In this document: positions 1-64,000 of the stretch, piece by piece
Layout of the letters: each line of letters opens with the position of its first letter
Position numbering within the stretch: position 1 is the stretch's first letter
Origin: Bacteroidales bacterium
GTDB lineage: Bacteria; Bacteroidota; Bacteroidia; Bacteroidales; G3-4614
Assembly: GCA_017559955.1 (NCBI GenBank)
Contig: JAFYPQ010000006.1
Coordinates: 1-64,000, forward strand
DNA length: 64,000 bases
Reading direction: 5' to 3'
Notes under the pieces: model-generated
Seen by the model: only the letters and a program-made list of their open reading frames with translations
What the model was told of the DNA's origin: nothing
The model's database searches: none
Made by a program: the position numbers and the translations under genes

Positions 1-8
1 TATATTTA

Positions 9-737
9 TTATTTTATAACAGTTTTATATTGTAATGTATATAAGTAGCAATTCTTGTTTTGGTCGCCGTCAGGCGATTTAAATCTTTCTGTTTTGAATG
101 ACGGTGTTGTTAAACTTTTAAACCTAAATATTAATGTGTAATTGGTATCAAACTTAGGTAAAACATACGATTGCCACCCCTTTTCTGTTGTAGTAATTGT
201 AGGAGCATTACCTGTATAATATATATAATCCAATATAATGGTTTTTGTTGCTTCATTTACACTCTCTTTAACGAACTGAACAGAAGTGTTATCGCTTTTT
301 TCGTAAGAAGATTGAAAAGAGATCATCGTCTCTTCGCCTATAACGGTAAGGTATGGTTCTGATACATCATTAATCGAATCACTTCCGGCAAATGGTTTGT
401 TTGCAATATTATCAGTAAGAGAAGCATTCCATTTCTCCTGTATTACTATATCAGCATTATAAATACCCGATTCGTATGCACCTTCCGGTTGATTGTCCCA
501 ATCTAAGGTAAAAGTAAACAAGCATCTATTAATCTCATTTTGTATGGGAAGTTCCAAACCACTGCCTGTTAGATTTATGTGAATATTATCGGTCTTTATA
601 ATAGGTTGTCCATCAATATTTACAATAGTTCCGACATCGTACGATTTTAAAACATTACCTTTATCACCGAGGCATGATGAAAACGATATTATTGAAATTG
701 TGCAGAGTAGAGTAAATATAAATCTTTTAAATTTCAT
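9..737 (-). CDS. NigD-like outer-membrane/periplasmic lipoprotein
   Basis: A 242-residue protein with a lipoprotein signal at its N-terminus: a basic start, a hydrophobic stretch, then a lipobox ending at Cys22 (SFSSC). Lipidation and envelope location follow from this. After the lipobox comes GDKGNVLKSYDVGTIVN, the usual opening of NigD-like proteins of Bacteroidales (an OB-like N-terminal domain followed by a beta-sandwich). These proteins have no established biochemical role; the name comes from a bacteriocin locus. The gene stands alone on the minus strand with its own TAnnTTTG promoter at 771-778. Its end lies 8 bases from the window edge, so I cannot see its downstream neighbour. Family assignment is by sequence style, not by search. 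Confidence 0.8.
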   Translation of the reverse strand: MKFKRFIFTLLCTISIISFSSCLGDKGNVLKSYDVGTIVNIDGQPIIKTDNIHINLTGSGLELPIQNEINRCLFTFTLDWDNQPEGAYESGIYNADIVIQEKWNASLTDNIANKPFAGSDSINDVSEPYLTVIGEETMISFQSSYEKSDNTSVQFVKESVNEATKTIILDYIYYTGNAPTITTTEKGWQSYVLPKFDTNYTLIFRFKSLTTPSFKTERFKSPDGDQNKNCYLYTLQYKTVIK

Positions 738-770
738 AAAACAATTAAGTTATGCTATTAATTAATGTCT

Positions 771-778
771 CAAAATTA
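771..778 (-). promoter_or_regulatory. -7 promoter element for the NigD-like gene
   Basis: TAATTTTG on the minus strand matches the Bacteroidetes -7 consensus TAnnTTTG, about 34 bases before the start codon of the NigD-like gene. Confidence 0.5.
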
Positions 779-798
779 CAACAAATATCTTATGTAAA

Positions 799-836
799 AA
801 TAGGTTGTATCAGAAAGAGTTATGATACAACCTATT
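799..836 (-). terminator. Terminator hairpin after the DUF1015 gene
   Basis: A perfect 14-base-pair inverted repeat (AATAGGTTGTATCA with TGATACAACCTATT) around a 10-base loop, placed just past the stop of the DUF1015 gene. The minus-strand 3' side is followed by TTTTTACAT. Confidence 0.75.
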
Positions 837-863
837 AAGTTTGATAATTATATTAATTGGGTA

Positions 864-2108
864 TTATACTAATTTATGTATAACAAGACCTGAACGAAGT
901 TTTGGCTCGAACCATGTCGTTTTTGGAGGCATAATATTACCGGTGTCTGCAATATCCATAAGTTGTTTCATTGAAACAGGATATAGTGCAAGAGCAACTT
1001 TCATCTCTCCGTTATCAACACGGCGTTTAAGTTCTCCTAAACCTCTAATACCACCAACAAAGTCGATGCGTTTGTCAGAGCGAAGGTCTGTAATACCAAG
1101 AATATCTCTTAAAATTAAATCAGAAGAGATTGTTACGTCAAGAACACCGATAGGATCTTCATCATTGTAAGTTCCCTCTTTTGCTGTTAGTGAGTACCAT
1201 TTGCCACTTAGGTATAGTGAGAAATTGTGAAGTGATGAAGGAGAGTAGATATCTTCGCCTTTCTCTTCAACAATAAAGTTCTCTGCTAGTTTAGTAAGGA
1301 ACTCTTCATCACTCAAGCCATTCAAATCTTTTACTACACGATTGTAGTCAATAATTTTAAGTTGAGATGCAGGGAAGCAAACAGCCAAGAAGTAGTTGTA
1401 CTCCTCATCGCCTTTATGATTTGGATTTTGTTTTGCCTTTTCCGCTCCAACAAGAGCGGCAGCAGCAGTTCTGTGATGTCCGTCTGCAATATAAAGGTAG
1501 GGGATATTTGCAAAAATTTCTGTGATACGAGCAATGTCTTTTTCATCTTCTATCAACCAGAAGTGGTGCCCGAAGCCATCGGGTGCAACAAAATCATACT
1601 CGGCTTTTCCGCTAACTGTTTTAGCAACAATTGCATCAAGTTCAGCTTCATCGGGATATGCAAAAAATACAGGCTCAATATTTGCATTATTGATACGAAC
1701 GTGTTTCATTCTATCCTCTTCTTTATCACGACGAGTTAATTCGTGTTTTTTAATAACACCGCTTAGATAATCCTCAACATTGGCACAAACAACCAAACCA
1801 TATTGAGTTCTGCCATCCATTGTTTGAGCATAAACGTAATAACACTCTTTTTCGTCTTGAACCAACCAACCATTGTTTTGCCATTTGTTGAAGTTTTCAA
1901 CAGCTTTGTCGTAAACTTCAGGAGCATGCTCATCTGTTCCGGGAGCAAAATCAATTTCGGGTTTTATAATGTGGTAAAGGGATTTCTCATTTCCTTCTGC
2001 CTCTTTTCTTGCTTCTTCCGAGTTTAGTACGTCATATGGGCGAGAAGCAACCTCTTCAACCATAATTTGAGGAGGTCTTATCCCTTTAAATGGTTTAATT
2101 TTAGCCAT
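864..2108 (-). CDS. DUF1015 family protein in the serine cluster
   Basis: A 414-residue soluble protein of the DUF1015 family. I start it at the ATG giving MAKIKPFKG (2108) because the ten residues before it in the longer frame are not family-like. It carries IADGHHRTAAA at about residues 207-217 and a C-terminal signature MPPKTTWFEPKLRSGL, both typical of the family. Its place directly downstream of serC and serA, in the same direction, argues for a role in serine or one-carbon metabolism; no phosphoserine phosphatase gene is seen in the cluster. The DGHHR motif resembles the ATP/phosphate-binding motif of ParB/Srx-fold serine kinases, but that is an inference from a short motif. The biochemical function is unknown. 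Confidence 0.85.
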   Translation of the reverse strand: MAKIKPFKGIRPPQIMVEEVASRPYDVLNSEEARKEAEGNEKSLYHIIKPEIDFAPGTDEHAPEVYDKAVENFNKWQNNGWLVQDEKECYYVYAQTMDGRTQYGLVVCANVEDYLSGVIKKHELTRRDKEEDRMKHVRINNANIEPVFFAYPDEAELDAIVAKTVSGKAEYDFVAPDGFGHHFWLIEDEKDIARITEIFANIPYLYIADGHHRTAAAALVGAEKAKQNPNHKGDEEYNYFLAVCFPASQLKIIDYNRVVKDLNGLSDEEFLTKLAENFIVEEKGEDIYSPSSLHNFSLYLSGKWYSLTAKEGTYNDEDPIGVLDVTISSDLILRDILGITDLRSDKRIDFVGGIRGLGELKRRVDNGEMKVALALYPVSMKQLMDIADTGNIMPPKTTWFEPKLRSGLVIHKLV

Positions 2109-2138
2109 GGTTTTATATGTATAAATTATAAACTTCAA

Positions 2139-2166
2139 AAGAGGAAACCCTAATAGGTTACCTCTT
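2139..2166 (-). terminator. Intercistronic hairpin between serA and the DUF1015 gene
   Basis: Inverted repeat AAGAGGAAACC / GGTTACCTCTT with a short loop in the 80-base gap after serA. On the minus strand it lies just before the DUF1015 start codon. It lacks a good U-tract right after the stem, so it may be a processing or attenuation hairpin rather than a full terminator. Confidence 0.45.
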
Positions 2167-2188
2167 TAAGTTATTGTTTTTGTATATA

Positions 2189-3109
2189 TTATTTGTTAAC
2201 ACGAAATCTGTCGATACCATCTTTTAAATATCCAACAGATTGTTTTGCAGCAGCAATACCTGCATTAATATTAGCCTCAGCTGTTTGAGCACCCATTTTT
2301 TTAGGAGTGAAGAAGCAACGATTTTCAAATTTGGCTTTGAACTCATCTGCTGCAACTGGAGCAATGTCCGATACATAACGGAAGTCTGCTCTCTCATCCA
2401 TTAATTTAATCAACTCTTCTTCGTTGATAACCTCTTTACGAGCAGTGTTAATCAAAATAGCACCTTTAGGCATTTGATTTAAAAGGGCATAGTTGATTGA
2501 TTTTTTAGTCTCGTTTGTTGCAGGAATATGAAGAGAGATAAATTGACACTCTTTGTAAAGAGTATTAACATCTTTAACAGGAGTAACGCCTGCCTCAACC
2601 ATAACCTCATCTGGGCAGTATGGATCAAAAGCCATAACCTCCATACCGAAACCTTTTGCAATGCGTGCTACGTTACGACCAACTTGTCCGAATGCGTGGA
2701 TACCGATTTTTTTACCAAGTAACTCAGTCCCTGAAGTTCCGTTAAACATATTACGAACCATCATAACTGTCATACCAAACACAAGTTCGGCAACAGCATT
2801 TGAGTTTTGGCCTGGAGTATTCATTACACATACACCTTTTGCAGTAGCCGCATCAAGATCTATGTTATCGTATCCAGCACCTGCACGAACAACAATTTTT
2901 AAATTCTCTGCTGCAGCAATAACCTCTGCATCTATAATGTCGCTACGAACAATAATGCCGTCAACATCTTTTACAGCTTCTAATAATTGGGCTTTTTCGG
3001 TATATTTTTCCAAAAGTGCAAGTTCAAGACCTGCTACTTCAATCTCTTTTTTAATTCCTTCAACAGCAACTGCTGCAAAGGGTTTATCGGTTGCAACTAA
3101 TACTTTCAT
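2189..3109 (-). CDS. serA: D-3-phosphoglycerate dehydrogenase
   Basis: First enzyme of serine biosynthesis: it oxidises 3-phosphoglycerate to 3-phosphohydroxypyruvate with NAD. The 306-residue protein is the short type without a C-terminal ACT domain. It shows RAGAGYDNID (substrate/Arg loop, about 75-84), the Rossmann nucleotide motif in IGIHAFGQVGRNVARI (about 135-150), and NTARKEVINEEEL. At the usual TPH-x-GA catalytic position it reads TPKKMGAQTAEA (about 268-279), so lysine stands where the catalytic histidine normally is. The same replacement is known from the short 3-phosphoglycerate dehydrogenase of Entamoeba histolytica, whose enzyme is related to those of Bacteroidetes. It lies 82 bases after serC. 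Confidence 0.92.
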   Translation of the reverse strand: MKVLVATDKPFAAVAVEGIKKEIEVAGLELALLEKYTEKAQLLEAVKDVDGIIVRSDIIDAEVIAAAENLKIVVRAGAGYDNIDLDAATAKGVCVMNTPGQNSNAVAELVFGMTVMMVRNMFNGTSGTELLGKKIGIHAFGQVGRNVARIAKGFGMEVMAFDPYCPDEVMVEAGVTPVKDVNTLYKECQFISLHIPATNETKKSINYALLNQMPKGAILINTARKEVINEEELIKLMDERADFRYVSDIAPVAADEFKAKFENRCFFTPKKMGAQTAEANINAGIAAAKQSVGYLKDGIDRFRVNK

Positions 3110-3130
3110 AATTATTTTTTATTAATTAAA

Positions 3131-3172
3131 GAAACTCACCCGAAGATTTTTAGAAGCTTCAAAGTGAGTTTC
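3131..3172 (-). terminator. Intercistronic hairpin between serC and serA
   Basis: GAAACTCAC pairs with GTGAGTTTC, with an inner GAAG/CTTC pair. On the minus strand the hairpin follows the serC stop and is followed by TTTAATTAAT. It probably tunes readthrough into serA or protects the serC mRNA end. Confidence 0.5.
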
Positions 3173-3191
3173 ATTTAAATTTATCTATTTA

Positions 3192-4259
3192 TTAATATTT
3201 TTTCTCAAACTCTTTCATTGTGTCAATCAAAGCAGCAACGCTCTCTTTTGGCATAGCATTGTAGATTGATGCTCTGAAACCACCTACAGAACGGTGTCCT
3301 TTAATACCAATCATACCTTTTGATTTCGCAAACTCCACAAATTCACCTTCAAGTTCTTGATACTCTTCGTTCATCACGAAACATACGTTCATTATTGAAC
3401 GGTCTTCAACAGCAGCAGTACCTTTGAACAAACGATTGCGGTCAATTTCATCGTAAAGCATTGTCGCTTTCTCAACATTAATTTTCTCAAGAGCCGCAAC
3501 ACCACCTAATGATTTGTAGTATTTAAGAGTTTGCAATGCAGCAAAGATTGGCAAACATGGAGGAGTGTTAAACATTGAACCTTTTTTAATGTGAGTGCGA
3601 TAGTCTAGCATAGTAGGAATAGCTCTATCAACTTTACCCAAAGCATCCTCTTTAACGATAGCCAAAGTTACACCTGCAGGAGCCAAGTTCTTTTGAGCAC
3701 CAGCATAGATGATATCATATTTTGATATATCTATAGGTCGAGAGAAGATATCTGATGACATGTCAGCAACTAAGCGAGCTTTTACATCGGGATCTTTTCT
3801 TATCTCGGTACCAAATATAGTGTTGTTTGATGTAAAGTGGAAATAATCTACATCGTCTGAAATTTCGTAGTTTTTAGGAATGTAGTTAAAGTTAGCATCT
3901 TTTGATGAAGCAACAACTTCAACCTCACCAAACAATTTAGCCTCTTTGATGGCATTAACCGCCCAAGTACCAGTCTCTAAATAAGCAGCTTTAGTTTTTA
4001 GAAGGTTGAAAGGAACCATACAGAATTGCATACTTGCTCCACCACCAACTAATACCACTTCATATCCTGCTGGAACGTCAAGAAGTTCTTTGATTAATGC
4101 TTGAGTTTCGTCCATAACTGCTACGAACTCTTTTGAACGGTGCGATACCTCCAATAGTGAAAGACCTGTACCTGCAAAATCGATAACAGCATCAGCTGTA
4201 TTTTTAATAGTGTAAGGGCTCAAAATTGAGGGACCTGCATAAAAGTTGTGCTTCTTCAT
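3192..4259 (-). CDS. serC: Phosphoserine aminotransferase
   Basis: PLP-dependent transaminase that converts 3-phosphohydroxypyruvate and glutamate to phosphoserine. The 355-residue length is normal. Landmarks include the N-terminal [11 protein letters not shown], the phosphate/PLP loop GGGASMQF at 72-79, [11 protein letters not shown] at 142-152, and the Schiff-base lysine in [11 protein letters not shown] (Lys190). The C-terminus [18 protein letters not shown] is family-typical. It is the first gene of the serC-serA-DUF1015 cluster and has its own TAnnTTTG promoter about 75 bases upstream. Confidence 0.96.
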
Positions 4260-4333
4260 ATTTTTTAATTTATATGTTTATAATTATTTGTTCTCTATTT
4301 TTTTAATATTGACCTTTTGTTTTTTAGGCACGA

Positions 4334-4341
4334 CAAAATTA
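4334..4341 (-). promoter_or_regulatory. -7 promoter element for serC
   Basis: Minus-strand TAATTTTG at 4341-4334 matches TAnnTTTG, 75 bases before the serC start. It would drive the serC-serA-DUF1015 cluster. Confidence 0.5.
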
Positions 4342-4456
4342 ATACATATTTTTTGTTTAACAAATAAAAAGCAAACAAAATGCAATTTAAAACTTGTTAA
4401 TCTTTATCTTTTTGCTAATTACAATACATTAACTCTGTCAAACTGTTTTTAATATG

Positions 4457-5743
4457 CTATTTTTTTGAAAATTTATTACCCCATAAATACTCCATTCTCT
4501 CTCTCATTTTCTCCTCAGCAGCATTATTTTGCGGAGTCCATAACGATATACCATCTATTTTATCGGGCAAAAATTGTTGTTTAACAAAATTATTTGCGTA
4601 GTCGTGGGCATATTTATATCCGCTTCCGTAGCCCGACTCTCTCATTAATTTTGTAGGGGCATTGCGTAGATGTAGAGGAACAGGCAAATCTCCACTCTCT
4701 TCAATAAGAGCAAGAGCATCATTAATCGATTTATACGCCGAATTACTTTTTGGACTTGTCGCTAAATATATAGTAGCTTCAGCCAATATTATTCTACCTT
4801 CGGGCCACCCAATCTTTTCAAGAGAATCAAAACATGCGTTTGCAATTAATAGAGCATTAGGGTTAGCCAATCCAATATCTTCAGCAGCCGAAATAACCAA
4901 TCGTCTAGCAATAAATTTTGGATCTTCACCACCTGCAACCATTCTGCCCAGCCAATAAATAGCAGCATCTGGATCGCTACCTCTAATAGATTTTATAAAT
5001 GCCGATATTATATCATAATGCATTTCGCCACCCTTGTCGTAAGCAGCAGGGTTTTGTTGCAAACGTTCAGTAACAATATCATTATTAATAACAATATCCT
5101 CTTGGTTTTGATTACTCTGAGTAATTAAATCTATAATGTTTAATAGTTTGCGAGCATCGCCTCCGGAATATCTGAAAAGAGCGTCAGTCTCTTCAATCTT
5201 AAAGTTTAAATCTTTTAAATATATATCTTCAGTAATTGCTTTATTAAGTAATTCGTTAAGATCACTCTCCTCTAATGGTTTAAGAGTATAAACCTGACAT
5301 CGAGAGAGTAGGGGACGAATAACCTCAAATGAGGGGTTTTCGGTTGTTGCACCTATCAATGTAACAGTACCATTCTCAACAGCACCTAATAATGAATCTT
5401 GTTGCGATTTGCTGAAACGGTGTATCTCATCGATAAACAGAATAGGACGTGCTATCGATTGAAAAACACCCGCACTTTTACATTTATCAATAACATCCCT
5501 TACATCTTTAACGCCTGAGTGAATAGCACTTAATGTATAAAAGGGAACCTCTAATATCGTTGAGATTATTTTTGCGAGAGACGTTTTACCTACGCCCGGA
5601 GGTCCCCATAATATAAAAGAAGATATTCTTCCGCTCTCAATCATATTACGAAGAATAGCACCTTTTGCAACTAGGTGCTTTTGTCCTATATATCCGTCAA
5701 AATTTACAGGACGTAATCTCTCTGCTAATGGTTGATGTATCAT
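4457..5743 (-). CDS. rarA: Replication-associated recombination protein A (AAA+ ATPase)
   Basis: RarA/MgsA is a clamp-loader-like AAA+ ATPase that acts at stalled replication forks. The 428-residue protein has Walker A WGPPGVGKTS at 46-55, Walker B ILFIDEIHRF, the sensor segment TVTLIGATTENPSF, and the C-terminal MgsA segment containing HYDIISAFIKSIRGSDPDAA and RRLVISAAEDIGLANP. Length is standard. It is transcribed alone on the minus strand; a TATCTTCG-type -7 element lies just upstream near 5764-5771. Confidence 0.95.
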   Translation of the reverse strand: MIHQPLAERLRPVNFDGYIGQKHLVAKGAILRNMIESGRISSFILWGPPGVGKTSLAKIISTILEVPFYTLSAIHSGVKDVRDVIDKCKSAGVFQSIARPILFIDEIHRFSKSQQDSLLGAVENGTVTLIGATTENPSFEVIRPLLSRCQVYTLKPLEESDLNELLNKAITEDIYLKDLNFKIEETDALFRYSGGDARKLLNIIDLITQSNQNQEDIVINNDIVTERLQQNPAAYDKGGEMHYDIISAFIKSIRGSDPDAAIYWLGRMVAGGEDPKFIARRLVISAAEDIGLANPNALLIANACFDSLEKIGWPEGRIILAEATIYLATSPKSNSAYKSINDALALIEESGDLPVPLHLRNAPTKLMRESGYGSGYKYAHDYANNFVKQQFLPDKIDGISLWTPQNNAAEEKMRERMEYLWGNKFSKK

Positions 5744-5895
5744 ATACTATATATTCTACCATTGCGAAGATAATAAATTAATTACTGAGAGGGAAATAGA
5801 TTATAAATAAAGTTAATTGTAATTTTTTTTATGCTTTTATTAAACCTTTGTTATAAAATATAGTCATAAAGACAGAAACTTAAATTAAAACAGCT

Positions 5896-6519
5896 ATGAA
5901 ACTTACAAAATTTAAATCAGTGTCAATATCATTAGTAGTAATGATGAGTATTTCTTCAGTATCTTTTGCTCAAAACAGTAAAAAAATCTCAACAAAAGAG
6001 ATGGCAGAGAAAAAAACAGAGATGATGAAACAGAGTTTGGATTTGACAAAAAATCAAGCAAAAAAAGTATATGAGATAAATCTAAACTATATTGAAGCTC
6101 GCAAGGCATGTATGGCAAAACGTCCCGCACTACCCAAAGATGGAAAACATTTTAAAGGAGCAGTTTGTCCTCCGGCACCCGAAGCTCCACATGCTTTCGA
6201 GTGTGAAAGACCAAAGCCTGAATTTAGGAATATTGCTCCTGACGGCAAACCCATGATGAAACCCGATTGCAATAAACCTTGTCCACAAATGAAACCCGGT
6301 TGCGACAAACCAAAATGCGATTCTTCATTTATGCATGGTAAACCAAATTGTTCGAAAGGAGTTAAACCTAATTTTAAACACGATTCAATTACATGTAAAT
6401 ATCACAACGATTTAAAACAAGTTTTGAGAGCATCGCAATACGATAAATGGATGAAAATTCAATGCGAAAGAATGAAAAATCATAATAATGGGCATAAACC
6501 AATGCCATGCCCTAGATAA
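5896..6519 (+). CDS. Cysteine-rich periplasmic Spy/CpxP-like protein
   Basis: A 207-residue secreted protein with a Sec signal peptide (cleavage near SVSFA-QNSKK, residue 25). Residues 30-70 form a basic amphipathic helix with LTKNQAKKVYEIN, like the LTxxQ motif of Spy/CpxP/DUF4890 proteins; residues 172-193 (LKQVLRASQYDKWMKIQ) look like the matching second helix. Between them sits an unusual insert rich in Pro, Lys, His and Cys. There are 11 cysteines in all (72, 91, 103, 125, 129, 136, 141, 152, 167, 190, 205), many in PxC or KPxC contexts. This suggests metal binding or disulfide cross-linking in the periplasm, but no function is established. It lies divergent from rarA and ends in a shared terminator. 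Confidence 0.7.
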   Translation: MKLTKFKSVSISLVVMMSISSVSFAQNSKKISTKEMAEKKTEMMKQSLDLTKNQAKKVYEINLNYIEARKACMAKRPALPKDGKHFKGAVCPPAPEAPHAFECERPKPEFRNIAPDGKPMMKPDCNKPCPQMKPGCDKPKCDSSFMHGKPNCSKGVKPNFKHDSITCKYHNDLKQVLRASQYDKWMKIQCERMKNHNNGHKPMPCPR

Positions 6520-6530
6520 TAAATGGTATA

Positions 6531-6570
6531 GTTAAAAGAAGGCTATTGGACCCAATAGCCTTCTTTTAAC
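6531..6570. terminator. Strong bidirectional terminator
   Basis: A near-perfect inverted repeat (arms of about 19 bases beginning GTTAAAAGAAGGCTATTGG) separates the plus-strand Spy-like gene from the convergent minus-strand gene. Both flanks are T/A-rich, so it can serve either strand. Confidence 0.85.
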
Positions 6571-6583
6571 TAATATTATAATA

Positions 6584-7087
6584 TTATTTTTGAACATCAA
6601 TATTGTAATATCCCATTACTTGAGCATTAATTAATGTTCCTTGTTCAATTACTGCATCACCACCTTTTATTGCAAGACATGGAAGACCAATTATAGCGCC
6701 AAAACCTGTAAATGTAAGACCTAAGCCCAAGCCTAATGCTTTCCCTCTTTTATTTTTTCCTTCTGCTGTAACATTTCCATTAAGTTGTATTGCTTGTCCA
6801 TCAACAGAGTTTACAGATATACAATTAATAGATACTTTGCCAGGTTTGCCAACACCTTTTTTAGATGTCTTTTCGATTTTCAAAATAACAGGTGTTCCTT
6901 TAGATATTAATATATCTCCTTGAAGACTTTTAACATCAGTTAGAACAGTTGCTGAGGCGCTACCACCTTCACTACTACTAACTGCGTCATTTATCATAAT
7001 GGGAATAATTTGTCCATTACCCAAAGGAACATTAGCATACGCACTTGCACAAAAAAGTACACACAAAGCAATCATTAATTTCTTCAT
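6584..7087 (-). CDS. Secreted protein with glycine-rich hydrophobic segment, unknown function
   Basis: A 167-residue protein with a clear signal peptide (MKKLMIALCVLFCASAYA, then NVPLGNGQ). The mature part is beta-rich. It contains a GTPVILKIEKTSKKG segment and a VDGQAIQLNGN segment, a pattern seen in small envelope proteins where a stretch that starts with 'ISKGTPV' recurs as 'IEQGTLI'. Residues about 117-140 are glycine-rich and hydrophobic (GLGLGLTFTGFGAIIGLP) and may insert into a membrane. I do not recognise a named family. It is monocistronic, with a promoter at 7124-7131. Confidence 0.65.
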   Translation of the reverse strand: MKKLMIALCVLFCASAYANVPLGNGQIIPIMINDAVSSSEGGSASATVLTDVKSLQGDILISKGTPVILKIEKTSKKGVGKPGKVSINCISVNSVDGQAIQLNGNVTAEGKNKRGKALGLGLGLTFTGFGAIIGLPCLAIKGGDAVIEQGTLINAQVMGYYNIDVQK

Positions 7088-7123
7088 AATTTCTAATATT
7101 TTAAATGGTTAATATTTTTTTAC

Positions 7124-7131
7124 AAAATTAT
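7124..7131 (-). promoter_or_regulatory. -7 promoter element for the 167-residue secreted protein
   Basis: Minus-strand TAATTTTG matching TAnnTTTG, 37 bases upstream of the start codon. Confidence 0.5.
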
Positions 7132-7205
7132 TGACTGCAATAATATTAATTTAATTTATGCGTATTATATAATTGCACATATTGTTGAAAAAGATTCACG
7201 CCTTC

Positions 7206-7406
7206 TTAAAGTTTGTCTGAGTAGTAAGCGAAGAAATTGTGTCCGAGAATTTTTGATATTTTAAAGAGTAGGGCAGAGTCAATACTCTCTCTCTTGAAGA
7301 TATTATAGACATTGGTGCGTTCACAGCAAAGTTTACCAGCAAACCAGGTAACAGAGCGACCTTGTTTGTAGAACTCTTCTTCAATTATTTTACCTATGTG
7401 TACCAT
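7206..7406 (-). CDS. Small helix-turn-helix transcriptional regulator
   Basis: A 66-residue single-domain protein. The sequence reads as one XRE/Cro-like helix-turn-helix: an IGKIIEEEF first helix, VTWFAGKLCCERTNVYNIF as the recognition unit, then a short C-terminal helix (SALLFKISKILGHNFFAYY). Short HTH proteins of this style are common in Bacteroidetes; I know of no defined regulon. The start codon follows three bases after a run of six U residues that closes a terminator-like hairpin, so its expression is probably controlled by the structured leader RNA at 7411-7551. Confidence 0.75.
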   Translation of the reverse strand: MVHIGKIIEEEFYKQGRSVTWFAGKLCCERTNVYNIFKRESIDSALLFKISKILGHNFFAYYSDKL

Positions 7407-7410
7407 AATA

Positions 7411-7551
7411 AAAAAGGCGGAACCATTCGATACTTAAATTCTACCTGAGGTACCGCCAAGCACCCTGCACACAAATAAGTACGAACAGTCCACGCCATAC
7501 ATAGGCTATGAACTATTAACACTTATTCTCGTATGCTTTCAATTTGGCGGT
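7411..7551 (-). ncRNA. Rod-shaped structured RNA: leader attenuator or 6S-like RNA
   Basis: On the minus strand this region folds into a long hairpin with several matched stems: ACCGCCAA (7551-7544) with UUGGCGGU (7459-7452), GCAUAC with GUGUGC, AAUAAGU with ACUUAUU, AGUUCAU with GUGGACU, and GCC with GGC around an apical loop at 7497-7503. The 3' strand of the closing stem can instead join a downstream terminator stem (GGCGGUACC with GGUUCCGCC, then UUUUUU). The two states exclude each other. It could be a cis-acting leader of the HTH gene or a free 6S-type RNA (a Bacteroidetes '6S-Flavo' class exists). Structure seen directly; identity uncertain. Confidence 0.55.
7416..7457 (-). terminator. 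Terminator directly before the HTH start codon
   Basis: Minus-strand GGCGGTACC (7457-7449) pairs with GGTTCCGCC (7424-7416), one mismatch, followed by TTTTTT and, three bases later, the HTH start codon. Its 5' arm overlaps the closing stem of the rod-shaped RNA, so only one of the two can form. Confidence 0.6.
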
Positions 7552-7657
7552 TTTCAAGTAGAGAGAATAAGAGCAAAAGCTCAAACAAAAAATTGAGTAT
7601 TTATATTCTTAATTTATCTATTTATTCTGTAATATATATTTAGAGTTTTATGTTATG

Positions 7658-7665
7658 CAAAAGTA
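7658..7665 (-). promoter_or_regulatory. Putative -7 element for the structured RNA/HTH transcript
   Basis: Minus-strand TACTTTTG fits TAnnTTTG and would give a leader of about 240 bases before the HTH gene. A weaker alternative (TTTG then TACTTG 21 bases on, near 7555-7584) would start transcription at the base of the rod. Confidence 0.4.
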
Positions 7666-7769
7666 ATAATAATTTTGTAATATTTTAATCTATATGATAT
7701 TTATAGAGTGATATAAAAAAGAGTTCGGCTTTTAACCGAACTCTCCATAGTAATAATATGTATTGAATA

Positions 7770-9032
7770 TTATTTTCTAACAATTGTTTGAGCTCTGTCA
7801 GGACCAACAGATACAATCTTGATAGGCACTTCCAACTCCTCTTCCAAGAATTTGATATAGTTTTTGAACTCAACCGGGAACTCATCTTCAGATTGCATTT
7901 TTGTCATATCGCAATTCCAACCTGGAAGTTCTTTGTAGATAGGTTCAATATCCTCTTCAATTGAGAATGGGAATTCTGTAGTAATCTCACCGTTCATTTT
8001 GTATGCAACACAAGCTTTGATTGTTTTGAATGAGTCAAGCACGTCGCTCTTCATCATAATCAAATCTGTTACACCATCAATCATAATTGCATATTTCAAA
8101 GCAACAAGGTCAATCCAACCACAACGACGTTTACGTCCGGTTACTGCACCAAACTCGTTTCCGTTTTTGCAGATTGTTTCGCCAACTTCGTCGAACAACT
8201 CAGTAGGGAATGGTCCGCTTCCTACACGAGTACAATATGCTTTGAAGATACCATATACTTTACCGATTTTTGTTGGAGCGATACCCATACCTGTACAAGC
8301 TCCTGCACATACAGTGTTAGATGAAGTTACAAATGGGTACGAACCGAAATCAACATCTAATAAAGTTCCTTGAGCACCCTCTGCCAATACACTCTTACCA
8401 TCTTTAAGAAGATTGTTTATTACATGTTCGCTGTCAATAAGTTTAAACTCTTTAAGATACTCCAATGCCTCAAAGAACTCTTTCTCCAAAGCATCAATAT
8501 TGTACTCAAAGTTTAACGATTTAAGTATTTGGTCGTGTTTTGCTTTTGCTTTAGCATATTTTTGGTCGAAGTTTTCCAAAATATCTCCAACACGTAAACC
8601 ATTACGACTTACTTTGTCGGTATATGTAGGACCGATACCTTTTCCTGTTGTGCCAATTTTAGCATCACCTTTTGCTGCCTCGTAAGCAGCATCCAACATA
8701 CGGTGAGTAGGCATGATTAAGTGTGCCTTTTTTGAAATGTATAAACGTGATTTTAAATCGTGTCCGCTTTCTGCCAAAGCCTCAGCCTCTTGTTTGAATA
8801 GTATAGGGTCCAATACAACACCGTTCCCAATGATGTTTATTTTTCCTCCTTGGAAAATTCCCGAAGGGATTGAACGCAATACATATTTCTCTCCGTTAAA
8901 AACAAGTGTGTGGCCAGCATTAGGTCCGCCTTGGAAGCGGGTGATTACATTATACTCGGGGGTAAGAACGTCAACTACTTTGCCTTTACCTTCGTCGCCC
9001 CATTGCAATCCTAATAACACATCTACTTTCAT
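7770..9032 (-). CDS. purA: Adenylosuccinate synthetase
   Basis: Catalyses the GTP-dependent joining of IMP and aspartate, the first committed step to AMP. The 420-residue protein has the N-terminal GTP/IMP loop LGLQWGDEGKGKVVD, FQGGPNAGHTL at about 34-44, GTTGKGIGPTY at about 127-137, and the C-terminal SVGPDRAQTI. Length is standard. The gene is preceded by a Fur-fold regulator gene in the same direction with only a 24-base gap, so the two are probably co-transcribed. Confidence 0.97.
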   Translation of the reverse strand: MKVDVLLGLQWGDEGKGKVVDVLTPEYNVITRFQGGPNAGHTLVFNGEKYVLRSIPSGIFQGGKINIIGNGVVLDPILFKQEAEALAESGHDLKSRLYISKKAHLIMPTHRMLDAAYEAAKGDAKIGTTGKGIGPTYTDKVSRNGLRVGDILENFDQKYAKAKAKHDQILKSLNFEYNIDALEKEFFEALEYLKEFKLIDSEHVINNLLKDGKSVLAEGAQGTLLDVDFGSYPFVTSSNTVCAGACTGMGIAPTKIGKVYGIFKAYCTRVGSGPFPTELFDEVGETICKNGNEFGAVTGRKRRCGWIDLVALKYAIMIDGVTDLIMMKSDVLDSFKTIKACVAYKMNGEITTEFPFSIEEDIEPIYKELPGWNCDMTKMQSEDEFPVEFKNYIKFLEEELEVPIKIVSVGPDRAQTIVRK

Positions 9033-9056
9033 ACCTGTAGCTATTTATTATTTTTA

Positions 9057-9575
9057 TTATTTAATGTTTTTCTTTTTATCCTCTAATTTTTCCTCTTTTG
9101 CAATCAATTTTGCCCTTAACGTCGCTTTGCGTTTAGCATTAACACACGAACTGCAAAGCCCATATACGGCAATCGTACTATATGATGTTAAAAATTTACC
9201 ATATTTCTTGCTGTTTACAAAGCTTATGGTATCGGCATCTTTTACATCTTTTGTTTTTCCGCATTTAGTACATATTAATCTGACGTAAATTTGAGACAGG
9301 GGTGTTTTCTCAAAATATTTTTTCCCCTCAATCTCATGCTCTCTTAAAATTTGAGCATCTACTAAGATTGATAATGTATTATATACGGTTGCTCTGCTAA
9401 TTCTTATTTTTTTGTTAAATACTTCATTAAGTACAAACTCAGCGTCAAACCTCTTTGATGTTTCACTAACCACATCAAGAACAAAATATCGTTCAGGGGT
9501 CTTTCTATGTTTGTTCTCTTCAAGATATTGATTAAACTTAATTCTTAAAGCCTCTTTGTTCTTTTCTTCAGACAT
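9057..9575 (-). CDS. Fur-fold transcriptional regulator lacking the usual sensor histidines
   Basis: A 172-residue Fur-family protein: winged-helix DNA-binding domain (KTPERYFVLDVV, then ISRATVYNTLSILVDAQIL), then a dimerisation domain with two CxxC pairs (CTKC, CSSC) that form the structural zinc site. The residues that normally bind the regulatory metal are missing: where Fur has HHxH before LIC this protein has SQIYVRLIC, and the conserved YGHC reads YGLC. It also carries a basic, Lys/Glu-rich tail of about 30 residues. It is upstream of and co-directional with purA, so it may respond to something other than iron or zinc. DNA-binding role is secure; signal unknown. Confidence 0.85.
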   Translation of the reverse strand: MSEEKNKEALRIKFNQYLEENKHRKTPERYFVLDVVSETSKRFDAEFVLNEVFNKKIRISRATVYNTLSILVDAQILREHEIEGKKYFEKTPLSQIYVRLICTKCGKTKDVKDADTISFVNSKKYGKFLTSYSTIAVYGLCSSCVNAKRKATLRAKLIAKEEKLEDKKKNIK

Positions 9576-9624
9576 TGAATATAATTTAAATTTTTCTCAA
9601 TTATGAATTGAACATACAACCTTA

Positions 9625-9632
9625 CAAATTTA
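9625..9632 (-). promoter_or_regulatory. -7 promoter element for the Fur-fold regulator and purA
   Basis: Minus-strand TAAATTTG matches TAnnTTTG, 50 bases before the regulator start codon. Confidence 0.5.
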
Positions 9633-9668
9633 CAATTTTTTTCTTTATCAAACAGAATTATCGATACA

Positions 9669-9711
9669 AAAAAACTCCCTTATTCGTTATTTTTTGAATA
9701 AGAGAGTTTTT
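9669..9711 (-). terminator. Terminator after the AlkD-like gene
   Basis: AAAAACTC...CTTATTC pairs with GAATAAG...GAGTTTTT around an AT-rich loop. On the minus strand it follows the AlkD-like stop and ends in a run of Ts. Confidence 0.75.
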
Positions 9712-9737
9712 ACGTTATATCAAAATTTATTTAACGA

Positions 9738-10289
9738 TTAATCTTCGGTGCGAAATATAAGGTCATTGGCTATATTTGCTATTGTTATATTATCTGATTT
9801 TGAATATTTTTTAGCATAGCTTTTCACCTTATCGGTTGTTGAAGACGTAATCTCTGTTTTGTTAATAAGCAACCTAATAAATAGCCTTAAAGCAAAATAT
9901 ATTTTATTCTCATCGTCCGATTCTATACAATCCATTATTAGATCTTCGGCAAAAGGAAGTTTTGAGAATAAAAACATAGTCGCTATATCTGAAACTTCGT
10001 AATATTTAATACCATTAATCCACTCCTTAGCTACACTGATATTCATATCTGAATATGGATATATCATTGTTGCCAATAATTTAGACTCTCTGATATTTTC
10101 ATTCCAAAGTGTAGTGGCAACTTCTTGGCTTTGCGGATATTTTTCTGCAATTGTGCGTATTTGGGGTAGGGCAAGTCCAAAAATTATTTTGTAGTCCATA
10201 CCTTTGTTTCGCATACTTGTAGAAACAACACCATTCATTCCAAGCCTGAAATCGTTCTTTATGCTTTTGATTATTTCTGTGTTGCTCAT
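9738..10289 (-). CDS. DNA alkylation repair (AlkD-like HEAT-repeat) protein
   Basis: A 183-residue all-helical protein of the AlkD-like HEAT-repeat type. Family features seen are the N-terminal MRNKGMDYKIIFGLALPQIRTIA, in which a 'GLPLPxLR' element is recognisable, the paired-helix repeats LATMIYP, VSDIATMFLFSKLPFA and FALRLFIRLLI. Members bind alkylated DNA or act as glycosylases; this one is shorter than canonical AlkD (about 230), so the catalytic role is uncertain. It is 23 bases downstream of the dipeptidyl peptidase III gene. Confidence 0.75.
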   Translation of the reverse strand: MSNTEIIKSIKNDFRLGMNGVVSTSMRNKGMDYKIIFGLALPQIRTIAEKYPQSQEVATTLWNENIRESKLLATMIYPYSDMNISVAKEWINGIKYYEVSDIATMFLFSKLPFAEDLIMDCIESDDENKIYFALRLFIRLLINKTEITSSTTDKVKSYAKKYSKSDNITIANIANDLIFRTED

Positions 10290-10312
10290 CCTTGCTTTTG
10301 ATATATTAACTA

Positions 10313-12358
10313 TTAATCGTTATACGAATCTAAAGCAGAGTAATCTTTTGCGTAGCGAAGCATTTGTTCGGCATAGCCCTCGTTATAGCTTACCTCTACA
10401 TCTACAATATTACCCTCTGCATCTTCAACCAATGAGAATTTTGGATTTACAAATCCTTTGTATGGTGCTAAGTTAAGAGCTTTGTAACGCTCCAATACCT
10501 CTTTGTGAAGTTCAAGGTCAACTTTAACAGCATACTTCTCAACTAAAGCTTTTCCTGCTTCGTAATCTCCTTCCGATTTTATGCGTTGTATTTCTGCGAG
10601 AAGTTTTCCGAACAAGCCACGAAGTTTGTCATAATCGTTGATTTTTACATAGCTCTTGCCATCGATTTTTTCAATTGAAATTACATTATCGGCAGCACCG
10701 TTCTCCAAACACCATTTAGCAATAAGTTGACGGTTACGCATATGCGACTCCTCAATATCGTTGCCCAATTCGATGCGTGTTAATTGAGTCATCAATCCAT
10801 TCATAATGTAAGAGTAGTAATTTGCTTTGTAAGCCTCTTTGTCAGGAAGTAGACCTAACTCCATAATTTTGGGATCTGACATATAATACATAGCAAATAG
10901 GTCGGCACGAGTCTCCTCCAAAGTAGATGCATACGATTTCAATGCATCAGAATCAACTCCGGGAAGAAGTTTTCCAGAACCGTGTCCAAGACATTCGTGA
11001 AGGTCGGTATGTAAGTTGTCTGAGACAAAACCATATTTATTCATTATTTCACGTGTAGCCTCATCAATAACGAACTCTTCTTTGAACCCATTACCTAATG
11101 CCGCTTGGTCGTATGCATAAGTGATATTTTCAATAGTTACCGATTTTGAACCGTAATCTCTGCGAATCCAATCTGCATTTGGAAGGTTGATACCTATAGG
11201 TGTGCTTGGATAGCAATCACCACCTAACATTGCAACAGTAATAACTTTTGCTGTTACTCCTTTAACGGTCTCTTTCTTAAATCTGGGGTCAACAGGTGAG
11301 TTATCCTCAAACCATTGTGCATTTGCACTAATTGTTTCGGTGCGAGCAGATGCTTCTATATTTTTAAAGTTTATTGATGCTTCCCAACTTGCTTTTAGTC
11401 CAAGAGGATCTCCATATACTTCGGTAAATCCACAAACGAAGTCAACATTTCCGCCTAACTCTTGAACCCACGCTACTGCATATTCGTCAAATGTTTTAAG
11501 GTCGCCGGTTTTGTTGAACTCGATTAGTAAATCTATAACGTTACGTTGCTCGTCATTTTCAGCTACATCTTTTGCCAATTCCAACCAATATACAATTCTT
11601 TCAAGAGCCTTTGTGTAACGTCCGCCAATTTTGTAAACCTCCTCATAAATTTTACCATCACGTTTAACCAAACGGCTGTTTAATCCGTATGATATAGGTT
11701 GGTTATCGTTGGGTTTACGCATTTTTGCATAAAAATCTTCAGCCTCTTTTTGGGTTACACCATCATAATAGTTCCCTGCCGATGTTTGAACCAAATCTTC
11801 TCCGGCAGCCAAGTTTACTCGTTTTGGCATAACCTCTTTATCAAAGATTACAGGAGTAAGTTCTGCAATTAGTTCGTCAACTGATGAGCCTTCTCTTACT
11901 GGAAGTTGTGCAGGGTCAACGGCTTTAACTTGCTCAGCAAAGAATTCTTGTGAAAATCCCGGAACAAATTTATCAGTTGCATAGTGGTGGTGAATACCAT
12001 TTGAGAACCATACTCGTTTTAGGTAAACAACAAACTCTTTGTAATCGGCATTCTCTTTGTCTCCGTTGTAGTTGTTATAAACTGCCTCCAAAGTACGACG
12101 AATAGCAAGATTGTATTTACCGTTTTGATCGAAAAGAATATCACGTCCCTCTTGTGCAGCCTCAGTCAAGTAGTAGATATAAAGCTTTTGATTTAAAGAC
12201 AATTCTTCAAATCCGGGGACTTGATAACGAAGAATTTGTAAGTCGGCAAATTTGTCCACGTTGTAATTAAATTTAGTCTCTTCGCTTTGTTTAGAGCAAC
12301 TTATTAAACTTGCACCAAACAGAAGAGCGGTTGTTGTAATTAAAAATAATTTTCTCAT
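10313..12358 (-). CDS. Dipeptidyl peptidase III (M49 zinc peptidase), lipoprotein
   Basis: Releases dipeptides from the N-terminus of oligopeptides. The 681-residue protein has a lipoprotein signal (LFGASLISC, then SKQSEE), so it is probably anchored in the envelope. The M49 zinc site is the six-residue HECLGH (about 454-459), together with EETRAD about 28 residues later, which supplies the third ligand. The C-terminal half of the catalytic domain is complete. Bacterial M49 peptidases of Bacteroidetes have this length. It lies downstream of the rlmI-like gene in a run of minus-strand genes beginning with dxr. Confidence 0.92.
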   Translation of the reverse strand: MRKLFLITTTALLFGASLISCSKQSEETKFNYNVDKFADLQILRYQVPGFEELSLNQKLYIYYLTEAAQEGRDILFDQNGKYNLAIRRTLEAVYNNYNGDKENADYKEFVVYLKRVWFSNGIHHHYATDKFVPGFSQEFFAEQVKAVDPAQLPVREGSSVDELIAELTPVIFDKEVMPKRVNLAAGEDLVQTSAGNYYDGVTQKEAEDFYAKMRKPNDNQPISYGLNSRLVKRDGKIYEEVYKIGGRYTKALERIVYWLELAKDVAENDEQRNVIDLLIEFNKTGDLKTFDEYAVAWVQELGGNVDFVCGFTEVYGDPLGLKASWEASINFKNIEASARTETISANAQWFEDNSPVDPRFKKETVKGVTAKVITVAMLGGDCYPSTPIGINLPNADWIRRDYGSKSVTIENITYAYDQAALGNGFKEEFVIDEATREIMNKYGFVSDNLHTDLHECLGHGSGKLLPGVDSDALKSYASTLEETRADLFAMYYMSDPKIMELGLLPDKEAYKANYYSYIMNGLMTQLTRIELGNDIEESHMRNRQLIAKWCLENGAADNVISIEKIDGKSYVKINDYDKLRGLFGKLLAEIQRIKSEGDYEAGKALVEKYAVKVDLELHKEVLERYKALNLAPYKGFVNPKFSLVEDAEGNIVDVEVSYNEGYAEQMLRYAKDYSALDSYND

Positions 12359-12384
12359 TTCCTATTTTATTTATTATTAATTGT

Positions 12385-13569
12385 TTATTCAACATAAAGA
12401 ACCAAACCTTTCAAATATTCACCTTCTGGGTGGTATATATTGATTGGGTGGTCGGCTGGTTGGGTAAGTTGGTGTAGAATTCTAACATTTCTGCCCGACA
12501 TTGCAGCCGCACTGAAAACAGCCAAACGGAATTGCTCTTTTGTTACTACTTGAGAGCAAGAGAATGTAAATAGAATTCCTCCCGGTTTGATTTTTTCAAA
12601 TGCCTTTGCGTTTAGCCTTTTATAGCCTTGAAGTGCATTATGAAGTGCACTTCTGTGTTTTGCAAATGCTGGGGGATCAAGTATTATTAAATCATAGTTT
12701 TCTCCCATTTCGTCCAGATACTTGAATGCATCTTTTACGTATGCTTCGTGTCTTTCATCGTTAGGGAAGTTCATCTCGACATTTTTCTTTGTTAAATCAA
12801 TGGCTTTTGCCGAGCTATCTACCGAGTGAACTAATTCTGCTCCACCTCTCATAGCATAGAACGAAAATCCACCGGTATAGCAGAACATATTCAGTACTTT
12901 ACGATTTTTAGCATACTTTTCAAGTAGAGCTCTGTTGTCTCTTTGATCAACAAAGAATCCAGTTTTTTGACCTTTAAGCCAATCCACATAAAATTTCAAT
13001 CCGTTTTCTACTGCTACATTTCCTTTGTACGAGCCTCTTATATAGTCGTTTTGAGGATCTAATTGAGCTTTATAGGGAAGGGTAGTGTCAGATTTGTAAT
13101 ATACTTCTGTAATTACACCAGCCATTACCTCCATTAATGCATCTGCAATAATTTCTCTTGCAAAGTGCATACCGGGAGAGTGGGCTTGCATTACGGCAGT
13201 AGTATCATATATGTCAATAATAAGACCGGGTAAGAAATCTCCTTCTCCGTGTATAAGTCTGAAACAATTGCTCTTCTCGGTGCCAGCAATTCCGTAAGCC
13301 AGACGTAAATCGTAAGCACTTGCCAATCGTTTTTTATAGAAATCGAAGTCTATTTCAACCTCTTTAAAAGATAATATTCTTACAGCAATACTACCTATTT
13401 GATAGTGTCCTGTTGCTGCATAATCTCCATTATTAAAATATACATCTACTACGTCGCCTTCTTCGGGTTCGCCTATCACTTTCGCAATGGCTCCCGAAAA
13501 TATCCATGGATGCATTCTTAATAATGAATCTTCCTTTTTTGGCTTTAAAATTATTTTTGTTTTGTTCAT
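12385..13569 (-). CDS. RlmI-like class I SAM-dependent rRNA methyltransferase
   Basis: A 394-residue protein with an N-terminal PUA-like domain (ILKPKKEDSLLRMHPWIFSGAI) and a C-terminal Rossmann methyltransferase fold. The SAM motif region is VLNMFCYTGGFSFYAMRGGA, the acidic motif is VHSVDSSAKAIDL, and the catalytic-loop region is LIILDPPAFAKHR. Homologues methylate C1962 of 23S rRNA at carbon 5. A cysteine occurs in TFSCSQVV, where the family nucleophile sits. It is separated from rseP by only 4 bases and is part of the dxr-rseP run. Confidence 0.88.
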   Translation of the reverse strand: MNKTKIILKPKKEDSLLRMHPWIFSGAIAKVIGEPEEGDVVDVYFNNGDYAATGHYQIGSIAVRILSFKEVEIDFDFYKKRLASAYDLRLAYGIAGTEKSNCFRLIHGEGDFLPGLIIDIYDTTAVMQAHSPGMHFAREIIADALMEVMAGVITEVYYKSDTTLPYKAQLDPQNDYIRGSYKGNVAVENGLKFYVDWLKGQKTGFFVDQRDNRALLEKYAKNRKVLNMFCYTGGFSFYAMRGGAELVHSVDSSAKAIDLTKKNVEMNFPNDERHEAYVKDAFKYLDEMGENYDLIILDPPAFAKHRSALHNALQGYKRLNAKAFEKIKPGGILFTFSCSQVVTKEQFRLAVFSAAAMSGRNVRILHQLTQPADHPINIYHPEGEYLKGLVLYVE

Positions 13570-13573
13570 ATTC

Positions 13574-14896
13574 CTAATTAAATAGTCTTATAATGTCGTT
13601 TGCATTGGCGTATATAAGTAATAAAATCAATAGAATCATACCTGCGGTTTGAGCATATTCCATAAATTTCATACTTGGTTTGCGACGAACAATAACTTCA
13701 TATAACAAGAATAGTACATGACCTCCGTCCAATGCCGGAATTGGTAAAATGTTCATAAAGGCTAAGATTACCGACAAAAATGCAGTCATCTTCCAAAAAG
13801 CCTCCCAATCCCAAGATGATGGGAATATGCTACCAATTGTTCCAAATCCACCAATACTTGAAGCTCCCTCTTTTGTAAACACATATTTAAAATCACTTAC
13901 ATATCCGGTAAGAGTCTCAAATCCCTCTTTAACACCAACAGGTATTGCTTCAAAGAATGAATAGGTCTCAACTTTTAGATCGTAAACTTCTGTTATTGGT
14001 TGTAATTGTATCCCTAATTTCTTGTCATCACTTAGTTTTACTTTAACAAAATTTGTTTTCTTATTTTGTTGATAACATACAGTTACACTATCGCCGGGAG
14101 CACATTCATCAAGAATTTTAAATAATTGAGATATATCTTCAGTGAGTTTATAATTGACTGATATAATTTTTGAGTCTTTTGTAATACCTGCCTGTTCAGC
14201 TCCTCCTCCGCTAATTAAATCAGCAACAACAGGTCTTATTCTATAATCGGCAAAACCCTCTTTCGATGCGATTAAGCTCTCCATAAAATTCTCTGGTATA
14301 TTAACTATAGCAGTGCCATTATGGCGTAAAACCTTTACCTCTTTTGCATCAGCAATCATTCTTAATGTTTTACCATCGAGAGCTTTAAAATCTTTGCCAT
14401 CAGCACTTAAAAGAATATCGCCATTCATAAAGCCTGCATCTAATGCTGTTTGACTGAATGTAAAACCGCTCGATACATTTTGTACGGGTATGTAGCTTTT
14501 ACCCCAAGTAAATGCAATCATTATGTATATTAACAGAGCAAGAATGAAATTAAATAATACTCCGCCTATCATTATCAAAAGACGTTGCCATGCTGGTTTT
14601 GAACGAAACTCCCAAGGCTGTTCAGGTTGTTTCATTTGTTCTTTGTCCATCGATTCGTCAATCATACCGGCTATTTTAACATAACCTCCTAATGGCAACC
14701 ACCCGATACCATATTCGGTTTCGCTTTTTTTAGGTCTGAATTTGAATAGTGAGAACCATGGATTAAAGAATAGATAAAATTTTTCAACTCTAACTTTAAA
14801 TAGTCTTGCAAATAGGAAATGTCCGAATTCGTGGACAATAACCAATAGCGATAAACTCATTATAAGTTGTAGAGCCTTAATAAGAAAAGTTTCCAT
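13574..14896 (-). CDS. rseP: RIP metalloprotease RseP (site-2 protease)
   Basis: Intramembrane zinc protease that clips anti-sigma factors and signal-peptide remnants. The 440-residue protein has HEFGH at residues 22-26 in the first membrane segment, two PDZ-like regions in the middle, and the second metal motif NILPIPALDGGH at about 382-393. Membrane segments lie at roughly 10-30, 105-125, 360-385 and 410-430. It is six bases from dxr and four from the rlmI-like gene, so one transcript is likely. Confidence 0.95.
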   Translation of the reverse strand: METFLIKALQLIMSLSLLVIVHEFGHFLFARLFKVRVEKFYLFFNPWFSLFKFRPKKSETEYGIGWLPLGGYVKIAGMIDESMDKEQMKQPEQPWEFRSKPAWQRLLIMIGGVLFNFILALLIYIMIAFTWGKSYIPVQNVSSGFTFSQTALDAGFMNGDILLSADGKDFKALDGKTLRMIADAKEVKVLRHNGTAIVNIPENFMESLIASKEGFADYRIRPVVADLISGGGAEQAGITKDSKIISVNYKLTEDISQLFKILDECAPGDSVTVCYQQNKKTNFVKVKLSDDKKLGIQLQPITEVYDLKVETYSFFEAIPVGVKEGFETLTGYVSDFKYVFTKEGASSIGGFGTIGSIFPSSWDWEAFWKMTAFLSVILAFMNILPIPALDGGHVLFLLYEVIVRRKPSMKFMEYAQTAGMILLILLLIYANANDIIRLFN

Positions 14897-14901
14897 TTGT
14901 A

Positions 14902-16059
14902 TTATAAATTTTTAATTAATTCTTTGGTATAAATTCGTGTTATTTTATCACTCTCCACATAATCTTCATAAATGGGAGTATCAATAAAATCTATTCTCTC
15001 CATTGCCGAAGATGCTAATTTTGGAATATCTGTAAATTTTATTTTTTCATCTAAAAATGCTGCTACGGCAATTTCGTTTGCTGCATTTAATATACAAGGC
15101 ATATTACCACCTTTTTCTATTGCATCGTATGCAAATTTAAGCATAGGGAAACGCTCTGTATCAGGTTTTTCGAATGTCATATTCGAATAGTTGTTGAGTG
15201 TTAGCTTCTCTCCTCCAAAATCAACTCGTTTGGGGTATGTAAATGCATATGCAATAGGTAGTTTCATATCTGGGACTCCTAATTGGGCTTTAACTGCTCC
15301 ATCTTCAAATTGAACCATCGAATGAATGATGGATTGAGGATGCACTATAACTTCGACTTGTTGAGGTGTTACTCCAAACAACCATTTTGCCTCAATCATT
15401 TCAAAACCTTTATTCATCATTGAAGCAGAGTCGATTGTTATTTTAGCTCCCATAACCCAGTTAGGATGTTTAAGAGCATCAGCTTTTGTAACAAATTCTA
15501 ACTGTTCAGAACTATATCTTAAAAATGGTCCGCCGGATGCAGTAAGAATTATTTTGTCAATTTTATTATACTCTTCACCTGTTAAACATTGAAAAATAGC
15601 AGAGTGTTCCGAATCAACAGGTATAATCTCGGATCTATACTCAATAGCAAGTTTTGTAATTAATTCTCCTGCAACAACAAGAGTCTCTTTATTGGCGAGT
15701 GCAATTTTTTTTCCAGCTTTAATTGCTCTTATAGTAGGACGTAATCCCGAATATCCCATCATTGCTGTTAAAACAATATCTATCGGGCCTGCTTCAACCG
15801 ATTCGGCAATTGCTTCATCTCCTGCATATACCTTTATAGGCAAATCTTTTAATGCATCGCTTACTGTTTGATATAGAGCATCATTCGCAATAACAACGGT
15901 ATCGGGTAAAAATTTACGAGCCTGTTCTATTAGCAGTTCGGCACTATTGTTTGCAGTTATAGTATGAACCTCGAACATTTCAGGGAATGCTTCTATAACT
16001 TCAAGAGCTTGTCTCCCTATCGAGCCTGTTGAGCCTAATATTGCTATTTGTTTCTTCAT
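14902..16059 (-). CDS. dxr: 1-deoxy-D-xylulose-5-phosphate reductoisomerase
   Basis: Converts 1-deoxyxylulose 5-phosphate to methylerythritol phosphate, the second step of the non-mevalonate isoprenoid pathway. The 385-residue protein begins with the NADPH motif ILGSTGSIGRQALEVIE and contains ALANKETLVVAGE, VDSEHSAIFQCL (metal-binding acidic residues) and ASGGPF. Length is standard. It leads the minus-strand run dxr-rseP-rlmI-like-DPP III. Confidence 0.97.
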   Translation of the reverse strand: MKKQIAILGSTGSIGRQALEVIEAFPEMFEVHTITANNSAELLIEQARKFLPDTVVIANDALYQTVSDALKDLPIKVYAGDEAIAESVEAGPIDIVLTAMMGYSGLRPTIRAIKAGKKIALANKETLVVAGELITKLAIEYRSEIIPVDSEHSAIFQCLTGEEYNKIDKIILTASGGPFLRYSSEQLEFVTKADALKHPNWVMGAKITIDSASMMNKGFEMIEAKWLFGVTPQQVEVIVHPQSIIHSMVQFEDGAVKAQLGVPDMKLPIAYAFTYPKRVDFGGEKLTLNNYSNMTFEKPDTERFPMLKFAYDAIEKGGNMPCILNAANEIAVAAFLDEKIKFTDIPKLASSAMERIDFIDTPIYEDYVESDKITRIYTKELIKNL

Positions 16060-16112
16060 CGCTTAAATTCAACTACTTTTTGTACTTTTATTCTTAAGTA
16101 CACATCAATTTG

Positions 16113-16120
16113 CAAATTTA
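16113..16120 (-). promoter_or_regulatory. -7 promoter element for the dxr run
   Basis: Minus-strand TAAATTTG matches TAnnTTTG, 54 bases before the dxr start codon. Confidence 0.5.
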
Positions 16121-16270
16121 CAAAAAAATGATGAAAATTCTATGTGGTTTTCGTTAAATAGTAACATAATTCTCTTTCTTAAACAAAAGATGAGAAAAGC
16201 AGAATATTGAAAAGAATTATATTTGAATAACTTCAGAAAAAAGAACACAGAGGAAAAGTATAAAGCCTTA

Positions 16271-18349
16271 TTATTTTATAATATATGCCCCTTTCTCTTT
16301 AATATTGTAGTATGGTATCTTTAGGGCTTTACACTCTTTTATAATTGATTTGCTTTTAAAATAATTTACATTTGAAGTAATAATAATCTCTTCAAAGATA
16401 AACATATCTGTCAGTTTAGTTATCGAGCCTGTAAATCCATTGCAAATTATTGCTTTATCAACAAATAACCTTTTGCCGTAATCTAATTTTTTATCTTCAA
16501 ACTCTTTAGAGTTTAATATTAAATATTTTTCTCCCTTATAGTCGATGTATGGTAATGAAACTGTTAGGGCTTTATCTCTAATTGAGTCATTTATGAATTT
16601 AGCTTCTGGAAGAGCCTCCTTAATCCAAAAATCTTTACCCATAAGTTTAATCTTCTCTTCAATGCACGAAGTGTCAATGGTTAATACGTAATTATATTTT
16701 TCGTCAACAAAATTTACGGCAGTAATTCTATTGTCATCATATATAATTGCTTTATAATTATCTTTATTTATAGTTATACACTTTTCTAATATAGTAAATG
16801 CTGAAACAAAAATCAGTAAAAAAATTACCAATTCGCTTCTTTTGCTTTTAATTGCCCATAGCCCCCCAAAAATTATTATATAGATAACTACCAAATAATA
16901 AGCTTTAATGTCGATATTATCAATAGAGGAGTAGGGTATTGATGTTGAGTATTGAGCTATTTTGTCGATATAACCAAATAGATGGTCGGTAGTGTTTGTG
17001 AATAGTGAATATTGGATAATTATTGCCAATATTGCAGAAATGGCAACAACAGGTAAAATAGGAATTACTAATAAATTTGTTATCAATCCAATAATTGGCA
17101 ATTGGTGGAAATAGTAGATTGATAATGGCAGTGTCCCAATTTGTGCGGCTAAAGTAACTGCCATGATTGACGACAGATAGTTGGTTAATTTGTTTTTATG
17201 TGGTAAATATGAGAATATAAAAGGGTAGATATAAAATATAGAAAATACAGCGATGAAACTTAATTGAAAACTTGTATTATATATGTAATTAGGGTTATAT
17301 ATGAGCATAAATAGAGCTGCGGCAAGAAGAGAATTTATTGTAGTGCCTTTTCGGTTAATTACTTCGCCGAAAAGAACAAAACTTGCCATTATAGTAGCTC
17401 TTATTGCCGAGGGAGGAAAGCCTATAACAAACAGATATGCCCATAATATTAATAATGTAATCAGAGGCCTTATTCGTGATAGCTTAATCCATTTTAGAGG
17501 GTATAGCATAAGAAATATTATAAGACCGATAATTCCTATATGCAAACCACTTACAGCAAGTATGTGTGATAATCCCGATGAAAAATAACTGCTACGCATC
17601 TCTTTTGACAATAAGGAGGTATCTCCTAAAATCATTGCGGAGATTAATGCTTTTGTTGAATTACTTACATTAAGGTTTGTAATGTTAGTATGTATTCTTT
17701 TTCTTATTTCTGTCGATTTATTTATTAATGAGTTTTGATCATGATGGTCGATTAATCTCCATTCGTTGTATGGAATGTATTGAGAATAATAAAATCCCTC
17801 TCTCTCAAGAGTTGTAGAATAGCTATATGAAGATGGATTTTTTGAAAACTTTATAGGTTGCAGATTTTGTTCAAATATAATTATGTCGCCCTGGCATAGG
17901 TTCTTAGATAATGAGTCCTGCTGAATATACAAAACGACATTAAAATCTTTGTTTAGTTTCTCCTCTCCATTTAACTTAATTACTAAAGCCTTACACTCTA
18001 CCGAATGTTGTTTAATCTCTATCTCTTCTGAAATTTGAGCAATAGCATAATCTCTGACTTCGGGTAGTTTTGTATGATGCACAGACGATAATTGGGCATC
18101 TATAGCTCCGAATGCAACGAATAGCGATAAGGTTGCATAAGCAAAATATTTTCTTCTTACGAATTTAGTTTTCGGTAATATCGCATTTTTATAGTAAAAG
18201 AATAGAATTGTTGACAACAAGGCAAACGGCAAAGCAATATAGTATCCTTCGCCTAATATTGTTTGTAAAAGAATTCCTATAACAAACGATATTAAATATT
18301 TAAGAAAAGGGGCTTCAGATAGCTTCAGAAACCCCTCTTTGTTTGCCAT
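16271..18349 (-). CDS. ComEC/Rec2-type DNA-uptake channel protein
   Basis: A 692-residue integral membrane protein. It has an N-terminal DUF4131-like part with several membrane segments, an OB-like extracytoplasmic part (residues about 100-200), and a polytopic competence domain starting near ILAVSGLHIGIIGL (about 264-277), with PPSAIRATIMASFVL following. In many phyla ComEC ends in a metallo-beta-lactamase domain; here the last 150 residues lack an HxHxDH motif. It would carry single-stranded DNA across the inner membrane. Whether the organism is competent is unknown. It sits 26 bases after rpe. Confidence 0.85.
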   Translation of the reverse strand: MANKEGFLKLSEAPFLKYLISFVIGILLQTILGEGYYIALPFALLSTILFFYYKNAILPKTKFVRRKYFAYATLSLFVAFGAIDAQLSSVHHTKLPEVRDYAIAQISEEIEIKQHSVECKALVIKLNGEEKLNKDFNVVLYIQQDSLSKNLCQGDIIIFEQNLQPIKFSKNPSSYSYSTTLEREGFYYSQYIPYNEWRLIDHHDQNSLINKSTEIRKRIHTNITNLNVSNSTKALISAMILGDTSLLSKEMRSSYFSSGLSHILAVSGLHIGIIGLIIFLMLYPLKWIKLSRIRPLITLLILWAYLFVIGFPPSAIRATIMASFVLFGEVINRKGTTINSLLAAALFMLIYNPNYIYNTSFQLSFIAVFSIFYIYPFIFSYLPHKNKLTNYLSSIMAVTLAAQIGTLPLSIYYFHQLPIIGLITNLLVIPILPVVAISAILAIIIQYSLFTNTTDHLFGYIDKIAQYSTSIPYSSIDNIDIKAYYLVVIYIIIFGGLWAIKSKRSELVIFLLIFVSAFTILEKCITINKDNYKAIIYDDNRITAVNFVDEKYNYVLTIDTSCIEEKIKLMGKDFWIKEALPEAKFINDSIRDKALTVSLPYIDYKGEKYLILNSKEFEDKKLDYGKRLFVDKAIICNGFTGSITKLTDMFIFEEIIITSNVNYFKSKSIIKECKALKIPYYNIKEKGAYIIK

Positions 18350-18375
18350 AATGTTATTAATTAATATTTGCTTTA

Positions 18376-19023
18376 CTATAAACTTTTTAATGCTGCAATT
18401 GTCTCAATCGGATTTTCTGATTTAAAAACAAAGTTGCCTGCAACAAGAGCATCAGCACCTGCATCTATCACAAGTTTTCCGGTTTCCAAATTAATACCAC
18501 CATCAACCTCTATTAATGCCGATGAGCCTTTCTTTAAAATCAACTCTTTTAATTCTGCGACTTTATTTACAGTATTAGGTATAAATTTTTGTCCGCCAAA
18601 TCCAGGATTTACAGACATTAATAATATCATATCTAAATCTTCTACAACATCTTGTAAAAGCGATACAGGAGTATGAGGATTTAGGGTAACTGCTGCCTTC
18701 ATTCCCGCTTCTTTAATTTGTTGAATCGAACGATGAAGGTGAGTAGATACCTCATAGTGAATATTCATTAAATAGGCGTTGCTGTTTTTTACCTCTTTAA
18801 CAAACTTCATCGGGTCAACAATCATTAAGTGTACGTCAAGAGGTTTTGTTGATAATTTTTTTACATAATCTAAAACAGGGAATCCAAATGATATATTGGG
18901 AACAAATACTCCGTCCATAACGTCAATGTGAAGCCAATCAGCATCACTTTTATTAACCATTTCGATAGATGATGCTAAATTCCCAAAATCAGCAGATAGT
19001 AATGAGGGTGCAATTATTGCCAT
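18376..19023 (-). CDS. rpe: Ribulose-phosphate 3-epimerase
   Basis: Interconverts ribulose 5-phosphate and xylulose 5-phosphate in the pentose phosphate pathway. The 215-residue TIM-barrel protein shows LLSADFGNL, WLHIDVMDGVFVPNISFG, LDVHLMI (metal-binding His), MSVNPGFGGQKFIP, and VDGGI. All catalytic Asp and His residues are present. It is the first gene of a minus-strand pair with comEC. Confidence 0.97.
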   Translation of the reverse strand: MAIIAPSLLSADFGNLASSIEMVNKSDADWLHIDVMDGVFVPNISFGFPVLDYVKKLSTKPLDVHLMIVDPMKFVKEVKNSNAYLMNIHYEVSTHLHRSIQQIKEAGMKAAVTLNPHTPVSLLQDVVEDLDMILLMSVNPGFGGQKFIPNTVNKVAELKELILKKGSSALIEVDGGINLETGKLVIDAGADALVAGNFVFKSENPIETIAALKSL

Positions 19024-19073
19024 AATTATAAATAGTTTTTTTAATGTTTAATGTAAAAACTTTGTAAGCATTA

Positions 19074-19081
19074 CAAAGGTA
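19074..19081 (-). promoter_or_regulatory. -7 promoter element for rpe-comEC
   Basis: Minus-strand TACCTTTG fits TAnnTTTG, about 50 bases before the rpe start codon. Confidence 0.55.
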
Positions 19082-19121
19082 ATAATTTTTTTATAATTAT
19101 TTTCAGAAATAGAACAAAGCT

Positions 19122-19283
19122 TTAATTCAGTATAAAACCACCTGTTTCAGATATTGCATAGCCATTGCAGTTATAAACTCTTGCATAATTCATCAAAAAG
19201 GCAATAGTAGTTTCTTTGGGTGTAATTTGCTCTTTGCTTTTTATTGCAGTAGAATTGAGAGTAAATTTTTTCTTCATAGGCAT
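19122..19283 (-). CDS. Conserved-looking 53-residue small protein
   Basis: A 53-residue open frame between rpe and the ECF sigma gene, starting MPMKKKFTLNS and ending SETGGFILN. It contains ITPKETTIAFLMNYARVYN, which reads as a short amphipathic helix after a basic N-terminus and recalls small uncharacterised Bacteroidales proteins; that recollection is not checked. The second Met (residue 3) could be the true start. There is no signal peptide. It ends just upstream of the rpe promoter region. It may be a small regulator or toxin-like peptide, but no function can be assigned. Confidence 0.5.
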   Translation of the reverse strand: MPMKKKFTLNSTAIKSKEQITPKETTIAFLMNYARVYNCNGYAISETGGFILN

Positions 19284-19340
19284 CTTTTTATTGTTTATTA
19301 ATAAACGTAATGTTTACGGCTTTATTGCATATAATAAAAA

Positions 19341-19370
19341 ACAAGAAGGATTTAAGAAAACCCTTCTTGT
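19341..19370 (-). terminator. Terminator after the ECF sigma gene
   Basis: ACAAGAAGG pairs with CCTTCTTGT. On the minus strand the stem is followed by TTTTTTATTAT, a classic U-tract, 30 bases after the sigma factor stop. Confidence 0.8.
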
Positions 19371-19399
19371 ATATAATAAAAACGATATGTGCTATTTTT

Positions 19400-19990
19400 T
19401 TAGAAGAATAATTCAACTTTATTTTCTTCTGCCAATCTTCGCATATTTAATATTGCGTACCTCATACGTCCAAGAGCTGTATTTATGCTAACGTTGGTTG
19501 CATCGGCAATCTCTTTAAAACTCATATTTTTATAATATCTCATAACCAATACCTCTTTTTGGTTATCGGGTAGGGCTGCAACAAGTTTTCTGATATCCAC
19601 TCTAACCTGAGATGAAATCATCGAATCTTCAACAGTACCTTCGCTTAATTCTTTTCTGTTGAATACATCAGGAGTCATATCACTATTCTGAATATGGTTC
19701 TCCGATTTTTCCTGACGATAGTGATCTATTATTAAATTATGAGCAATACGAGTTATCCAAGATGAGAATTTACCTGATTCAACATATCTTCCTTGTTTAA
19801 TCGTGGTAATTACCTTCACAAAAGTTTCTTGAAATATATCTTCTGCTAATTCTCTATCTTTGACAATATAGAATACGTATGAGTAGATGCGATTTTTGTG
19901 TCTGAGTAGTAAGACGTCAAAAGCACCATTATCTCCTTCCGAATACAATGCCACCAACTCTTCGTCGGTAAGCAAATTTAGATTTTTCAT
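19400..19990 (-). CDS. ECF-type RNA polymerase sigma factor
   Basis: A 196-residue sigma-70 family ECF factor. Region 2 includes YSYVFYIVKDRELAEDIFQE and the -10 recognition helix FSSWITRIAHNLIIDHYR; region 4 includes LPDNQKEVLVMRYYKNMSF and the helix-turn-helix EIADATNVSINTALGRMR. No anti-sigma gene is adjacent on either side; this is common for the housekeeping-like ECF of Bacteroidales. Regulon unknown. Confidence 0.93.
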   Translation of the reverse strand: MKNLNLLTDEELVALYSEGDNGAFDVLLLRHKNRIYSYVFYIVKDRELAEDIFQETFVKVITTIKQGRYVESGKFSSWITRIAHNLIIDHYRQEKSENHIQNSDMTPDVFNRKELSEGTVEDSMISSQVRVDIRKLVAALPDNQKEVLVMRYYKNMSFKEIADATNVSINTALGRMRYAILNMRRLAEENKVELFF

Positions 19991-20229
19991 CTGTAATCCT
20001 CTTTATAGTTTAAGAGTAGAAGTTTATTCGATAGGCGTGCTTTTTTATGATTAACTCCGCAAAGAAAAGTTATTTATATCATATTTACAAATATTCAATA
20101 CAAAAAAAGTTTGTAACATAACAATTTTTAACATTTCTAGCACAATAAATCTTATAATTTCTAAAACCCTCCAAAGAAAGATGATAAATTAAAATAAAAT
20201 TTATTATGTTATAATTCATAAATTTGTAT

Positions 20230-20237
20230 TACTTTTG
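20230..20237 (+). promoter_or_regulatory. -7 promoter element for the nucleotidyltransferase
   Basis: TACTTTTG matches TAnnTTTG, 41 bases before the start codon at 20278. The rest of the 287-base gap from 19991 is AT-rich with no reading frame of note. Confidence 0.55.
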
Positions 20238-20277
20238 TTAAATCAGATAATTTATTAAACACAAAATAAAAACTATT

Positions 20278-21177
20278 ATGAAACCAACTTTATTTGTATT
20301 GGCGGCAGGTATGGGAAGCCGTTATGGTTCCCTTAAACAGTTAGATGGATTAGGTCCCAATGGCGAGACGATTATGGATTACTCAATCTTCGATGCAATT
20401 CGTGGAGGATTTGGTAAAGTTGTATTTGTAATTCGTCATTCATTTGCTGATGAATTTATTGAAAAAGTAGTTAACAAATACGCTCAAGTTATACCAACTG
20501 AAGTTGTATATCAAGAGTTGGATTGCTTACCCGAAGGATTTACCGTTCCTGAAGGACGTGAAAAACCATGGGGTACAAACCATGCTGTTATGATGGGTAA
20601 AGAGGTTATTAAAGAACCTTTTGCTGTTATTAATGCTGACGACTTTTATGGTCGTGAAAGTTTTGCCATCATTGCCGATTGGTTGTCAAAACAAGAGGGC
20701 GAAAATAAATATTGTATGGTCGGATATCGAGTGGGTAACACAATGAGCGAGAGCGGTACAGTATCTCGTGGTATTTGCGAAACAAACGAAGATAGCGAAT
20801 TGACTTCTGTCGTTGAGCGTACTAAAATTGGATATTACAACGATGGTATTGCATTTAATGAGGGAGAAGAGTGGACTATGCTCGATCCAAATGTGCCAGT
20901 ATCAATGAATATGTGGGGATTTACCCCTGACTACTTCAAATATTCAGATAAGATATTTGTTGATTTCTTGAAAAAGAACATGTCAAACTTGAAATCTGAG
21001 TTTTTCATTCCTTTAATCGTAAACGAACTTATTCAAACAAAACAAGCAACAGTTACAGTTCTTGATACACCTTCAAAATGGTTTGGTGTAACTTACGCTC
21101 AAGATCGTCCAGATGTAGTTGCTAAAATTCAATCTTTGGTTGACGCAGGAGAATATCCTTCACCATTGTTTAAATAA
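20278..21177 (+). CDS. Sugar-phosphate nucleotidyltransferase family protein
   Basis: A 299-residue protein with the nucleotide-binding signature LAAGMGSRYGSLKQLDGLGP near the N-terminus and the metal-binding VINADDFYG at about 119-127. It belongs to the GlmU/RfbA-like nucleotidyltransferase superfamily but lacks the C-terminal hexapeptide repeat. Substrate unknown; Bacteroidales carry this gene widely. It is monocistronic, with a terminator after it that also serves the convergent leuB. Confidence 0.88.
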   Translation: MKPTLFVLAAGMGSRYGSLKQLDGLGPNGETIMDYSIFDAIRGGFGKVVFVIRHSFADEFIEKVVNKYAQVIPTEVVYQELDCLPEGFTVPEGREKPWGTNHAVMMGKEVIKEPFAVINADDFYGRESFAIIADWLSKQEGENKYCMVGYRVGNTMSESGTVSRGICETNEDSELTSVVERTKIGYYNDGIAFNEGEEWTMLDPNVPVSMNMWGFTPDYFKYSDKIFVDFLKKNMSNLKSEFFIPLIVNELIQTKQATVTVLDTPSKWFGVTYAQDRPDVVAKIQSLVDAGEYPSPLFK

Positions 21178-21201
21178 GATTTAGCAAACAGCAAAAAATA
21201 G

Positions 21202-21231
21202 GAGAGGGGAGTCCAATTGGATTCCCCTCTC
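21202..21231. terminator. Bidirectional terminator between nucleotidyltransferase and leuB
   Basis: GAGAGGGGAGTCC pairs with GGATTCCCCTCTC across a four-base AATT loop, in the 76-base gap between convergent genes. Confidence 0.85.
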
Positions 21232-21253
21232 TTCGTAATAATATTAAACTTGA

Positions 21254-22324
21254 TTATTTATTTTTGATATAATCAACTATCCATTTACCAACTTCAGAAG
21301 TTTTATACGATTTCTCTCCTTGTGCAATATCTACTGTAACTATACCAGCATCTATTGATGCAGAAACAGCTTCACGAATTAATTTTCCCTCTTCCATTAG
21401 TCCGAATGCATATTCAAACATTAATGCTGCTGAAAGAATAGTTGCCAATGGGTTAGCAATATCTTTTCCTGCTGCTTGTGGATATGAGCCATGAATAGGT
21501 TCAAACACAGATGTATGTAAACCTACCGAAGCTGATGGTAACATTCCAAGTGAGCCTGTAATTACAGAAGCTTCATCTGTTAATATATCACCAAACATAT
21601 TTTCTGTTACCATTACATCAAAGCGAGATGGCCATTGTACAAGTTGCATTGCCGCATTATCAACGAACATAAATTCTGTTTCAACTTCGGGATACTCTTT
21701 CGAAATTTCTTGAGCAACCTCTCTCCACATACGTGAAGTACAAAGGACATTGGCTTTATCAACAACAGTAACTTTTTTTCTGCGTTGCATTGCATAAGTA
21801 TAGGCAAGGCGAACAATTCTATCAATCTCTTCACGAGAATATACACAAGTATCGTATGCAACATTACCGTCTTCACTTCTGCCTTGGGGGCGACCAAAAT
21901 ATATACCTCCTGTAAGTTCTCTAATACACATTAAATCGGTACCTTCAACTACATCTTGTCGAAGAGGCGATTTATGAATTAGCTGAGGCATTGTTGATAC
22001 AGGACGAATATTTGCATATAGTCCCAACTGCTTACGCATACCCAATAAACCTTGCTCAGGACGCACCTTTGCAGAAGGATTGTTATCATATTTAGGATCT
22101 CCAATTGCTCCGAAAAGAACAGCGTCCGACTCCATACATATTTTGTGCGTCTCTTCAGGATATGGGTTACCTGTCGCATCAATTGCACAAGCTCCAACAA
22201 GAGCATGTTTATATGTTAATTCGTGTCCATATTTCTCGCATACAGCAATAGTTGCATCTAATGCGGTTGCCACTATTTCTGGTCCTATGCCATCGCCAGG
22301 CAACACGGCTATATTCATTTTCAT
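21254..22324 (-). CDS. leuB: 3-isopropylmalate dehydrogenase
   Basis: Oxidatively decarboxylates 3-isopropylmalate in leucine synthesis. The 356-residue protein has [11 protein letters not shown] at the N-terminus, the substrate loop [11 protein letters not shown], the [14 protein letters not shown] segment, and the NAD site loop with [15 protein letters not shown]. It is the last gene of the leu operon, 29 bases after leuA2. Standard length. Confidence 0.97.
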
Positions 22325-22353
22325 ATAATAATTAAATTTTGTGTTTATAATCT

Positions 22354-23877
22354 TTATAACTCTTCAATATGATTTAGCATCTTTATAGTTGCTTGAATTG
22401 CAGCAGACATCTGATCAAGATCTAATCCATAAGTTTTAAATATTTTTCCTTTATAGTCCCATGTGATGGATGTCTGCACCAATGCATCTGTTCTTCCTCC
22501 GGGAGGGATATTTACTGTATAATCCAGAAGTTGAGGGAATGGTTTATGTAGTTTAGTTTTATAAATCCATTGTATACCTTTAACAAATGCATCATACTGT
22601 CCATCTCCGGTCGCTCCTGCTTCATAAATTTCGCCGTTTATTTCAAGTTTTAAAACAGCTCCGGGTCGTAATCCGTTAGCAACTGCAAGAGTGTAATTTA
22701 ATAAAGTAATTCGCTGTTTCTGAGAATTTCGATTTAGAGTATCTGATATAATATATGGTAAATCCTCCTGTGATATTATCTCTTTTTTGTCTCCTAATTC
22801 AATAATTCTCTCTGTTACTTTACGCATCGATTCTTCGTCAAGTTCAATGCCCATTGCTTCGAGATTTTTACGAATGTTGGCTTTGCCGGATGTTTTACCT
22901 AATGCATATTCTCTCATTCTTCCAAAACGCTCAGGAAGCAAATCGTTGTAGTATAGATTATTTTTACTATCACCGTCTGCATGAACTCCTGCACACTGTG
23001 TAAATACATTATCGCCTATTACAGGTTTGTTTGCAGGTATTCTTATGCCGGAATACGATTCAACGACTCTACTTACGTGGTTTATTTTTACTTCATTAAT
23101 TGAAGTTTTAATATCTAATTGGTCGTGAACAACAGCAAGAACACTCGATAATGCTGCATTACCGGCTCTTTCCCCCAAACCATTAATTGTACAATGAATC
23201 CCTTTTATACCGGCTTTAATTGCAGCATAACAATTTGCTACCGCTAAATCATAATCATTATGAGCGTGAAAATCGAAATGAAGAGTAGGGTATCTGTCAA
23301 TAATCTCTTTGCAAAATTTATAGGTAGAATCAGGATTTAGCACTCCTAATGTATCAGGTAACATAAATCTCTTTATGTTGCACTTACATAATGCATCAAT
23401 TAAGTTGAAAACATACTCTGGTGAATCTTTCATTCCGTTCGACCAGTCCTCAAGGTATAGGTTTACCTCAATACCATTTTGGTTTGCGATATCAATTTCG
23501 TGCTTGATATCGTTTATATGCTCTTTGGGAGTTTTCTTTAATTGATATTGGCAGTGTCTAAGCGAACCTTTACTTAACAGATTTACAACTTTTCCCCCTG
23601 CTTCTTTAATCCAATTAATTGAAACACCATTATCAATAAATCCTAATACCTCAATAGAATTTATTTTTTTATGTTTCGAAGCCCAATCGCAAACTTGCTT
23701 TACAGCTTCCATCTCTCCGGCAGAAACTCTTGCAGAGGCAATCTCAATTCTATTTACCTTAATCTCTTTCAGAAGAAGACGTGCAATACTCAACTTTTCA
23801 AATGCACCAAACGAAACGCCCGAAGTTTGTTCTCCGTCACGAAGAGTGGTATCCATTATTTCAAGTTTGTATTTCAT
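22354..23877 (-). CDS. LeuA2/CimA-like alpha-isopropylmalate synthase family protein
   Basis: A 507-residue member of the DRE-TIM synthase family: [17 protein letters not shown] at the N-terminus, [20 protein letters not shown], and [15 protein letters not shown]. The C-terminal LeuA regulatory (dimerisation) domain is present (from about residue 395). It shares its operon with a second synthase gene, leuA, and lies between leuD and leuB. It may make citramalate (isoleucine from pyruvate and acetyl-CoA) or a longer-chain isopropylmalate; the choice cannot be settled from sequence alone. Four bases separate it from leuD. Confidence 0.85.
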
Positions 23878-23881
23878 ACCT

Positions 23882-24469
23882 TTATCTATTATTTTCCCAG
23901 GTTTCTATGTCGTTTTTCTTGCTTAGCAGATAATCTATATCGTCAAATCCATTAAGCAAACAATCTTTTTTGTAGGGGTTTATTTCGAATTTCTCCGAAG
24001 CTCCTGTTGCATTATTTGTTATTGTTTGATTAGGTAAATCAATAGTAACTGTATTTGAATGGTTTGCATTAATAGCTTCAAAAATCTCTTGAAGAAATTT
24101 TTCAGAAACTACAACAGTCAAAACACAATTGTTTAAAGCATTATTTTTAAATATGTCAGCAAAGAAACTTGAAACGACAGCTCTAAACCCATATCCTGCA
24201 ACAGCCCATGCTGCATGTTCACGACTTGAACCGCTTCCGAAATTTTTACCTGCAACCAATATCGAACCTGAATAATCAGGATTATTTAATACGAAATTTT
24301 CAATTTTATTACCCTCCTTGTCATATCTCCAATCACGGAATAGATTGTCTCCAAATCCTTCACGAGTGGTTGCCTTCAAAAAACGAGCGGGTATTATTTG
24401 GTCTGTATCCACATTCTCAATAGGTAATGGGATGCAAGTTGATGTTAATTTCTCAAATTTTTCTCTCAT
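23882..24469 (-). CDS. leuD: 3-isopropylmalate dehydratase small subunit
   Basis: The swivelling small subunit of isopropylmalate isomerase, working with LeuC. The 195-residue protein has [32 protein letters not shown] and [18 protein letters not shown], all diagnostic. It is 18 bases after leuC and 4 bases before leuA2, consistent with one transcript. Confidence 0.96.
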
Positions 24470-24487
24470 AATCTTTCTGAGGTTAAA

Positions 24488-25888
24488 TTAAATAAATTCA
24501 CGAGGATCTGTTATTTTCCCAGTAATTGCGGCAACTGCAGCAACAATAGGACTTGCAAGCATTGTTCTCGCTCCGGGACCTTGACGTCCTTCAAAATTTC
24601 TGTTTGAAGTAGAAACTGATATTTTACCTGCAGGAATCTTATCATCATTCATTGCCAAACATGCCGAACAACCGGGTTGACGAAGTTCAAATCCAGCCTC
24701 TTCAAGTATTTTGTCAATACCTTCAGCTCTTATAGCTTTCTCAACATTCCACGAACCAGGTACTAACCAAGCTGTAACGTTATCAGCTTTTTTATGCCCT
24801 TTAACAACTTTGGCAAAAGTTCTAAAATCTTCAATACGACCATTTGTACAGCTGCCTAAGAAGACATAATCAATCTCTTTGCCAAGAACTTTTTCGCCTG
24901 GTTTGAAGCCCATATATAATAGTGATTTCTCAAATGAAATTCTACCTGCATCGTCGATATCTTCTATTGTGGGGATATTTGCATCTATTGCCATACCCAT
25001 ACCCGGATTTGTACCATATGTAATCATAGGGGCAATATCTACAGCATCAAAATTAACCTCTTTATCAAATATAGCACCCTCGTCTGTCGGTAATTTTTTC
25101 CACTCTTCCACAGCTTTATCCCAAGCCTCTCCCTGAGGTGCAAATTCTCTGCCTTTTAAGTACTCAAAAGTAATCTCATCAGGTGCAATCATTCCTCCGC
25201 GAGCTCCCATTTCAATACTCATATTGCATAGAGTCATACGTCCTTCCATAGATAGTGAACGAATGGCACTTCCTGCAAATTCAACAAAGTATCCTGTTGC
25301 TCCTCCTGTAGTCATCTTTGAGATTAGATATAATGCAATATCTTTAGCTGTAACTCCTTTTTGAAGCTCTCCTTCAACATTAATACGCATTTTCATAGGT
25401 TTGGGCTGTAATACACATTGCGATGCAAGAACCATCTCTACTTCACTTGTGCCTATACCAAACGCTACAGCACCCATTGCTCCGTGTGTCGAAGTGTGGC
25501 TATCTCCACAAACAATTGTCATACCGGGTTGGGTGTATCCGTTCTCCGGTCCAATAACATGAATAATACCATTTTTAGGATTAAGTAATCCATAAACAGT
25601 CAAACCAAAATCTTTAGCATTTTTCATCAAGGTATCTACTTGATTGCGAGAAATAGGATCTGATATTGGTTTATCTTGGTTTAGGGTAGGTATGTTATGG
25701 TCAGGAGAACATGTCGTTCTTTCTGGACGGAAAACCGATAAATTCCTCTCCCTTAATCCTGCAAATGCTTGAGGACTTGTTACCTCATGAAGGTAATGTC
25801 TGTCAATATATAATTGATTTGGACCACCTTCTATTTTTGATACCACATGTGCATCCCAAATTTTATCAAATAAGGTTTTCTTTTCCAT
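24488..25888 (-). CDS. leuC: 3-isopropylmalate dehydratase large subunit
   Basis: The 4Fe-4S aconitase-type large subunit of isopropylmalate isomerase. The 466-residue protein contains [15 protein letters not shown], the first cluster cysteine in [13 protein letters not shown], and the CSAC pair in [14 protein letters not shown], giving the three cluster ligands. It pairs with LeuD immediately downstream. 14 bases separate it from leuA. Confidence 0.97.
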
Positions 25889-25902
25889 AGTATAATAAAT
25901 AA

Positions 25903-27396
25903 TTATCTAACAAATTTATTTATTGCATCAACAAAAGCTTCAGCCGAAGCGGCAACAATATCAGTGTTTGCTCCAAATCCGTAATAACTTTCGTTATTGT
26001 ATGAGACAGTCATATGAACTTTTCCTGTATCATCGCTACCTTTTGTTATGGCTTGAATCAGGAACTCTTCAACAGTCATATTTCTGTGAATAATATTTTT
26101 GATTGCATTGATTGCCGCATCAACAGGTCCATTACCAGATGCTGCCGATTCGAATTTTTCACCAGCTATTGAAAGACCGATACTCGCTACCGAACGAACA
26201 TCAATACCTGATGTAACTTGTAAATAATCGATTGATATGCGAGCTTTCTCTCCTCTGCTTTTACCAACCAACATCAATATATCATCATCGTTTATATCTT
26301 TTTTACGGTCGGCAAGTGCTAAAAATTCAGCATAAGCTTTATCTAAATCTTCTTGAGAAAGTTCTACACCAAGAACGTTTAGACGATGTTTTAATGCAGC
26401 TCTACCGCTTCGTGCTGTAAGCACGATAGAGTTTTCATCGATACCAACATCTTTGGGATCAATAATTTCATAATTCTCTCTGTTTTTTAGAACTCCGTCT
26501 TGGTGTATTCCCGATGAGTGTGCAAATGCATTTCTACCAACAATAGCTTTGTTGGGTTGTACAGGCATATTCATCATACTTGAAACCATACGGCTTGTAG
26601 AGTAAATTTTTTGAGTATTAATATTAGTCTCAATACCCTTGTTATGGCTCTTAAATGTCATAACAACCTCTTCAAGAGATGTATTTCCTGCACGTTCTCC
26701 AATACCGTTGATTGTTACCTCGGCCTGACGAGCACCATTCAAAATACCCGAAACAGTATTTGCTGTTGCCATACCAAGGTCGTTATGACAGTGTGTAGCA
26801 ATAACTACATTATCAATTCCTTTAACATTCTCTTTTAGATATAAAATCTTTTTACCAAAATCCTCTGGTAAACAATAACCTGTTGTGTCAGGAATATTAA
26901 TTACTGTAGCTCCGGCTTTTACAACAGCCTCAACCACACGAGCAAGGTATTCGTTATCTGTTCTGCCGGCATCTTCAGCATAAAATTGAACATCCTCAAC
27001 ATATTTTTTCGCATATTTAACACATGCAATAGCTCGCTCAATAATCTCTTCACGAGTAGAATTAAACTTGTATTTAATATGATAATCAGATGTTCCTATG
27101 CCTGTGTGAATACGTTTACGTTTTGCATATTTAAGTGCTTCGGCAGCAGCATCAATATCTTTTTCAACGGCACGAGTCAAAGCACATATTGTAGGCCATG
27201 TAACGGCTTTCGAAATCTCAACAACCGATTTAAAATCTCCGGGGCTTGAAACAGGGAATCCTGCCTCTATAACATCAACGCCCAAAGTTTCCAAGGCTTT
27301 GGCTACCTGAATTTTTTCTACTGTATTTAATTGGCAACCTGGAACTTGCTCACCATCTCTTAATGTTGTATCAAAAATAAAAAGTCTGTCTGACAT
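25903..27396 (-). CDS. leuA: 2-isopropylmalate synthase
   Basis: Commits 2-ketoisovalerate and acetyl-CoA to leucine. The 497-residue enzyme has the metal-binding [13 protein letters not shown] start, [41 protein letters not shown], and the C-terminal LeuA regulatory domain (feedback by leucine). It is the first structural gene of the operon; its mRNA is preceded by the leader peptide and attenuator at 27434-27560. Confidence 0.96.
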
Positions 27397-27433
27397 AGTT
27401 TTTTTATATTAAATATTATTACTCTAAATAAAG

Positions 27434-27467
27434 AAAACCTTCCACACTATGGAGTGAGAAAGGTTTT
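27434..27467 (-). terminator. Attenuator terminator of the leu operon
   Basis: Minus-strand AAAACCTT (27467-27460) pairs with AAGGTTTT (27441-27434), with inner CACT/AGTG, followed by CTTTATTT. It lies 37 bases upstream of leuA and just past the leader peptide. The segment TCTCACTCC inside it can pair instead with the upstream GGAGTGAGA, giving an antiterminator. Confidence 0.8.
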
Positions 27468-27500
27468 TATATAAATTAATTACACACAATATCTCACTCC
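27451..27500 (-). promoter_or_regulatory. Antiterminator pairing of the leu attenuator
   Basis: Minus-strand GGAGTGAGA (27500-27492), which starts directly at the leader-peptide stop codon, is perfectly complementary over nine bases to TCTCACTCC (27459-27451) in the terminator. A ribosome that finishes the leader peptide would cover the first arm and allow termination; a ribosome stalled at the leucine codons would leave it free and prevent termination. Confidence 0.7.
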
Positions 27501-27560
27501 CTATCGTTTGTTGAGCAATAGCGACAGAATAATTAGAGATAAAATGTATAAATTTTTCAT
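27501..27560 (-). CDS. leuL: Leucine-rich leader peptide of the leu operon
   Basis: A 19-residue frame, MKNLYILSLIILSLLLNKR, with seven leucines, three of them consecutive (residues 14-16), and three isoleucines. Five of the six leucine codons are used. The stop codon abuts the first arm of the antiterminator. Geometry, amino-acid bias and position before leuA together make this a translation-coupled attenuation peptide. No classical ribosome-binding site is visible, as usual for this phylum. Confidence 0.8.
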   Translation of the reverse strand: MKNLYILSLIILSLLLNKR

Positions 27561-27621
27561 TTTCAAGTATTCTAAAAATCCAAATTCTCTTTATTAGTTA
27601 CTCTTTTTCAACTGAGCATTG

Positions 27622-27629
27622 CAAAGATA
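27622..27629 (-). promoter_or_regulatory. -7 promoter element for the leu leader
   Basis: Minus-strand TATCTTTG matches TAnnTTTG. Transcription would start near 27615, about 55 bases before the leader-peptide start. The remaining region up to 27790 is AT-rich with no feature I can support. Confidence 0.55.
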
Positions 27630-27798
27630 TAAATAATGTCGCTATTTGCAAAATAAAAATAGAAAAAAATGCAAAATAATTATCAATTAAATTTTTAATT
27701 ATCATTTTACTTATAGAGTATAAGTATTTTAGATTGCTATGACAAAATCTTATTGATATATTTATTTTATCAATAAAACTCACTAAATAAAAAAGAAA

Positions 27799-27817
27799 CT
27801 GCCGATGCTATCGGCAG
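27799..27817 (-). terminator. Terminator after rpoD
   Basis: CTGCCGAT/ATCGGCAG stem with a three-base loop. On the minus strand it follows the rpoD stop and precedes TTTCTTTTTTATTT, a strong U-tract. Confidence 0.88.
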
Positions 27818-27844
27818 TTCATATAAATTCTTTCTAACAAAAAT

Positions 27845-28705
27845 TTAACCGAGAAATGTTTTAAGGTGAATACTTCTCGAATTCTGTCTTAGTCGGCGAA
27901 TTGCTTTTTCTTTAATTTGGCGTACACGTTCACGAGTTAAACCAAATTTGTCTCCAATCTCTTCAAGTGTCATCTCTTGACAGCCAATACCAAAGAACAT
28001 TTTAACAATTTCGCTCTCACGAGGAGTTAAAGTACCTAATGCTCTATCTATCTCTTTAGATAGAGATTCGTTAATTAGCGGACGATCAGCATTAGGTGAG
28101 TCGTCATTTACAAGAACGTCAAGTAAACTATTGTCCTCTCCTTCAACAAATGGAGCATCAACAGAGATATGACGACCTGAAACTTTCATCGTATCGGCAA
28201 TCTTATCTACAGGCATATCAAGTTGTTCAGCTAACTCTTCCACTGAAGGTCTTCGTTCGTTGTCTTGCTCAAAACGAGAAAAAGCTTTGCTTATTTTATT
28301 TAACGAGCCCACCTGATTTAGAGGAAGCCTAACAATTCTTGATTGTTCAGCTAATGCTTGTAATATTGATTGGCGAATCCACCAGACAGCATAAGAAATA
28401 AACTTAAATCCACGTGTTTCATCGAATTTCTCTGCAGCTTTAATAAGACCGAGGTTGCCTTCGTTGATAAGATCGGGTAGGGAGAGTCCTTGATTTTGAT
28501 ATTGTTTAGCAACAGAAACAACAAAACGAAGATTTGCCCTTGTTAACTTATCAAGAGCAGCTCTATCTCCTTTTCTAATTTTAGCAGCTAATTCAACCTC
28601 TTCCTCTACTGTAATAAGTTCCTCTCGTCCAATCTCTTGCAAATACTTATCGAGTGAAGCACTTTCACGATTTGTAATAGATTTAGTAATCTTTAGTTGT
28701 CTCAT
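27845..28705 (-). CDS. rpoD: Primary sigma factor (short Bacteroidetes type)
   Basis: A 286-residue sigma-70 factor. It lacks the long region 1.1 of proteobacterial RpoD. Seen in order: region 1.2 ([15 protein letters not shown]), region 2 with [20 protein letters not shown] and the -10 helix [15 protein letters not shown], region 3 ([19 protein letters not shown]), region 4 with the C-terminal helix-turn-helix [20 protein letters not shown]. This is the form that reads TAnnTTTG promoters. Monocistronic, with its own terminator. Confidence 0.96.
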
Positions 28706-28728
28706 TTCAATATATTGAATTTAAGTTG

Positions 28729-28736
28729 CAAATATA
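28729..28736 (-). promoter_or_regulatory. -7 promoter element for rpoD
   Basis: Minus-strand TATATTTG matches TAnnTTTG, 24 bases before the start codon. Confidence 0.55.
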
Positions 28737-29023
28737 CCTTATTTATTTCAGAAATAAAATAGTTAAGTGAAAATATATTTAAAATTTTATTTTTATGATA
28801 AAATATTAAAAAAATAGGTAAGATATTAATCTTTTTTAGATATAAAATAATTTCCTCCTTTTCATATTAAAAACGTACTAAAAGAGAAAATATTATATTT
28901 TTTACATTAATTTCCACTGCTAAAACGCTACAACTATATAAATGTTTCTTTATATGTTTAAAAATAAAGAATATAATGGTATCGATGTATTTGTTATAAT
29001 ATTTCTACATTTTATAACAAACC

Positions 29024-29046
29024 AAAGAGAGGCAGAACCTCTCTTT
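29024..29046 (-). terminator. Terminator after the Do-type protease
   Basis: AAAGAGAGG pairs with CCTCTCTTT around CAGAA. The minus-strand flank is T-rich (GGTTTGTTATAA), though not an unbroken U-tract. Confidence 0.65.
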
Positions 29047-29098
29047 AGCACATTTAAATATTTAAAAATTAGAGACTTTTTTATGAAGTTAGCAAATA

Positions 29099-30604
29099 CT
29101 ATTCTTCTATTGCTATATCAACCGCATAGTAGGCACTACGTCCGTTTGGATATATTCCTGTTATAAACATAACCTTATCACGTGAAGATGAATTTTGTAT
29201 CGAGTTGTAAATTCTCTCAATATCATCAGTTGAGTTAACAACTTCGCCATTTATGTTTAGTATTATAAATCCTTTTCTTATACCTGCTCGTTGAAATTTA
29301 CCATCTTTAATTCCTACAACTTCAACGCCTGAAGATATTCCATATGAGTTTTTCTTTTCATTGTTAAGTTCTGCAAAACCTGCACCTAATGCACCAAAGT
29401 CTGACGGTTTAGTAATAGAGGTATTGCCTTGTTGATTTTTCAATATTACCTCAATCTCTTTTTCTTTCTCATCTCTAACTATTGTTATAACAATCTTATC
29501 TCCGGGATGGTGCAAACTTATTAGTTCTTGAAGTTTTGAAGAAGAATTTATCTTTTCGCCATCAATTGCAGTAATAATATCACCTTTTTTAAGACCTGCT
29601 TCTTTTGCAGAGCTTCTGTCGTTAACCGATTCTATATATACACCATTTATAAAATCAATATTTTTATCTTTTGCCAAATCGGCACTCATTTCAATAATTG
29701 TTACTCCAAGTAATGCCCTTTGAACTGAACCATACTCTTTAAGGTCGTTTACAATCTTAATGGCAATATTCGAAGGTACTGCGAATGAATATCCGATGTA
29801 GCTGCCTGTTTGTGTTAGAATCATAGTATTAATACCAACAAGTTCACCATTAGTATTAACCAATGCACCTCCGCTATTACCCGGATTTACGGCAGCATCA
29901 GTTTGTATGTACGATTCAATCGACATCGATTTGCCAGCACCTATGGCTCTACCTTTAGCACTTACAATACCAGCAGTAACAGTAGAGTTCAATCCCATAG
30001 GATTTCCAACGGCCAAAACCCATTCTCCAACTTTTAGCATATCAGAATTGCCAAATTTCAACATAGGAAATTCTTCACCTTCAATTTTTAAAAGAGCAAG
30101 ATCTGTTGATTGGTCTGTTCCTACTATTTTAGCATTAAACATCCTTTTGTCGTTTAGAATAACCTCAACTTTGTCTCCTCCTTCAATTACGTGGTTATTT
30201 GTAATAATATAGCCATCGTTGCTGATTATAACACCTGACCCTGAACTGGTTTGTTGTTGAGGAGTAGGAGAACTATTATACCCATCTCCGAAAAAGAATT
30301 GAAGAAAAGGATCGGGTATTTGAGGCATTTGTCTACTCTGTTTGGGTGTTACAGTAGAGCGAATACTAACTACTGCATTAACACTCATATCTGCAACCGA
30401 TGTAAAATCAATAACTTGATTTATTGGATTAGATACATTAACAAATTGACCGTTTGAGTTCATCCCAACGTTATTCCACTCAACATAACGAATTTCGGGT
30501 TCGACGTTTTTATTATTAAGTATTGTATATGCTCCTATCGATATAGCTGAACTGACAAAAGCAACAGCCGTAAACCCTAATAGTTTTTTACCAAAGTTAT
30601 CCAT
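29099..30604 (-). CDS. degP: Do/HtrA family periplasmic serine protease
   Basis: A 501-residue periplasmic protease/chaperone for misfolded envelope proteins. An N-terminal membrane-spanning signal (residues 8-29) is followed by the trypsin-like domain with triad His138 (NNHVI), Asp168 (STDLALLKI) and Ser244 (GNSGGALV), then two PDZ domains (about 300-385 and 415-495). A Gln/Pro-rich loop (about 110-122) lies before the protease core. The order and length match Bacteroidales DegQ/DegP proteins; I use degP as a family name rather than an exact orthologue claim. Confidence 0.92.
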   Translation of the reverse strand: MDNFGKKLLGFTAVAFVSSAISIGAYTILNNKNVEPEIRYVEWNNVGMNSNGQFVNVSNPINQVIDFTSVADMSVNAVVSIRSTVTPKQSRQMPQIPDPFLQFFFGDGYNSSPTPQQQTSSGSGVIISNDGYIITNNHVIEGGDKVEVILNDKRMFNAKIVGTDQSTDLALLKIEGEEFPMLKFGNSDMLKVGEWVLAVGNPMGLNSTVTAGIVSAKGRAIGAGKSMSIESYIQTDAAVNPGNSGGALVNTNGELVGINTMILTQTGSYIGYSFAVPSNIAIKIVNDLKEYGSVQRALLGVTIIEMSADLAKDKNIDFINGVYIESVNDRSSAKEAGLKKGDIITAIDGEKINSSSKLQELISLHHPGDKIVITIVRDEKEKEIEVILKNQQGNTSITKPSDFGALGAGFAELNNEKKNSYGISSGVEVVGIKDGKFQRAGIRKGFIILNINGEVVNSTDDIERIYNSIQNSSSRDKVMFITGIYPNGRSAYYAVDIAIEE

Positions 30605-30853
30605 AATAATTAATATTTGTTTTATAAAAATCTATTCAATACTACATATCTTAAACGAGTAAAATTATCAAAAATTACCACATTAATTTTTTTTAATATA
30701 CCCTATTCAAATATTAAATTTATTTCTATGACAAATAGTTTATTTCAAGGTTTACCTATAAATATGTTAATTAAAGTAAAAATTTGTACTCTATTATTTA
30801 ATAAGTAGAGAAGATAAACACAATTAGGAGCTTATTATCTTATTATAGTGTTA

Positions 30854-33643
30854 TCACAATTTTTCTTTAAGGAAAATTCCGGTATATGATTTTTCGCAAT
30901 CTGCAACCTCTTCAGGTGTTCCGCAGCAAACTAACGTTCCTCCTTTGTCTCCGCCTTCAGGACCTAAGTCAATAATATAATCGGCACATTTAATAATATC
31001 CATATTATGTTCAATAACTATAACAGAGTGTCCTTTTGCCACTAATTTATTAAGAACAGATATGAGTCTTTTAACATCGTGCATATGAAGACCCGTTGTA
31101 GGTTCATCAAAAATAAATATTGTGGGAGCAAGTGTTTCGTTTGATAGAAATGCTGCAAGCTTTATACGTTGGCTTTCTCCGCCCGAAAGAGTAGAAGAGG
31201 ATTGTCCCATTTTAAGATAGCCTAAGCCAACTGTTTGAAGTGGTAGTAATCTTTTAACAATCTTTTTCTCATACGAACCATTACTTTCAGAGAAGAACTC
31301 AATAGCCTGATTAATTGTCATATCAAGAATATCACTAATATTTTTCCCTCGATATTCAATATCTAAAACATCACTCTTATATCTTTTCCCATTACAACTT
31401 TCGCACACAAGAGTAATATCTGCCATAAATTGCATTTCTACCGTTATAACACCTTCACCCTTACATTCCTCACAACGTCCACCCTCGCTATTAAAAGAGA
31501 AATAACCTGCAGAATATCCCAATTGTTTGGCAGATTGTTGATCGGCATAAAGACGTCTTATTTCATCAAAAGCCTTTAAGTATGTTGCTGGGTTTGAGCG
31601 TGTTGATTTCCCAATAGGATTTTGATCGATAAACTCAATGCCATTCATTAAATTCATATCACCCGTAATTTGCAACATTGCCCCCGGTGCATCGCATTCT
31701 TTATCATAGTAACGACACATTGCTTTATAAAATGTATCTCTGATTAGTGAAGATTTTCCCGAACCCGAAACACCTGTTACAACGGTAAAAACATTTAAAG
31801 GAAAAACAACATCAATTCCTTTAAGATTGTTGTGTGCTGCTCCTTTTATTGCAATATAATTATTCCATTTACGACGGAAATGCGGCACCTCAATTTTATC
31901 TTCTCCTGTCAAATATTTTACTGTATAACTTTGAGAACTCTTTTGTAATCCACTAATTTCTCCCTGATAAATAACTTCTCCACCTAATCGTCCTGCATCA
32001 GGTCCGATATCTATTATATAGTCGGCTTTACGAATAATATCTTCATCGTGTTCAACAACAACTACCGTATTACCAAGACTTTGAAGTTGTCTTAAAACTT
32101 TAATTAAACATTCAGTATCTTTTGAGTGAAGACCAATAGAAGGTTCGTCCAATATATATAGAGAGCCAACAAGACTGCTTCCTAACGAAGTTGCCAAATT
32201 AATACGTTGGCTTTCTCCGCCTGATAGAGTTGAAGATAATCTGTTTAAAGTTAAATATCCCAAGCCAACATCAATCAAAAATTGCAATCTCGATTTAATT
32301 TCAATCAATAGGCGTTTGGCTACGCTCATATCGTGTTCCGATAGTTTTATGTTATCGAAAAATATTTTTAAATCTGATATTGGCATTTGAGCAAGCTCGG
32401 CAATATTTTTATCACAGATTTTCACATATAAAGCTTCTGGTTTAAGTCTGGCTCCTTTACAATCAGGGCAAAGAGTTTTACCTCTGTATCGTGCAAGCAT
32501 AACCCTATATTGAACTTTATATAAGTTAGACTCTACCATTTTAAAAAAAGAGTCTATTCCGTATATCTCTTTATTACCATGCCAAAGTAAATCTTTTTGT
32601 TCTTGAGTTAATTCATAATATGGCTTATGAATAGGGAAATTGTATTTATCGGCCTTAAGTATAAAATCTTGTTTCCATTCGCTCATTTTATCACCACGCC
32701 AGCAAAATACGGCATCATTATATACTGATAGAGCTTTGTTTGGAATTACCAAGTTCTCGTCAACGCCAACAACCATACCATATCCTTCGCACTTGGGACA
32801 GGCACCAAACGGGGAGTTAAAATTAAACATCAAGTCGTTTGGCTCTTGAAAAACAATTCCATCAGCTTCAAAATGCTTCGAAAATTTATGGTCAATTTCA
32901 CCCTCATTTGTATAAAAGCGTAAAATACACTCTCCATTACTTTCAAAGAAGGCTATCTCTGAAGAATCAACAAGTCGGCTTATAACATCCTTTGCATCGC
33001 TTGTCATCATACGGTCAACAACAAGAAAACAATCCTTTAAATCGACCGTTACTTCATTAAGAATATCATCGATACGAGTTATATTATTATCACAAATAAC
33101 TCTTGAAAAACCCTCTTTTTGAAGTTTCGAAAGGTACTCTTTTGCTTCATTATCCTTTAACTCTTTAAGAGGAGTCATTAATAAAAATCTAATTCCTACA
33201 GGGTAGGAGAGCATACACTCTATAATATCTTCGACATTGTGCTTTTTTACCTCTTCTCCCGAAATAGGAGAAAAAGTATGTCCAACCCTACCAAATAACA
33301 TTCTTAAATAGTCGTAAATTTCGGTAGAGGTACCTACGGTAGAACGAGCATTTCTGGTACTCACTTTTTGCTCTATTGCAATGGCAGGAGGAATTCCGAT
33401 AATATAATCACATTCAGGTTTATTTATCCTTCCTAAAAATTGACGTGCATAAGATGAAAGACTCTCTACATATCTTCGTTGTCCTTCCGCATATAATGTG
33501 TCAAAAGCCAAAGACGTTTTACCTGAGCCTGAAACTCCGGTTACAACAATAAATTTGTCACGAGGAATTTCAACATCAATATTCTTTAAGTTATTAACCC
33601 TCGCACCTTTAATAAAAATATTCTCTTCGACTATATTCTTCAT
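30854..33643 (-). CDS. uvrA: Excinuclease ABC subunit A
   Basis: Damage-recognition ATPase of nucleotide excision repair. The 929-residue protein has two ABC cassettes: Walker [17 protein letters not shown] near residue 34 and [16 protein letters not shown] near 625, with signatures [12 protein letters not shown] and [12 protein letters not shown]. Zinc-binding CxxC pairs lie at CPKC, CPDC, and in the second half CEEC/CESC. Length fits the standard family, though Bacteroidetes often carry more than one uvrA paralogue, so the copy identity is not certain. Monocistronic, with a promoter at 33680-33687. Confidence 0.96.
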
Positions 33644-33679
33644 ACTTACGTATTACTCTTATTTAAAATTGGCAATCTA

Positions 33680-33687
33680 CAAAGGTA
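33680..33687 (-). promoter_or_regulatory. -7 promoter element for uvrA
   Basis: Minus-strand TACCTTTG matches TAnnTTTG, 37 bases before the start codon. Confidence 0.55.
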
Positions 33688-33770
33688 GCAATAAAAATTA
33701 TAGATTTAGAAGCTTTTTAAAAAGAGGAATTCTTCTTTATAGATATTTAATATTATTCCGAATTGTGAAA

Positions 33771-34076
33771 CTAATCAACAACCTCAATATAGAAACTTAC
33801 GGGGCGGAAACCATCATTGCAAGAAATCATTGCAGAGTAGGGGTTCAGCATCCAACCATCATAAAAGTTCCCGCCACCATTTGAAAGTTCGTTAATAAAC
33901 GGGAGCATTGTCTCCCATGCACTATCGCACATTCCTTCGGGCTTTATGCAGTTTTCAACAATAAACGATTGTCCCAATTGCATATTACACGCATGCTCAA
34001 TAGGATTTTCATATTCCCTCATTAAATCCTTGTAACATGCCATCCGTTTGACGGTAATTCTAATTTTCTTCATCAA
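33771..34076 (-). CDS. TIGR04076 family small protein
   Basis: A 101-residue protein resembling the TIGR04076 family: [16 protein letters not shown] at the start, then a conserved middle with [20 protein letters not shown] and [22 protein letters not shown]. Five cysteines occur (14, 30, 43, 50 and 87 approximately). Function is unknown; members often sit beside redox enzymes. Here it follows the flavin reductase-like gene with a 2-base gap, so the two are probably co-expressed. Confidence 0.8.
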
Positions 34077-34078
34077 AG

Positions 34079-34639
34079 TTATTTTATTTTTTTACCATCA
34101 GAAAATGCATTTCCGACCTTATCTCCTAACGAAATATAATTATGATTGCAAGGGTCGTATGTTATCGGGTTAAGTTTCTGAATATCAATTTTACCATTTA
34201 AATCTAAGACTTGCTCATCGACCGAAATGTTAATAATTTGTCCTATCATAAAGCAAGATTCTATATCATACGAAACAAGTTCACATTCTAAAGCCATTGG
34301 CAATTGTTCAATTATAGGAGCATTAACAAATTCTGATTTTATGGCGGTAAATCCTGCTTTTTTAAATTTGTCGGGGTCATCGTTACCCGAAACTATGCCG
34401 ACATAATCACAAGCAACAACATTTTTTGCAGTTGCTATACTGATAGTAAATGCTTTAGCATAAAGAATGTTTTCTGTTGTTTTGTGTTTGTCATCCAAAC
34501 ATATTCCAACCATATTGTCAGTATAAATTCCACCCCAAGCAGCATTCATTGCATTGGGCACACCATTTTCATCATATGCTGCAACAATAAAAACGGGCAT
34601 AGGATAAAGCCACGTTTTAACACCAAAATTTTTACGCAT
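34079..34639 (-). CDS. Flavin reductase-like domain protein
   Basis: A 186-residue protein of the FMN-binding split-barrel flavin reductase family. The FMN phosphate-binding region is visible in PMPVFIVAAYDENGVPNAMNAAWGGI and in FTISIATAKNVVACDYVGIVSG. It probably uses NAD(P)H or another donor to reduce flavin. It is transcribed with the TIGR04076 gene and diverges from the thioesterase gene; the 84-base divergent gap holds both promoters. Confidence 0.88.
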   Translation of the reverse strand: MRKNFGVKTWLYPMPVFIVAAYDENGVPNAMNAAWGGIYTDNMVGICLDDKHKTTENILYAKAFTISIATAKNVVACDYVGIVSGNDDPDKFKKAGFTAIKSEFVNAPIIEQLPMALECELVSYDIESCFMIGQIINISVDEQVLDLNGKIDIQKLNPITYDPCNHNYISLGDKVGNAFSDGKKIK

Positions 34640-34692
34640 AACATTATTATTTAATTATCTGCGAATATAAGAATAAAATAGAAAAAATATCG

Positions 34693-34700
34693 TAATTTTG
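34693..34700 (+). promoter_or_regulatory. -7 promoter element for the acyl-ACP thioesterase
   Basis: TAATTTTG matches TAnnTTTG, 24 bases before the start codon at 34724. Confidence 0.6.
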
Positions 34701-34723
34701 TAGTATAATTAAATAATCAAATT

Positions 34724-35458
34724 ATGGAAAGATATTCAAAAGAGAGTGTTGTCGCTTGTTACGAAGCTGATGCTAATAGTTTGTTAAGACCAACAGCCAT
34801 GCTTGATATGATGCAAGAGGCTGCAAATGTCGATGCTACACGATTGGGATTTGGTTTTGACAATATGATTGCAACAAACACCGCATGGGTATTATCTCGC
34901 CTACATATGAAAGTTAACTCATTTCCAAAATGGAGAGATGCTGTAAAGCTATATACTTGGCATAAAGGGGCTTTTAAACTTTTTTTCTTACGTGATTTCT
35001 CTTTAAAAGATACAGAAGGTAATTCACTTATTAACGCCACAACCTCATGGTTGATTATCGATTTAAATACACGTAGATTATCTCGTAATTCGGAACTTGC
35101 AGATGAAAACACATGTATAAAAGAAGATGCAATCGCCGAACCCGCCGATAAAATAGCACCGCCTAAAGATGTTGAATTTTTATATGCAGGCACTCATAAA
35201 GTTGTTTGGTCTGATATTGATACAAACAACCATGTAAATAATGTAAAGTATGTTGTATGGGCTTTCGACATAGTAGATTATGACGATTCAAGCAACAAGC
35301 CTTTAAAAGAATTATTTGTAAATTTTGATAACGAAGTTCTTGCAGGAGAAGAGGTGGAGTTATATAAAATACGTCAAACTACCGATGAGGAAATAGTATA
35401 TTACATACAAGGGAAAGTGGCTGGTAAACAAAGCTTTATAATTAAACTTATTTTTTAG
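34724..35458 (+). CDS. Acyl-ACP thioesterase
   Basis: Releases fatty acids from acyl-carrier protein. The 244-residue protein has two hot-dog domains: the first around LLRPTAMLDMMQEAANVDATR, the second with SDIDTNNHVNNVKYVVWAFD, which contains the conserved Asn-x-His of FatA/FatB-type thioesterases (about 168-176). Length is typical of bacterial members. It begins a two-gene plus-strand unit with the ATP-grasp-like gene 18 bases on. Confidence 0.9.
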   Translation: MERYSKESVVACYEADANSLLRPTAMLDMMQEAANVDATRLGFGFDNMIATNTAWVLSRLHMKVNSFPKWRDAVKLYTWHKGAFKLFFLRDFSLKDTEGNSLINATTSWLIIDLNTRRLSRNSELADENTCIKEDAIAEPADKIAPPKDVEFLYAGTHKVVWSDIDTNNHVNNVKYVVWAFDIVDYDDSSNKPLKELFVNFDNEVLAGEEVELYKIRQTTDEEIVYYIQGKVAGKQSFIIKLIF

Positions 35459-35476
35459 ATAATATAGGAATAGTAG

Positions 35477-36682
35477 ATGCTATTACATCTCTTTAATCCA
35501 GAAAATGACTTGGCCCTTGCTGATGGTAATGCAAATTATTGTGCTCCTCCGTCGGCGATGAAGATAGCTTACGATCTTTCGTCGCTTCCTCTTTGGTTTG
35601 CCGAAGACGACGATTTTGTATTATTAGCCGATAATTTACATAAAAAATATTATGATGTAATATCACAAACTTTTCCATTACCTCAAATATACACTTCTAA
35701 CGATGCCGATATAATAACCAAATGTTCACCTTGGGGTTGGAGTTTACAAATACGCAGGAGATTTGAAAATTTGGGATTTTCAGACAATCAACTACAATCT
35801 GTTGAGTCGATAAAACTTTTGCGAGAACTTTCAAACAGAAGAACAACTATAAAAATACTTGAGAATTTAGCAAATAACGGAGTAGATGTTCCGCAACTTC
35901 CTCAATATATAACAAACCTTGATGAAGTAGAAAAGTTTATATGTAGTATGCCACTATCGGTAATTAAAGCACCGTGGTCGGGTAGCGGAAAAGGTATAGC
36001 TTGGGGCTTAGGCAGAAAAGAGATTCCTGTAGAACATTTTGCAAAGGGAGTTATTCGCAGGCAGGGAGGCATACTTTGTGAAAAGTTTTTAAACAAAGTT
36101 GTTGACTTCGCAATGGAGTTTTATTGTAATAACGGAAAAATTACATTTGCAGGTTACTCTCTATTTAAATCAACAAAAGGGGTCTATTCCGGTAATATTT
36201 TAGCCTCTGATAAAGACATTGAAGAGTTTCTCGATAGTTATAAATCAACCACTTCTTTATTAGAAATAAAAACTAAGATTATTTCGGTGTTGGAAAACGT
36301 ATTTTCAGATTTTCAATACGAAGGATACTTCGGTGTAGATATGATGATATACTGCGATGAGCAAAACATCTATCGTATAAACCCTTGCGTTGAATTAAAT
36401 TTACGAATGAATATGGGTGCTTCATCAAGAATATTTTATAACAAATTTGTAGAGAAGGGGAATATCGGAGTTTTTAAAGTTGAATTTTATAAAGATAAAG
36501 GTGAAGCTTTAAAGAAGAGTAGCGAACTAAAAATAAAATATCCGCTACTCTTTAAAAACGGAAAGATTTGTAGCGGATATATGAATTTATCTCCTATAGA
36601 TGAAGATACGCAATACTCTGCATCTGTAATAATAGATGTTTTTAAAAATCAAAACTCTTTAAGTTCGCTATACAATCGTTGA
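35477..36682 (+). CDS. Uncharacterised ATP-grasp-like protein
   Basis: A 401-residue protein I do not recognise by name. The N-terminus LHLFNPENDLALADG is a distinctive motif. The middle has VIKAPWSGSGKGIAWG (about 162-177), a glycine-rich ATP-grasp-type loop, and the region near 285-320 has EGYFGVDMMIY followed by INPCVELNLRMNMG, in the position of the metal-binding Glu and Asn of ATP-grasp ligases. This suggests an acid-to-amide, ester or thioester ligase, but the substrate is unknown. It is close behind the thioesterase gene, and its last 34 bases overlap the convergent maf gene. Confidence 0.7.
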   Translation: MLLHLFNPENDLALADGNANYCAPPSAMKIAYDLSSLPLWFAEDDDFVLLADNLHKKYYDVISQTFPLPQIYTSNDADIITKCSPWGWSLQIRRRFENLGFSDNQLQSVESIKLLRELSNRRTTIKILENLANNGVDVPQLPQYITNLDEVEKFICSMPLSVIKAPWSGSGKGIAWGLGRKEIPVEHFAKGVIRRQGGILCEKFLNKVVDFAMEFYCNNGKITFAGYSLFKSTKGVYSGNILASDKDIEEFLDSYKSTTSLLEIKTKIISVLENVFSDFQYEGYFGVDMMIYCDEQNIYRINPCVELNLRMNMGASSRIFYNKFVEKGNIGVFKVEFYKDKGEALKKSSELKIKYPLLFKNGKICSGYMNLSPIDEDTQYSASVIIDVFKNQNSLSSLYNR

Positions 36683-37230
36683 ATAGGTAGTCCCATAACA
36701 TTAAAATATGAACCATTAATGGCTTCAACTCCTATATACCCAATCCATTCTTGAATACCATATGCACCGGCTTTATCCATCGGAGAAAAATTATTTACAT
36801 AGAAATCAATTTCATCATTCGATAAATTTGCGAACTTAACTTCCGAAGCAGAAATAAATGTTTTTTCTTTTTCTTTTGTTAAAATTGTAACACCAGTATA
36901 AACCATATGGGTATTACCAGATAGCTGTTTTAACATACGTTTTGCATCCTCTGCATCAATAGGCTTTCCAAATTGTTTATCGTCTAACCACACAATGGTA
37001 TCTGCGGTTATCAAAAGAGTATTATCATTAAGAAACTCTTTGTATGAGTTCGATTTTTGTTTTGAAATATACGCAGGAATTTCACCTCCCTTTAGATTGT
37101 CGGGGTAAGTTTCATCAATATCTACTAAAGTTTCAGCCTTGAAATTTAAGCCTAAACCTTTTAATAATTCTCTTCTTCGGGGAGAATTACTTGCAAGTAT
37201 AATATCATATTTTTTTAAATTATCGAGCAT
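36649..37230 (-). CDS. maf: Maf-like nucleoside triphosphate pyrophosphatase
   Basis: Hydrolyses non-canonical or modified nucleoside triphosphates (dTTP/UTP type) to monophosphates. The 193-residue protein has the Maf start ILASNSPRRRELLKGLGLNF, LLITADTIVWLDD and the TVTILTKEKE/DKAGAYGIQEWIGYIGVEAINGSY segment. It is third in the DUF2520-kdsC-maf run, 19 bases after kdsC, and overlaps the convergent ATP-grasp-like gene at its 3' end. Confidence 0.93.
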   Translation of the reverse strand: MLDNLKKYDIILASNSPRRRELLKGLGLNFKAETLVDIDETYPDNLKGGEIPAYISKQKSNSYKEFLNDNTLLITADTIVWLDDKQFGKPIDAEDAKRMLKQLSGNTHMVYTGVTILTKEKEKTFISASEVKFANLSNDEIDFYVNNFSPMDKAGAYGIQEWIGYIGVEAINGSYFNVMGLPIQRLYSELKEF

Positions 37231-37249
37231 AATAAATTATATAAGCATA

Positions 37250-37771
37250 TTACCATCCAAAAGCCTCATCATTCATCCATTTGCCCTGAGCCTTTAAAAC
37301 CTCTTCAATAACCTCTCTTACGCAACCTTCTCCGCCATTTCGTGATGAGATAAAAGTTGCAGACTCTTTAATTTCTGTTGCGGCATCGTAAGGAGAGCAA
37401 GGAAGACCTACCACTTTCATAATTTCATAATCAGGAATATCGTCTCCCATATATAATATCTCCTCATCTTTTAAATGAAATTGGTCTCGAAACTCTTTAT
37501 AAGTGGGTAGCTTTTTACTAATCGACATATATATATATTTAACGCCTAATCCTTTATACCTCTCATATATAGCTCGTGAGTGGCCTCCTGTAATGATAGC
37601 AATCTTATAGCCTAACTTTACAGCCAATTGAATAGCATAGCCATCTTTAATATTAACCATTCTCATAGGTTCACCCGAAGGATGAAGAGTAATTATCGAC
37701 GGAGAAAGAACTCCATCTACATCAAACACGAATGATTTAATTTTAGTTAGGTCATAATTAATCTTACTCAT
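37250..37771 (-). CDS. kdsC: KdsC-type HAD phosphatase
   Basis: A 173-residue HAD phosphatase that removes phosphate from KDO 8-phosphate on the way to lipopolysaccharide KDO. The nucleophile motif is [12 protein letters not shown], motif II lies in [12 protein letters not shown], and the metal-binding motif is [14 protein letters not shown]. No cap domain is present, as expected. It lies between DUF2520 (6-base gap) and maf. Confidence 0.85.
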
Positions 37772-37777
37772 AATATT

Positions 37778-38548
37778 CTATTCTTTATAACTATCAGCAA
37801 TGCTGTTACTTAGTACTTTGTATATCTCTTTATATTTTGAAGAAGAAATAGATTTCAAATGATTATTTATAACATCAGTATCTCCTCTGCGTGCAGGACC
37901 TGTTTGTGCATCGTGAGGATTAATTTCAGTAATTTTCTTTGTAGTCTCTTCAATTAAAGGTATCAGAGTCGAAAATTCTATACCATTTTCTCTTAATATT
38001 TGAGATGATATATCGTAGCAATGATTAACAAAGTTACACGCAAAAACAGCAGCAATGTGCATAATTTTTCTTCTTTCAGAATCTGCTTGAATAACAGTAT
38101 CAGATATTTTTTTTGCAAAACTCTCTATCTCAATTAAAGTGGAGAGGTTATTAGCTTCAACAAACAGAGGAACTTTATTAAAGACAATCTCTCTCTCTCT
38201 TGAAAATGTTTGTAATGGATATAGTACTCCATATTTTTGGCTATACCCGTCAAAAACATCTATGTTAACACCTCCCGATGTATGAACTATAATTGAATTA
38301 AAATCCTTTAAATGTTCAACAACATTTTTAATAGCATTATCTTTAATCGATATTATAATTAAATCAATATTACGTTCTATCTTATAAATATCATCAACAG
38401 CCTCGGCATTAACACGTTTGGCAAGAGTAGTACAATTGTCAAGAGTGGGAGAGTATATATTTTTTATGTTTACTCCCGCCTTAAATATAGCTATTGCCAA
38501 ATGTGTAGCTACATTTCCCGAACCAATTATTGCAACACTCTTAATCAT
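37778..38548 (-). CDS. Rossmann-like/DUF2520 domain protein
   Basis: A 256-residue oxidoreductase-like protein. I start it at MIKSVAIIGSGN (38548) because the 27 residues before that in the longer frame overlap the nitroreductase gene and do not look like coding sequence. An NAD(P)-binding motif AIIGSGNVATHLAIAI opens the protein, and a C-terminal helical DUF2520 domain ends it, including HDAQTGPARRGD, which is diagnostic for the family. Function is unknown; some members are thought to act on pantothenate or peptide substrates, but I make no assignment. It abuts the nitroreductase gene. Confidence 0.85.
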   Translation of the reverse strand: MIKSVAIIGSGNVATHLAIAIFKAGVNIKNIYSPTLDNCTTLAKRVNAEAVDDIYKIERNIDLIIISIKDNAIKNVVEHLKDFNSIIVHTSGGVNIDVFDGYSQKYGVLYPLQTFSREREIVFNKVPLFVEANNLSTLIEIESFAKKISDTVIQADSERRKIMHIAAVFACNFVNHCYDISSQILRENGIEFSTLIPLIEETTKKITEINPHDAQTGPARRGDTDVINNHLKSISSSKYKEIYKVLSNSIADSYKE

Positions 38549-38549
38549 A

Positions 38550-39077
38550 TTACCATTTTCCAATATGCACCTTTTCCCACTTAGTTTTATCTGGGTCATA
38601 AGGTTTGCGTTCTTCATCTTTGTATCCAAAAGTAATTACCGATAAAATTGCAAACTGCTCTGGAATACCAAACATTTCTCGAACATACTCTTCCGATGAA
38701 ACGCCATCTTGTGTGAAACGCTCTCTAACTTGAATCCAACAACTACCAAGACCTAAATCTGCTGCTTGTAATTGCATAATTATAGATGCAATTGATGCAT
38801 CTTCAACCCAAACATCGCTTTTAGTTGTATCGGCTGCAACGACAACAGCCAACTTACATCCTGCAATAGGGCGAGCACCATGCTCTTTGCATAACGACAA
38901 TTTTTCTAAATCATCTTTCTCCTCAACAACAATAAACTCCCAACCCATAGTTGATTTTGACGATGGAGAAACTAATGCAGCTTCAAGAATAAGTTTAACA
39001 TCTTCAGCTTTTAACTCTTGATCTTTATATTTTCTATAACTTCTTCTATTAAGAAGTAATTGGTGAAAATCTTTCAT
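38550..39077 (-). CDS. Nitroreductase family protein
   Basis: A 175-residue FMN-dependent nitroreductase. I start it at MKDFHQLLLNRRSYRKYKD (39077), since the 17 residues before it are not family-like. FMN-binding features include RRSYRKY at about 9-15, AALVSPSSKSTMGWEF, and LGSCWIQVRERF. It can reduce nitroaromatics, quinones or flavin. First gene of the nitroreductase-DUF2520-kdsC-maf run; a TATCTTCG-type -7 element lies near 39106. Confidence 0.88.
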   Translation of the reverse strand: MKDFHQLLLNRRSYRKYKDQELKAEDVKLILEAALVSPSSKSTMGWEFIVVEEKDDLEKLSLCKEHGARPIAGCKLAVVVAADTTKSDVWVEDASIASIIMQLQAADLGLGSCWIQVRERFTQDGVSSEEYVREMFGIPEQFAILSVITFGYKDEERKPYDPDKTKWEKVHIGKW

Positions 39078-39204
39078 TTTTATTAAATTAAAAATTTGAC
39101 ATACGAAGATATAACAATTATTTTTCATTTCAATAAAGCTGTTAAATAAAATATAATTGCATACATATATAATATGTAGCCCTAAGTTACGTTATTAAAA
39201 ATGA

Positions 39205-41625
39205 ATGAATAGATTAAGGTCTCTCATATTATTTACGTTAATATTTGTTTCTGCTGTTGTTGAAGCAAAGCGTTTTACTGTTTCGGGCAAGGTGGTTGAC
39301 GAAGCAAACGAGCCTATGGAGTTTGTTTCGGTAAGAATATCCGGGACAATGATTGGCGGGTTAACCAATGAAAAAGGTCTCTTTTCTTTAGAATCTCCCT
39401 CTAAAGATACCGCAGAAATAGTAATATCATACTTAGGATACGAAACAATTAAACGTCGCTTAATTGAACCTGAAGGAGAAATAAAACTAAACGTACGATT
39501 ATATCAGAAAGATAGTTCATTGGGCGAGGTATCGGTGAGTGAATTCAGAAAACAGACATCGACATTAGAGTATCTCGATGCTGACGATCTTCGACTTATG
39601 CCCGACGCAACAGGAGGGAGCATAGAGGCACTACTTACAACTATGCCGGGTGTACATTCAAATAACGAACTCAGCACACAATACTCAGTTCGAGGTGGAA
39701 ACTATGATGAAAACCTTGTTTATATTAATGGTATTGAGGTGTATCGACCACTCACTATCCGTTCGGGTCAACAAGAGGGATTAAGTATAATTAATCCCGA
39801 TTTAGTCGGTTCGGTCGGTTTCTCATCGGGAGGATTTGCAAGTGAATATGGCGATAAAATGTCTTCGGTGTTAGATATAACATATCGCAAGCCACAAAAG
39901 GCAGTAGAGGGAGCTATATCAGGAAGTTTAATGGGTACAAGTGTATCGGTCGGAAGCAAAATTAAAAATTTTACACAACTACACGGATTTCGTTTTAAGA
40001 AAAATTCTCTACTTCTCGGTTCGTTAGATACAAAAGGAGAATATGACCCCTCATTTATCGACTATCAAACCTATATGACATATAAGTTTAACAATAAATG
40101 GTCGGTATCGTTGTTGGGAAATATATCACAAAACAAATATAATTTTACACCACAAGAGCGAACAACAAGTTACGGCACATACGCAACAGTTACCGAATTC
40201 AAAGTATATTTTGATGGTATGGAACGTGATAAATTCCAGTCATACTTTGGAGCCTTTACAGTTGATTATATACCCGCAAATCATACAAAGCTCACACTTA
40301 TGGGTTCGGCATTCACAACAAATGAGGAGATACGTTACGATATAAGCGGAGAATATTGGTTAAGTGAACTCGATGCAGCAATAAATGAAGGAGAACCTGT
40401 AAATGCAGGCACATTAGGTTACGGAGCATATCGTGAGCATGCAAATAACAAATTGAATGCTGCAGTGTATGCTGTATCCCTAAAAGGTGTATCTAAATTA
40501 AAAAAGAATAACGAACTGCACTATGGCGTAACATATCAATACGAACGTATTAAAGATAGGGTAAGAGAGTGGGAAACACGTGATTCTGCAGGATATACAT
40601 TACCTCATTCCGGAAGTGGAATCGATTTGATATCAAGCATAACATCACATCAAGACGTAAAATCAAATCGAATATCGGCGTACGTTCAAGATACATATCG
40701 ATTACGTTGCAATGCCGGAAGTTTTACATTTACAGGAGGAGTAAGAGCCTCATATTGGGATTTTAACAATGAGTTTATTGTTAGTCCACGTGCATCTGTG
40801 GCATATATCCCATCGTTTCAAGAACGTTTAACGTTCCGATTTGCAACAGGCGTATATTATCAAGCACCATTCTACAAAGAACTGCGAGACACAATCCGAG
40901 ATAGTAGAAATAACGTAATAGTTCAACTTGATAAAAACATAAAATCTCAACAATCTATACATTTTATATTGGGAAGCGATTTTACATTTAAGTTGGCAAA
41001 CCGACCATTTAAATTTACAGCCGAAGCATATTATAAAATTCTTAATAACTTAATACCATACGAAGTTGATAATCTAAGTATATGGTATCGCAATGGTAAT
41101 AGTTCGCATGGTTATGCAACAGGATTAGATTTAAAACTATTTGGAGAATTTGTTCCAGGAGTAGATTCTTGGATAGGTTTTTCCCTTATGAGTACCCAGG
41201 AGTATATAAACGGAATAAAAGTGCCACGTCCAACCGATCAACGCTATGCCTTTACTCTTTTCTTCCAGGACTATATACCCAAATTCCCACGCTTTAAAGT
41301 AAACTTAAGAGCAATTGTAGCAGATGGTCTGCCACAATCGGCACCACGCAAGGGAAGAGAAGATGGGTGGTTTAGAACACCTGCATATAAACGATTAGAT
41401 ATTGGAGCATCGTGTATGCTTGCAGGAGGTAACGACAGAGTAATGAAACGCCGTTTCTTTAAAGAGTTACACAGCATTTGGTTGAGTTTTGATGTACTGA
41501 ACCTATTAGATATAACCAACGTAAACTCATACTATTGGGTTACCGATATCTATAATCAACAAAGTGCCGTACCCAACTATCTTACCCGCCGACAATTCAA
41601 TATAAAACTTTCCGTGGATTTTTAG
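39205..41625 (+). CDS. TonB-dependent outer-membrane receptor
   Basis: An 806-residue outer-membrane receptor: signal peptide (about 1-22), CarboxypepD_reg-like domain (about 24-105, VSGKVVDEANEPMEFVSV and LSYLGYE-type end), plug domain (about 115-220, with TMPGVHSNNELSTQYSVRGGNYDENLVYINGIEVY), and a 22-strand barrel to the terminal aromatic Phe. No SusD partner gene follows, so it is a standalone receptor, not a polysaccharide-utilisation pair. Ligand unknown. The start at 39205 gives a good signal peptide. Confidence 0.92.
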   Translation: MNRLRSLILFTLIFVSAVVEAKRFTVSGKVVDEANEPMEFVSVRISGTMIGGLTNEKGLFSLESPSKDTAEIVISYLGYETIKRRLIEPEGEIKLNVRLYQKDSSLGEVSVSEFRKQTSTLEYLDADDLRLMPDATGGSIEALLTTMPGVHSNNELSTQYSVRGGNYDENLVYINGIEVYRPLTIRSGQQEGLSIINPDLVGSVGFSSGGFASEYGDKMSSVLDITYRKPQKAVEGAISGSLMGTSVSVGSKIKNFTQLHGFRFKKNSLLLGSLDTKGEYDPSFIDYQTYMTYKFNNKWSVSLLGNISQNKYNFTPQERTTSYGTYATVTEFKVYFDGMERDKFQSYFGAFTVDYIPANHTKLTLMGSAFTTNEEIRYDISGEYWLSELDAAINEGEPVNAGTLGYGAYREHANNKLNAAVYAVSLKGVSKLKKNNELHYGVTYQYERIKDRVREWETRDSAGYTLPHSGSGIDLISSITSHQDVKSNRISAYVQDTYRLRCNAGSFTFTGGVRASYWDFNNEFIVSPRASVAYIPSFQERLTFRFATGVYYQAPFYKELRDTIRDSRNNVIVQLDKNIKSQQSIHFILGSDFTFKLANRPFKFTAEAYYKILNNLIPYEVDNLSIWYRNGNSSHGYATGLDLKLFGEFVPGVDSWIGFSLMSTQEYINGIKVPRPTDQRYAFTLFFQDYIPKFPRFKVNLRAIVADGLPQSAPRKGREDGWFRTPAYKRLDIGASCMLAGGNDRVMKRRFFKELHSIWLSFDVLNLLDITNVNSYYWVTDIYNQQSAVPNYLTRRQFNIKLSVDF

Positions 41626-41758
41626 AATAGAAAAACTTAAATTGATTGAGTTGAGCTATTTAAATAAATAAAATTATTGTTGTCCGATAAAATTATTTTA
41701 TCGCCTTAATATTTAAATAGGTTTATTTGTTGTATCTTTACAAAATAATTAGGTTTAA

Positions 41759-43774
<2,016 letters not shown>

Positions 43775-43893
43775 ATAAAAGCAATATATTAATTTCAAAT
43801 AGTTAATAATTCTCCTTAATAATATTTAATTTGTTATAGTAAAAGTAGAAATATTTTACTATCTTCGCAACTTAAAATATTCGAAAGACCTTT

Positions 43894-44787
43894 ATGGAGA
43901 GAATTAATTTAAAAGGATTGGGTGTTGCGTTGATAACGCCATTTAAGGAAGATGACTCTATCGACTACGCTGCACTCGGTAAACTTATAGAACATTTAAT
44001 ACAAAACAGCATAGATTATCTTGTTGTACTTGGTACAACAGCCGAAACTCCAACTTTATCAACTGAAGAGAAGAAGGAAGTTGTTACGTTCGTTAAGCAA
44101 AGAGTCAATGGCAGAATCCCCATTGTCCTTGGTGTCGGTGGTAATTGCACAAACAGTGTTGTATCACAATTAAAAACTGACGATTTCGAAGGAATTGATG
44201 CAATATTAAGTGTTGTTCCATACTACAATAAACCATCACAAGAGGGCATATATCAACACTACAAAGCCATTGCCGAAGCTACTGAATTACCAATCATATT
44301 GTATAATGTTCCAGGCAGAACAGGGGTAAATATGACAGCAGAAACTACATTGCGTTTAGCTCGTGAATTCAGCAATGTAGTAGCAATTAAAGAGGCATCG
44401 GGGAATATCGTTCAAATGGATGATATCATTAAAAACAAACCTGCCGATTTTATGGTAATTTCGGGTGATGATGGAATTACATTCCCACTTATTACATTAG
44501 GTGCTGTTGGTGTTATATCGGTAATCGGTAATGCATTTCCCAAAGAGTTTGGACGTATGGTGCGTTTGGCTCTTAATGGAGATTATGATAGTGCATTAAG
44601 AATTCATCACGAATTTACCGAACTATTTTCGCTTTTATTTGTAGATGGAAATCCTGCAGGGGTAAAAGCTATGTTAAACGCAATGGGATATATCGATAAC
44701 AAATTAAGATTACCATTAGTCCCAACCCGTATCACTACATACGAAAAGATGCGAGTTGTTTTAGATAACTTAAATATAAAATGCTAA
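43894..44787 (+). CDS. dapA: 4-hydroxy-tetrahydrodipicolinate synthase
   Basis: Condenses pyruvate and aspartate semialdehyde in lysine/diaminopimelate synthesis. The 297-residue TIM-barrel protein has ALITPFKEDDSID, GTTAETPTLS (active-site Thr pair; the usual GTTGE is TTAE here), YYNKPSQEG, YNVPGRTG and the Schiff-base lysine in AIKEASG (about residue 166). A TATCTTCG -7 element lies at 43860-43867. DUF4293 follows at 12 bases. Confidence 0.96.
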   Translation: MERINLKGLGVALITPFKEDDSIDYAALGKLIEHLIQNSIDYLVVLGTTAETPTLSTEEKKEVVTFVKQRVNGRIPIVLGVGGNCTNSVVSQLKTDDFEGIDAILSVVPYYNKPSQEGIYQHYKAIAEATELPIILYNVPGRTGVNMTAETTLRLAREFSNVVAIKEASGNIVQMDDIIKNKPADFMVISGDDGITFPLITLGAVGVISVIGNAFPKEFGRMVRLALNGDYDSALRIHHEFTELFSLLFVDGNPAGVKAMLNAMGYIDNKLRLPLVPTRITTYEKMRVVLDNLNIKC

Positions 44788-44799
44788 TAATTTAAAATT

Positions 44800-45273
44800 A
44801 TGATTCAAAGAATTCAAACCGTATATCTGTTTTTAGCATCAGCAGTAATGGTGCTGATAAATTGGTTGCCATTAGTGAAATTTACTATCAAAAACAATGA
44901 AACAGAAAATTTAGTCGATTTTACAACTTTTGGTATTGAAAATAATATTAATGATGTTGCCATATACGTAACAACATATCCAATTGCAATAATAACATTT
45001 TTAACAGCAGTTTTATCATTTATTGCAATATTTATGTACAAAAACCGTACTAAACAAAAGAATGTTGCATTAATATCTCTATTTTTATCATTAATGTTTT
45101 ATGCAATATTTATAATTTACTGGTGGTACTTGAAAGATTTTATCTCAACTACACAAACAACTATATCATACGGATTAGCAATTCCGGCTGTATCACTAAT
45201 ATTAAATATGCTTGCAGCAAAAGCAATTAATGCCGATGAGAAATTAGTTCGTTCAGCAGATAGAATTAGATAA
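44800..45273 (+). CDS. DUF4293 membrane protein
   Basis: A 157-residue polytopic membrane protein with about four membrane segments (near 6-22, 60-85, 90-115 and 120-145). It opens with IQRIQTVYLFLASAVMVLINWLP, characteristic of DUF4293, a Bacteroidetes family of unknown role. It is 12 bases after dapA and shares its terminator. Confidence 0.85.
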   Translation: MIQRIQTVYLFLASAVMVLINWLPLVKFTIKNNETENLVDFTTFGIENNINDVAIYVTTYPIAIITFLTAVLSFIAIFMYKNRTKQKNVALISLFLSLMFYAIFIIYWWYLKDFISTTQTTISYGLAIPAVSLILNMLAAKAINADEKLVRSADRIR

Positions 45274-45294
45274 TAATAATCAGCAAATATCTTC

Positions 45295-45332
45295 AAGAGA
45301 CTGTGTCAAATTTAAATTTGGTTCAGTCTCTT
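45295..45332 (+). terminator. Terminator after dapA-DUF4293
   Basis: AAGAGACTG pairs with CAGTCTCTT; the inner part also has CAAATTT/AAATTTG. The stem is followed by TTATTGTTT. Confidence 0.8.
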
Positions 45333-45485
45333 TATTGTTTGTAGAAATCGATAAATACAAGACATTGAAATTTAGGCCTCTCTTTTTCTTATTATATATA
45401 ATGTAAAATATTGAAAAACTCATATTTTTTCGTATCTTCGCCAAATAAATAACAGAGCAAATCATAATCTTTAATGTTAATAAAT

Positions 45486-47990
45486 ATGAACTACAAGAAA
45501 TTTAGGAATGCGGTAATGCTATTAATGCTTTCTCCTATTATGGTTTTTGCAAATCCAAGAACTGAAACATTATTAGAGAAGGGATGGCGTTTTACTCGTG
45601 AAGACAACGAACAGTTCTCAGAAACAAACTATGCCGATAAAAAATGGCAAGAGGTACGTGTCCCACACGATTGGGCTATATACGGTCCGTTTAGTATTGA
45701 TAACGACAAACAAAATGTTGCTATTACTCAAGATGGACAAAAAGAGGCAATGGAGCACGCTGGTCGTACAGGCGGATTACCTTTTGTTGGTCCGGGTTGG
45801 TATCGTATATCATTCGATATACCCGAGTTTAAAGAAGGAAAAAAATGTACAATCATTTTTGACGGAGCAATGAGTCATGCCGAGGTGTATATTAATGGCG
45901 TAAAAGCAACATCTCGCCCTTATGGATACACTTCGTTTAATGTTGACGCAACCCCATTTATACAAGAAGGGGAAACAGTCTCTTTAGCTGTTCGTCTCGA
46001 AAATTTAATTGAGAGTTCTCGTTGGTATCCTGGAGCAGGACTTTACCGTAATGTTCATGTAGTTGTTACAGAAGATGCACACATTCCTGTGTATGGAACT
46101 CAAATTACCACACCTGTAATTGAAAGTGATTATGCAAAGGTAAATCTAAAAACAAAATTAGATATGCCGGCAGATAAATCCATCGAAAACTACAAAATTA
46201 AAACTCTAATTAAAGATGCTTCGGGCAATGTTGTAGCCTCAGACGTTAAGCATGGTTGTAAATTTGACGGAGGACTATTTGAGCAAAATATTGTTGTAGA
46301 GTCTCCCGAACTTTGGACATTAGACAATCCGGTGTTATATACAGCCGAATCGACCATCTATGAAGGAAGTAAAATTAAAGATGAATATTCAACAACTTTT
46401 GGTTTTAGAACTATTAAAATAATACCTAACAAAGGTTTTTATTTAAATGGCGAACTTACAAAATTTAAAGGTGTATGTAATCACCACGATTTAGGACCTC
46501 TTGGTGGTATAGCAAATGAAGCAGGAATTCGTCGTCAAGTACGCATATTAAAAGATATGGGATGTAATGCTATTCGTACATCTCACAATATGCCGGCTCC
46601 CGAGCTTGTAAAAGCTTGTGATGAGATGGGTATGATGTTAATGCTTGAATCTTTTGACGAATGGGTAACTCCAAAAGTTAAAAACGGATATAATACGATG
46701 TGGGACGAATGGGTTGAAAAAGATCTTGTAAACCTAATTCATCAATATCGCAACAACCCCAGTGTTGTAATGTGGTGTATCGGAAACGAAGTCCCCGATC
46801 AATGGAAACCCGAGCAAGGTCCTAAACTATCACGATATTTACAAGACATTTGCCACAGAGAAGATCCTACACGCCCCGTAACACAAGGTATGGATGCACC
46901 CGATGCAGTAGTAAACAACAATATGGCTGCTGTAATGGATGTAGCTGGATTTAACTATCGACCCCATAAATACATTGAAAATTATAGCAAACTTCCACAA
47001 CAAATTATTCTTGGTAGCGAAACAGCTTCAACTTTGAGTTCTCGTGGAGTATATAAATTCCCTGTTGTTCGTCGTTCGATGCATAAATACGAAGATCATC
47101 AAGCATCGTCATATGATGTTGAGCATTGCGGATGGTCAAACCTGCCAGAAGACGATTGGATTCAACACGATGATTTAGAGTATTGCATTGGAGAGTTTGT
47201 ATGGACAGGATTTGATTATTTAGGCGAGCCTACACCATATTACTCAGATTGGCCAAGCCACTCATCATTGTTTGGAATAATCGACTTAGCGGGATTACCA
47301 AAAGACAGATATTATCTATATCGTAGCCATTGGAATAAAGATGAAGAAACTCTTCACATATTACCACACTGGAATTGGAGTGGTAGAGAAGGAGAAATAA
47401 CACCCATCTTTGTATATACAAACTATCCTACAGCCGAGCTATTCATTAATGGAAAGAGCCAAGGCAAACGTACAAAGGATATGAGCATAAATGTATATAA
47501 CAGTGCCGATTCGGCATCTGCTGCCGACCTTAAACGTCTTGCTCGTTATCGTTTGATGTGGATGGATACTAAATATGAACCGGGAACTGTTAAAGTTGTG
47601 GCATATGACAATGATGGAAATGCAGTAGCAGAGAAATCTATTTGTACAGCAGGGCAACCTTACAAAATTGACTTAATTGCCGATCGCACCGAAATTACTG
47701 CAGATGGTAAAGACCTCTCATTCATTACTGTAAAAGTTGTAGATAAAAAAGGAAATTTATGTCCCTTAGCTGCAAATCAAATATCATTCAAGGTTAAAGG
47801 TAATGGTAATTATGTTGCAGGAGCAAATGGAGACCCAACATCGCTTGAATCGTTCCAAGAGCCTACAATGAAAGTATTTAACGGAATGATGATAGCAATA
47901 GTTTCATCTAATGAAATTCCTGGAGAGATAATAGTTGAAGCAACTGCAAAAGGTTTAAAAAAAGGTACAGTAACAATTATAGGAAAGTAA
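45486..47990 (+). CDS. Glycoside hydrolase family 2 protein
   Basis: An 834-residue exported glycosidase, probably a beta-galactosidase or related GH2 enzyme. A signal peptide (NYKKFRNAVMLLMLSPIMVFA) leads to a sugar-binding jelly roll (about 25-210), an Ig-like domain, and a TIM barrel. The acid/base glutamate lies in WCIGNEVPDQ and the nucleophile in LGSETASTL. The C-terminal part after about residue 610 has Ig-like/DUF4982-type domains. An upstream in-frame ATG at 45474 would add four residues. A TATCTTCG -7 element lies at 45433-45440. Substrate not determined. Confidence 0.92.
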   Translation: MNYKKFRNAVMLLMLSPIMVFANPRTETLLEKGWRFTREDNEQFSETNYADKKWQEVRVPHDWAIYGPFSIDNDKQNVAITQDGQKEAMEHAGRTGGLPFVGPGWYRISFDIPEFKEGKKCTIIFDGAMSHAEVYINGVKATSRPYGYTSFNVDATPFIQEGETVSLAVRLENLIESSRWYPGAGLYRNVHVVVTEDAHIPVYGTQITTPVIESDYAKVNLKTKLDMPADKSIENYKIKTLIKDASGNVVASDVKHGCKFDGGLFEQNIVVESPELWTLDNPVLYTAESTIYEGSKIKDEYSTTFGFRTIKIIPNKGFYLNGELTKFKGVCNHHDLGPLGGIANEAGIRRQVRILKDMGCNAIRTSHNMPAPELVKACDEMGMMLMLESFDEWVTPKVKNGYNTMWDEWVEKDLVNLIHQYRNNPSVVMWCIGNEVPDQWKPEQGPKLSRYLQDICHREDPTRPVTQGMDAPDAVVNNNMAAVMDVAGFNYRPHKYIENYSKLPQQIILGSETASTLSSRGVYKFPVVRRSMHKYEDHQASSYDVEHCGWSNLPEDDWIQHDDLEYCIGEFVWTGFDYLGEPTPYYSDWPSHSSLFGIIDLAGLPKDRYYLYRSHWNKDEETLHILPHWNWSGREGEITPIFVYTNYPTAELFINGKSQGKRTKDMSINVYNSADSASAADLKRLARYRLMWMDTKYEPGTVKVVAYDNDGNAVAEKSICTAGQPYKIDLIADRTEITADGKDLSFITVKVVDKKGNLCPLAANQISFKVKGNGNYVAGANGDPTSLESFQEPTMKVFNGMMIAIVSSNEIPGEIIVEATAKGLKKGTVTIIGK

Positions 47991-48009
47991 TTTAAATAAT
48001 GTTTATATT

Positions 48010-48042
48010 AAAGTGGCTGATATATTCGGCCACTTTTTTTTG
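48010..48042 (+). terminator. Terminator after the GH2 gene
   Basis: AAAGTGGC pairs with GCCACTTT around TGATATATTCG; eight Ts follow. Confidence 0.88.
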
Positions 48043-48114
48043 TTTTTATACATTTATCATATGCTCTCTTTGAAATCTTCGAGCAAGCATTATATTATTT
48101 CGCTCACTTATTTT

Positions 48115-48122
48115 TATCTTTG
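48115..48122 (+). promoter_or_regulatory. -7 promoter element for the FMN/iron-sulfur gene
   Basis: TATCTTTG matches TAnnTTTG, 29 bases before the start codon at 48151. Confidence 0.6.
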
Positions 48123-48150
48123 CCGAGAGAGAATCTAAAAATTACTCATA

Positions 48151-49272
48151 ATGAAAATTAGCACATCTGTTATTTCAAAATTATCTCAAATTACATTTCT
48201 ATTAATAGTTATACTTCTTATATGTATAATTTCAATCAATAGAGATAACAAACTTTTAGGAATTTCATTAGAAAATAATGTTACTAAAAATTGTGATAGC
48301 TCTATAATATATCAAAACAATAGTACAATTATAAACACAACAAATATTATCTCAGGGATAAAGGGTTTTGGAGGAGAAACACATTTAGAGATAATTATTA
48401 ATTCGGAAGGGAAAATAGAAGATGTAAAACCTTTAAAGAATTCCGAATCTCCACGATTTTTCAAAAGCTTAAAAGATAATGGTTTGTTTTCAGGATGGAA
48501 AGGATTGACGCCCGACGAAGCACTAACGAAAGATGTGGATGCTATTTCGGGAGCAACAATCTCTTCAAAAGCAGTAATAAAAACGTTCAACTCTGCAATG
48601 GAATATGTTATAGGAAATAAAATAGTTAAAAGTTCAACTCTTAAAGAGTATTTCACATTAAAAAACATACTTGCAATTTTAACCATAATAATTGCTGTTA
48701 TTGTGCCTGTTTTTGCTAAAAACAGAATTTTTAGATACATCCAGCTTGCAATAAACATTATAGTTCTCGGTATTTATTGTGGAACATTATTATCGCTATC
48801 GATGATTGTAAACTTCATCTCAAACGGATTTGACAATATCGATATCTTAATTCCTCTTATACTTATTATAGTTGCATTTATATTTCCTTTGTTTGGCAAA
48901 AAACAATATTATTGTTCTTGGATATGTCCATATGGCTCTTCACAAGAAATCATAAACAGCATATCGCCATTTAAAATAAAAATATCGCATAGAGTTAATG
49001 CCTTTCTTAAAACAATACAAAAAATATTGTGGTGTATAATTATGACAATGCTATGTTTTGGATTATATTTTAATATAATGGACTATGAAGCCCCGTCAAT
49101 ATTTATACTTAGTCAAACAAGTATTGTAGTAGTAATAATCGGATTTGCATTTTTAATATTATCTTTGTTTGTCAAACGTCCGTATTGTAAATATATTTGT
49201 CCGACAGGATATTTATTAAAGTTCGCCGAAAAGGACAAATATAATTCTAAGGCTAAAAAACAAGAGTATTAA
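48151..49272 (+). CDS. FMN-binding / 4Fe-4S NosR-NapH-like membrane protein
   Basis: A 373-residue protein with an N-terminal membrane segment (10-28), an FMN-binding domain (about 65-150) that has the flavinylation-type motif DAISGATISSKAV, then several membrane segments. Two short motifs CSWICPYGSSQE (about residue 254) and CKYICPTGYLL (about 350) resemble the NosR/NapH cysteine clusters, though each has only two cysteines. This suggests electron transfer through a covalently bound FMN, possibly to an extracytoplasmic partner. The partner is not in the window. An ApbE-type flavin transferase elsewhere would be needed. Confidence 0.75.
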   Translation: MKISTSVISKLSQITFLLIVILLICIISINRDNKLLGISLENNVTKNCDSSIIYQNNSTIINTTNIISGIKGFGGETHLEIIINSEGKIEDVKPLKNSESPRFFKSLKDNGLFSGWKGLTPDEALTKDVDAISGATISSKAVIKTFNSAMEYVIGNKIVKSSTLKEYFTLKNILAILTIIIAVIVPVFAKNRIFRYIQLAINIIVLGIYCGTLLSLSMIVNFISNGFDNIDILIPLILIIVAFIFPLFGKKQYYCSWICPYGSSQEIINSISPFKIKISHRVNAFLKTIQKILWCIIMTMLCFGLYFNIMDYEAPSIFILSQTSIVVVIIGFAFLILSLFVKRPYCKYICPTGYLLKFAEKDKYNSKAKKQEY

Positions 49273-49326
49273 ACTCCTTTCAAAAGGAAGAAATATATAT
49301 CAATAAAATATTAATATCATACATAT

Positions 49327-50727
49327 ATGAAAAAACAAAATTTCTTTTTATCGTCATGTGCATTATTGGCAACTGTTTCATGTAGCATACCCACTGAAAA
49401 TGAAAAAACGCCAAACGTAATATTTATATTGGCCGACGATCTTGGATATGGAGATTTAGGATGTTACGGTCAAGAAAAAATCCAAACTCCCCATATAGAC
49501 CGTATGGCAGAACAAGGAATGTTATTTACTAACCACTATGCCGGATGCACCGTAAGTGCTCCGTCAAGATGTTCATTAATGACAGGATTGCATACAGGAC
49601 ATTCACAAATCAGAGGGAATAAAGAGTTATATCCCGAAGGACAACAACCAATGAAGGAGGGAACATATACAATTGGGTCGTTAATGAAAGATGCAGGATA
49701 CACAACAGGTATTTTCGGTAAGTGGGGATTAGGATACCCAAGGTCTGTATCTACACCAAACGAAATGGGATTCGACGAATTCTACGGATATAACTGCCAA
49801 AGACAGGCTCACACATATTATCCACAACATCTATGGCATAATAACGATTCAATATCAATTCCTGAAAATTTAAACAATGGAAGAGTAATATTCTCACAAG
49901 ATTTAATTCACGAACAAGCATTGAATTTTATTAGAGAAAACGCTGATACATCTTTCTTTGCAATGCTTACATACACACTTCCTCACGCCGAGTTAAATTT
50001 ACCTCACGATTCGATATATGCGATGTATGAGAATAAATTCGATGAGGTTCCCTACGACGGACATCAAGGATATTATAAATCAGATAAGCCATATGCCTCA
50101 TTTGCAGCTATGGTTACCCGATTGGATCTGTATGTTGGAGAGGTTATAGATGAACTAAAAAAACTTGGCATTGATAAAAATACAATCGTTATATTTACAA
50201 GCGATAACGGACCACACAGAGAGGGCGGTGCAAATCCCGATTACTTCAAAAGTTACGGACCCTTAAAGGGAACAAAACGAGATGTGTATGATGGCGGAAT
50301 AAGAATTCCGTTTATTGCGTGGTGTCCGGGGAAGATTGCAGAAGGCGTTAAAACCGACCACATATCTGCATTCTGGGATTTAATGCCAACGCTTGCAGAT
50401 ATGACAAATTCACCAAAAGAGATAACAACTGACGGTATTTCATATTTGCCAACACTATTCTCTAATGGAGAACAGAATGAACACAAATACCTCTACTGGG
50501 AATTTCACGAACTTAATGGAAGAATTGCATTGCGTGCAGGAGATTGGAAACTTATAAAACAACCTATAAACGGTGATACTATTCTCGAACTATACAATAT
50601 AAAGGAGGATATTCACGAGGATAATAATTTAGCAGAACAATATCCCGATAAGGTTAAAGAGTTAGAACAATTAATGGATTCTGCAAGAACGCACTCTGAT
50701 ATGTTCAATTTTGGAAGAACCAACTAA
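49327..50727 (+). CDS. Serine-type sulfatase lipoprotein
   Basis: A 466-residue sulfatase with a lipoprotein-like signal (ALLATVSC, Cys19). The metal site is ILADDLGYGDLG, the catalytic motif is SAPSRCSLMTG with Ser77 at the formylglycine position (serine type, needing an anSME maturase), and FTSDNGPH and GGIRIPFI further on. It probably removes sulfate from host or plant glycans. It follows the FMN/iron-sulfur gene by 54 bases and ends at a terminator. No maturase gene is in the window. Confidence 0.93.
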   Translation: MKKQNFFLSSCALLATVSCSIPTENEKTPNVIFILADDLGYGDLGCYGQEKIQTPHIDRMAEQGMLFTNHYAGCTVSAPSRCSLMTGLHTGHSQIRGNKELYPEGQQPMKEGTYTIGSLMKDAGYTTGIFGKWGLGYPRSVSTPNEMGFDEFYGYNCQRQAHTYYPQHLWHNNDSISIPENLNNGRVIFSQDLIHEQALNFIRENADTSFFAMLTYTLPHAELNLPHDSIYAMYENKFDEVPYDGHQGYYKSDKPYASFAAMVTRLDLYVGEVIDELKKLGIDKNTIVIFTSDNGPHREGGANPDYFKSYGPLKGTKRDVYDGGIRIPFIAWCPGKIAEGVKTDHISAFWDLMPTLADMTNSPKEITTDGISYLPTLFSNGEQNEHKYLYWEFHELNGRIALRAGDWKLIKQPINGDTILELYNIKEDIHEDNNLAEQYPDKVKELEQLMDSARTHSDMFNFGRTN

Positions 50728-50734
50728 TATATTG

Positions 50735-50772
50735 AAGAGGTGAAGAATGTTTGTTTCTCCACCTCTTTTTTC
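50735..50772. terminator. Terminator between the sulfatase and the rubredoxin gene
   Basis: AAGAGGTG pairs with CACCTCTT, then TTTTTCTATT on the plus strand. It lies at the junction of convergent genes and may serve both. Confidence 0.75.
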
Positions 50773-50936
50773 TATTCAACCAATTCTTTAAATTTATCTT
50801 TCGTTGCTCCACATATAGGACAAACCCAGTCATCCGGAATATTCTTAAAATCAGTTCCAGGAGCTATACCACCATCAGAATCTCCAATCTTCGGGTCATA
50901 AATCCATTTACATTTAGTACAGATATATTTTTTCAT
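50772..50936 (-). CDS. Rubredoxin (first of a tandem pair)
   Basis: A 54-residue rubredoxin with the two iron-binding pairs CTKC (6-9) and CPIC (39-42). I start it at MKKYICTKC (50936); the longer upstream frame is the 3' part of the second rubredoxin gene and its spacer. It transfers single electrons, usually to rubrerythrin or other peroxide-reducing enzymes in anaerobes. Its partner gene, the second rubredoxin, lies 16 bases upstream. Confidence 0.93.
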
Positions 50937-50952
50937 GATATTTAAAATTTCT

Positions 50953-51111
50953 TTATAACTCATCAAACATATCTTTGCCCACACCGCATAGCGGACAAAC
51001 CCAATCATCTGGAATATCTTCAAATTGAGTTCCGGGAGCTATTCCACCATCAGGATCACCAATCTCTGGGTCATATACCCAATCACATACTGTGCAAACA
51101 TACTTTTTCAT
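50953..51111 (-). CDS. Rubredoxin (second of the tandem pair)
   Basis: A 52-residue rubredoxin, [15 protein letters not shown] to the end at DMFDEL. The iron ligands are CTVC (6-9) and CPLC (39-42); the spacing is identical to the first rubredoxin. It is too short for a standard length filter but clearly coding. It is the upstream gene of the pair, diverging from oxyR with a 142-base gap, which makes joint control by OxyR plausible. Confidence 0.9.
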
Positions 51112-51199
51112 AGTTCTATAGTTTTACATTATTAACAATTAATTATACCTATTAGTTTGTTTTTTTTACAAGCAAAATAAATTTATTTATTGCATATAA

Positions 51200-51211
51200 T
51201 CAAACAGATTT
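51200..51211. promoter_or_regulatory. Candidate regulator site upstream of oxyR
   Basis: TCAAACAGATTT lies in the divergent region between rubredoxin and oxyR, just ahead of the oxyR -7 element (TATATTTG at 51216-51223). The same 12 bases occur at 52661-52672 before trxA, where they form a near-perfect inverted repeat with AATCTG. A shared OxyR site is an inference. Confidence 0.35.
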
Positions 51212-51215
51212 ATTA

Positions 51216-51223
51216 TATATTTG
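51216..51223 (+). promoter_or_regulatory. -7 promoter element for oxyR
   Basis: TATATTTG matches TAnnTTTG, 31 bases before the start codon. Confidence 0.55.
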
Positions 51224-51253
51224 TATCGATAAAACCGATTAAAATATTTTATT

Positions 51254-52180
51254 ATGACTCTGCAACAACTCGAATATATAGTAGCCGTCGATAAATACAG
51301 ACATTTCGTAAAAGCCGCCGAATCGTGTAATATTACGCAATCGACATTAAGTTCATTAATACAAAAATTAGAAAATGAATTGGATATAATTATATTTGAC
51401 AGAACAAGTCATCCTGTAAAGCCTACTCCAATTGGCGAAGAAATAATTTCTCAAGCAAAAATTGTTTTATATAATGCAGAGCAACTAAAAGAGTTGGTTA
51501 AACTTCAAAAAGAGGAGGAGAGTGGCACTCTGAAAATTGGAACAGTGTCGACAATAGCACCATACATTCTGCCCAAACTATTCAAAAAGTTGACAACAGA
51601 ATATCCACAAATACACCTTTCCGTCGAGGAAGCTCGCATCTCAACCATAACCGACAAACTGTTACGGGCAGAGCTTGATGTAGCAATATTACCAACGCCA
51701 ATTGATAGTAATGAATTATTGGAAATACCTCTATATAAAGAGAGGTTTATGGCGTATGTGTCGCCGAATGAATCGTTTTATGACAGAGAACAGGTATGCG
51801 TAAGCAAAATGCCGACTGAAAATTTATGGGTACTTCGTGAGGCATATTGCCCTAATAGTTCAAAGTTCACATTCTGTTGCAGAGAAAGAGGGAATGCTGC
51901 AATTTATGAAGCCGGAAGCATTGAAACTTTAGTAAAGATTGTTGATGAGAACGGAGGATTTACTATAATACCGGAATTACATATAAACCTTCTTTCATAT
52001 GAGCAACAAAAAAGAATAAAACCTATGTGTAATCCCGAACCTTCAAGAGAAATTGCATTGGTTGTACGTAAAGACTTTGTTCGAGAACGTTTGATTAACA
52101 TATTAGCCAAAACAATAATCGATGTAATACCTCATCATATGATAAACGAAAGAGTAAAGAAATACAGCATTAAACTATAA
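51254..52180 (+). CDS. oxyR: Hydrogen-peroxide-sensing LysR regulator
   Basis: A 308-residue LysR-type activator. The N-terminal winged helix contains FVKAAESCNITQSTLSSLIQKLE. The sensing domain has Cys199 and Cys208 nine residues apart (AYC...FTFC), exactly matching the E. coli OxyR disulfide pair; an extra Cys209 is adjacent. The local fold (ETLVKIVDENGGFTIIPEL) also matches OxyR. It probably activates peroxide-defence genes, including its neighbours, the divergent rubredoxins and the downstream convergent trxA. Confidence 0.93.
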   Translation: MTLQQLEYIVAVDKYRHFVKAAESCNITQSTLSSLIQKLENELDIIIFDRTSHPVKPTPIGEEIISQAKIVLYNAEQLKELVKLQKEEESGTLKIGTVSTIAPYILPKLFKKLTTEYPQIHLSVEEARISTITDKLLRAELDVAILPTPIDSNELLEIPLYKERFMAYVSPNESFYDREQVCVSKMPTENLWVLREAYCPNSSKFTFCCRERGNAAIYEAGSIETLVKIVDENGGFTIIPELHINLLSYEQQKRIKPMCNPEPSREIALVVRKDFVRERLINILAKTIIDVIPHHMINERVKKYSIKL

Positions 52181-52234
52181 ATCTTTACTCTTCAATAAAA
52201 TATAAGAAGCTATTTAAATTTTATTGTAAAATTA

Positions 52235-52588
52235 CTATAATATTGAATCAATTGCCTCTTTTAATTTATTTTTAGAAAGTCCTCCAACCATAATTTGAGG
52301 ATTTTTATCTATTGGTATAAACAATAGGGTAGGAATTGTTCTTATTCCAAAGGCTATAGCCAAATCCTCTTCTTGGTCTACATCAATTTTGTAAACATCA
52401 ACCTTCCCTGCATATTCGTCAGAAATCTCTTCAAGAATAGGCGATAGGGCTTTGCAGGGTCCGCACCATTGTGCATAAAAATCAACCACAGCAGGTTTAT
52501 CTCCTAAAAATTTCCAACCATCGCTATTTGCTTCAATATTTGATACTCTTTTTAAAAACTCATCTTTAGTTAAATGTATTGTTGCCAT
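52235..52588 (-). CDS. trxA: Thioredoxin
   Basis: A 117-residue thioredoxin with the redox-active WCGPC pair (about 37-41) and the cis-Pro loop TIPTLLFIP. I start it at MATIHLTKDEF (52588), because the 16 residues before it in the longer frame do not look family-like. A promoter sits 46 bases upstream with an ideal -33 TTTG 20 bases before it. It lies convergent to oxyR with a 54-base gap. Confidence 0.93.
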   Translation of the reverse strand: MATIHLTKDEFLKRVSNIEANSDGWKFLGDKPAVVDFYAQWCGPCKALSPILEEISDEYAGKVDVYKIDVDQEEDLAIAFGIRTIPTLLFIPIDKNPQIMVGGLSKNKLKEAIDSIL

Positions 52589-52633
52589 AATTATAAGTAT
52601 TAATTTATTAATAATCTCTTCTTGTTTACAACA

Positions 52634-52641
52634 CAAAAGTA
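52634..52641 (-). promoter_or_regulatory. -7 promoter element for trxA
   Basis: Minus-strand TACTTTTG with a TTTG at the -33 position 20 bases upstream, the best match to the Bacteroidetes promoter in the window. Confidence 0.65.
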
Positions 52642-52654
52642 GTATAGAAGTTTT

Positions 52655-52671
52655 AATCTGTCAAACAGATT
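52655..52671 (-). promoter_or_regulatory. Inverted repeat over the trxA -33 region
   Basis: AATCTG-TCAAA-CAGATT is a perfect six-base inverted repeat with a five-base spacer, covering the trxA -33 TTTG. It shares TCAAACAGATTT with the oxyR upstream region (51200-51211). It is well placed to bind a regulator, most simply OxyR. Confidence 0.45.
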
Positions 52672-52771
52672 TTATATATACCAATATAGATATTCTCGAT
52701 AATACAAATATATTTTTTACTTGTAATTCATCATTGCAACTTTTAGGCGTTTTACATAATAAAACAATGAA

Positions 52772-52846
52772 CTATGATGCCTTATTAGGCTTTATTTTGT
52801 ATCTTTTTATTCGATACTGTTGACTATCTTGCTTCAAATGTTCCAT
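52772..52846 (-). CDS. Possible 24-residue small protein
   Basis: A 24-residue basic frame (MEHLKQDSQQYRIKRYKIKP to KAS) that begins two bases after the stop of the 69-residue gene. Its closeness suggests translational coupling, but the frame is so short that chance is not excluded. A GTTTTA/TAAAAC hairpin follows. Confidence 0.25.
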   Translation of the reverse strand: MEHLKQDSQQYRIKRYKIKPNKAS

Positions 52847-52848
52847 AC

Positions 52849-53058
52849 TTATTTATTTTGTTTTTTACGATACACGGTGCGTTTGTAAATCTTACACTTT
52901 GGTGTTACAAATGGTTTGCCTCCTGCAACCAGGTGAGCCGTGTTGTGCAATACATACAACCTACACCCAATCTCTTGCTCGGTGTACATCTCTAATATGG
53001 CAGAGAGAGAACCGAAATACTCCCTCTTGCCGTTGTTAAATTTTACTTTAAGTAACAA
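52849..53058 (-). CDS. Small uncharacterised protein
   Basis: A 69-residue protein. It starts MLLKVKFNNGKREYFGSLSAI, with a short beta-hairpin and helix, and ends in a strongly basic tail (CKIYKRTVYRKKQNK). The composition and codon use read as a real gene, and the style is seen among small Bacteroidales proteins with a 'GSLxAI' core, but I know no function. It lies alone between trxA and the FadL gene; I could not find a clear promoter. Confidence 0.5.
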   Translation of the reverse strand: MLLKVKFNNGKREYFGSLSAILEMYTEQEIGCRLYVLHNTAHLVAGGKPFVTPKCKIYKRTVYRKKQNK

Positions 53059-53231
53059 TATATATATTGCTCATAAAAAAATAACATTAATCTACCAATA
53101 TATTATGTGTCCTAATAAACAACTTATAGATATCTAATATTTAATATTTTATCTATTTTATAAATAACTTTTTATAATCCACAACAAAATTGCACATATT
53201 ATTATTTATTGTGTAATTTGAAAATTTTTAC

Positions 53232-53239
53232 TAATTTTG
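53232..53239 (+). promoter_or_regulatory. -7 promoter element for the FadL-type gene
   Basis: TAATTTTG matches TAnnTTTG, 64 bases before the start codon at 53303. Confidence 0.55.
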
Positions 53240-53302
53240 CTGCCGATTTGTTGCAGAAGAAGAGATAAAGCAACAATAGATTATTCACAAAATTTTAATT
53301 AG

Positions 53303-54658
53303 ATGAAGAAAAGAATTTTATTAGGATTAACACTTTTAATGGCAACAACATCTGCATTTGCAGGAGGTCTATTAACAAACACAAATCAAAGTGCCGCTTA
53401 TGTTAGAAATCCATCACGTGATGCAGCAATTGATGTGGATGCTGTATATTATAACCCTGCCGGAGTCGCATTTTTAGAAAAAGGCTTTCACTTATCGTTA
53501 AACTATCAAGCCGCTGTACAAAAAAGACAAATAACATCTACATCTCCAATTTATCAACTAAACCAAAACAACCAAACTCAAGAAAGATATTTTGAAGGAG
53601 CTGCCGCTGCACCTGTAATTCCATCAATACAATTTGCATATGTTATAAACGATAATTGGTCGGTAGCTGCTCAGTTTTCGATAGTAGGTGGCGGCGGAAC
53701 TTGCGAATTTAAAAATGGACTATCTTTGTTTGAGGGTATGATTGGAGGTAAAGCTGCGGCACCTTACACTATTAATCAATCATTAACAGGCAAACAAATT
53801 ATTTATGGTTTGCAAGTAGGTGCGGTATATAAAATCATCGATCAACTATCAGTTTCTGCCGGAGTTAGAGGTGTATATGCAAGCATGGGATACGAGGGTG
53901 CTATGAACGGCATTACCGTAAACGGAATGGATGCTGAGTATATTAGAAATTATGCACAAAGTTTACCTGATGCACCAGAATATGCAGTAACAAAAGCTAC
54001 TCTTATGGCAACAAGTAATTTAATTTCTGATTACACACTTAATTGCAAACAAAAAGCATTTGGAATTACTCCAATATTAGGTATTGATTTTAAGATGGGT
54101 CAATGGAATGTAGCTGCTAAATATGAGTTCAGAACCAAATTAAATCTAAAAAATAAATCAGAGAATAGCGCCAACGTTGATGCATTAATGCCTGAATATA
54201 AAGATGGAGCATACGTTCGTTCCGATATACCTGCATTGTTTACTTTAGGTGTTGAATATTCTCCTATAAAATCGTTGAGAATAAGCGGAGGATTCCATCA
54301 CTATCACGACAAAGCGGCAAAAGGAGCAGCAACTAATGTCGATCAAAATACTATTGAAGGATTATTTGGTATCGAATATGATGCACACAAAGTTGTTACA
54401 ATTAGTGCCGGAGTTCAACGCACAAATTATGGTTTCAGCGACGCTCAAATTAAAGACACAAACTTTAACTTAGATTCTTGGTGTTTAGGTGTTGGTGCTC
54501 AATTTAATTGTACCGATTTTATGAAGATAAATGTCGGATATTTCCACTCTTTCTACCAAGACAGAAATGTTGAAAATGCAAACGGAATTCAAACACTAAG
54601 CAACAACTATAATCGTAAAAACGATTTAGTTGGTGCAAGTCTTGATTTCAAATTCTAA
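53303..54658 (+). CDS. OmpP1/FadL/TodX family outer-membrane protein
   Basis: A 451-residue barrel with a signal peptide (GLTLLMATTSAFA then GGLLTNTNQSAAYVRNPSRDA). The NTNQSAAYVRNPSRDA-type segment and AVYYNPAG are diagnostic for FadL-type transporters of hydrophobic compounds. Strands continue to the C-terminal SLDFKF. It is monocistronic with a terminator behind. Substrate not known. Confidence 0.93.
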   Translation: MKKRILLGLTLLMATTSAFAGGLLTNTNQSAAYVRNPSRDAAIDVDAVYYNPAGVAFLEKGFHLSLNYQAAVQKRQITSTSPIYQLNQNNQTQERYFEGAAAAPVIPSIQFAYVINDNWSVAAQFSIVGGGGTCEFKNGLSLFEGMIGGKAAAPYTINQSLTGKQIIYGLQVGAVYKIIDQLSVSAGVRGVYASMGYEGAMNGITVNGMDAEYIRNYAQSLPDAPEYAVTKATLMATSNLISDYTLNCKQKAFGITPILGIDFKMGQWNVAAKYEFRTKLNLKNKSENSANVDALMPEYKDGAYVRSDIPALFTLGVEYSPIKSLRISGGFHHYHDKAAKGAATNVDQNTIEGLFGIEYDAHKVVTISAGVQRTNYGFSDAQIKDTNFNLDSWCLGVGAQFNCTDFMKINVGYFHSFYQDRNVENANGIQTLSNNYNRKNDLVGASLDFKF

Positions 54659-54707
54659 AATACTACTCGTTTATATAATAACAATTATTTACAAAATTTT
54701 ATATGGT

Positions 54708-54735
54708 CCTAAGGTTCTATTTAATGAATCTTAGG
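54708..54735 (+). terminator. Terminator after the FadL-type gene
   Basis: CCTAAGGTTC pairs with GAATCTTAGG around TATTTAAT; followed by GCTTATTTTTT. Confidence 0.8.
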
Positions 54736-54868
54736 GCTTATTTTTTATAATCTGTTTTAATAATCCAAAGGAAATTTGCAACATAAGTAATTTTTGCAAT
54801 AAAATTTAAACAGCTTCTTATTTATCCAATATTTATTTTTAGTTTTGTATAGTATATTAAAACTAAAT

Positions 54869-57800
54869 ATGAGTATCACTCCAACAGATTTTATCCATAA
54901 CCAATATAACGACAATGCAGAGACGTTGTATTCTTTTATTGAATCATCAATTAAGATGATTCCAAATTATAAAAGTATATATACCCGACTTAATAATATT
55001 TATGTTAGAATATTAAATCAAAATACTTCGTTTGTAACAATAAAACTTGTTGGAAGTTTTGCAAAAACCGACTATCTTTTAAAAGAATATAATGCCTCTG
55101 TTGAATTAATGCATAGAATTAACGATTTCAGAGTTAGAGCAAGAAAAATAGATGACTATTCTATTAATGAATTGTCGATATTTTTAATGCAAGATATTAA
55201 GGCACTGGCACAATTCATATCGTTAATTTATAAAACTTGTATTCCTGAAAATTTATCAAAATTATTTCCTTCAAACAATGAATATATAAACAGGAAAAGG
55301 GATAAACTATTAAATGACTATATAAGAGTAATTGTTAATAAATGGGATGACGAGTTTATATACTGCACTAATGAAGAGAATGTTGAAAATGAATTAAAAA
55401 TATATTATGGCGAAAATTGTGGTATATATAAATTCAATTGGAGCTATATATCATTGCTATTATATAAAAATGCACAGCTTAATATTATTAAACCTAAATA
55501 TAAAGATGATATAATAATTCCAGAATTAATCATCTTTGAACCCGATTATTTGGTTGACATATCATCAGTGGCTAATTGCTTTGAGCAATATGCCGAAGAC
55601 CAAGTTTTATATCTTATCAATAAGATTAAACCAAACATCAATTCAAGTGCAATATTATTAGGTAATTTAGCCAGTCAATTTCTCGATGAAGAAATTTATT
55701 CAAGAGAGATAGAGGTATCATATAACGAAAGCATTAAGAACTTCTTCAAAAAGAATTCTCTTTCTTTACTATCGGCAGATATAGAGAGCGATTTTCACCT
55801 TAACGCAAAACAACAAAAGAATAATATTCATAAATCGATAGGAGAGGAACTTCCCCTGCGAGTATCATCATTCGATTTTGACAATATATTATTAGAACCC
55901 TCTTTTTTTTCAGAGATGTTAGGTTTGCAAGGACGTATGGACCTTTTGCAAGCAGATTTTTCATTATTAATTGAACAAAAATCAGGTAAATGTGGATTTC
56001 CTCAAACCGAACCTGAGACCCCGATAGCTTTAAAAAAACATTATGTTCAGATGCTGTTATATATGGCCATATTGAGGTATAATTATCCAAAACAGTATAA
56101 GAATAATAATCATAAATTAAATGCATTCTTACTATATTCTAAATATAAGAACAGCCTCTTAGGCTTGGGATTTGCTCCTGAATTATTGTTTAAATCATTA
56201 AAAATACGAAACGAAATTGTATATAACGAATATAAATATGCAAGCAAAGGTGTCAATATACTAAAAGAGATAACCCCTGAGACGGTCAACAAGAATAAGA
56301 TTGATAATAAATTATGGAGTAATTACATACTACCTCAACTATCTGAATTATTATCGCCTATAAATAGTGCTTCAGAATTAGAGAGAGAGTATTATTTACA
56401 ATTTCTTAAGTTTATTGAAAATGAGCAATTGTATTCCAAAATAGGTAATAGGACAAAAGAGAATAGCGGTTTCGCATCAAAGTGGCACGATACTCTTGAT
56501 GAAAAGCTAAATGCAGGAAATATATATGATAAACTCACTCTCATTTATCCTTCAAAAAATCATACAGGAAGCATCGAGGATGTTGAATTAAAATTTAATA
56601 AAGATTTTAATCAAGAGATTGCTAATTTCAGAGTAGGGGATATTGTAATTTTATATCCATACAATGCAGGAGAAATTCCCGATCTACGAAAAACAATTGT
56701 TCACCGATGCTCAATAACCAATATAAATATCGGCACAATCAAACTCTCTTTAAGAGCACCTCAAACAAATGTAAAACTCTTTTTGTCAAAGAGTGATAAT
56801 TTTTGGGCAATAGAGCACGATTTTATTGAATCGTCATATAGTAGTTTATACAGAGGTATGCACTCATTTTTGTCGGCACCGAAAGAACGTAAAGATTTGC
56901 TTCTTTTACAACGTTCTCCCCGAAGCGATTCGTCGATAAAATTAAACGGAGAATATGGATGCTTTAATGAATTGGCATTAAAGATAAAACAAGCAAAAGA
57001 TATATTTTTACTTATAGGCCCTCCGGGAACAGGAAAAACATCATTTGGATTATTGACAACATTAAAAGAAGAGCTCACCGAAGCAAACTCAAACATACTG
57101 CTACTGTCATATACAAATAGAGCAGTAGATGAAATATGCTCAAAACTTGTTGAGGAGAATATCGATTTTATTAGAATCGGAAATAAAAATTCGTGCGACA
57201 TTCAATATGTCGATTTCTTATTAGAAAACCGTTCTAAAAATTGTACTAACATATCCGAACTCGGCATACTAATAAAAAACACAAGAGTTTTTGTTGCAAC
57301 AACAGCATCTATAAACAACAATAATTCACTCTTTGATTTAAAACAATTCAATCTTGCAATAATAGACGAAGCGTCTCAGATTTTGGAACCAAATATAATA
57401 GGTATACTATCAGAGCAACGAAACGGCAACCCCGTTGTTAAAAAATTTGTAATGATAGGAGATTACAAGCAATTACCGGCAGTGGTTCAACAACCCGATT
57501 ATGAATCAAAAACCAATTCGCAAATATTAAACAATATATATTTAACGGATTGTTCTTTATCTCTATTCGAACGATTATTACGAAAATACAAAGACGATAA
57601 TTCAATTACATATATGCTTACCAAGCAGGGCAGGATGCATAAGGATATTGCAGAGTTTCCAAACAGGTTATTCTATAATAACCGTTTAGATGTAGTTCCA
57701 TTGCCTCACCAAATTGATAATTTTGTTGAAACTAAATCGGGAAATAATACAGAAGATATATTATCATCAAGCAGAGTGATATTTTTACAAACCCAACCTC

Positions 57801-58294
57801 TACAAAACAATAATAACAACAAAGTAAATACTGCGGAGGCTGAGGTTATAGCTAAAATTATTTATAACATATATAAGAAGAATAAAAACAGCTTTGATAT
57901 AAATAAAACCATAGGTGTAATTGTCCCATATCGAAATCAAATAGCTGCAATAAAAAATATTATTCAAAAGTTGTATCCAGATTATAATCTTGACAAAATA
58001 ACAATAGACACAATAGAACGCTTTCAAGGAAGCCAACGAGATTATATAATTTATGGACTTACTATACAAGAAGAATATCAACTTAATTTTCTAACAGACA
58101 GCTCGTTTATCGACGACGGAATAATAATAGATAGGAAATTAAATGTAGCAATGACCCGTGCAAGGAAACAGCTTATTTTTGTAGGAAATGAAGATATTCT
58201 ATATCAAAATATCTTGTATAAAGAGCTTATTAATACATTAAAAATAAATAATTCATTTTTTGACTATAATTCTTTAAAAAATATCCACCTGTAA
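54869..58294 (+). CDS. Dna2-like PD-(D/E)XK nuclease / SF1 helicase
   Basis: A 1141-residue protein. I start it at the ATG of MSITPTDFIHNQ (54869); a TTG 24 bases upstream is the only longer alternative. The N-terminal half has a PD-(D/E)XK nuclease core: GRMDLL (355-360) and LIEQKSGK (367-374). The C-terminal half is a UPF1-like superfamily 1B helicase with Walker A GPPGTGKTS (717-725), motif II IIDEASQ (about 831-837), RFQGSQRDYII and the motif VI arginine in AMTRARKQL (about 1094). The domain order is that of Dna2, but I see no CxxC iron-sulfur ligands near the nuclease. It stands alone; possible roles are replication-end processing or nucleic-acid defence. Confidence 0.85.
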   Translation: MSITPTDFIHNQYNDNAETLYSFIESSIKMIPNYKSIYTRLNNIYVRILNQNTSFVTIKLVGSFAKTDYLLKEYNASVELMHRINDFRVRARKIDDYSINELSIFLMQDIKALAQFISLIYKTCIPENLSKLFPSNNEYINRKRDKLLNDYIRVIVNKWDDEFIYCTNEENVENELKIYYGENCGIYKFNWSYISLLLYKNAQLNIIKPKYKDDIIIPELIIFEPDYLVDISSVANCFEQYAEDQVLYLINKIKPNINSSAILLGNLASQFLDEEIYSREIEVSYNESIKNFFKKNSLSLLSADIESDFHLNAKQQKNNIHKSIGEELPLRVSSFDFDNILLEPSFFSEMLGLQGRMDLLQADFSLLIEQKSGKCGFPQTEPETPIALKKHYVQMLLYMAILRYNYPKQYKNNNHKLNAFLLYSKYKNSLLGLGFAPELLFKSLKIRNEIVYNEYKYASKGVNILKEITPETVNKNKIDNKLWSNYILPQLSELLSPINSASELEREYYLQFLKFIENEQLYSKIGNRTKENSGFASKWHDTLDEKLNAGNIYDKLTLIYPSKNHTGSIEDVELKFNKDFNQEIANFRVGDIVILYPYNAGEIPDLRKTIVHRCSITNINIGTIKLSLRAPQTNVKLFLSKSDNFWAIEHDFIESSYSSLYRGMHSFLSAPKERKDLLLLQRSPRSDSSIKLNGEYGCFNELALKIKQAKDIFLLIGPPGTGKTSFGLLTTLKEELTEANSNILLLSYTNRAVDEICSKLVEENIDFIRIGNKNSCDIQYVDFLLENRSKNCTNISELGILIKNTRVFVATTASINNNNSLFDLKQFNLAIIDEASQILEPNIIGILSEQRNGNPVVKKFVMIGDYKQLPAVVQQPDYESKTNSQILNNIYLTDCSLSLFERLLRKYKDDNSITYMLTKQGRMHKDIAEFPNRLFYNNRLDVVPLPHQIDNFVETKSGNNTEDILSSSRVIFLQTQPLQNNNNNKVNTAEAEVIAKIIYNIYKKNKNSFDINKTIGVIVPYRNQIAAIKNIIQKLYPDYNLDKITIDTIERFQGSQRDYIIYGLTIQEEYQLNFLTDSSFIDDGIIIDRKLNVAMTRARKQLIFVGNEDILYQNILYKELINTLKINNSFFDYNSLKNIHL

Positions 58295-58360
58295 ATCAAT
58301 TACTTAAATTTTTATATAAAATTTTCTTCAAAAAAATTTTGCAGATAAATAAAATTATTA

Positions 58361-58368
58361 TACTTTTG
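58361..58368 (+). promoter_or_regulatory. -7 promoter element for perR-rubrerythrin
   Basis: TACTTTTG matches TAnnTTTG, 34 bases before perR. The stretch TTTCAAATCTGTAATAATA just after it could be an operator, but I cannot prove a PerR box. Confidence 0.5.
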
Positions 58369-58401
58369 TAATGATTTCAAATCTGTAATAATAACAAAAT
58401 A

Positions 58402-58836
58402 ATGGAAAATAAAAATAAAATAGAGGAAAGCGGTTACGACAGATTAATTAAATGTGGTATCAGACCCTCTGTTCAACGTTTGGCTGTAATGAACTATTTA
58501 ATGGAAAATCGCATACACCCGACTGTTGATAAAATATTTAACGATTTATATCCAACAATGCCAACACTATCAAGAACAACAGTGTATAACACATTAAAAT
58601 TATTGGTTGAGAGTGGGGCGGCAATAATGTTAACAATCGACGAAAGAAATACAAGATTTGATGCAGAGACAAAGCCACACACACACTTTATGTGCTATAA
58701 ATGCGGAACGGTAACAGATTTAAATATAAATCCACCGGTATTAAAAGGCAACTATATTGATGATTGTGAAATATTAAATTCAGAATTATATTTGTACGGA
58801 CATTGTCCAGAATGTGTAAATAAAAACAAAAACTAA
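58402..58836 (+). CDS. perR: PerR-type peroxide-sensing repressor
   Basis: A 144-residue Fur-family repressor. The DNA-binding domain has TLSRTTVYNTLKLLVESG. All five ligands of the PerR iron site are present: His39 (RIHPT), Asp87 (RFDAE), His93 and His95 (PHTHF) and Asp106 (VTDLN). The structural zinc site is CYKC (98-101) and CPEC (135-138). The Asp106 position distinguishes PerR from Fur. It is 40 bases upstream of rubrerythrin, its usual target. Confidence 0.9.
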   Translation: MENKNKIEESGYDRLIKCGIRPSVQRLAVMNYLMENRIHPTVDKIFNDLYPTMPTLSRTTVYNTLKLLVESGAAIMLTIDERNTRFDAETKPHTHFMCYKCGTVTDLNINPPVLKGNYIDDCEILNSELYLYGHCPECVNKNKN

Positions 58837-58876
58837 ATAATAAACTAATTTATAAACAATTTAAAACGAAAAAATT

Positions 58877-59428
58877 ATGGCAAAGAAATGGATTTGTACA
58901 GTATGTGGTTATATTCATGAAGGTGAAACTGCTCCTGAGAAATGTCCTCTATGTAAAGTTCCCGCAGAGAAATTTCAAGAGAAAGTAGAAGACGGAAAAT
59001 TAGAGTTTGTGCAAGAGCACGTAATCGGTGTAGCAAAAGGTTGTGATGAGGAGATGATTAAAGATTTGAACAACCACTTTATGGGAGAGTGTACCGAAGT
59101 TGGTATGTATTTGGCAATGAGCCGTCAAGCAGACCGTGAAGGTTATCCCGAAATTGCTGAGGCATTCAAACGTTACGCTTGGGAAGAGGCAGAACACGCT
59201 GCTAAATTTGCAGAACTTTTAGGAGACGTTGTTTGGGATACAAAAACAAACCTCGACAAGAGAATGAACGCAGAAAGCGGAGCATGTGCAGATAAATTCC
59301 GCATTGCAAAACGTGCAAAAGAGTTGAACCTTGACGCTATCCACGACACAGTTCACGAAATGGCTAAAGACGAGGCTCGCCACGGAAAAGGATTTGAAGG
59401 ACTATTCAACAGATACTTCAAAAAATAA
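58877..59428 (+). CDS. rbr: Reverse rubrerythrin
   Basis: A 183-residue peroxide-reducing diiron protein. It has the rubredoxin domain at the N-terminus (CTVC at 7-10, CPLC at 23-26), ahead of a ferritin-like four-helix bundle ([43 protein letters not shown]). This is the reverse domain order seen in anaerobes. It is directly downstream of perR. The two tandem rubredoxins at 50.8-51.1 kb may serve as electron donors. Confidence 0.94.
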
Positions 59429-59450
59429 TATAGTAAAATAAAATATCTGC

Positions 59451-59481
59451 GAGGAGGTTGTTTCTATACAATCTCCTCTTT
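59451..59481 (+). terminator. Terminator after rubrerythrin
   Basis: GAGGAGGTTGT pairs with ACAATCTCCTC (one G-U), followed by TTTTTAG. Confidence 0.8.
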
Positions 59482-59534
59482 TTAGTATATAGTTATAGAT
59501 AAAACTTACCCTTTTTTGATTGACAAACATTTAC

Positions 59535-59542
59535 TAACTTTG
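59535..59542 (+). promoter_or_regulatory. -7 promoter element for the Yip1-smpB unit
   Basis: TAACTTTG matches TAnnTTTG, 27 bases before the start codon at 59569. Confidence 0.55.
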
Positions 59543-59568
59543 CAGAGTAAAAAATAGATGATAACTAA

Positions 59569-60120
59569 ATGAACCCAATAAAAAATTTATTAACTATTAT
59601 AATATCTCCTAAAAAAGGATGGGATAAAATTTCTTGTGAAGATATTTCCGCCGAAAAACTATCCTCAACATTACTATATCCTATATTAGGAGTATTTGCT
59701 GCAATAGTTTTTTTATTGGAAATAAAATTTACCGGACAACGTAGCGAATCGGGAATTGAAAAAGCAATTCAGTATGCATCCATAGCTTTTATTCAATTTT
59801 TTTCTACATACTTTTTGATATCGTTTATAGTAAAAAAATTATTCAAAAAGTATGATATTCAAAAATGTAATATATACCTATTATATATAATTTCCACAAC
59901 AACAATATTTTATACTATAATGACAATTTTTTCAAGTTATATCAATTATATCGCACCTTTGTCATTATTTATAATATACTATGCGTGGACAGGATATAAA
60001 TATATTGATATCGGAGCAGATAAGACTGATGCCGTATTTGTAGTTACAACATCTACTATGGTTCTGATGTTCCCAATTATAATATCTCTTATATTAAGAA
60101 CTCTTTTAACACTGATATAG
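59569..60120 (+). CDS. Yip1-type membrane protein
   Basis: A 183-residue membrane protein with about five membrane segments (near 36-52, 70-88, 103-122, 125-143 and 160-180). The N-terminal NLLTIIISPKKGWDKI resembles Yip1-family proteins found in Bacteroidetes. Function unknown. Its stop codon directly abuts the smpB start, so the two are co-translated. Confidence 0.75.
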   Translation: MNPIKNLLTIIISPKKGWDKISCEDISAEKLSSTLLYPILGVFAAIVFLLEIKFTGQRSESGIEKAIQYASIAFIQFFSTYFLISFIVKKLFKKYDIQKCNIYLLYIISTTTIFYTIMTIFSSYINYIAPLSLFIIYYAWTGYKYIDIGADKTDAVFVVTTSTMVLMFPIIISLILRTLLTLI

Positions 60121-60576
60121 ATGAAAGCCAAACCTCAAATAAATATAAAAAATAAACGAGCAACGTTCGATTACGAACTTATCGATAAATATAAAGCAGG
60201 AATTGTTCTTACCGGAACCGAGATTAAATCAATCAGAGAGGGCAAAGCCGGTTTGGTTGACACATTTTGCTATTTTGTGAATGGCGAATTGTGGGTAAAG
60301 AATATGTATATAGCCGAATATTTTTATGGTACTTATAACAACCACAGCACACGTCGAGACAGAAAACTGCTATTAACCAAAAAAGAGTTGCGAAAAATAT
60401 CAAGAACTGATAAAGAGTCAGGATTTTCGATAATACCAACTCGTTTGTTCATCGACGAAAACGGACGTGCAAAGTTAGACATTGCCGTAGCAAGAGGTAA
60501 AAAAACTTACGATAAACGACAATCGATAAAAGAGCGTGAAGATAAACGCTCAATGGATAGAATGTTTAAACAGTAA
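60121..60576 (+). CDS. smpB: SsrA-binding protein
   Basis: Binds tmRNA to rescue stalled ribosomes. The 151-residue protein has the SmpB beginning [32 protein letters not shown] and the basic tail [19 protein letters not shown]. No tmRNA gene lies in the window. It overlaps the convergent THUMP-like gene by 11 bases. Confidence 0.96.
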
Positions 60577-61774
60577 CCCTACTGCACAAAATCAATAATT
60601 TTTGTTTGTTATTGTCGGTAGTTGCAAAAATATAACTCTCTCCACCATCTTTAATTTTAAGTTTTTTTCTTAATTCTTCAACTTTAAGGGGGAAATTACG
60701 GGTAGTTATATTTGCTTCCGAAATACTTTTACACAAACTCTTTACACCATTTGATGAGAAAGGAATTATCTCATTAATAATAAATTTACGCCCCTGGAAC
60801 TCATCAACTAAAACATCCGACGTATAAAGATGACTGCTTTGAGCCAATTTATAAAGGTTATATTTTCTTGCTACCGATTTAAATGCACCTGCCTTGAGTA
60901 GCGACGATGAAGGTTCGTATAAGTAACGTAAGGGCTCGCTATATTTAACATCCGAAATATCTGCTTCATCAGCATATTCTAACTCAAACAACGACGTAGA
61001 AGTATTGCGAATATCAACACAAACAATATTTACATTTGAAGAAGTCGCTTTATCCTTATTCAATTTAAAAAGCAGCTCCTTACATTCATTCTTGTACGAT
61101 ATAACATAAATATCACAAACATACATCAATTCATTTATCGACATAGAAATATCAGCCATTGGCGAAGCCTTTATATATACATTGTCTGCCACCTCAAACA
61201 TACGAGGCAAAAGAGCAAGTACATTGGGTTCACAATCCGAAAAGGCAAAAAGACGTTTGTTTGACTCGCCTCTGCGAGCGGGGTCGATATAGAGAGCGTC
61301 AAAGCGAATATCCAATCTTAGAAAATCCTCACAGTTACTATTAATCACCCTGATATTCCTGTTTAATAGCCTAAAATTATGTTCGGCAACCGAACTATAC
61401 TCCGAAAATCTCTCAACGTAAGTAACATTCTCAACTACCGACGATATGGCAAGTGTGTCAATACCCAAACCTCCTGTTAAATCACATACCGAATTATAAC
61501 CTTCGTTAAAAATAGAACTTTTAAAGTTGGCAACAGCTTCCGAAGTGCATTGCTCGGCTGATATAAGCGAAGGGAACAAAAAGGTTTCGGTTACTGCTAC
61601 AAACGGAAGTTTATCTTTAACCTTTTGTCTTGCTTCAATCTGGTCGATAGCAAAGCGTACGTCAAAATCGTTTAGTTTTGCATATTTCAAACGCAACGAC
61701 AAACAATTATCGTTAATGTGAGAATATACAAAATCCCAGAATAGTTTATTTGTTTTTAGCTCTGCAATATCCAT
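60566..61774 (-). CDS. THUMP-like class I SAM-dependent methyltransferase
   Basis: A 402-residue methyltransferase. SAM motif I is [17 protein letters not shown] (about 94-110), the acidic motif is [14 protein letters not shown], and the catalytic-loop region is [15 protein letters not shown] (about 160-174). An extra C-terminal part has the THUMP-like domain typical of Bacteroidetes copies. Probably modifies RNA or tRNA; target unknown. Promoter at 61781-61788 gives a near-leaderless mRNA. Confidence 0.82.
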
Positions 61775-61780
61775 TAATGC

Positions 61781-61788
61781 AAAAGTAA
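61781..61788 (-). promoter_or_regulatory. -7 promoter element for the THUMP-like methyltransferase
   Basis: Minus-strand TACTTTTG only 6 bases before the start codon. Transcription would start at or next to the ATG. Confidence 0.4.
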
Positions 61789-61855
61789 TACTATATCTGC
61801 AAACAAAGAATACAGAGAAGGTGTTATTTTAATGTAGTTCAAAATTTTAAATATT

Positions 61856-62068
61856 ATGAAAGGTATATGTTTATTAACTGCCTTCATAGGCGGTGTTGCA
61901 GCAGGGGCTGCCGTAGGTTTATTATTTGCTCCGGCAAAAGGTTCCGAAACACGAGCAAACATTTCGGAGTTTATGAAACGACACGGAATCAATCTTTCGA
62001 GGGAAGAGATTGACGAATTAAAAAAATGTATCAATCACGAATGTAAATCCGAACCAAAAACAACTTAG
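61856..62068 (+). CDS. YtxH-domain small protein
   Basis: A 70-residue protein with one N-terminal membrane segment (LLTAFIGGVAAGAAVGLLFAP) and the following AKGSETRANI, typical of YtxH domains. Such proteins occur in Bacteroidetes next to holin-like proteins and are linked with envelope stress. It begins a three-gene cassette. Confidence 0.82.
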   Translation: MKGICLLTAFIGGVAAGAAVGLLFAPAKGSETRANISEFMKRHGINLSREEIDELKKCINHECKSEPKTT

Positions 62069-62128
62069 AAGGTGTTTGAATTAGTTATTTGATAAAATTC
62101 AAACAAATTCTCAGCTAAACAGCAGATT

Positions 62129-62461
62129 ATGCACGAAAACCTGACTAATGAATTATTGACGGAGGTTAAACACTACCTCCGTCTTCGTAAAGAGTTGTTC
62201 GAAACAGAAACAACCATAAGAGTAACTAAGGTTGTATCAACAATAGTTATAATAATATCGGCACTTATAATGAGTACATTAACCTTAACATTCTTTGTTA
62301 TAGCAATAGTCTCATTGCTAAAAATTTATGTAGGAGATATATTAGCATTTACAATAGGAGGAGTAATGTTTATTATATTTTGGGTGATATTTTACATCTT
62401 CAGAAAAACAATAATACTTAACACGGTAGCAAGATTTTTAAGCACAATCATAAAACTATGA
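62129..62461 (+). CDS. Phage-holin-family (DUF1469-like) membrane protein
   Basis: A 110-residue protein with two central membrane segments (about 32-52 and 55-80) between a charged N-terminal helix (TEVKHYLRLRKELFETETTI) and a basic C-terminus. This is the form of the holin-superfamily-III proteins found with YtxH. Despite the name there is no phage here. Its last four bases overlap the next start codon (ATGA). Confidence 0.75.
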   Translation: MHENLTNELLTEVKHYLRLRKELFETETTIRVTKVVSTIVIIISALIMSTLTLTFFVIAIVSLLKIYVGDILAFTIGGVMFIIFWVIFYIFRKTIILNTVARFLSTIIKL

Positions 62462-62685
62462 GCTATATAGATGATTTAGAAGCTAAAAGAATAATACTAA
62501 AGGATAAAATCTCAATAAAGGAAAGTGAGTTCGCCAACCAATATAAAACAATTATGCCTAATTATGAATATGATATTGTTGGTAGAATAAGCAAAAAGCT
62601 TTCGCTTATAACAACATTTAGCGAAGGAGCAAGAGTAGCAATAACTGTTTTAAAAGCCTTCTTTTACACAAAAAACAGAAAATAA
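62458..62685 (+). CDS. Small protein of the YtxH/holin cassette
   Basis: A 75-residue protein that starts within the ATGA overlap of the previous gene, so translation is coupled. It is mainly helical and basic, with SIKESEFANQYKTIMPNYEYDIVGRISKK in the middle and a C-terminal hydrophobic part. No family recognised. The overlap is the main evidence that it is real. Confidence 0.65.
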   Translation: MSYIDDLEAKRIILKDKISIKESEFANQYKTIMPNYEYDIVGRISKKLSLITTFSEGARVAITVLKAFFYTKNRK

Positions 62686-62710
62686 ACATTGAGCATAAGT
62701 TGTTTTTTAG

Positions 62711-62718
62711 TAATTTTG
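62711..62718 (+). promoter_or_regulatory. -7 promoter element for the TPR gene and prmA
   Basis: TAATTTTG matches TAnnTTTG, about 40-48 bases before the TPR start. Confidence 0.55.
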
Positions 62719-62765
62719 CAGGCGTAAAATTAAAGGCACCAATAGCCTTGTAAACTATGCTTAAA

Positions 62766-63518
62766 ATGAAAAAATATTCACAATTGTTTTTAGTGGCAAT
62801 ATTCTGTACAATATTCACAACACTTTCGGCACAACAAACCAATTATAAAGAGAACTTCTATAATCTATTTATAAATGGCAATGTAAGCAAATGGGATAAA
62901 CTAATAACCCAATTCGAAGGAGACATAACAAAACGAGATGATGCATCAAAAATAGAGCTATTAGGATATTATTACGGTTATATAGGACATTTAATAGATG
63001 TCAAAGATGAAGATAGAGCCGAAGATTATATTGAAAAAGCTCTACCATTGGCTAACACACTAATAAAAAAATACCCGAATAATGCCGTATTAAAGGGATA
63101 TAATGCCAATATAATAGGATTTCAAATAGCAATGTCGCCACTGAGAGCGGCAACACTTGGCAGGGGTATGATGAAGAATGCAAAAGCATCGATAGCAGCA
63201 GCACCCAACGACCCAATAGTAAATATTCTTACCGGAAACATATACTTTTATATGCCCGACTTCTTAGGGGGAAACACCAAACAAGCACTAACACAATGCA
63301 AAAAAGCATTAGCCGATTTCGATGCAAATGATAAACTGAGAGAAAACAATTGGATGTACCTCCAATTAATGGTAACAACAGGTATAATACTCGAAAAGTT
63401 AGAGAACTATACAGAGGCAAAAGCAATGTACGAAAAAGCATTGAAGCTATATCCCAACTATCCCCACGTAAGAGATAAAAAATATCCCGCAATCCTTAAA
63501 AAGATAAATAAAAAATGA
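62766..63518 (+). CDS. Secreted TPR-repeat protein
   Basis: A 250-residue exported protein with a signal peptide (MKKYSQLFLVAIFCTIFTTLSA, then QQTNYKENF). I start it at the Met at 62766, though a Met three codons earlier (62757) would also do. It consists of helical repeats; the last one, NYTEAKAMYEKALKLYPNYPHV, is a clear TPR. It may act as an envelope scaffold. Its stop overlaps the prmA start (ATGA). Confidence 0.8.
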   Translation: MKKYSQLFLVAIFCTIFTTLSAQQTNYKENFYNLFINGNVSKWDKLITQFEGDITKRDDASKIELLGYYYGYIGHLIDVKDEDRAEDYIEKALPLANTLIKKYPNNAVLKGYNANIIGFQIAMSPLRAATLGRGMMKNAKASIAAAPNDPIVNILTGNIYFYMPDFLGGNTKQALTQCKKALADFDANDKLRENNWMYLQLMVTTGIILEKLENYTEAKAMYEKALKLYPNYPHVRDKKYPAILKKINKK

Positions 63519-64000
63519 CAGGCGAATACATCGAAACAACCCTTGAAATAACACCATATATTGAGGATGCTGCCGACATAATGGCGGCATTACTTGCAAA
63601 CGAAGGATACGAAACATTTATCCCTACAGAGAATGGTTCGAAATGCTATATACTAAAAGAGTTATATAACAACAGCATAGTAGAAGATGTAATAGCACAA
63701 AACCCATTTGATTGCACCATTCAATATAACAGTATCGAAGTAGAGGACGAAGATTGGAATAAAACGTGGGTAGAGGAGAGCTTTACACCAATCTTTATAG
63801 GAGAAGATTGTGTGATACATTCACCCAAAAACAATGTAGGAGAAGATAAAAAATATAATATCCTTATAAACCCCATAATGGCATTCGGTAGCGGCCACCA
63901 CCAAACAACAGCAATGATGACGCAATGGCTGTTAGACGACGAAATAGCCAATAAAGATGTATTGGATATGGGGTGTGGAACGGCCATACTTGCAATAGTA
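63515..64000 (+). CDS. prmA: Ribosomal protein L11 methyltransferase (partial, runs off the window)
   Basis: The first 162 residues of PrmA, which trimethylates ribosomal protein L11. Visible are the N-terminal substrate-recognition domain (residues 1-85 approximately), the hinge region and the methyltransferase entry with FGSGHHQTTAMMTQW and motif I VLDMGCGTAILAIV at the window end. The gene starts within the stop codon of the TPR gene (ATGA overlap), showing translational coupling. The 3' end is beyond the window. Confidence 0.93.
   Translation, partial: MTGEYIETTLEITPYIEDAADIMAALLANEGYETFIPTENGSKCYILKELYNNSIVEDVIAQNPFDCTIQYNSIEVEDEDWNKTWVEESFTPIFIGEDCVIHSPKNNVGEDKKYNILINPIMAFGSGHHQTTAMMTQWLLDDEIANKDVLDMGCGTAILAIV

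Follow-up and report, generated by a model that had tools for sequence, protein, structure and literature searches.

A leader with the anatomy of a ribosome-mediated attenuator upstream of a Bacteroidales leucine operon, and its relatives before other amino-acid biosynthesis genes

Attenuation of leu operons by means of a leader peptide is a textbook mechanism, which in the enterobacterial leu attenuator (leuL) combines a leader peptide rich in control codons for Leu with a protector (1:2), an antiterminator (2:3) and a terminator (3:4) helix before leuA. Control of this kind requires a ribosome close behind RNA polymerase. The stretch of DNA analysed here (the window) comprises 64,000 nucleotides of contig JAFYPQ010000006.1 from a Bacteroidales bacterium. 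The region that precedes its leuA gene shares with the enterobacterial system (RF00512 Leu_leader) the Leu leader and the 1:2, 2:3 and 3:4 helices, but differs from it in a leader that is also Ile-rich, in a promoter of the Bacteroidota type and in the presence of a cimA-like gene in the operon. The leader peptide gene and its three competing hairpins almost certainly make up a switch that would activate the leu genes once leucine for the ribosome becomes scarce, and the element before the operon is very likely a classical ribosome-mediated transcription attenuator, because its helices exclude one another, are conserved and covary, its Leu codons lie at a fixed spacing, and the leaders of related elements match the pathway downstream.

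Attenuators were compared by Lopatovskaya et al. in 2010, in a study that reportedly may cover Bacteroidetes. That study is cited in PMC4833913, and a wide attenuator screen of 2010 leaves Bacteroidetes unmentioned (PMC2965389). In other phyla, a Leu-rich leader controls branched-chain synthesis in the ilv/leu attenuators of Staphylococcus aureus and Corynebacterium, as described in the accessible portions of the reports (PMC5794164, PMC1262725). Closer to the window, a transcriptome of Flavobacterium psychrophilum gave 'strong clues' for leader-peptide attenuation upstream of amino-acid biosynthesis operons (PMC9723704); it concerns the same phylum but another lineage, and its main text, as far as accessible, contains neither leu detail nor a Bacteroidales element with covariation. 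A map of B. thetaiotaomicron also mentions leader-peptide-like sORFs (PMC7366714). The view taken in a first-pass annotation of the window, that such a switch would be little documented in Bacteroidales, is sound insofar as the order is barely documented, but the accessible parts of the latter two reports do not allow it to be widened to a phylum wholly undocumented. The mechanism is known; the family of elements is apparently undescribed in the accessible literature.

All features of the window described below lie on the reverse strand. The operon has the gene order leuA-leuC-leuD-cimA-like-leuB, in which leuA (25903..27396), encoding 2-isopropylmalate synthase, reaches 733.8 bits against NCBIfam model NF002086 (cut-off 532), and leuC (24488..25888; TIGR00170), leuD (23882..24469; TIGR00171) and leuB (21254..22324; TIGR00169) score above the cut-offs of their models. 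The remaining gene (22354..23877) encodes a second synthase closest to (R)-citramalate synthase CimA of the isoleucine route, nearest to that of Leptospira (NF042433), with 656.8 bits, below the curated cut-off of 950. Three PALP-fold enzymes only were found in the genome, which is 86% complete, and from length and sequence they are read as CysK-, TrpB- and ThrC-like, the TrpB-like enzyme alone having been translated; no IlvA-like enzyme was recognised in this 86% complete genome. Because the leu operon encodes a CimA-like synthase and an IlvA-like enzyme was not recognised, isoleucine may be made from citramalate through LeuC, LeuD and LeuB. A leader sensing both Leu and Ile would therefore make sense, and the Ile codons of the leader probably fit an operon that also supplies isoleucine by this route. 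Upstream of the leader, an rpoD-like gene (27845-28705) is separated from the leu operon by a terminator-like hairpin just downstream of it (27796..27820).

The leader frame itself (27560-27501) reads directly as 19 codons and a stop, ATG AAA AAT TTA TAC ATT TTA TCT CTA ATT ATT CTG TCG CTA TTG CTC AAC AAA CGA TAG, and would be translated as MKNLYILSLIILSLLLNKR, a leuL-like peptide with seven Leu and a closing run of three; a Leu/Ile-rich leader occupies the same place across Bacteroidales. The control codons CTA TTG CTC (27513..27521) end 12 nt before the antiterminator arm. Further upstream, a -33 element TTTG (27649..27652) is followed, across a spacer of 19 nt, by a -7 element TATCTTTG (27622..27629) of the TAnnTTTG type, together a Bacteroidota-type promoter. 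The first-pass annotation had described a 19-residue frame with seven Leu, three of them consecutive, ending directly at the first arm of a nine-base antiterminator, the second arm of which lies inside a terminator just before leuA, and a correctly placed TAnnTTTG promoter upstream. Direct reading agrees with each of these statements and with all of the coordinates, and the folds likewise yield the antiterminator and terminator.

With the frame ending at 27501, the 5' arm of the antiterminator, segment 2 (GGAGTGAGA, 27492..27500), begins at the next nucleotide. It is the exact complement of the 3' arm, segment 3 (TCTCACTCC, 27451..27459), which overlaps the 5' arm of the terminator; both arms are seen by direct reading, folding and covariation. 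The intrinsic terminator hairpin formed by segments 3:4 (27434..27467) reaches -15.1 kcal/mol when folded alone (z -4.7, with 0 of 200 shuffles as good), and the UUUU of its stem runs into a U-rich tail CUUUAUUU (27426..27433), the whole U-tract being interrupted (UUUUCUUUAUUU), a feature that counts against the attenuator reading. When a longer segment includes both arms, the antiterminator is the predicted fold (-20.4, z -3.0), and when the first arm is blocked, as it would be by a ribosome, the terminator is predicted to form, such that the two helices are mutually exclusive in the folds of the window. The leader through segment 2 gives a further hairpin of -15.9 kcal/mol that joins the Leu-codon region to segment 2. 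Here segment 1, CTATTG (27516..27521), pairs with CGATAG (27506-27501), or alternatively TTCTGTCG (27529-27522) pairs with CGATAGGG (27506-27499), and the 3' side of this protector hairpin (27499..27506) runs into the antiterminator arm. In the window alone the protector is present but matched by 42% of shuffles; the homologous hairpin covaries in 31 relatives.

These parts suggest the following course of events. RNA polymerase would start at the TTTG/TAnnTTTG promoter and make the leader, and a ribosome would begin translating the 19-codon peptide. With ample Leu-tRNA the ribosome would arrive at the stop codon and cover segment 2, or would release it to re-pair with the Leu-codon segment 1, and in both states the terminator 3:4 would form and transcription would end near 27434. 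With charged Leu-tRNA scarce, the ribosome would stall on CTA-TTG-CTC, occupying segment 1, and segment 2, which lies 12 nt further on, could then pair with segment 3; no terminator would then form, and leuA-leuC-leuD-cimA-leuB would be transcribed. We infer from anatomy, conservation and covariation that the leader is translated, that the ribosome stalls, that transcription terminates and that the switch responds to leucine.

Covariation of the antiterminator and terminator was counted on 55 aligned elements, and that of the protector on 31 sequences aligned over the end of the leader. The antiterminator keeps 80.7% of its pairs, compared with at most 50% when the arms are slid against each other, and has 28 double-change cells where shuffles give 8.3; the terminator keeps 91%, with 40 double changes (10.3 in shuffles), and the protector 84.9% (at most 64% when slid), with 33 double changes (12.6 in shuffles). 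RNAalifold, unprompted, returned from the 31 sequences a hairpin in which the last Leu codons pair with the 5' end of segment 2. Over 54 elements the mean probability that segment 2 pairs with the leader is 0.84, whereas leaders that had been shuffled give 0.66 (Wilcoxon p about 2e-9, uncorrected for relatedness). A duplex test (mean z -0.9) had pointed to a Bacteroidales version of the attenuator lacking the 1:2 hairpin, a version overturned by the pairing probabilities and the covariation. All three helices of the classical attenuator (1:2, 2:3 and 3:4) are thus conserved in relatives. The compensatory changes that the first-pass annotation had proposed to look for between 27492-27500 and 27451-27459 are present, as they are in the terminator, and with the conserved frame they support its proposal of attenuation before leuA. 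Its antiterminator and terminator were as claimed, but it had missed the protector helix, which emerged from the folds, RNAalifold and covariation. Since the protector makes the classical design complete, termination should also follow when the ribosome has been released or is absent altogether; a ribosome on the stop codon, as first proposed, is accepted as one terminating state but not as the only one.

The covariation also bears on whether the leader might be constitutive, the terminator serving only to lower leu expression or to end read-through from upstream, with an alternative pairing of no regulatory role. The rpoD-like gene does lie upstream on the same strand, and intergenic terminators are common. 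However, that gene already has its own terminator-like hairpin, the conserved promoter between this hairpin and the leader would be without purpose, and so would covariation in two more helices incompatible with the terminator or with its antagonist; a constitutive leader is accordingly judged extremely unlikely.

That the ribosome is the sensor is suggested by geometry. The last Leu codon is separated from the antiterminator arm by a median of 12 nt (interquartile range 10-12, sd 3.2, n=54), which places the control codons at a conserved one ribosome footprint from the arm, whereas the stop codon ends at positions that vary from 5 nt upstream of the beginning of segment 2 to 34 nt beyond it, a range of about 39 nt (sd 11.6). 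A fixed distance from the Leu codons together with a wandering stop codon is what is expected if a stalled ribosome is the sensor. Given a footprint of about 12-15 nt on each side, a ribosome at the stop codon would in most cases still overlap segment 2, wholly or in part. Between elements the two final Leu codons differ synonymously, and all six Leu codons are in use.

Two mutually exclusive hairpins would nevertheless serve any sensor, and the switch could be real and yet respond to a metabolite (a riboswitch), a tRNA (a T-box) or a protein, the Leu-rich frame being incidental; the conserved non-coding GGTGTGTnTATA stretch that follows segment 2 would be in keeping with such a sensor. This reading is very unlikely, as the residues of the leaders follow the pathway downstream, the fixed 12-nt spacing refers to the Leu codons and these vary synonymously, and no large conserved aptamer lies between leader and switch. 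Nor is there a T-box, riboswitch or other Rfam match: the T-box leader RF00230 finds nothing in the window or related loci at gathering or permissive thresholds, RF00512 nothing in the same loci at its gathering score or even at E up to 10, and no family of Rfam 15 matches the leader at gathering or permissive thresholds. The GGTGTGTnTATA-like stretch (27490-27475 in the window; alignment columns 73-84) is conserved with the leader frame running through it or not, and is possibly a polymerase pause signal.

At least seven Leu are found in 57 of the 690 short ATG frames of the window, and a Leu-rich frame alone is thus unremarkable in A+T-rich DNA. Leu-richness was dropped as stand-alone evidence for this reason, and the whole anatomy was scored instead, by a detector that combined a Leu/Ile-rich ATG frame and a terminator with a helix, 7 or more pairs long, joining the vicinity of the stop codon to the terminator's 5' arm. 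The upstream regions of leuA homologues numbered 24 from a genome search and 80 from GTDB genomes, 103 of them long enough. The detector matched 45 of the 103 real Bacteroidales regions and 1 of 1030 dinucleotide shuffles. The former count is a lower bound, as several clear cases missed the strict rules; over half of the sampled regions were not detected, in part a result of this strictness. Among the hosts are Bacteroides gallinarum, Phocaeicola, Parabacteroides, Tannerella, Barnesiella, Prevotella, Paludibacteraceae, Prolixibacteraceae and a Draconibacterium MAG, and some lineages have no leader, such as the Muribaculaceae MAGs L031, L032, L050 and L103. Of 54 homologous elements, 46 carry a TAnnTTTG motif in the 110 nt that precede the leader ATG, against 5.9 expected by shuffling. 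The short Leu-rich frame, for which an alignment across Bacteroidales had been suggested at the outset, is therefore conserved upstream of leuA. The frequency of Leu-rich frames in the window is the kind of count that would favour a fortuitous frame and hairpin in an A+T-rich intergenic region, but conservation refutes such a coincidence, and with the detector counts, three covarying helices and matching leaders at ilvD, pheA and hisG its probability is negligible.

The leaders are not uniform. In Bacteroides, Phocaeicola and Prevotella (L013, L034, L041, L061, L075, L080 and others) the leader frame runs through the antiterminator arm, where it encodes a conserved Gly-Ser-Glu/Asp, and several Prevotella leaders have more Ile than Leu.

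A covariance model built from the element (R1) was run on 119 genomes of the order and has matches in 49, often at more than one place in a genome. Further copies precede ilvD, with leaders such as MKSQLLTSLVSVVVVVNEGK that contain Val, Ile and Leu, and pheA, with leaders MKNFSFAYYFFFYFYFYGKK and, in the genus to which the window belongs, MRRNSFRFFFFFAFFFCNGRNGVSYLY. In the rest of the phylum R1 matches are weaker, several of them before ilvE or ilvN with Ile-rich leaders. Leader residues track the pathway, with Leu/Ile before leuA, Val-bearing leaders before ilvD, Phe/Tyr at 45% of residues before pheA and His at 30% before hisG. The leaders before leuA, ilvD and ilvE/ilvN were chosen by Leu/Ile/Val content, and the pheA leaders found with R1 emerged despite that rule; selection by eye among all short ATG frames gave the hisG leaders and another two pheA leaders. 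A second attenuator in the window's own genome precedes hisG (L204, G000:C37:38990), with the leader MKATHKHIHLHHLNS, 5 of whose 15 residues are His, and with its own terminator and complementary arm; similar ones are found in G003, G006 and G009. In the same genome (G000) pheA (L188) and ilvD (L198) have no such leader, unlike their relatives, and control at these two genes has apparently been lost or replaced. A thrA leader was sought in the window's genus and none was convincing; trpE in the own genome gives a weak, partial match, and no trpE leader was seen in three relatives with trpE, where the gene appears directly behind another. No phage relatives were found.

The Proteobacterial ilv, pheA, his and thr attenuators follow the same logic, their leader residues matching the pathway as in the ilvD, pheA and hisG elements here, but in Bacteroidota a single recognisable family (R1) stands before leuA, ilvD and pheA, sometimes in tandem. 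On balance we favour, with moderate confidence, a phylum-wide and largely unrecognised regulon of ribosome-mediated attenuators in Bacteroidota, in which one RNA element, at times in tandem, has its leader codons re-specified for each operon, to Leu before leuA, to Val/Ile before ilvD and ilvE/ilvN, and to Phe/Tyr before pheA. If true, such a regulon would mean that transcription and translation are functionally coupled in a phylum where Shine-Dalgarno initiation is hardly used. Attenuator conservation in Bacteroidales would be indirect evidence of coupling in a major gut group whose promoters and translation starts are non-canonical, and the leader could serve as a simple reporter for it. The elements would add a family of Bacteroidales leader RNAs (leuA/ilvD/pheA) that nothing in Rfam 15 matches, would correct the view of classical attenuation as mainly a Proteobacterial device, and predict for gut bacteria a response of branched-chain amino-acid synthesis to supply. 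Judged from sequence, the distribution of classical attenuation appears wider than generally appreciated, and widespread in Bacteroidales.

At three loci (L184 in G112:C25, L185 in G149:C23 and L187 in G029:C112) two attenuators stand in tandem before ilvD or ilvN, both of them complete with a leader frame and a terminator, an arrangement that would place two sensors in series on one transcript.
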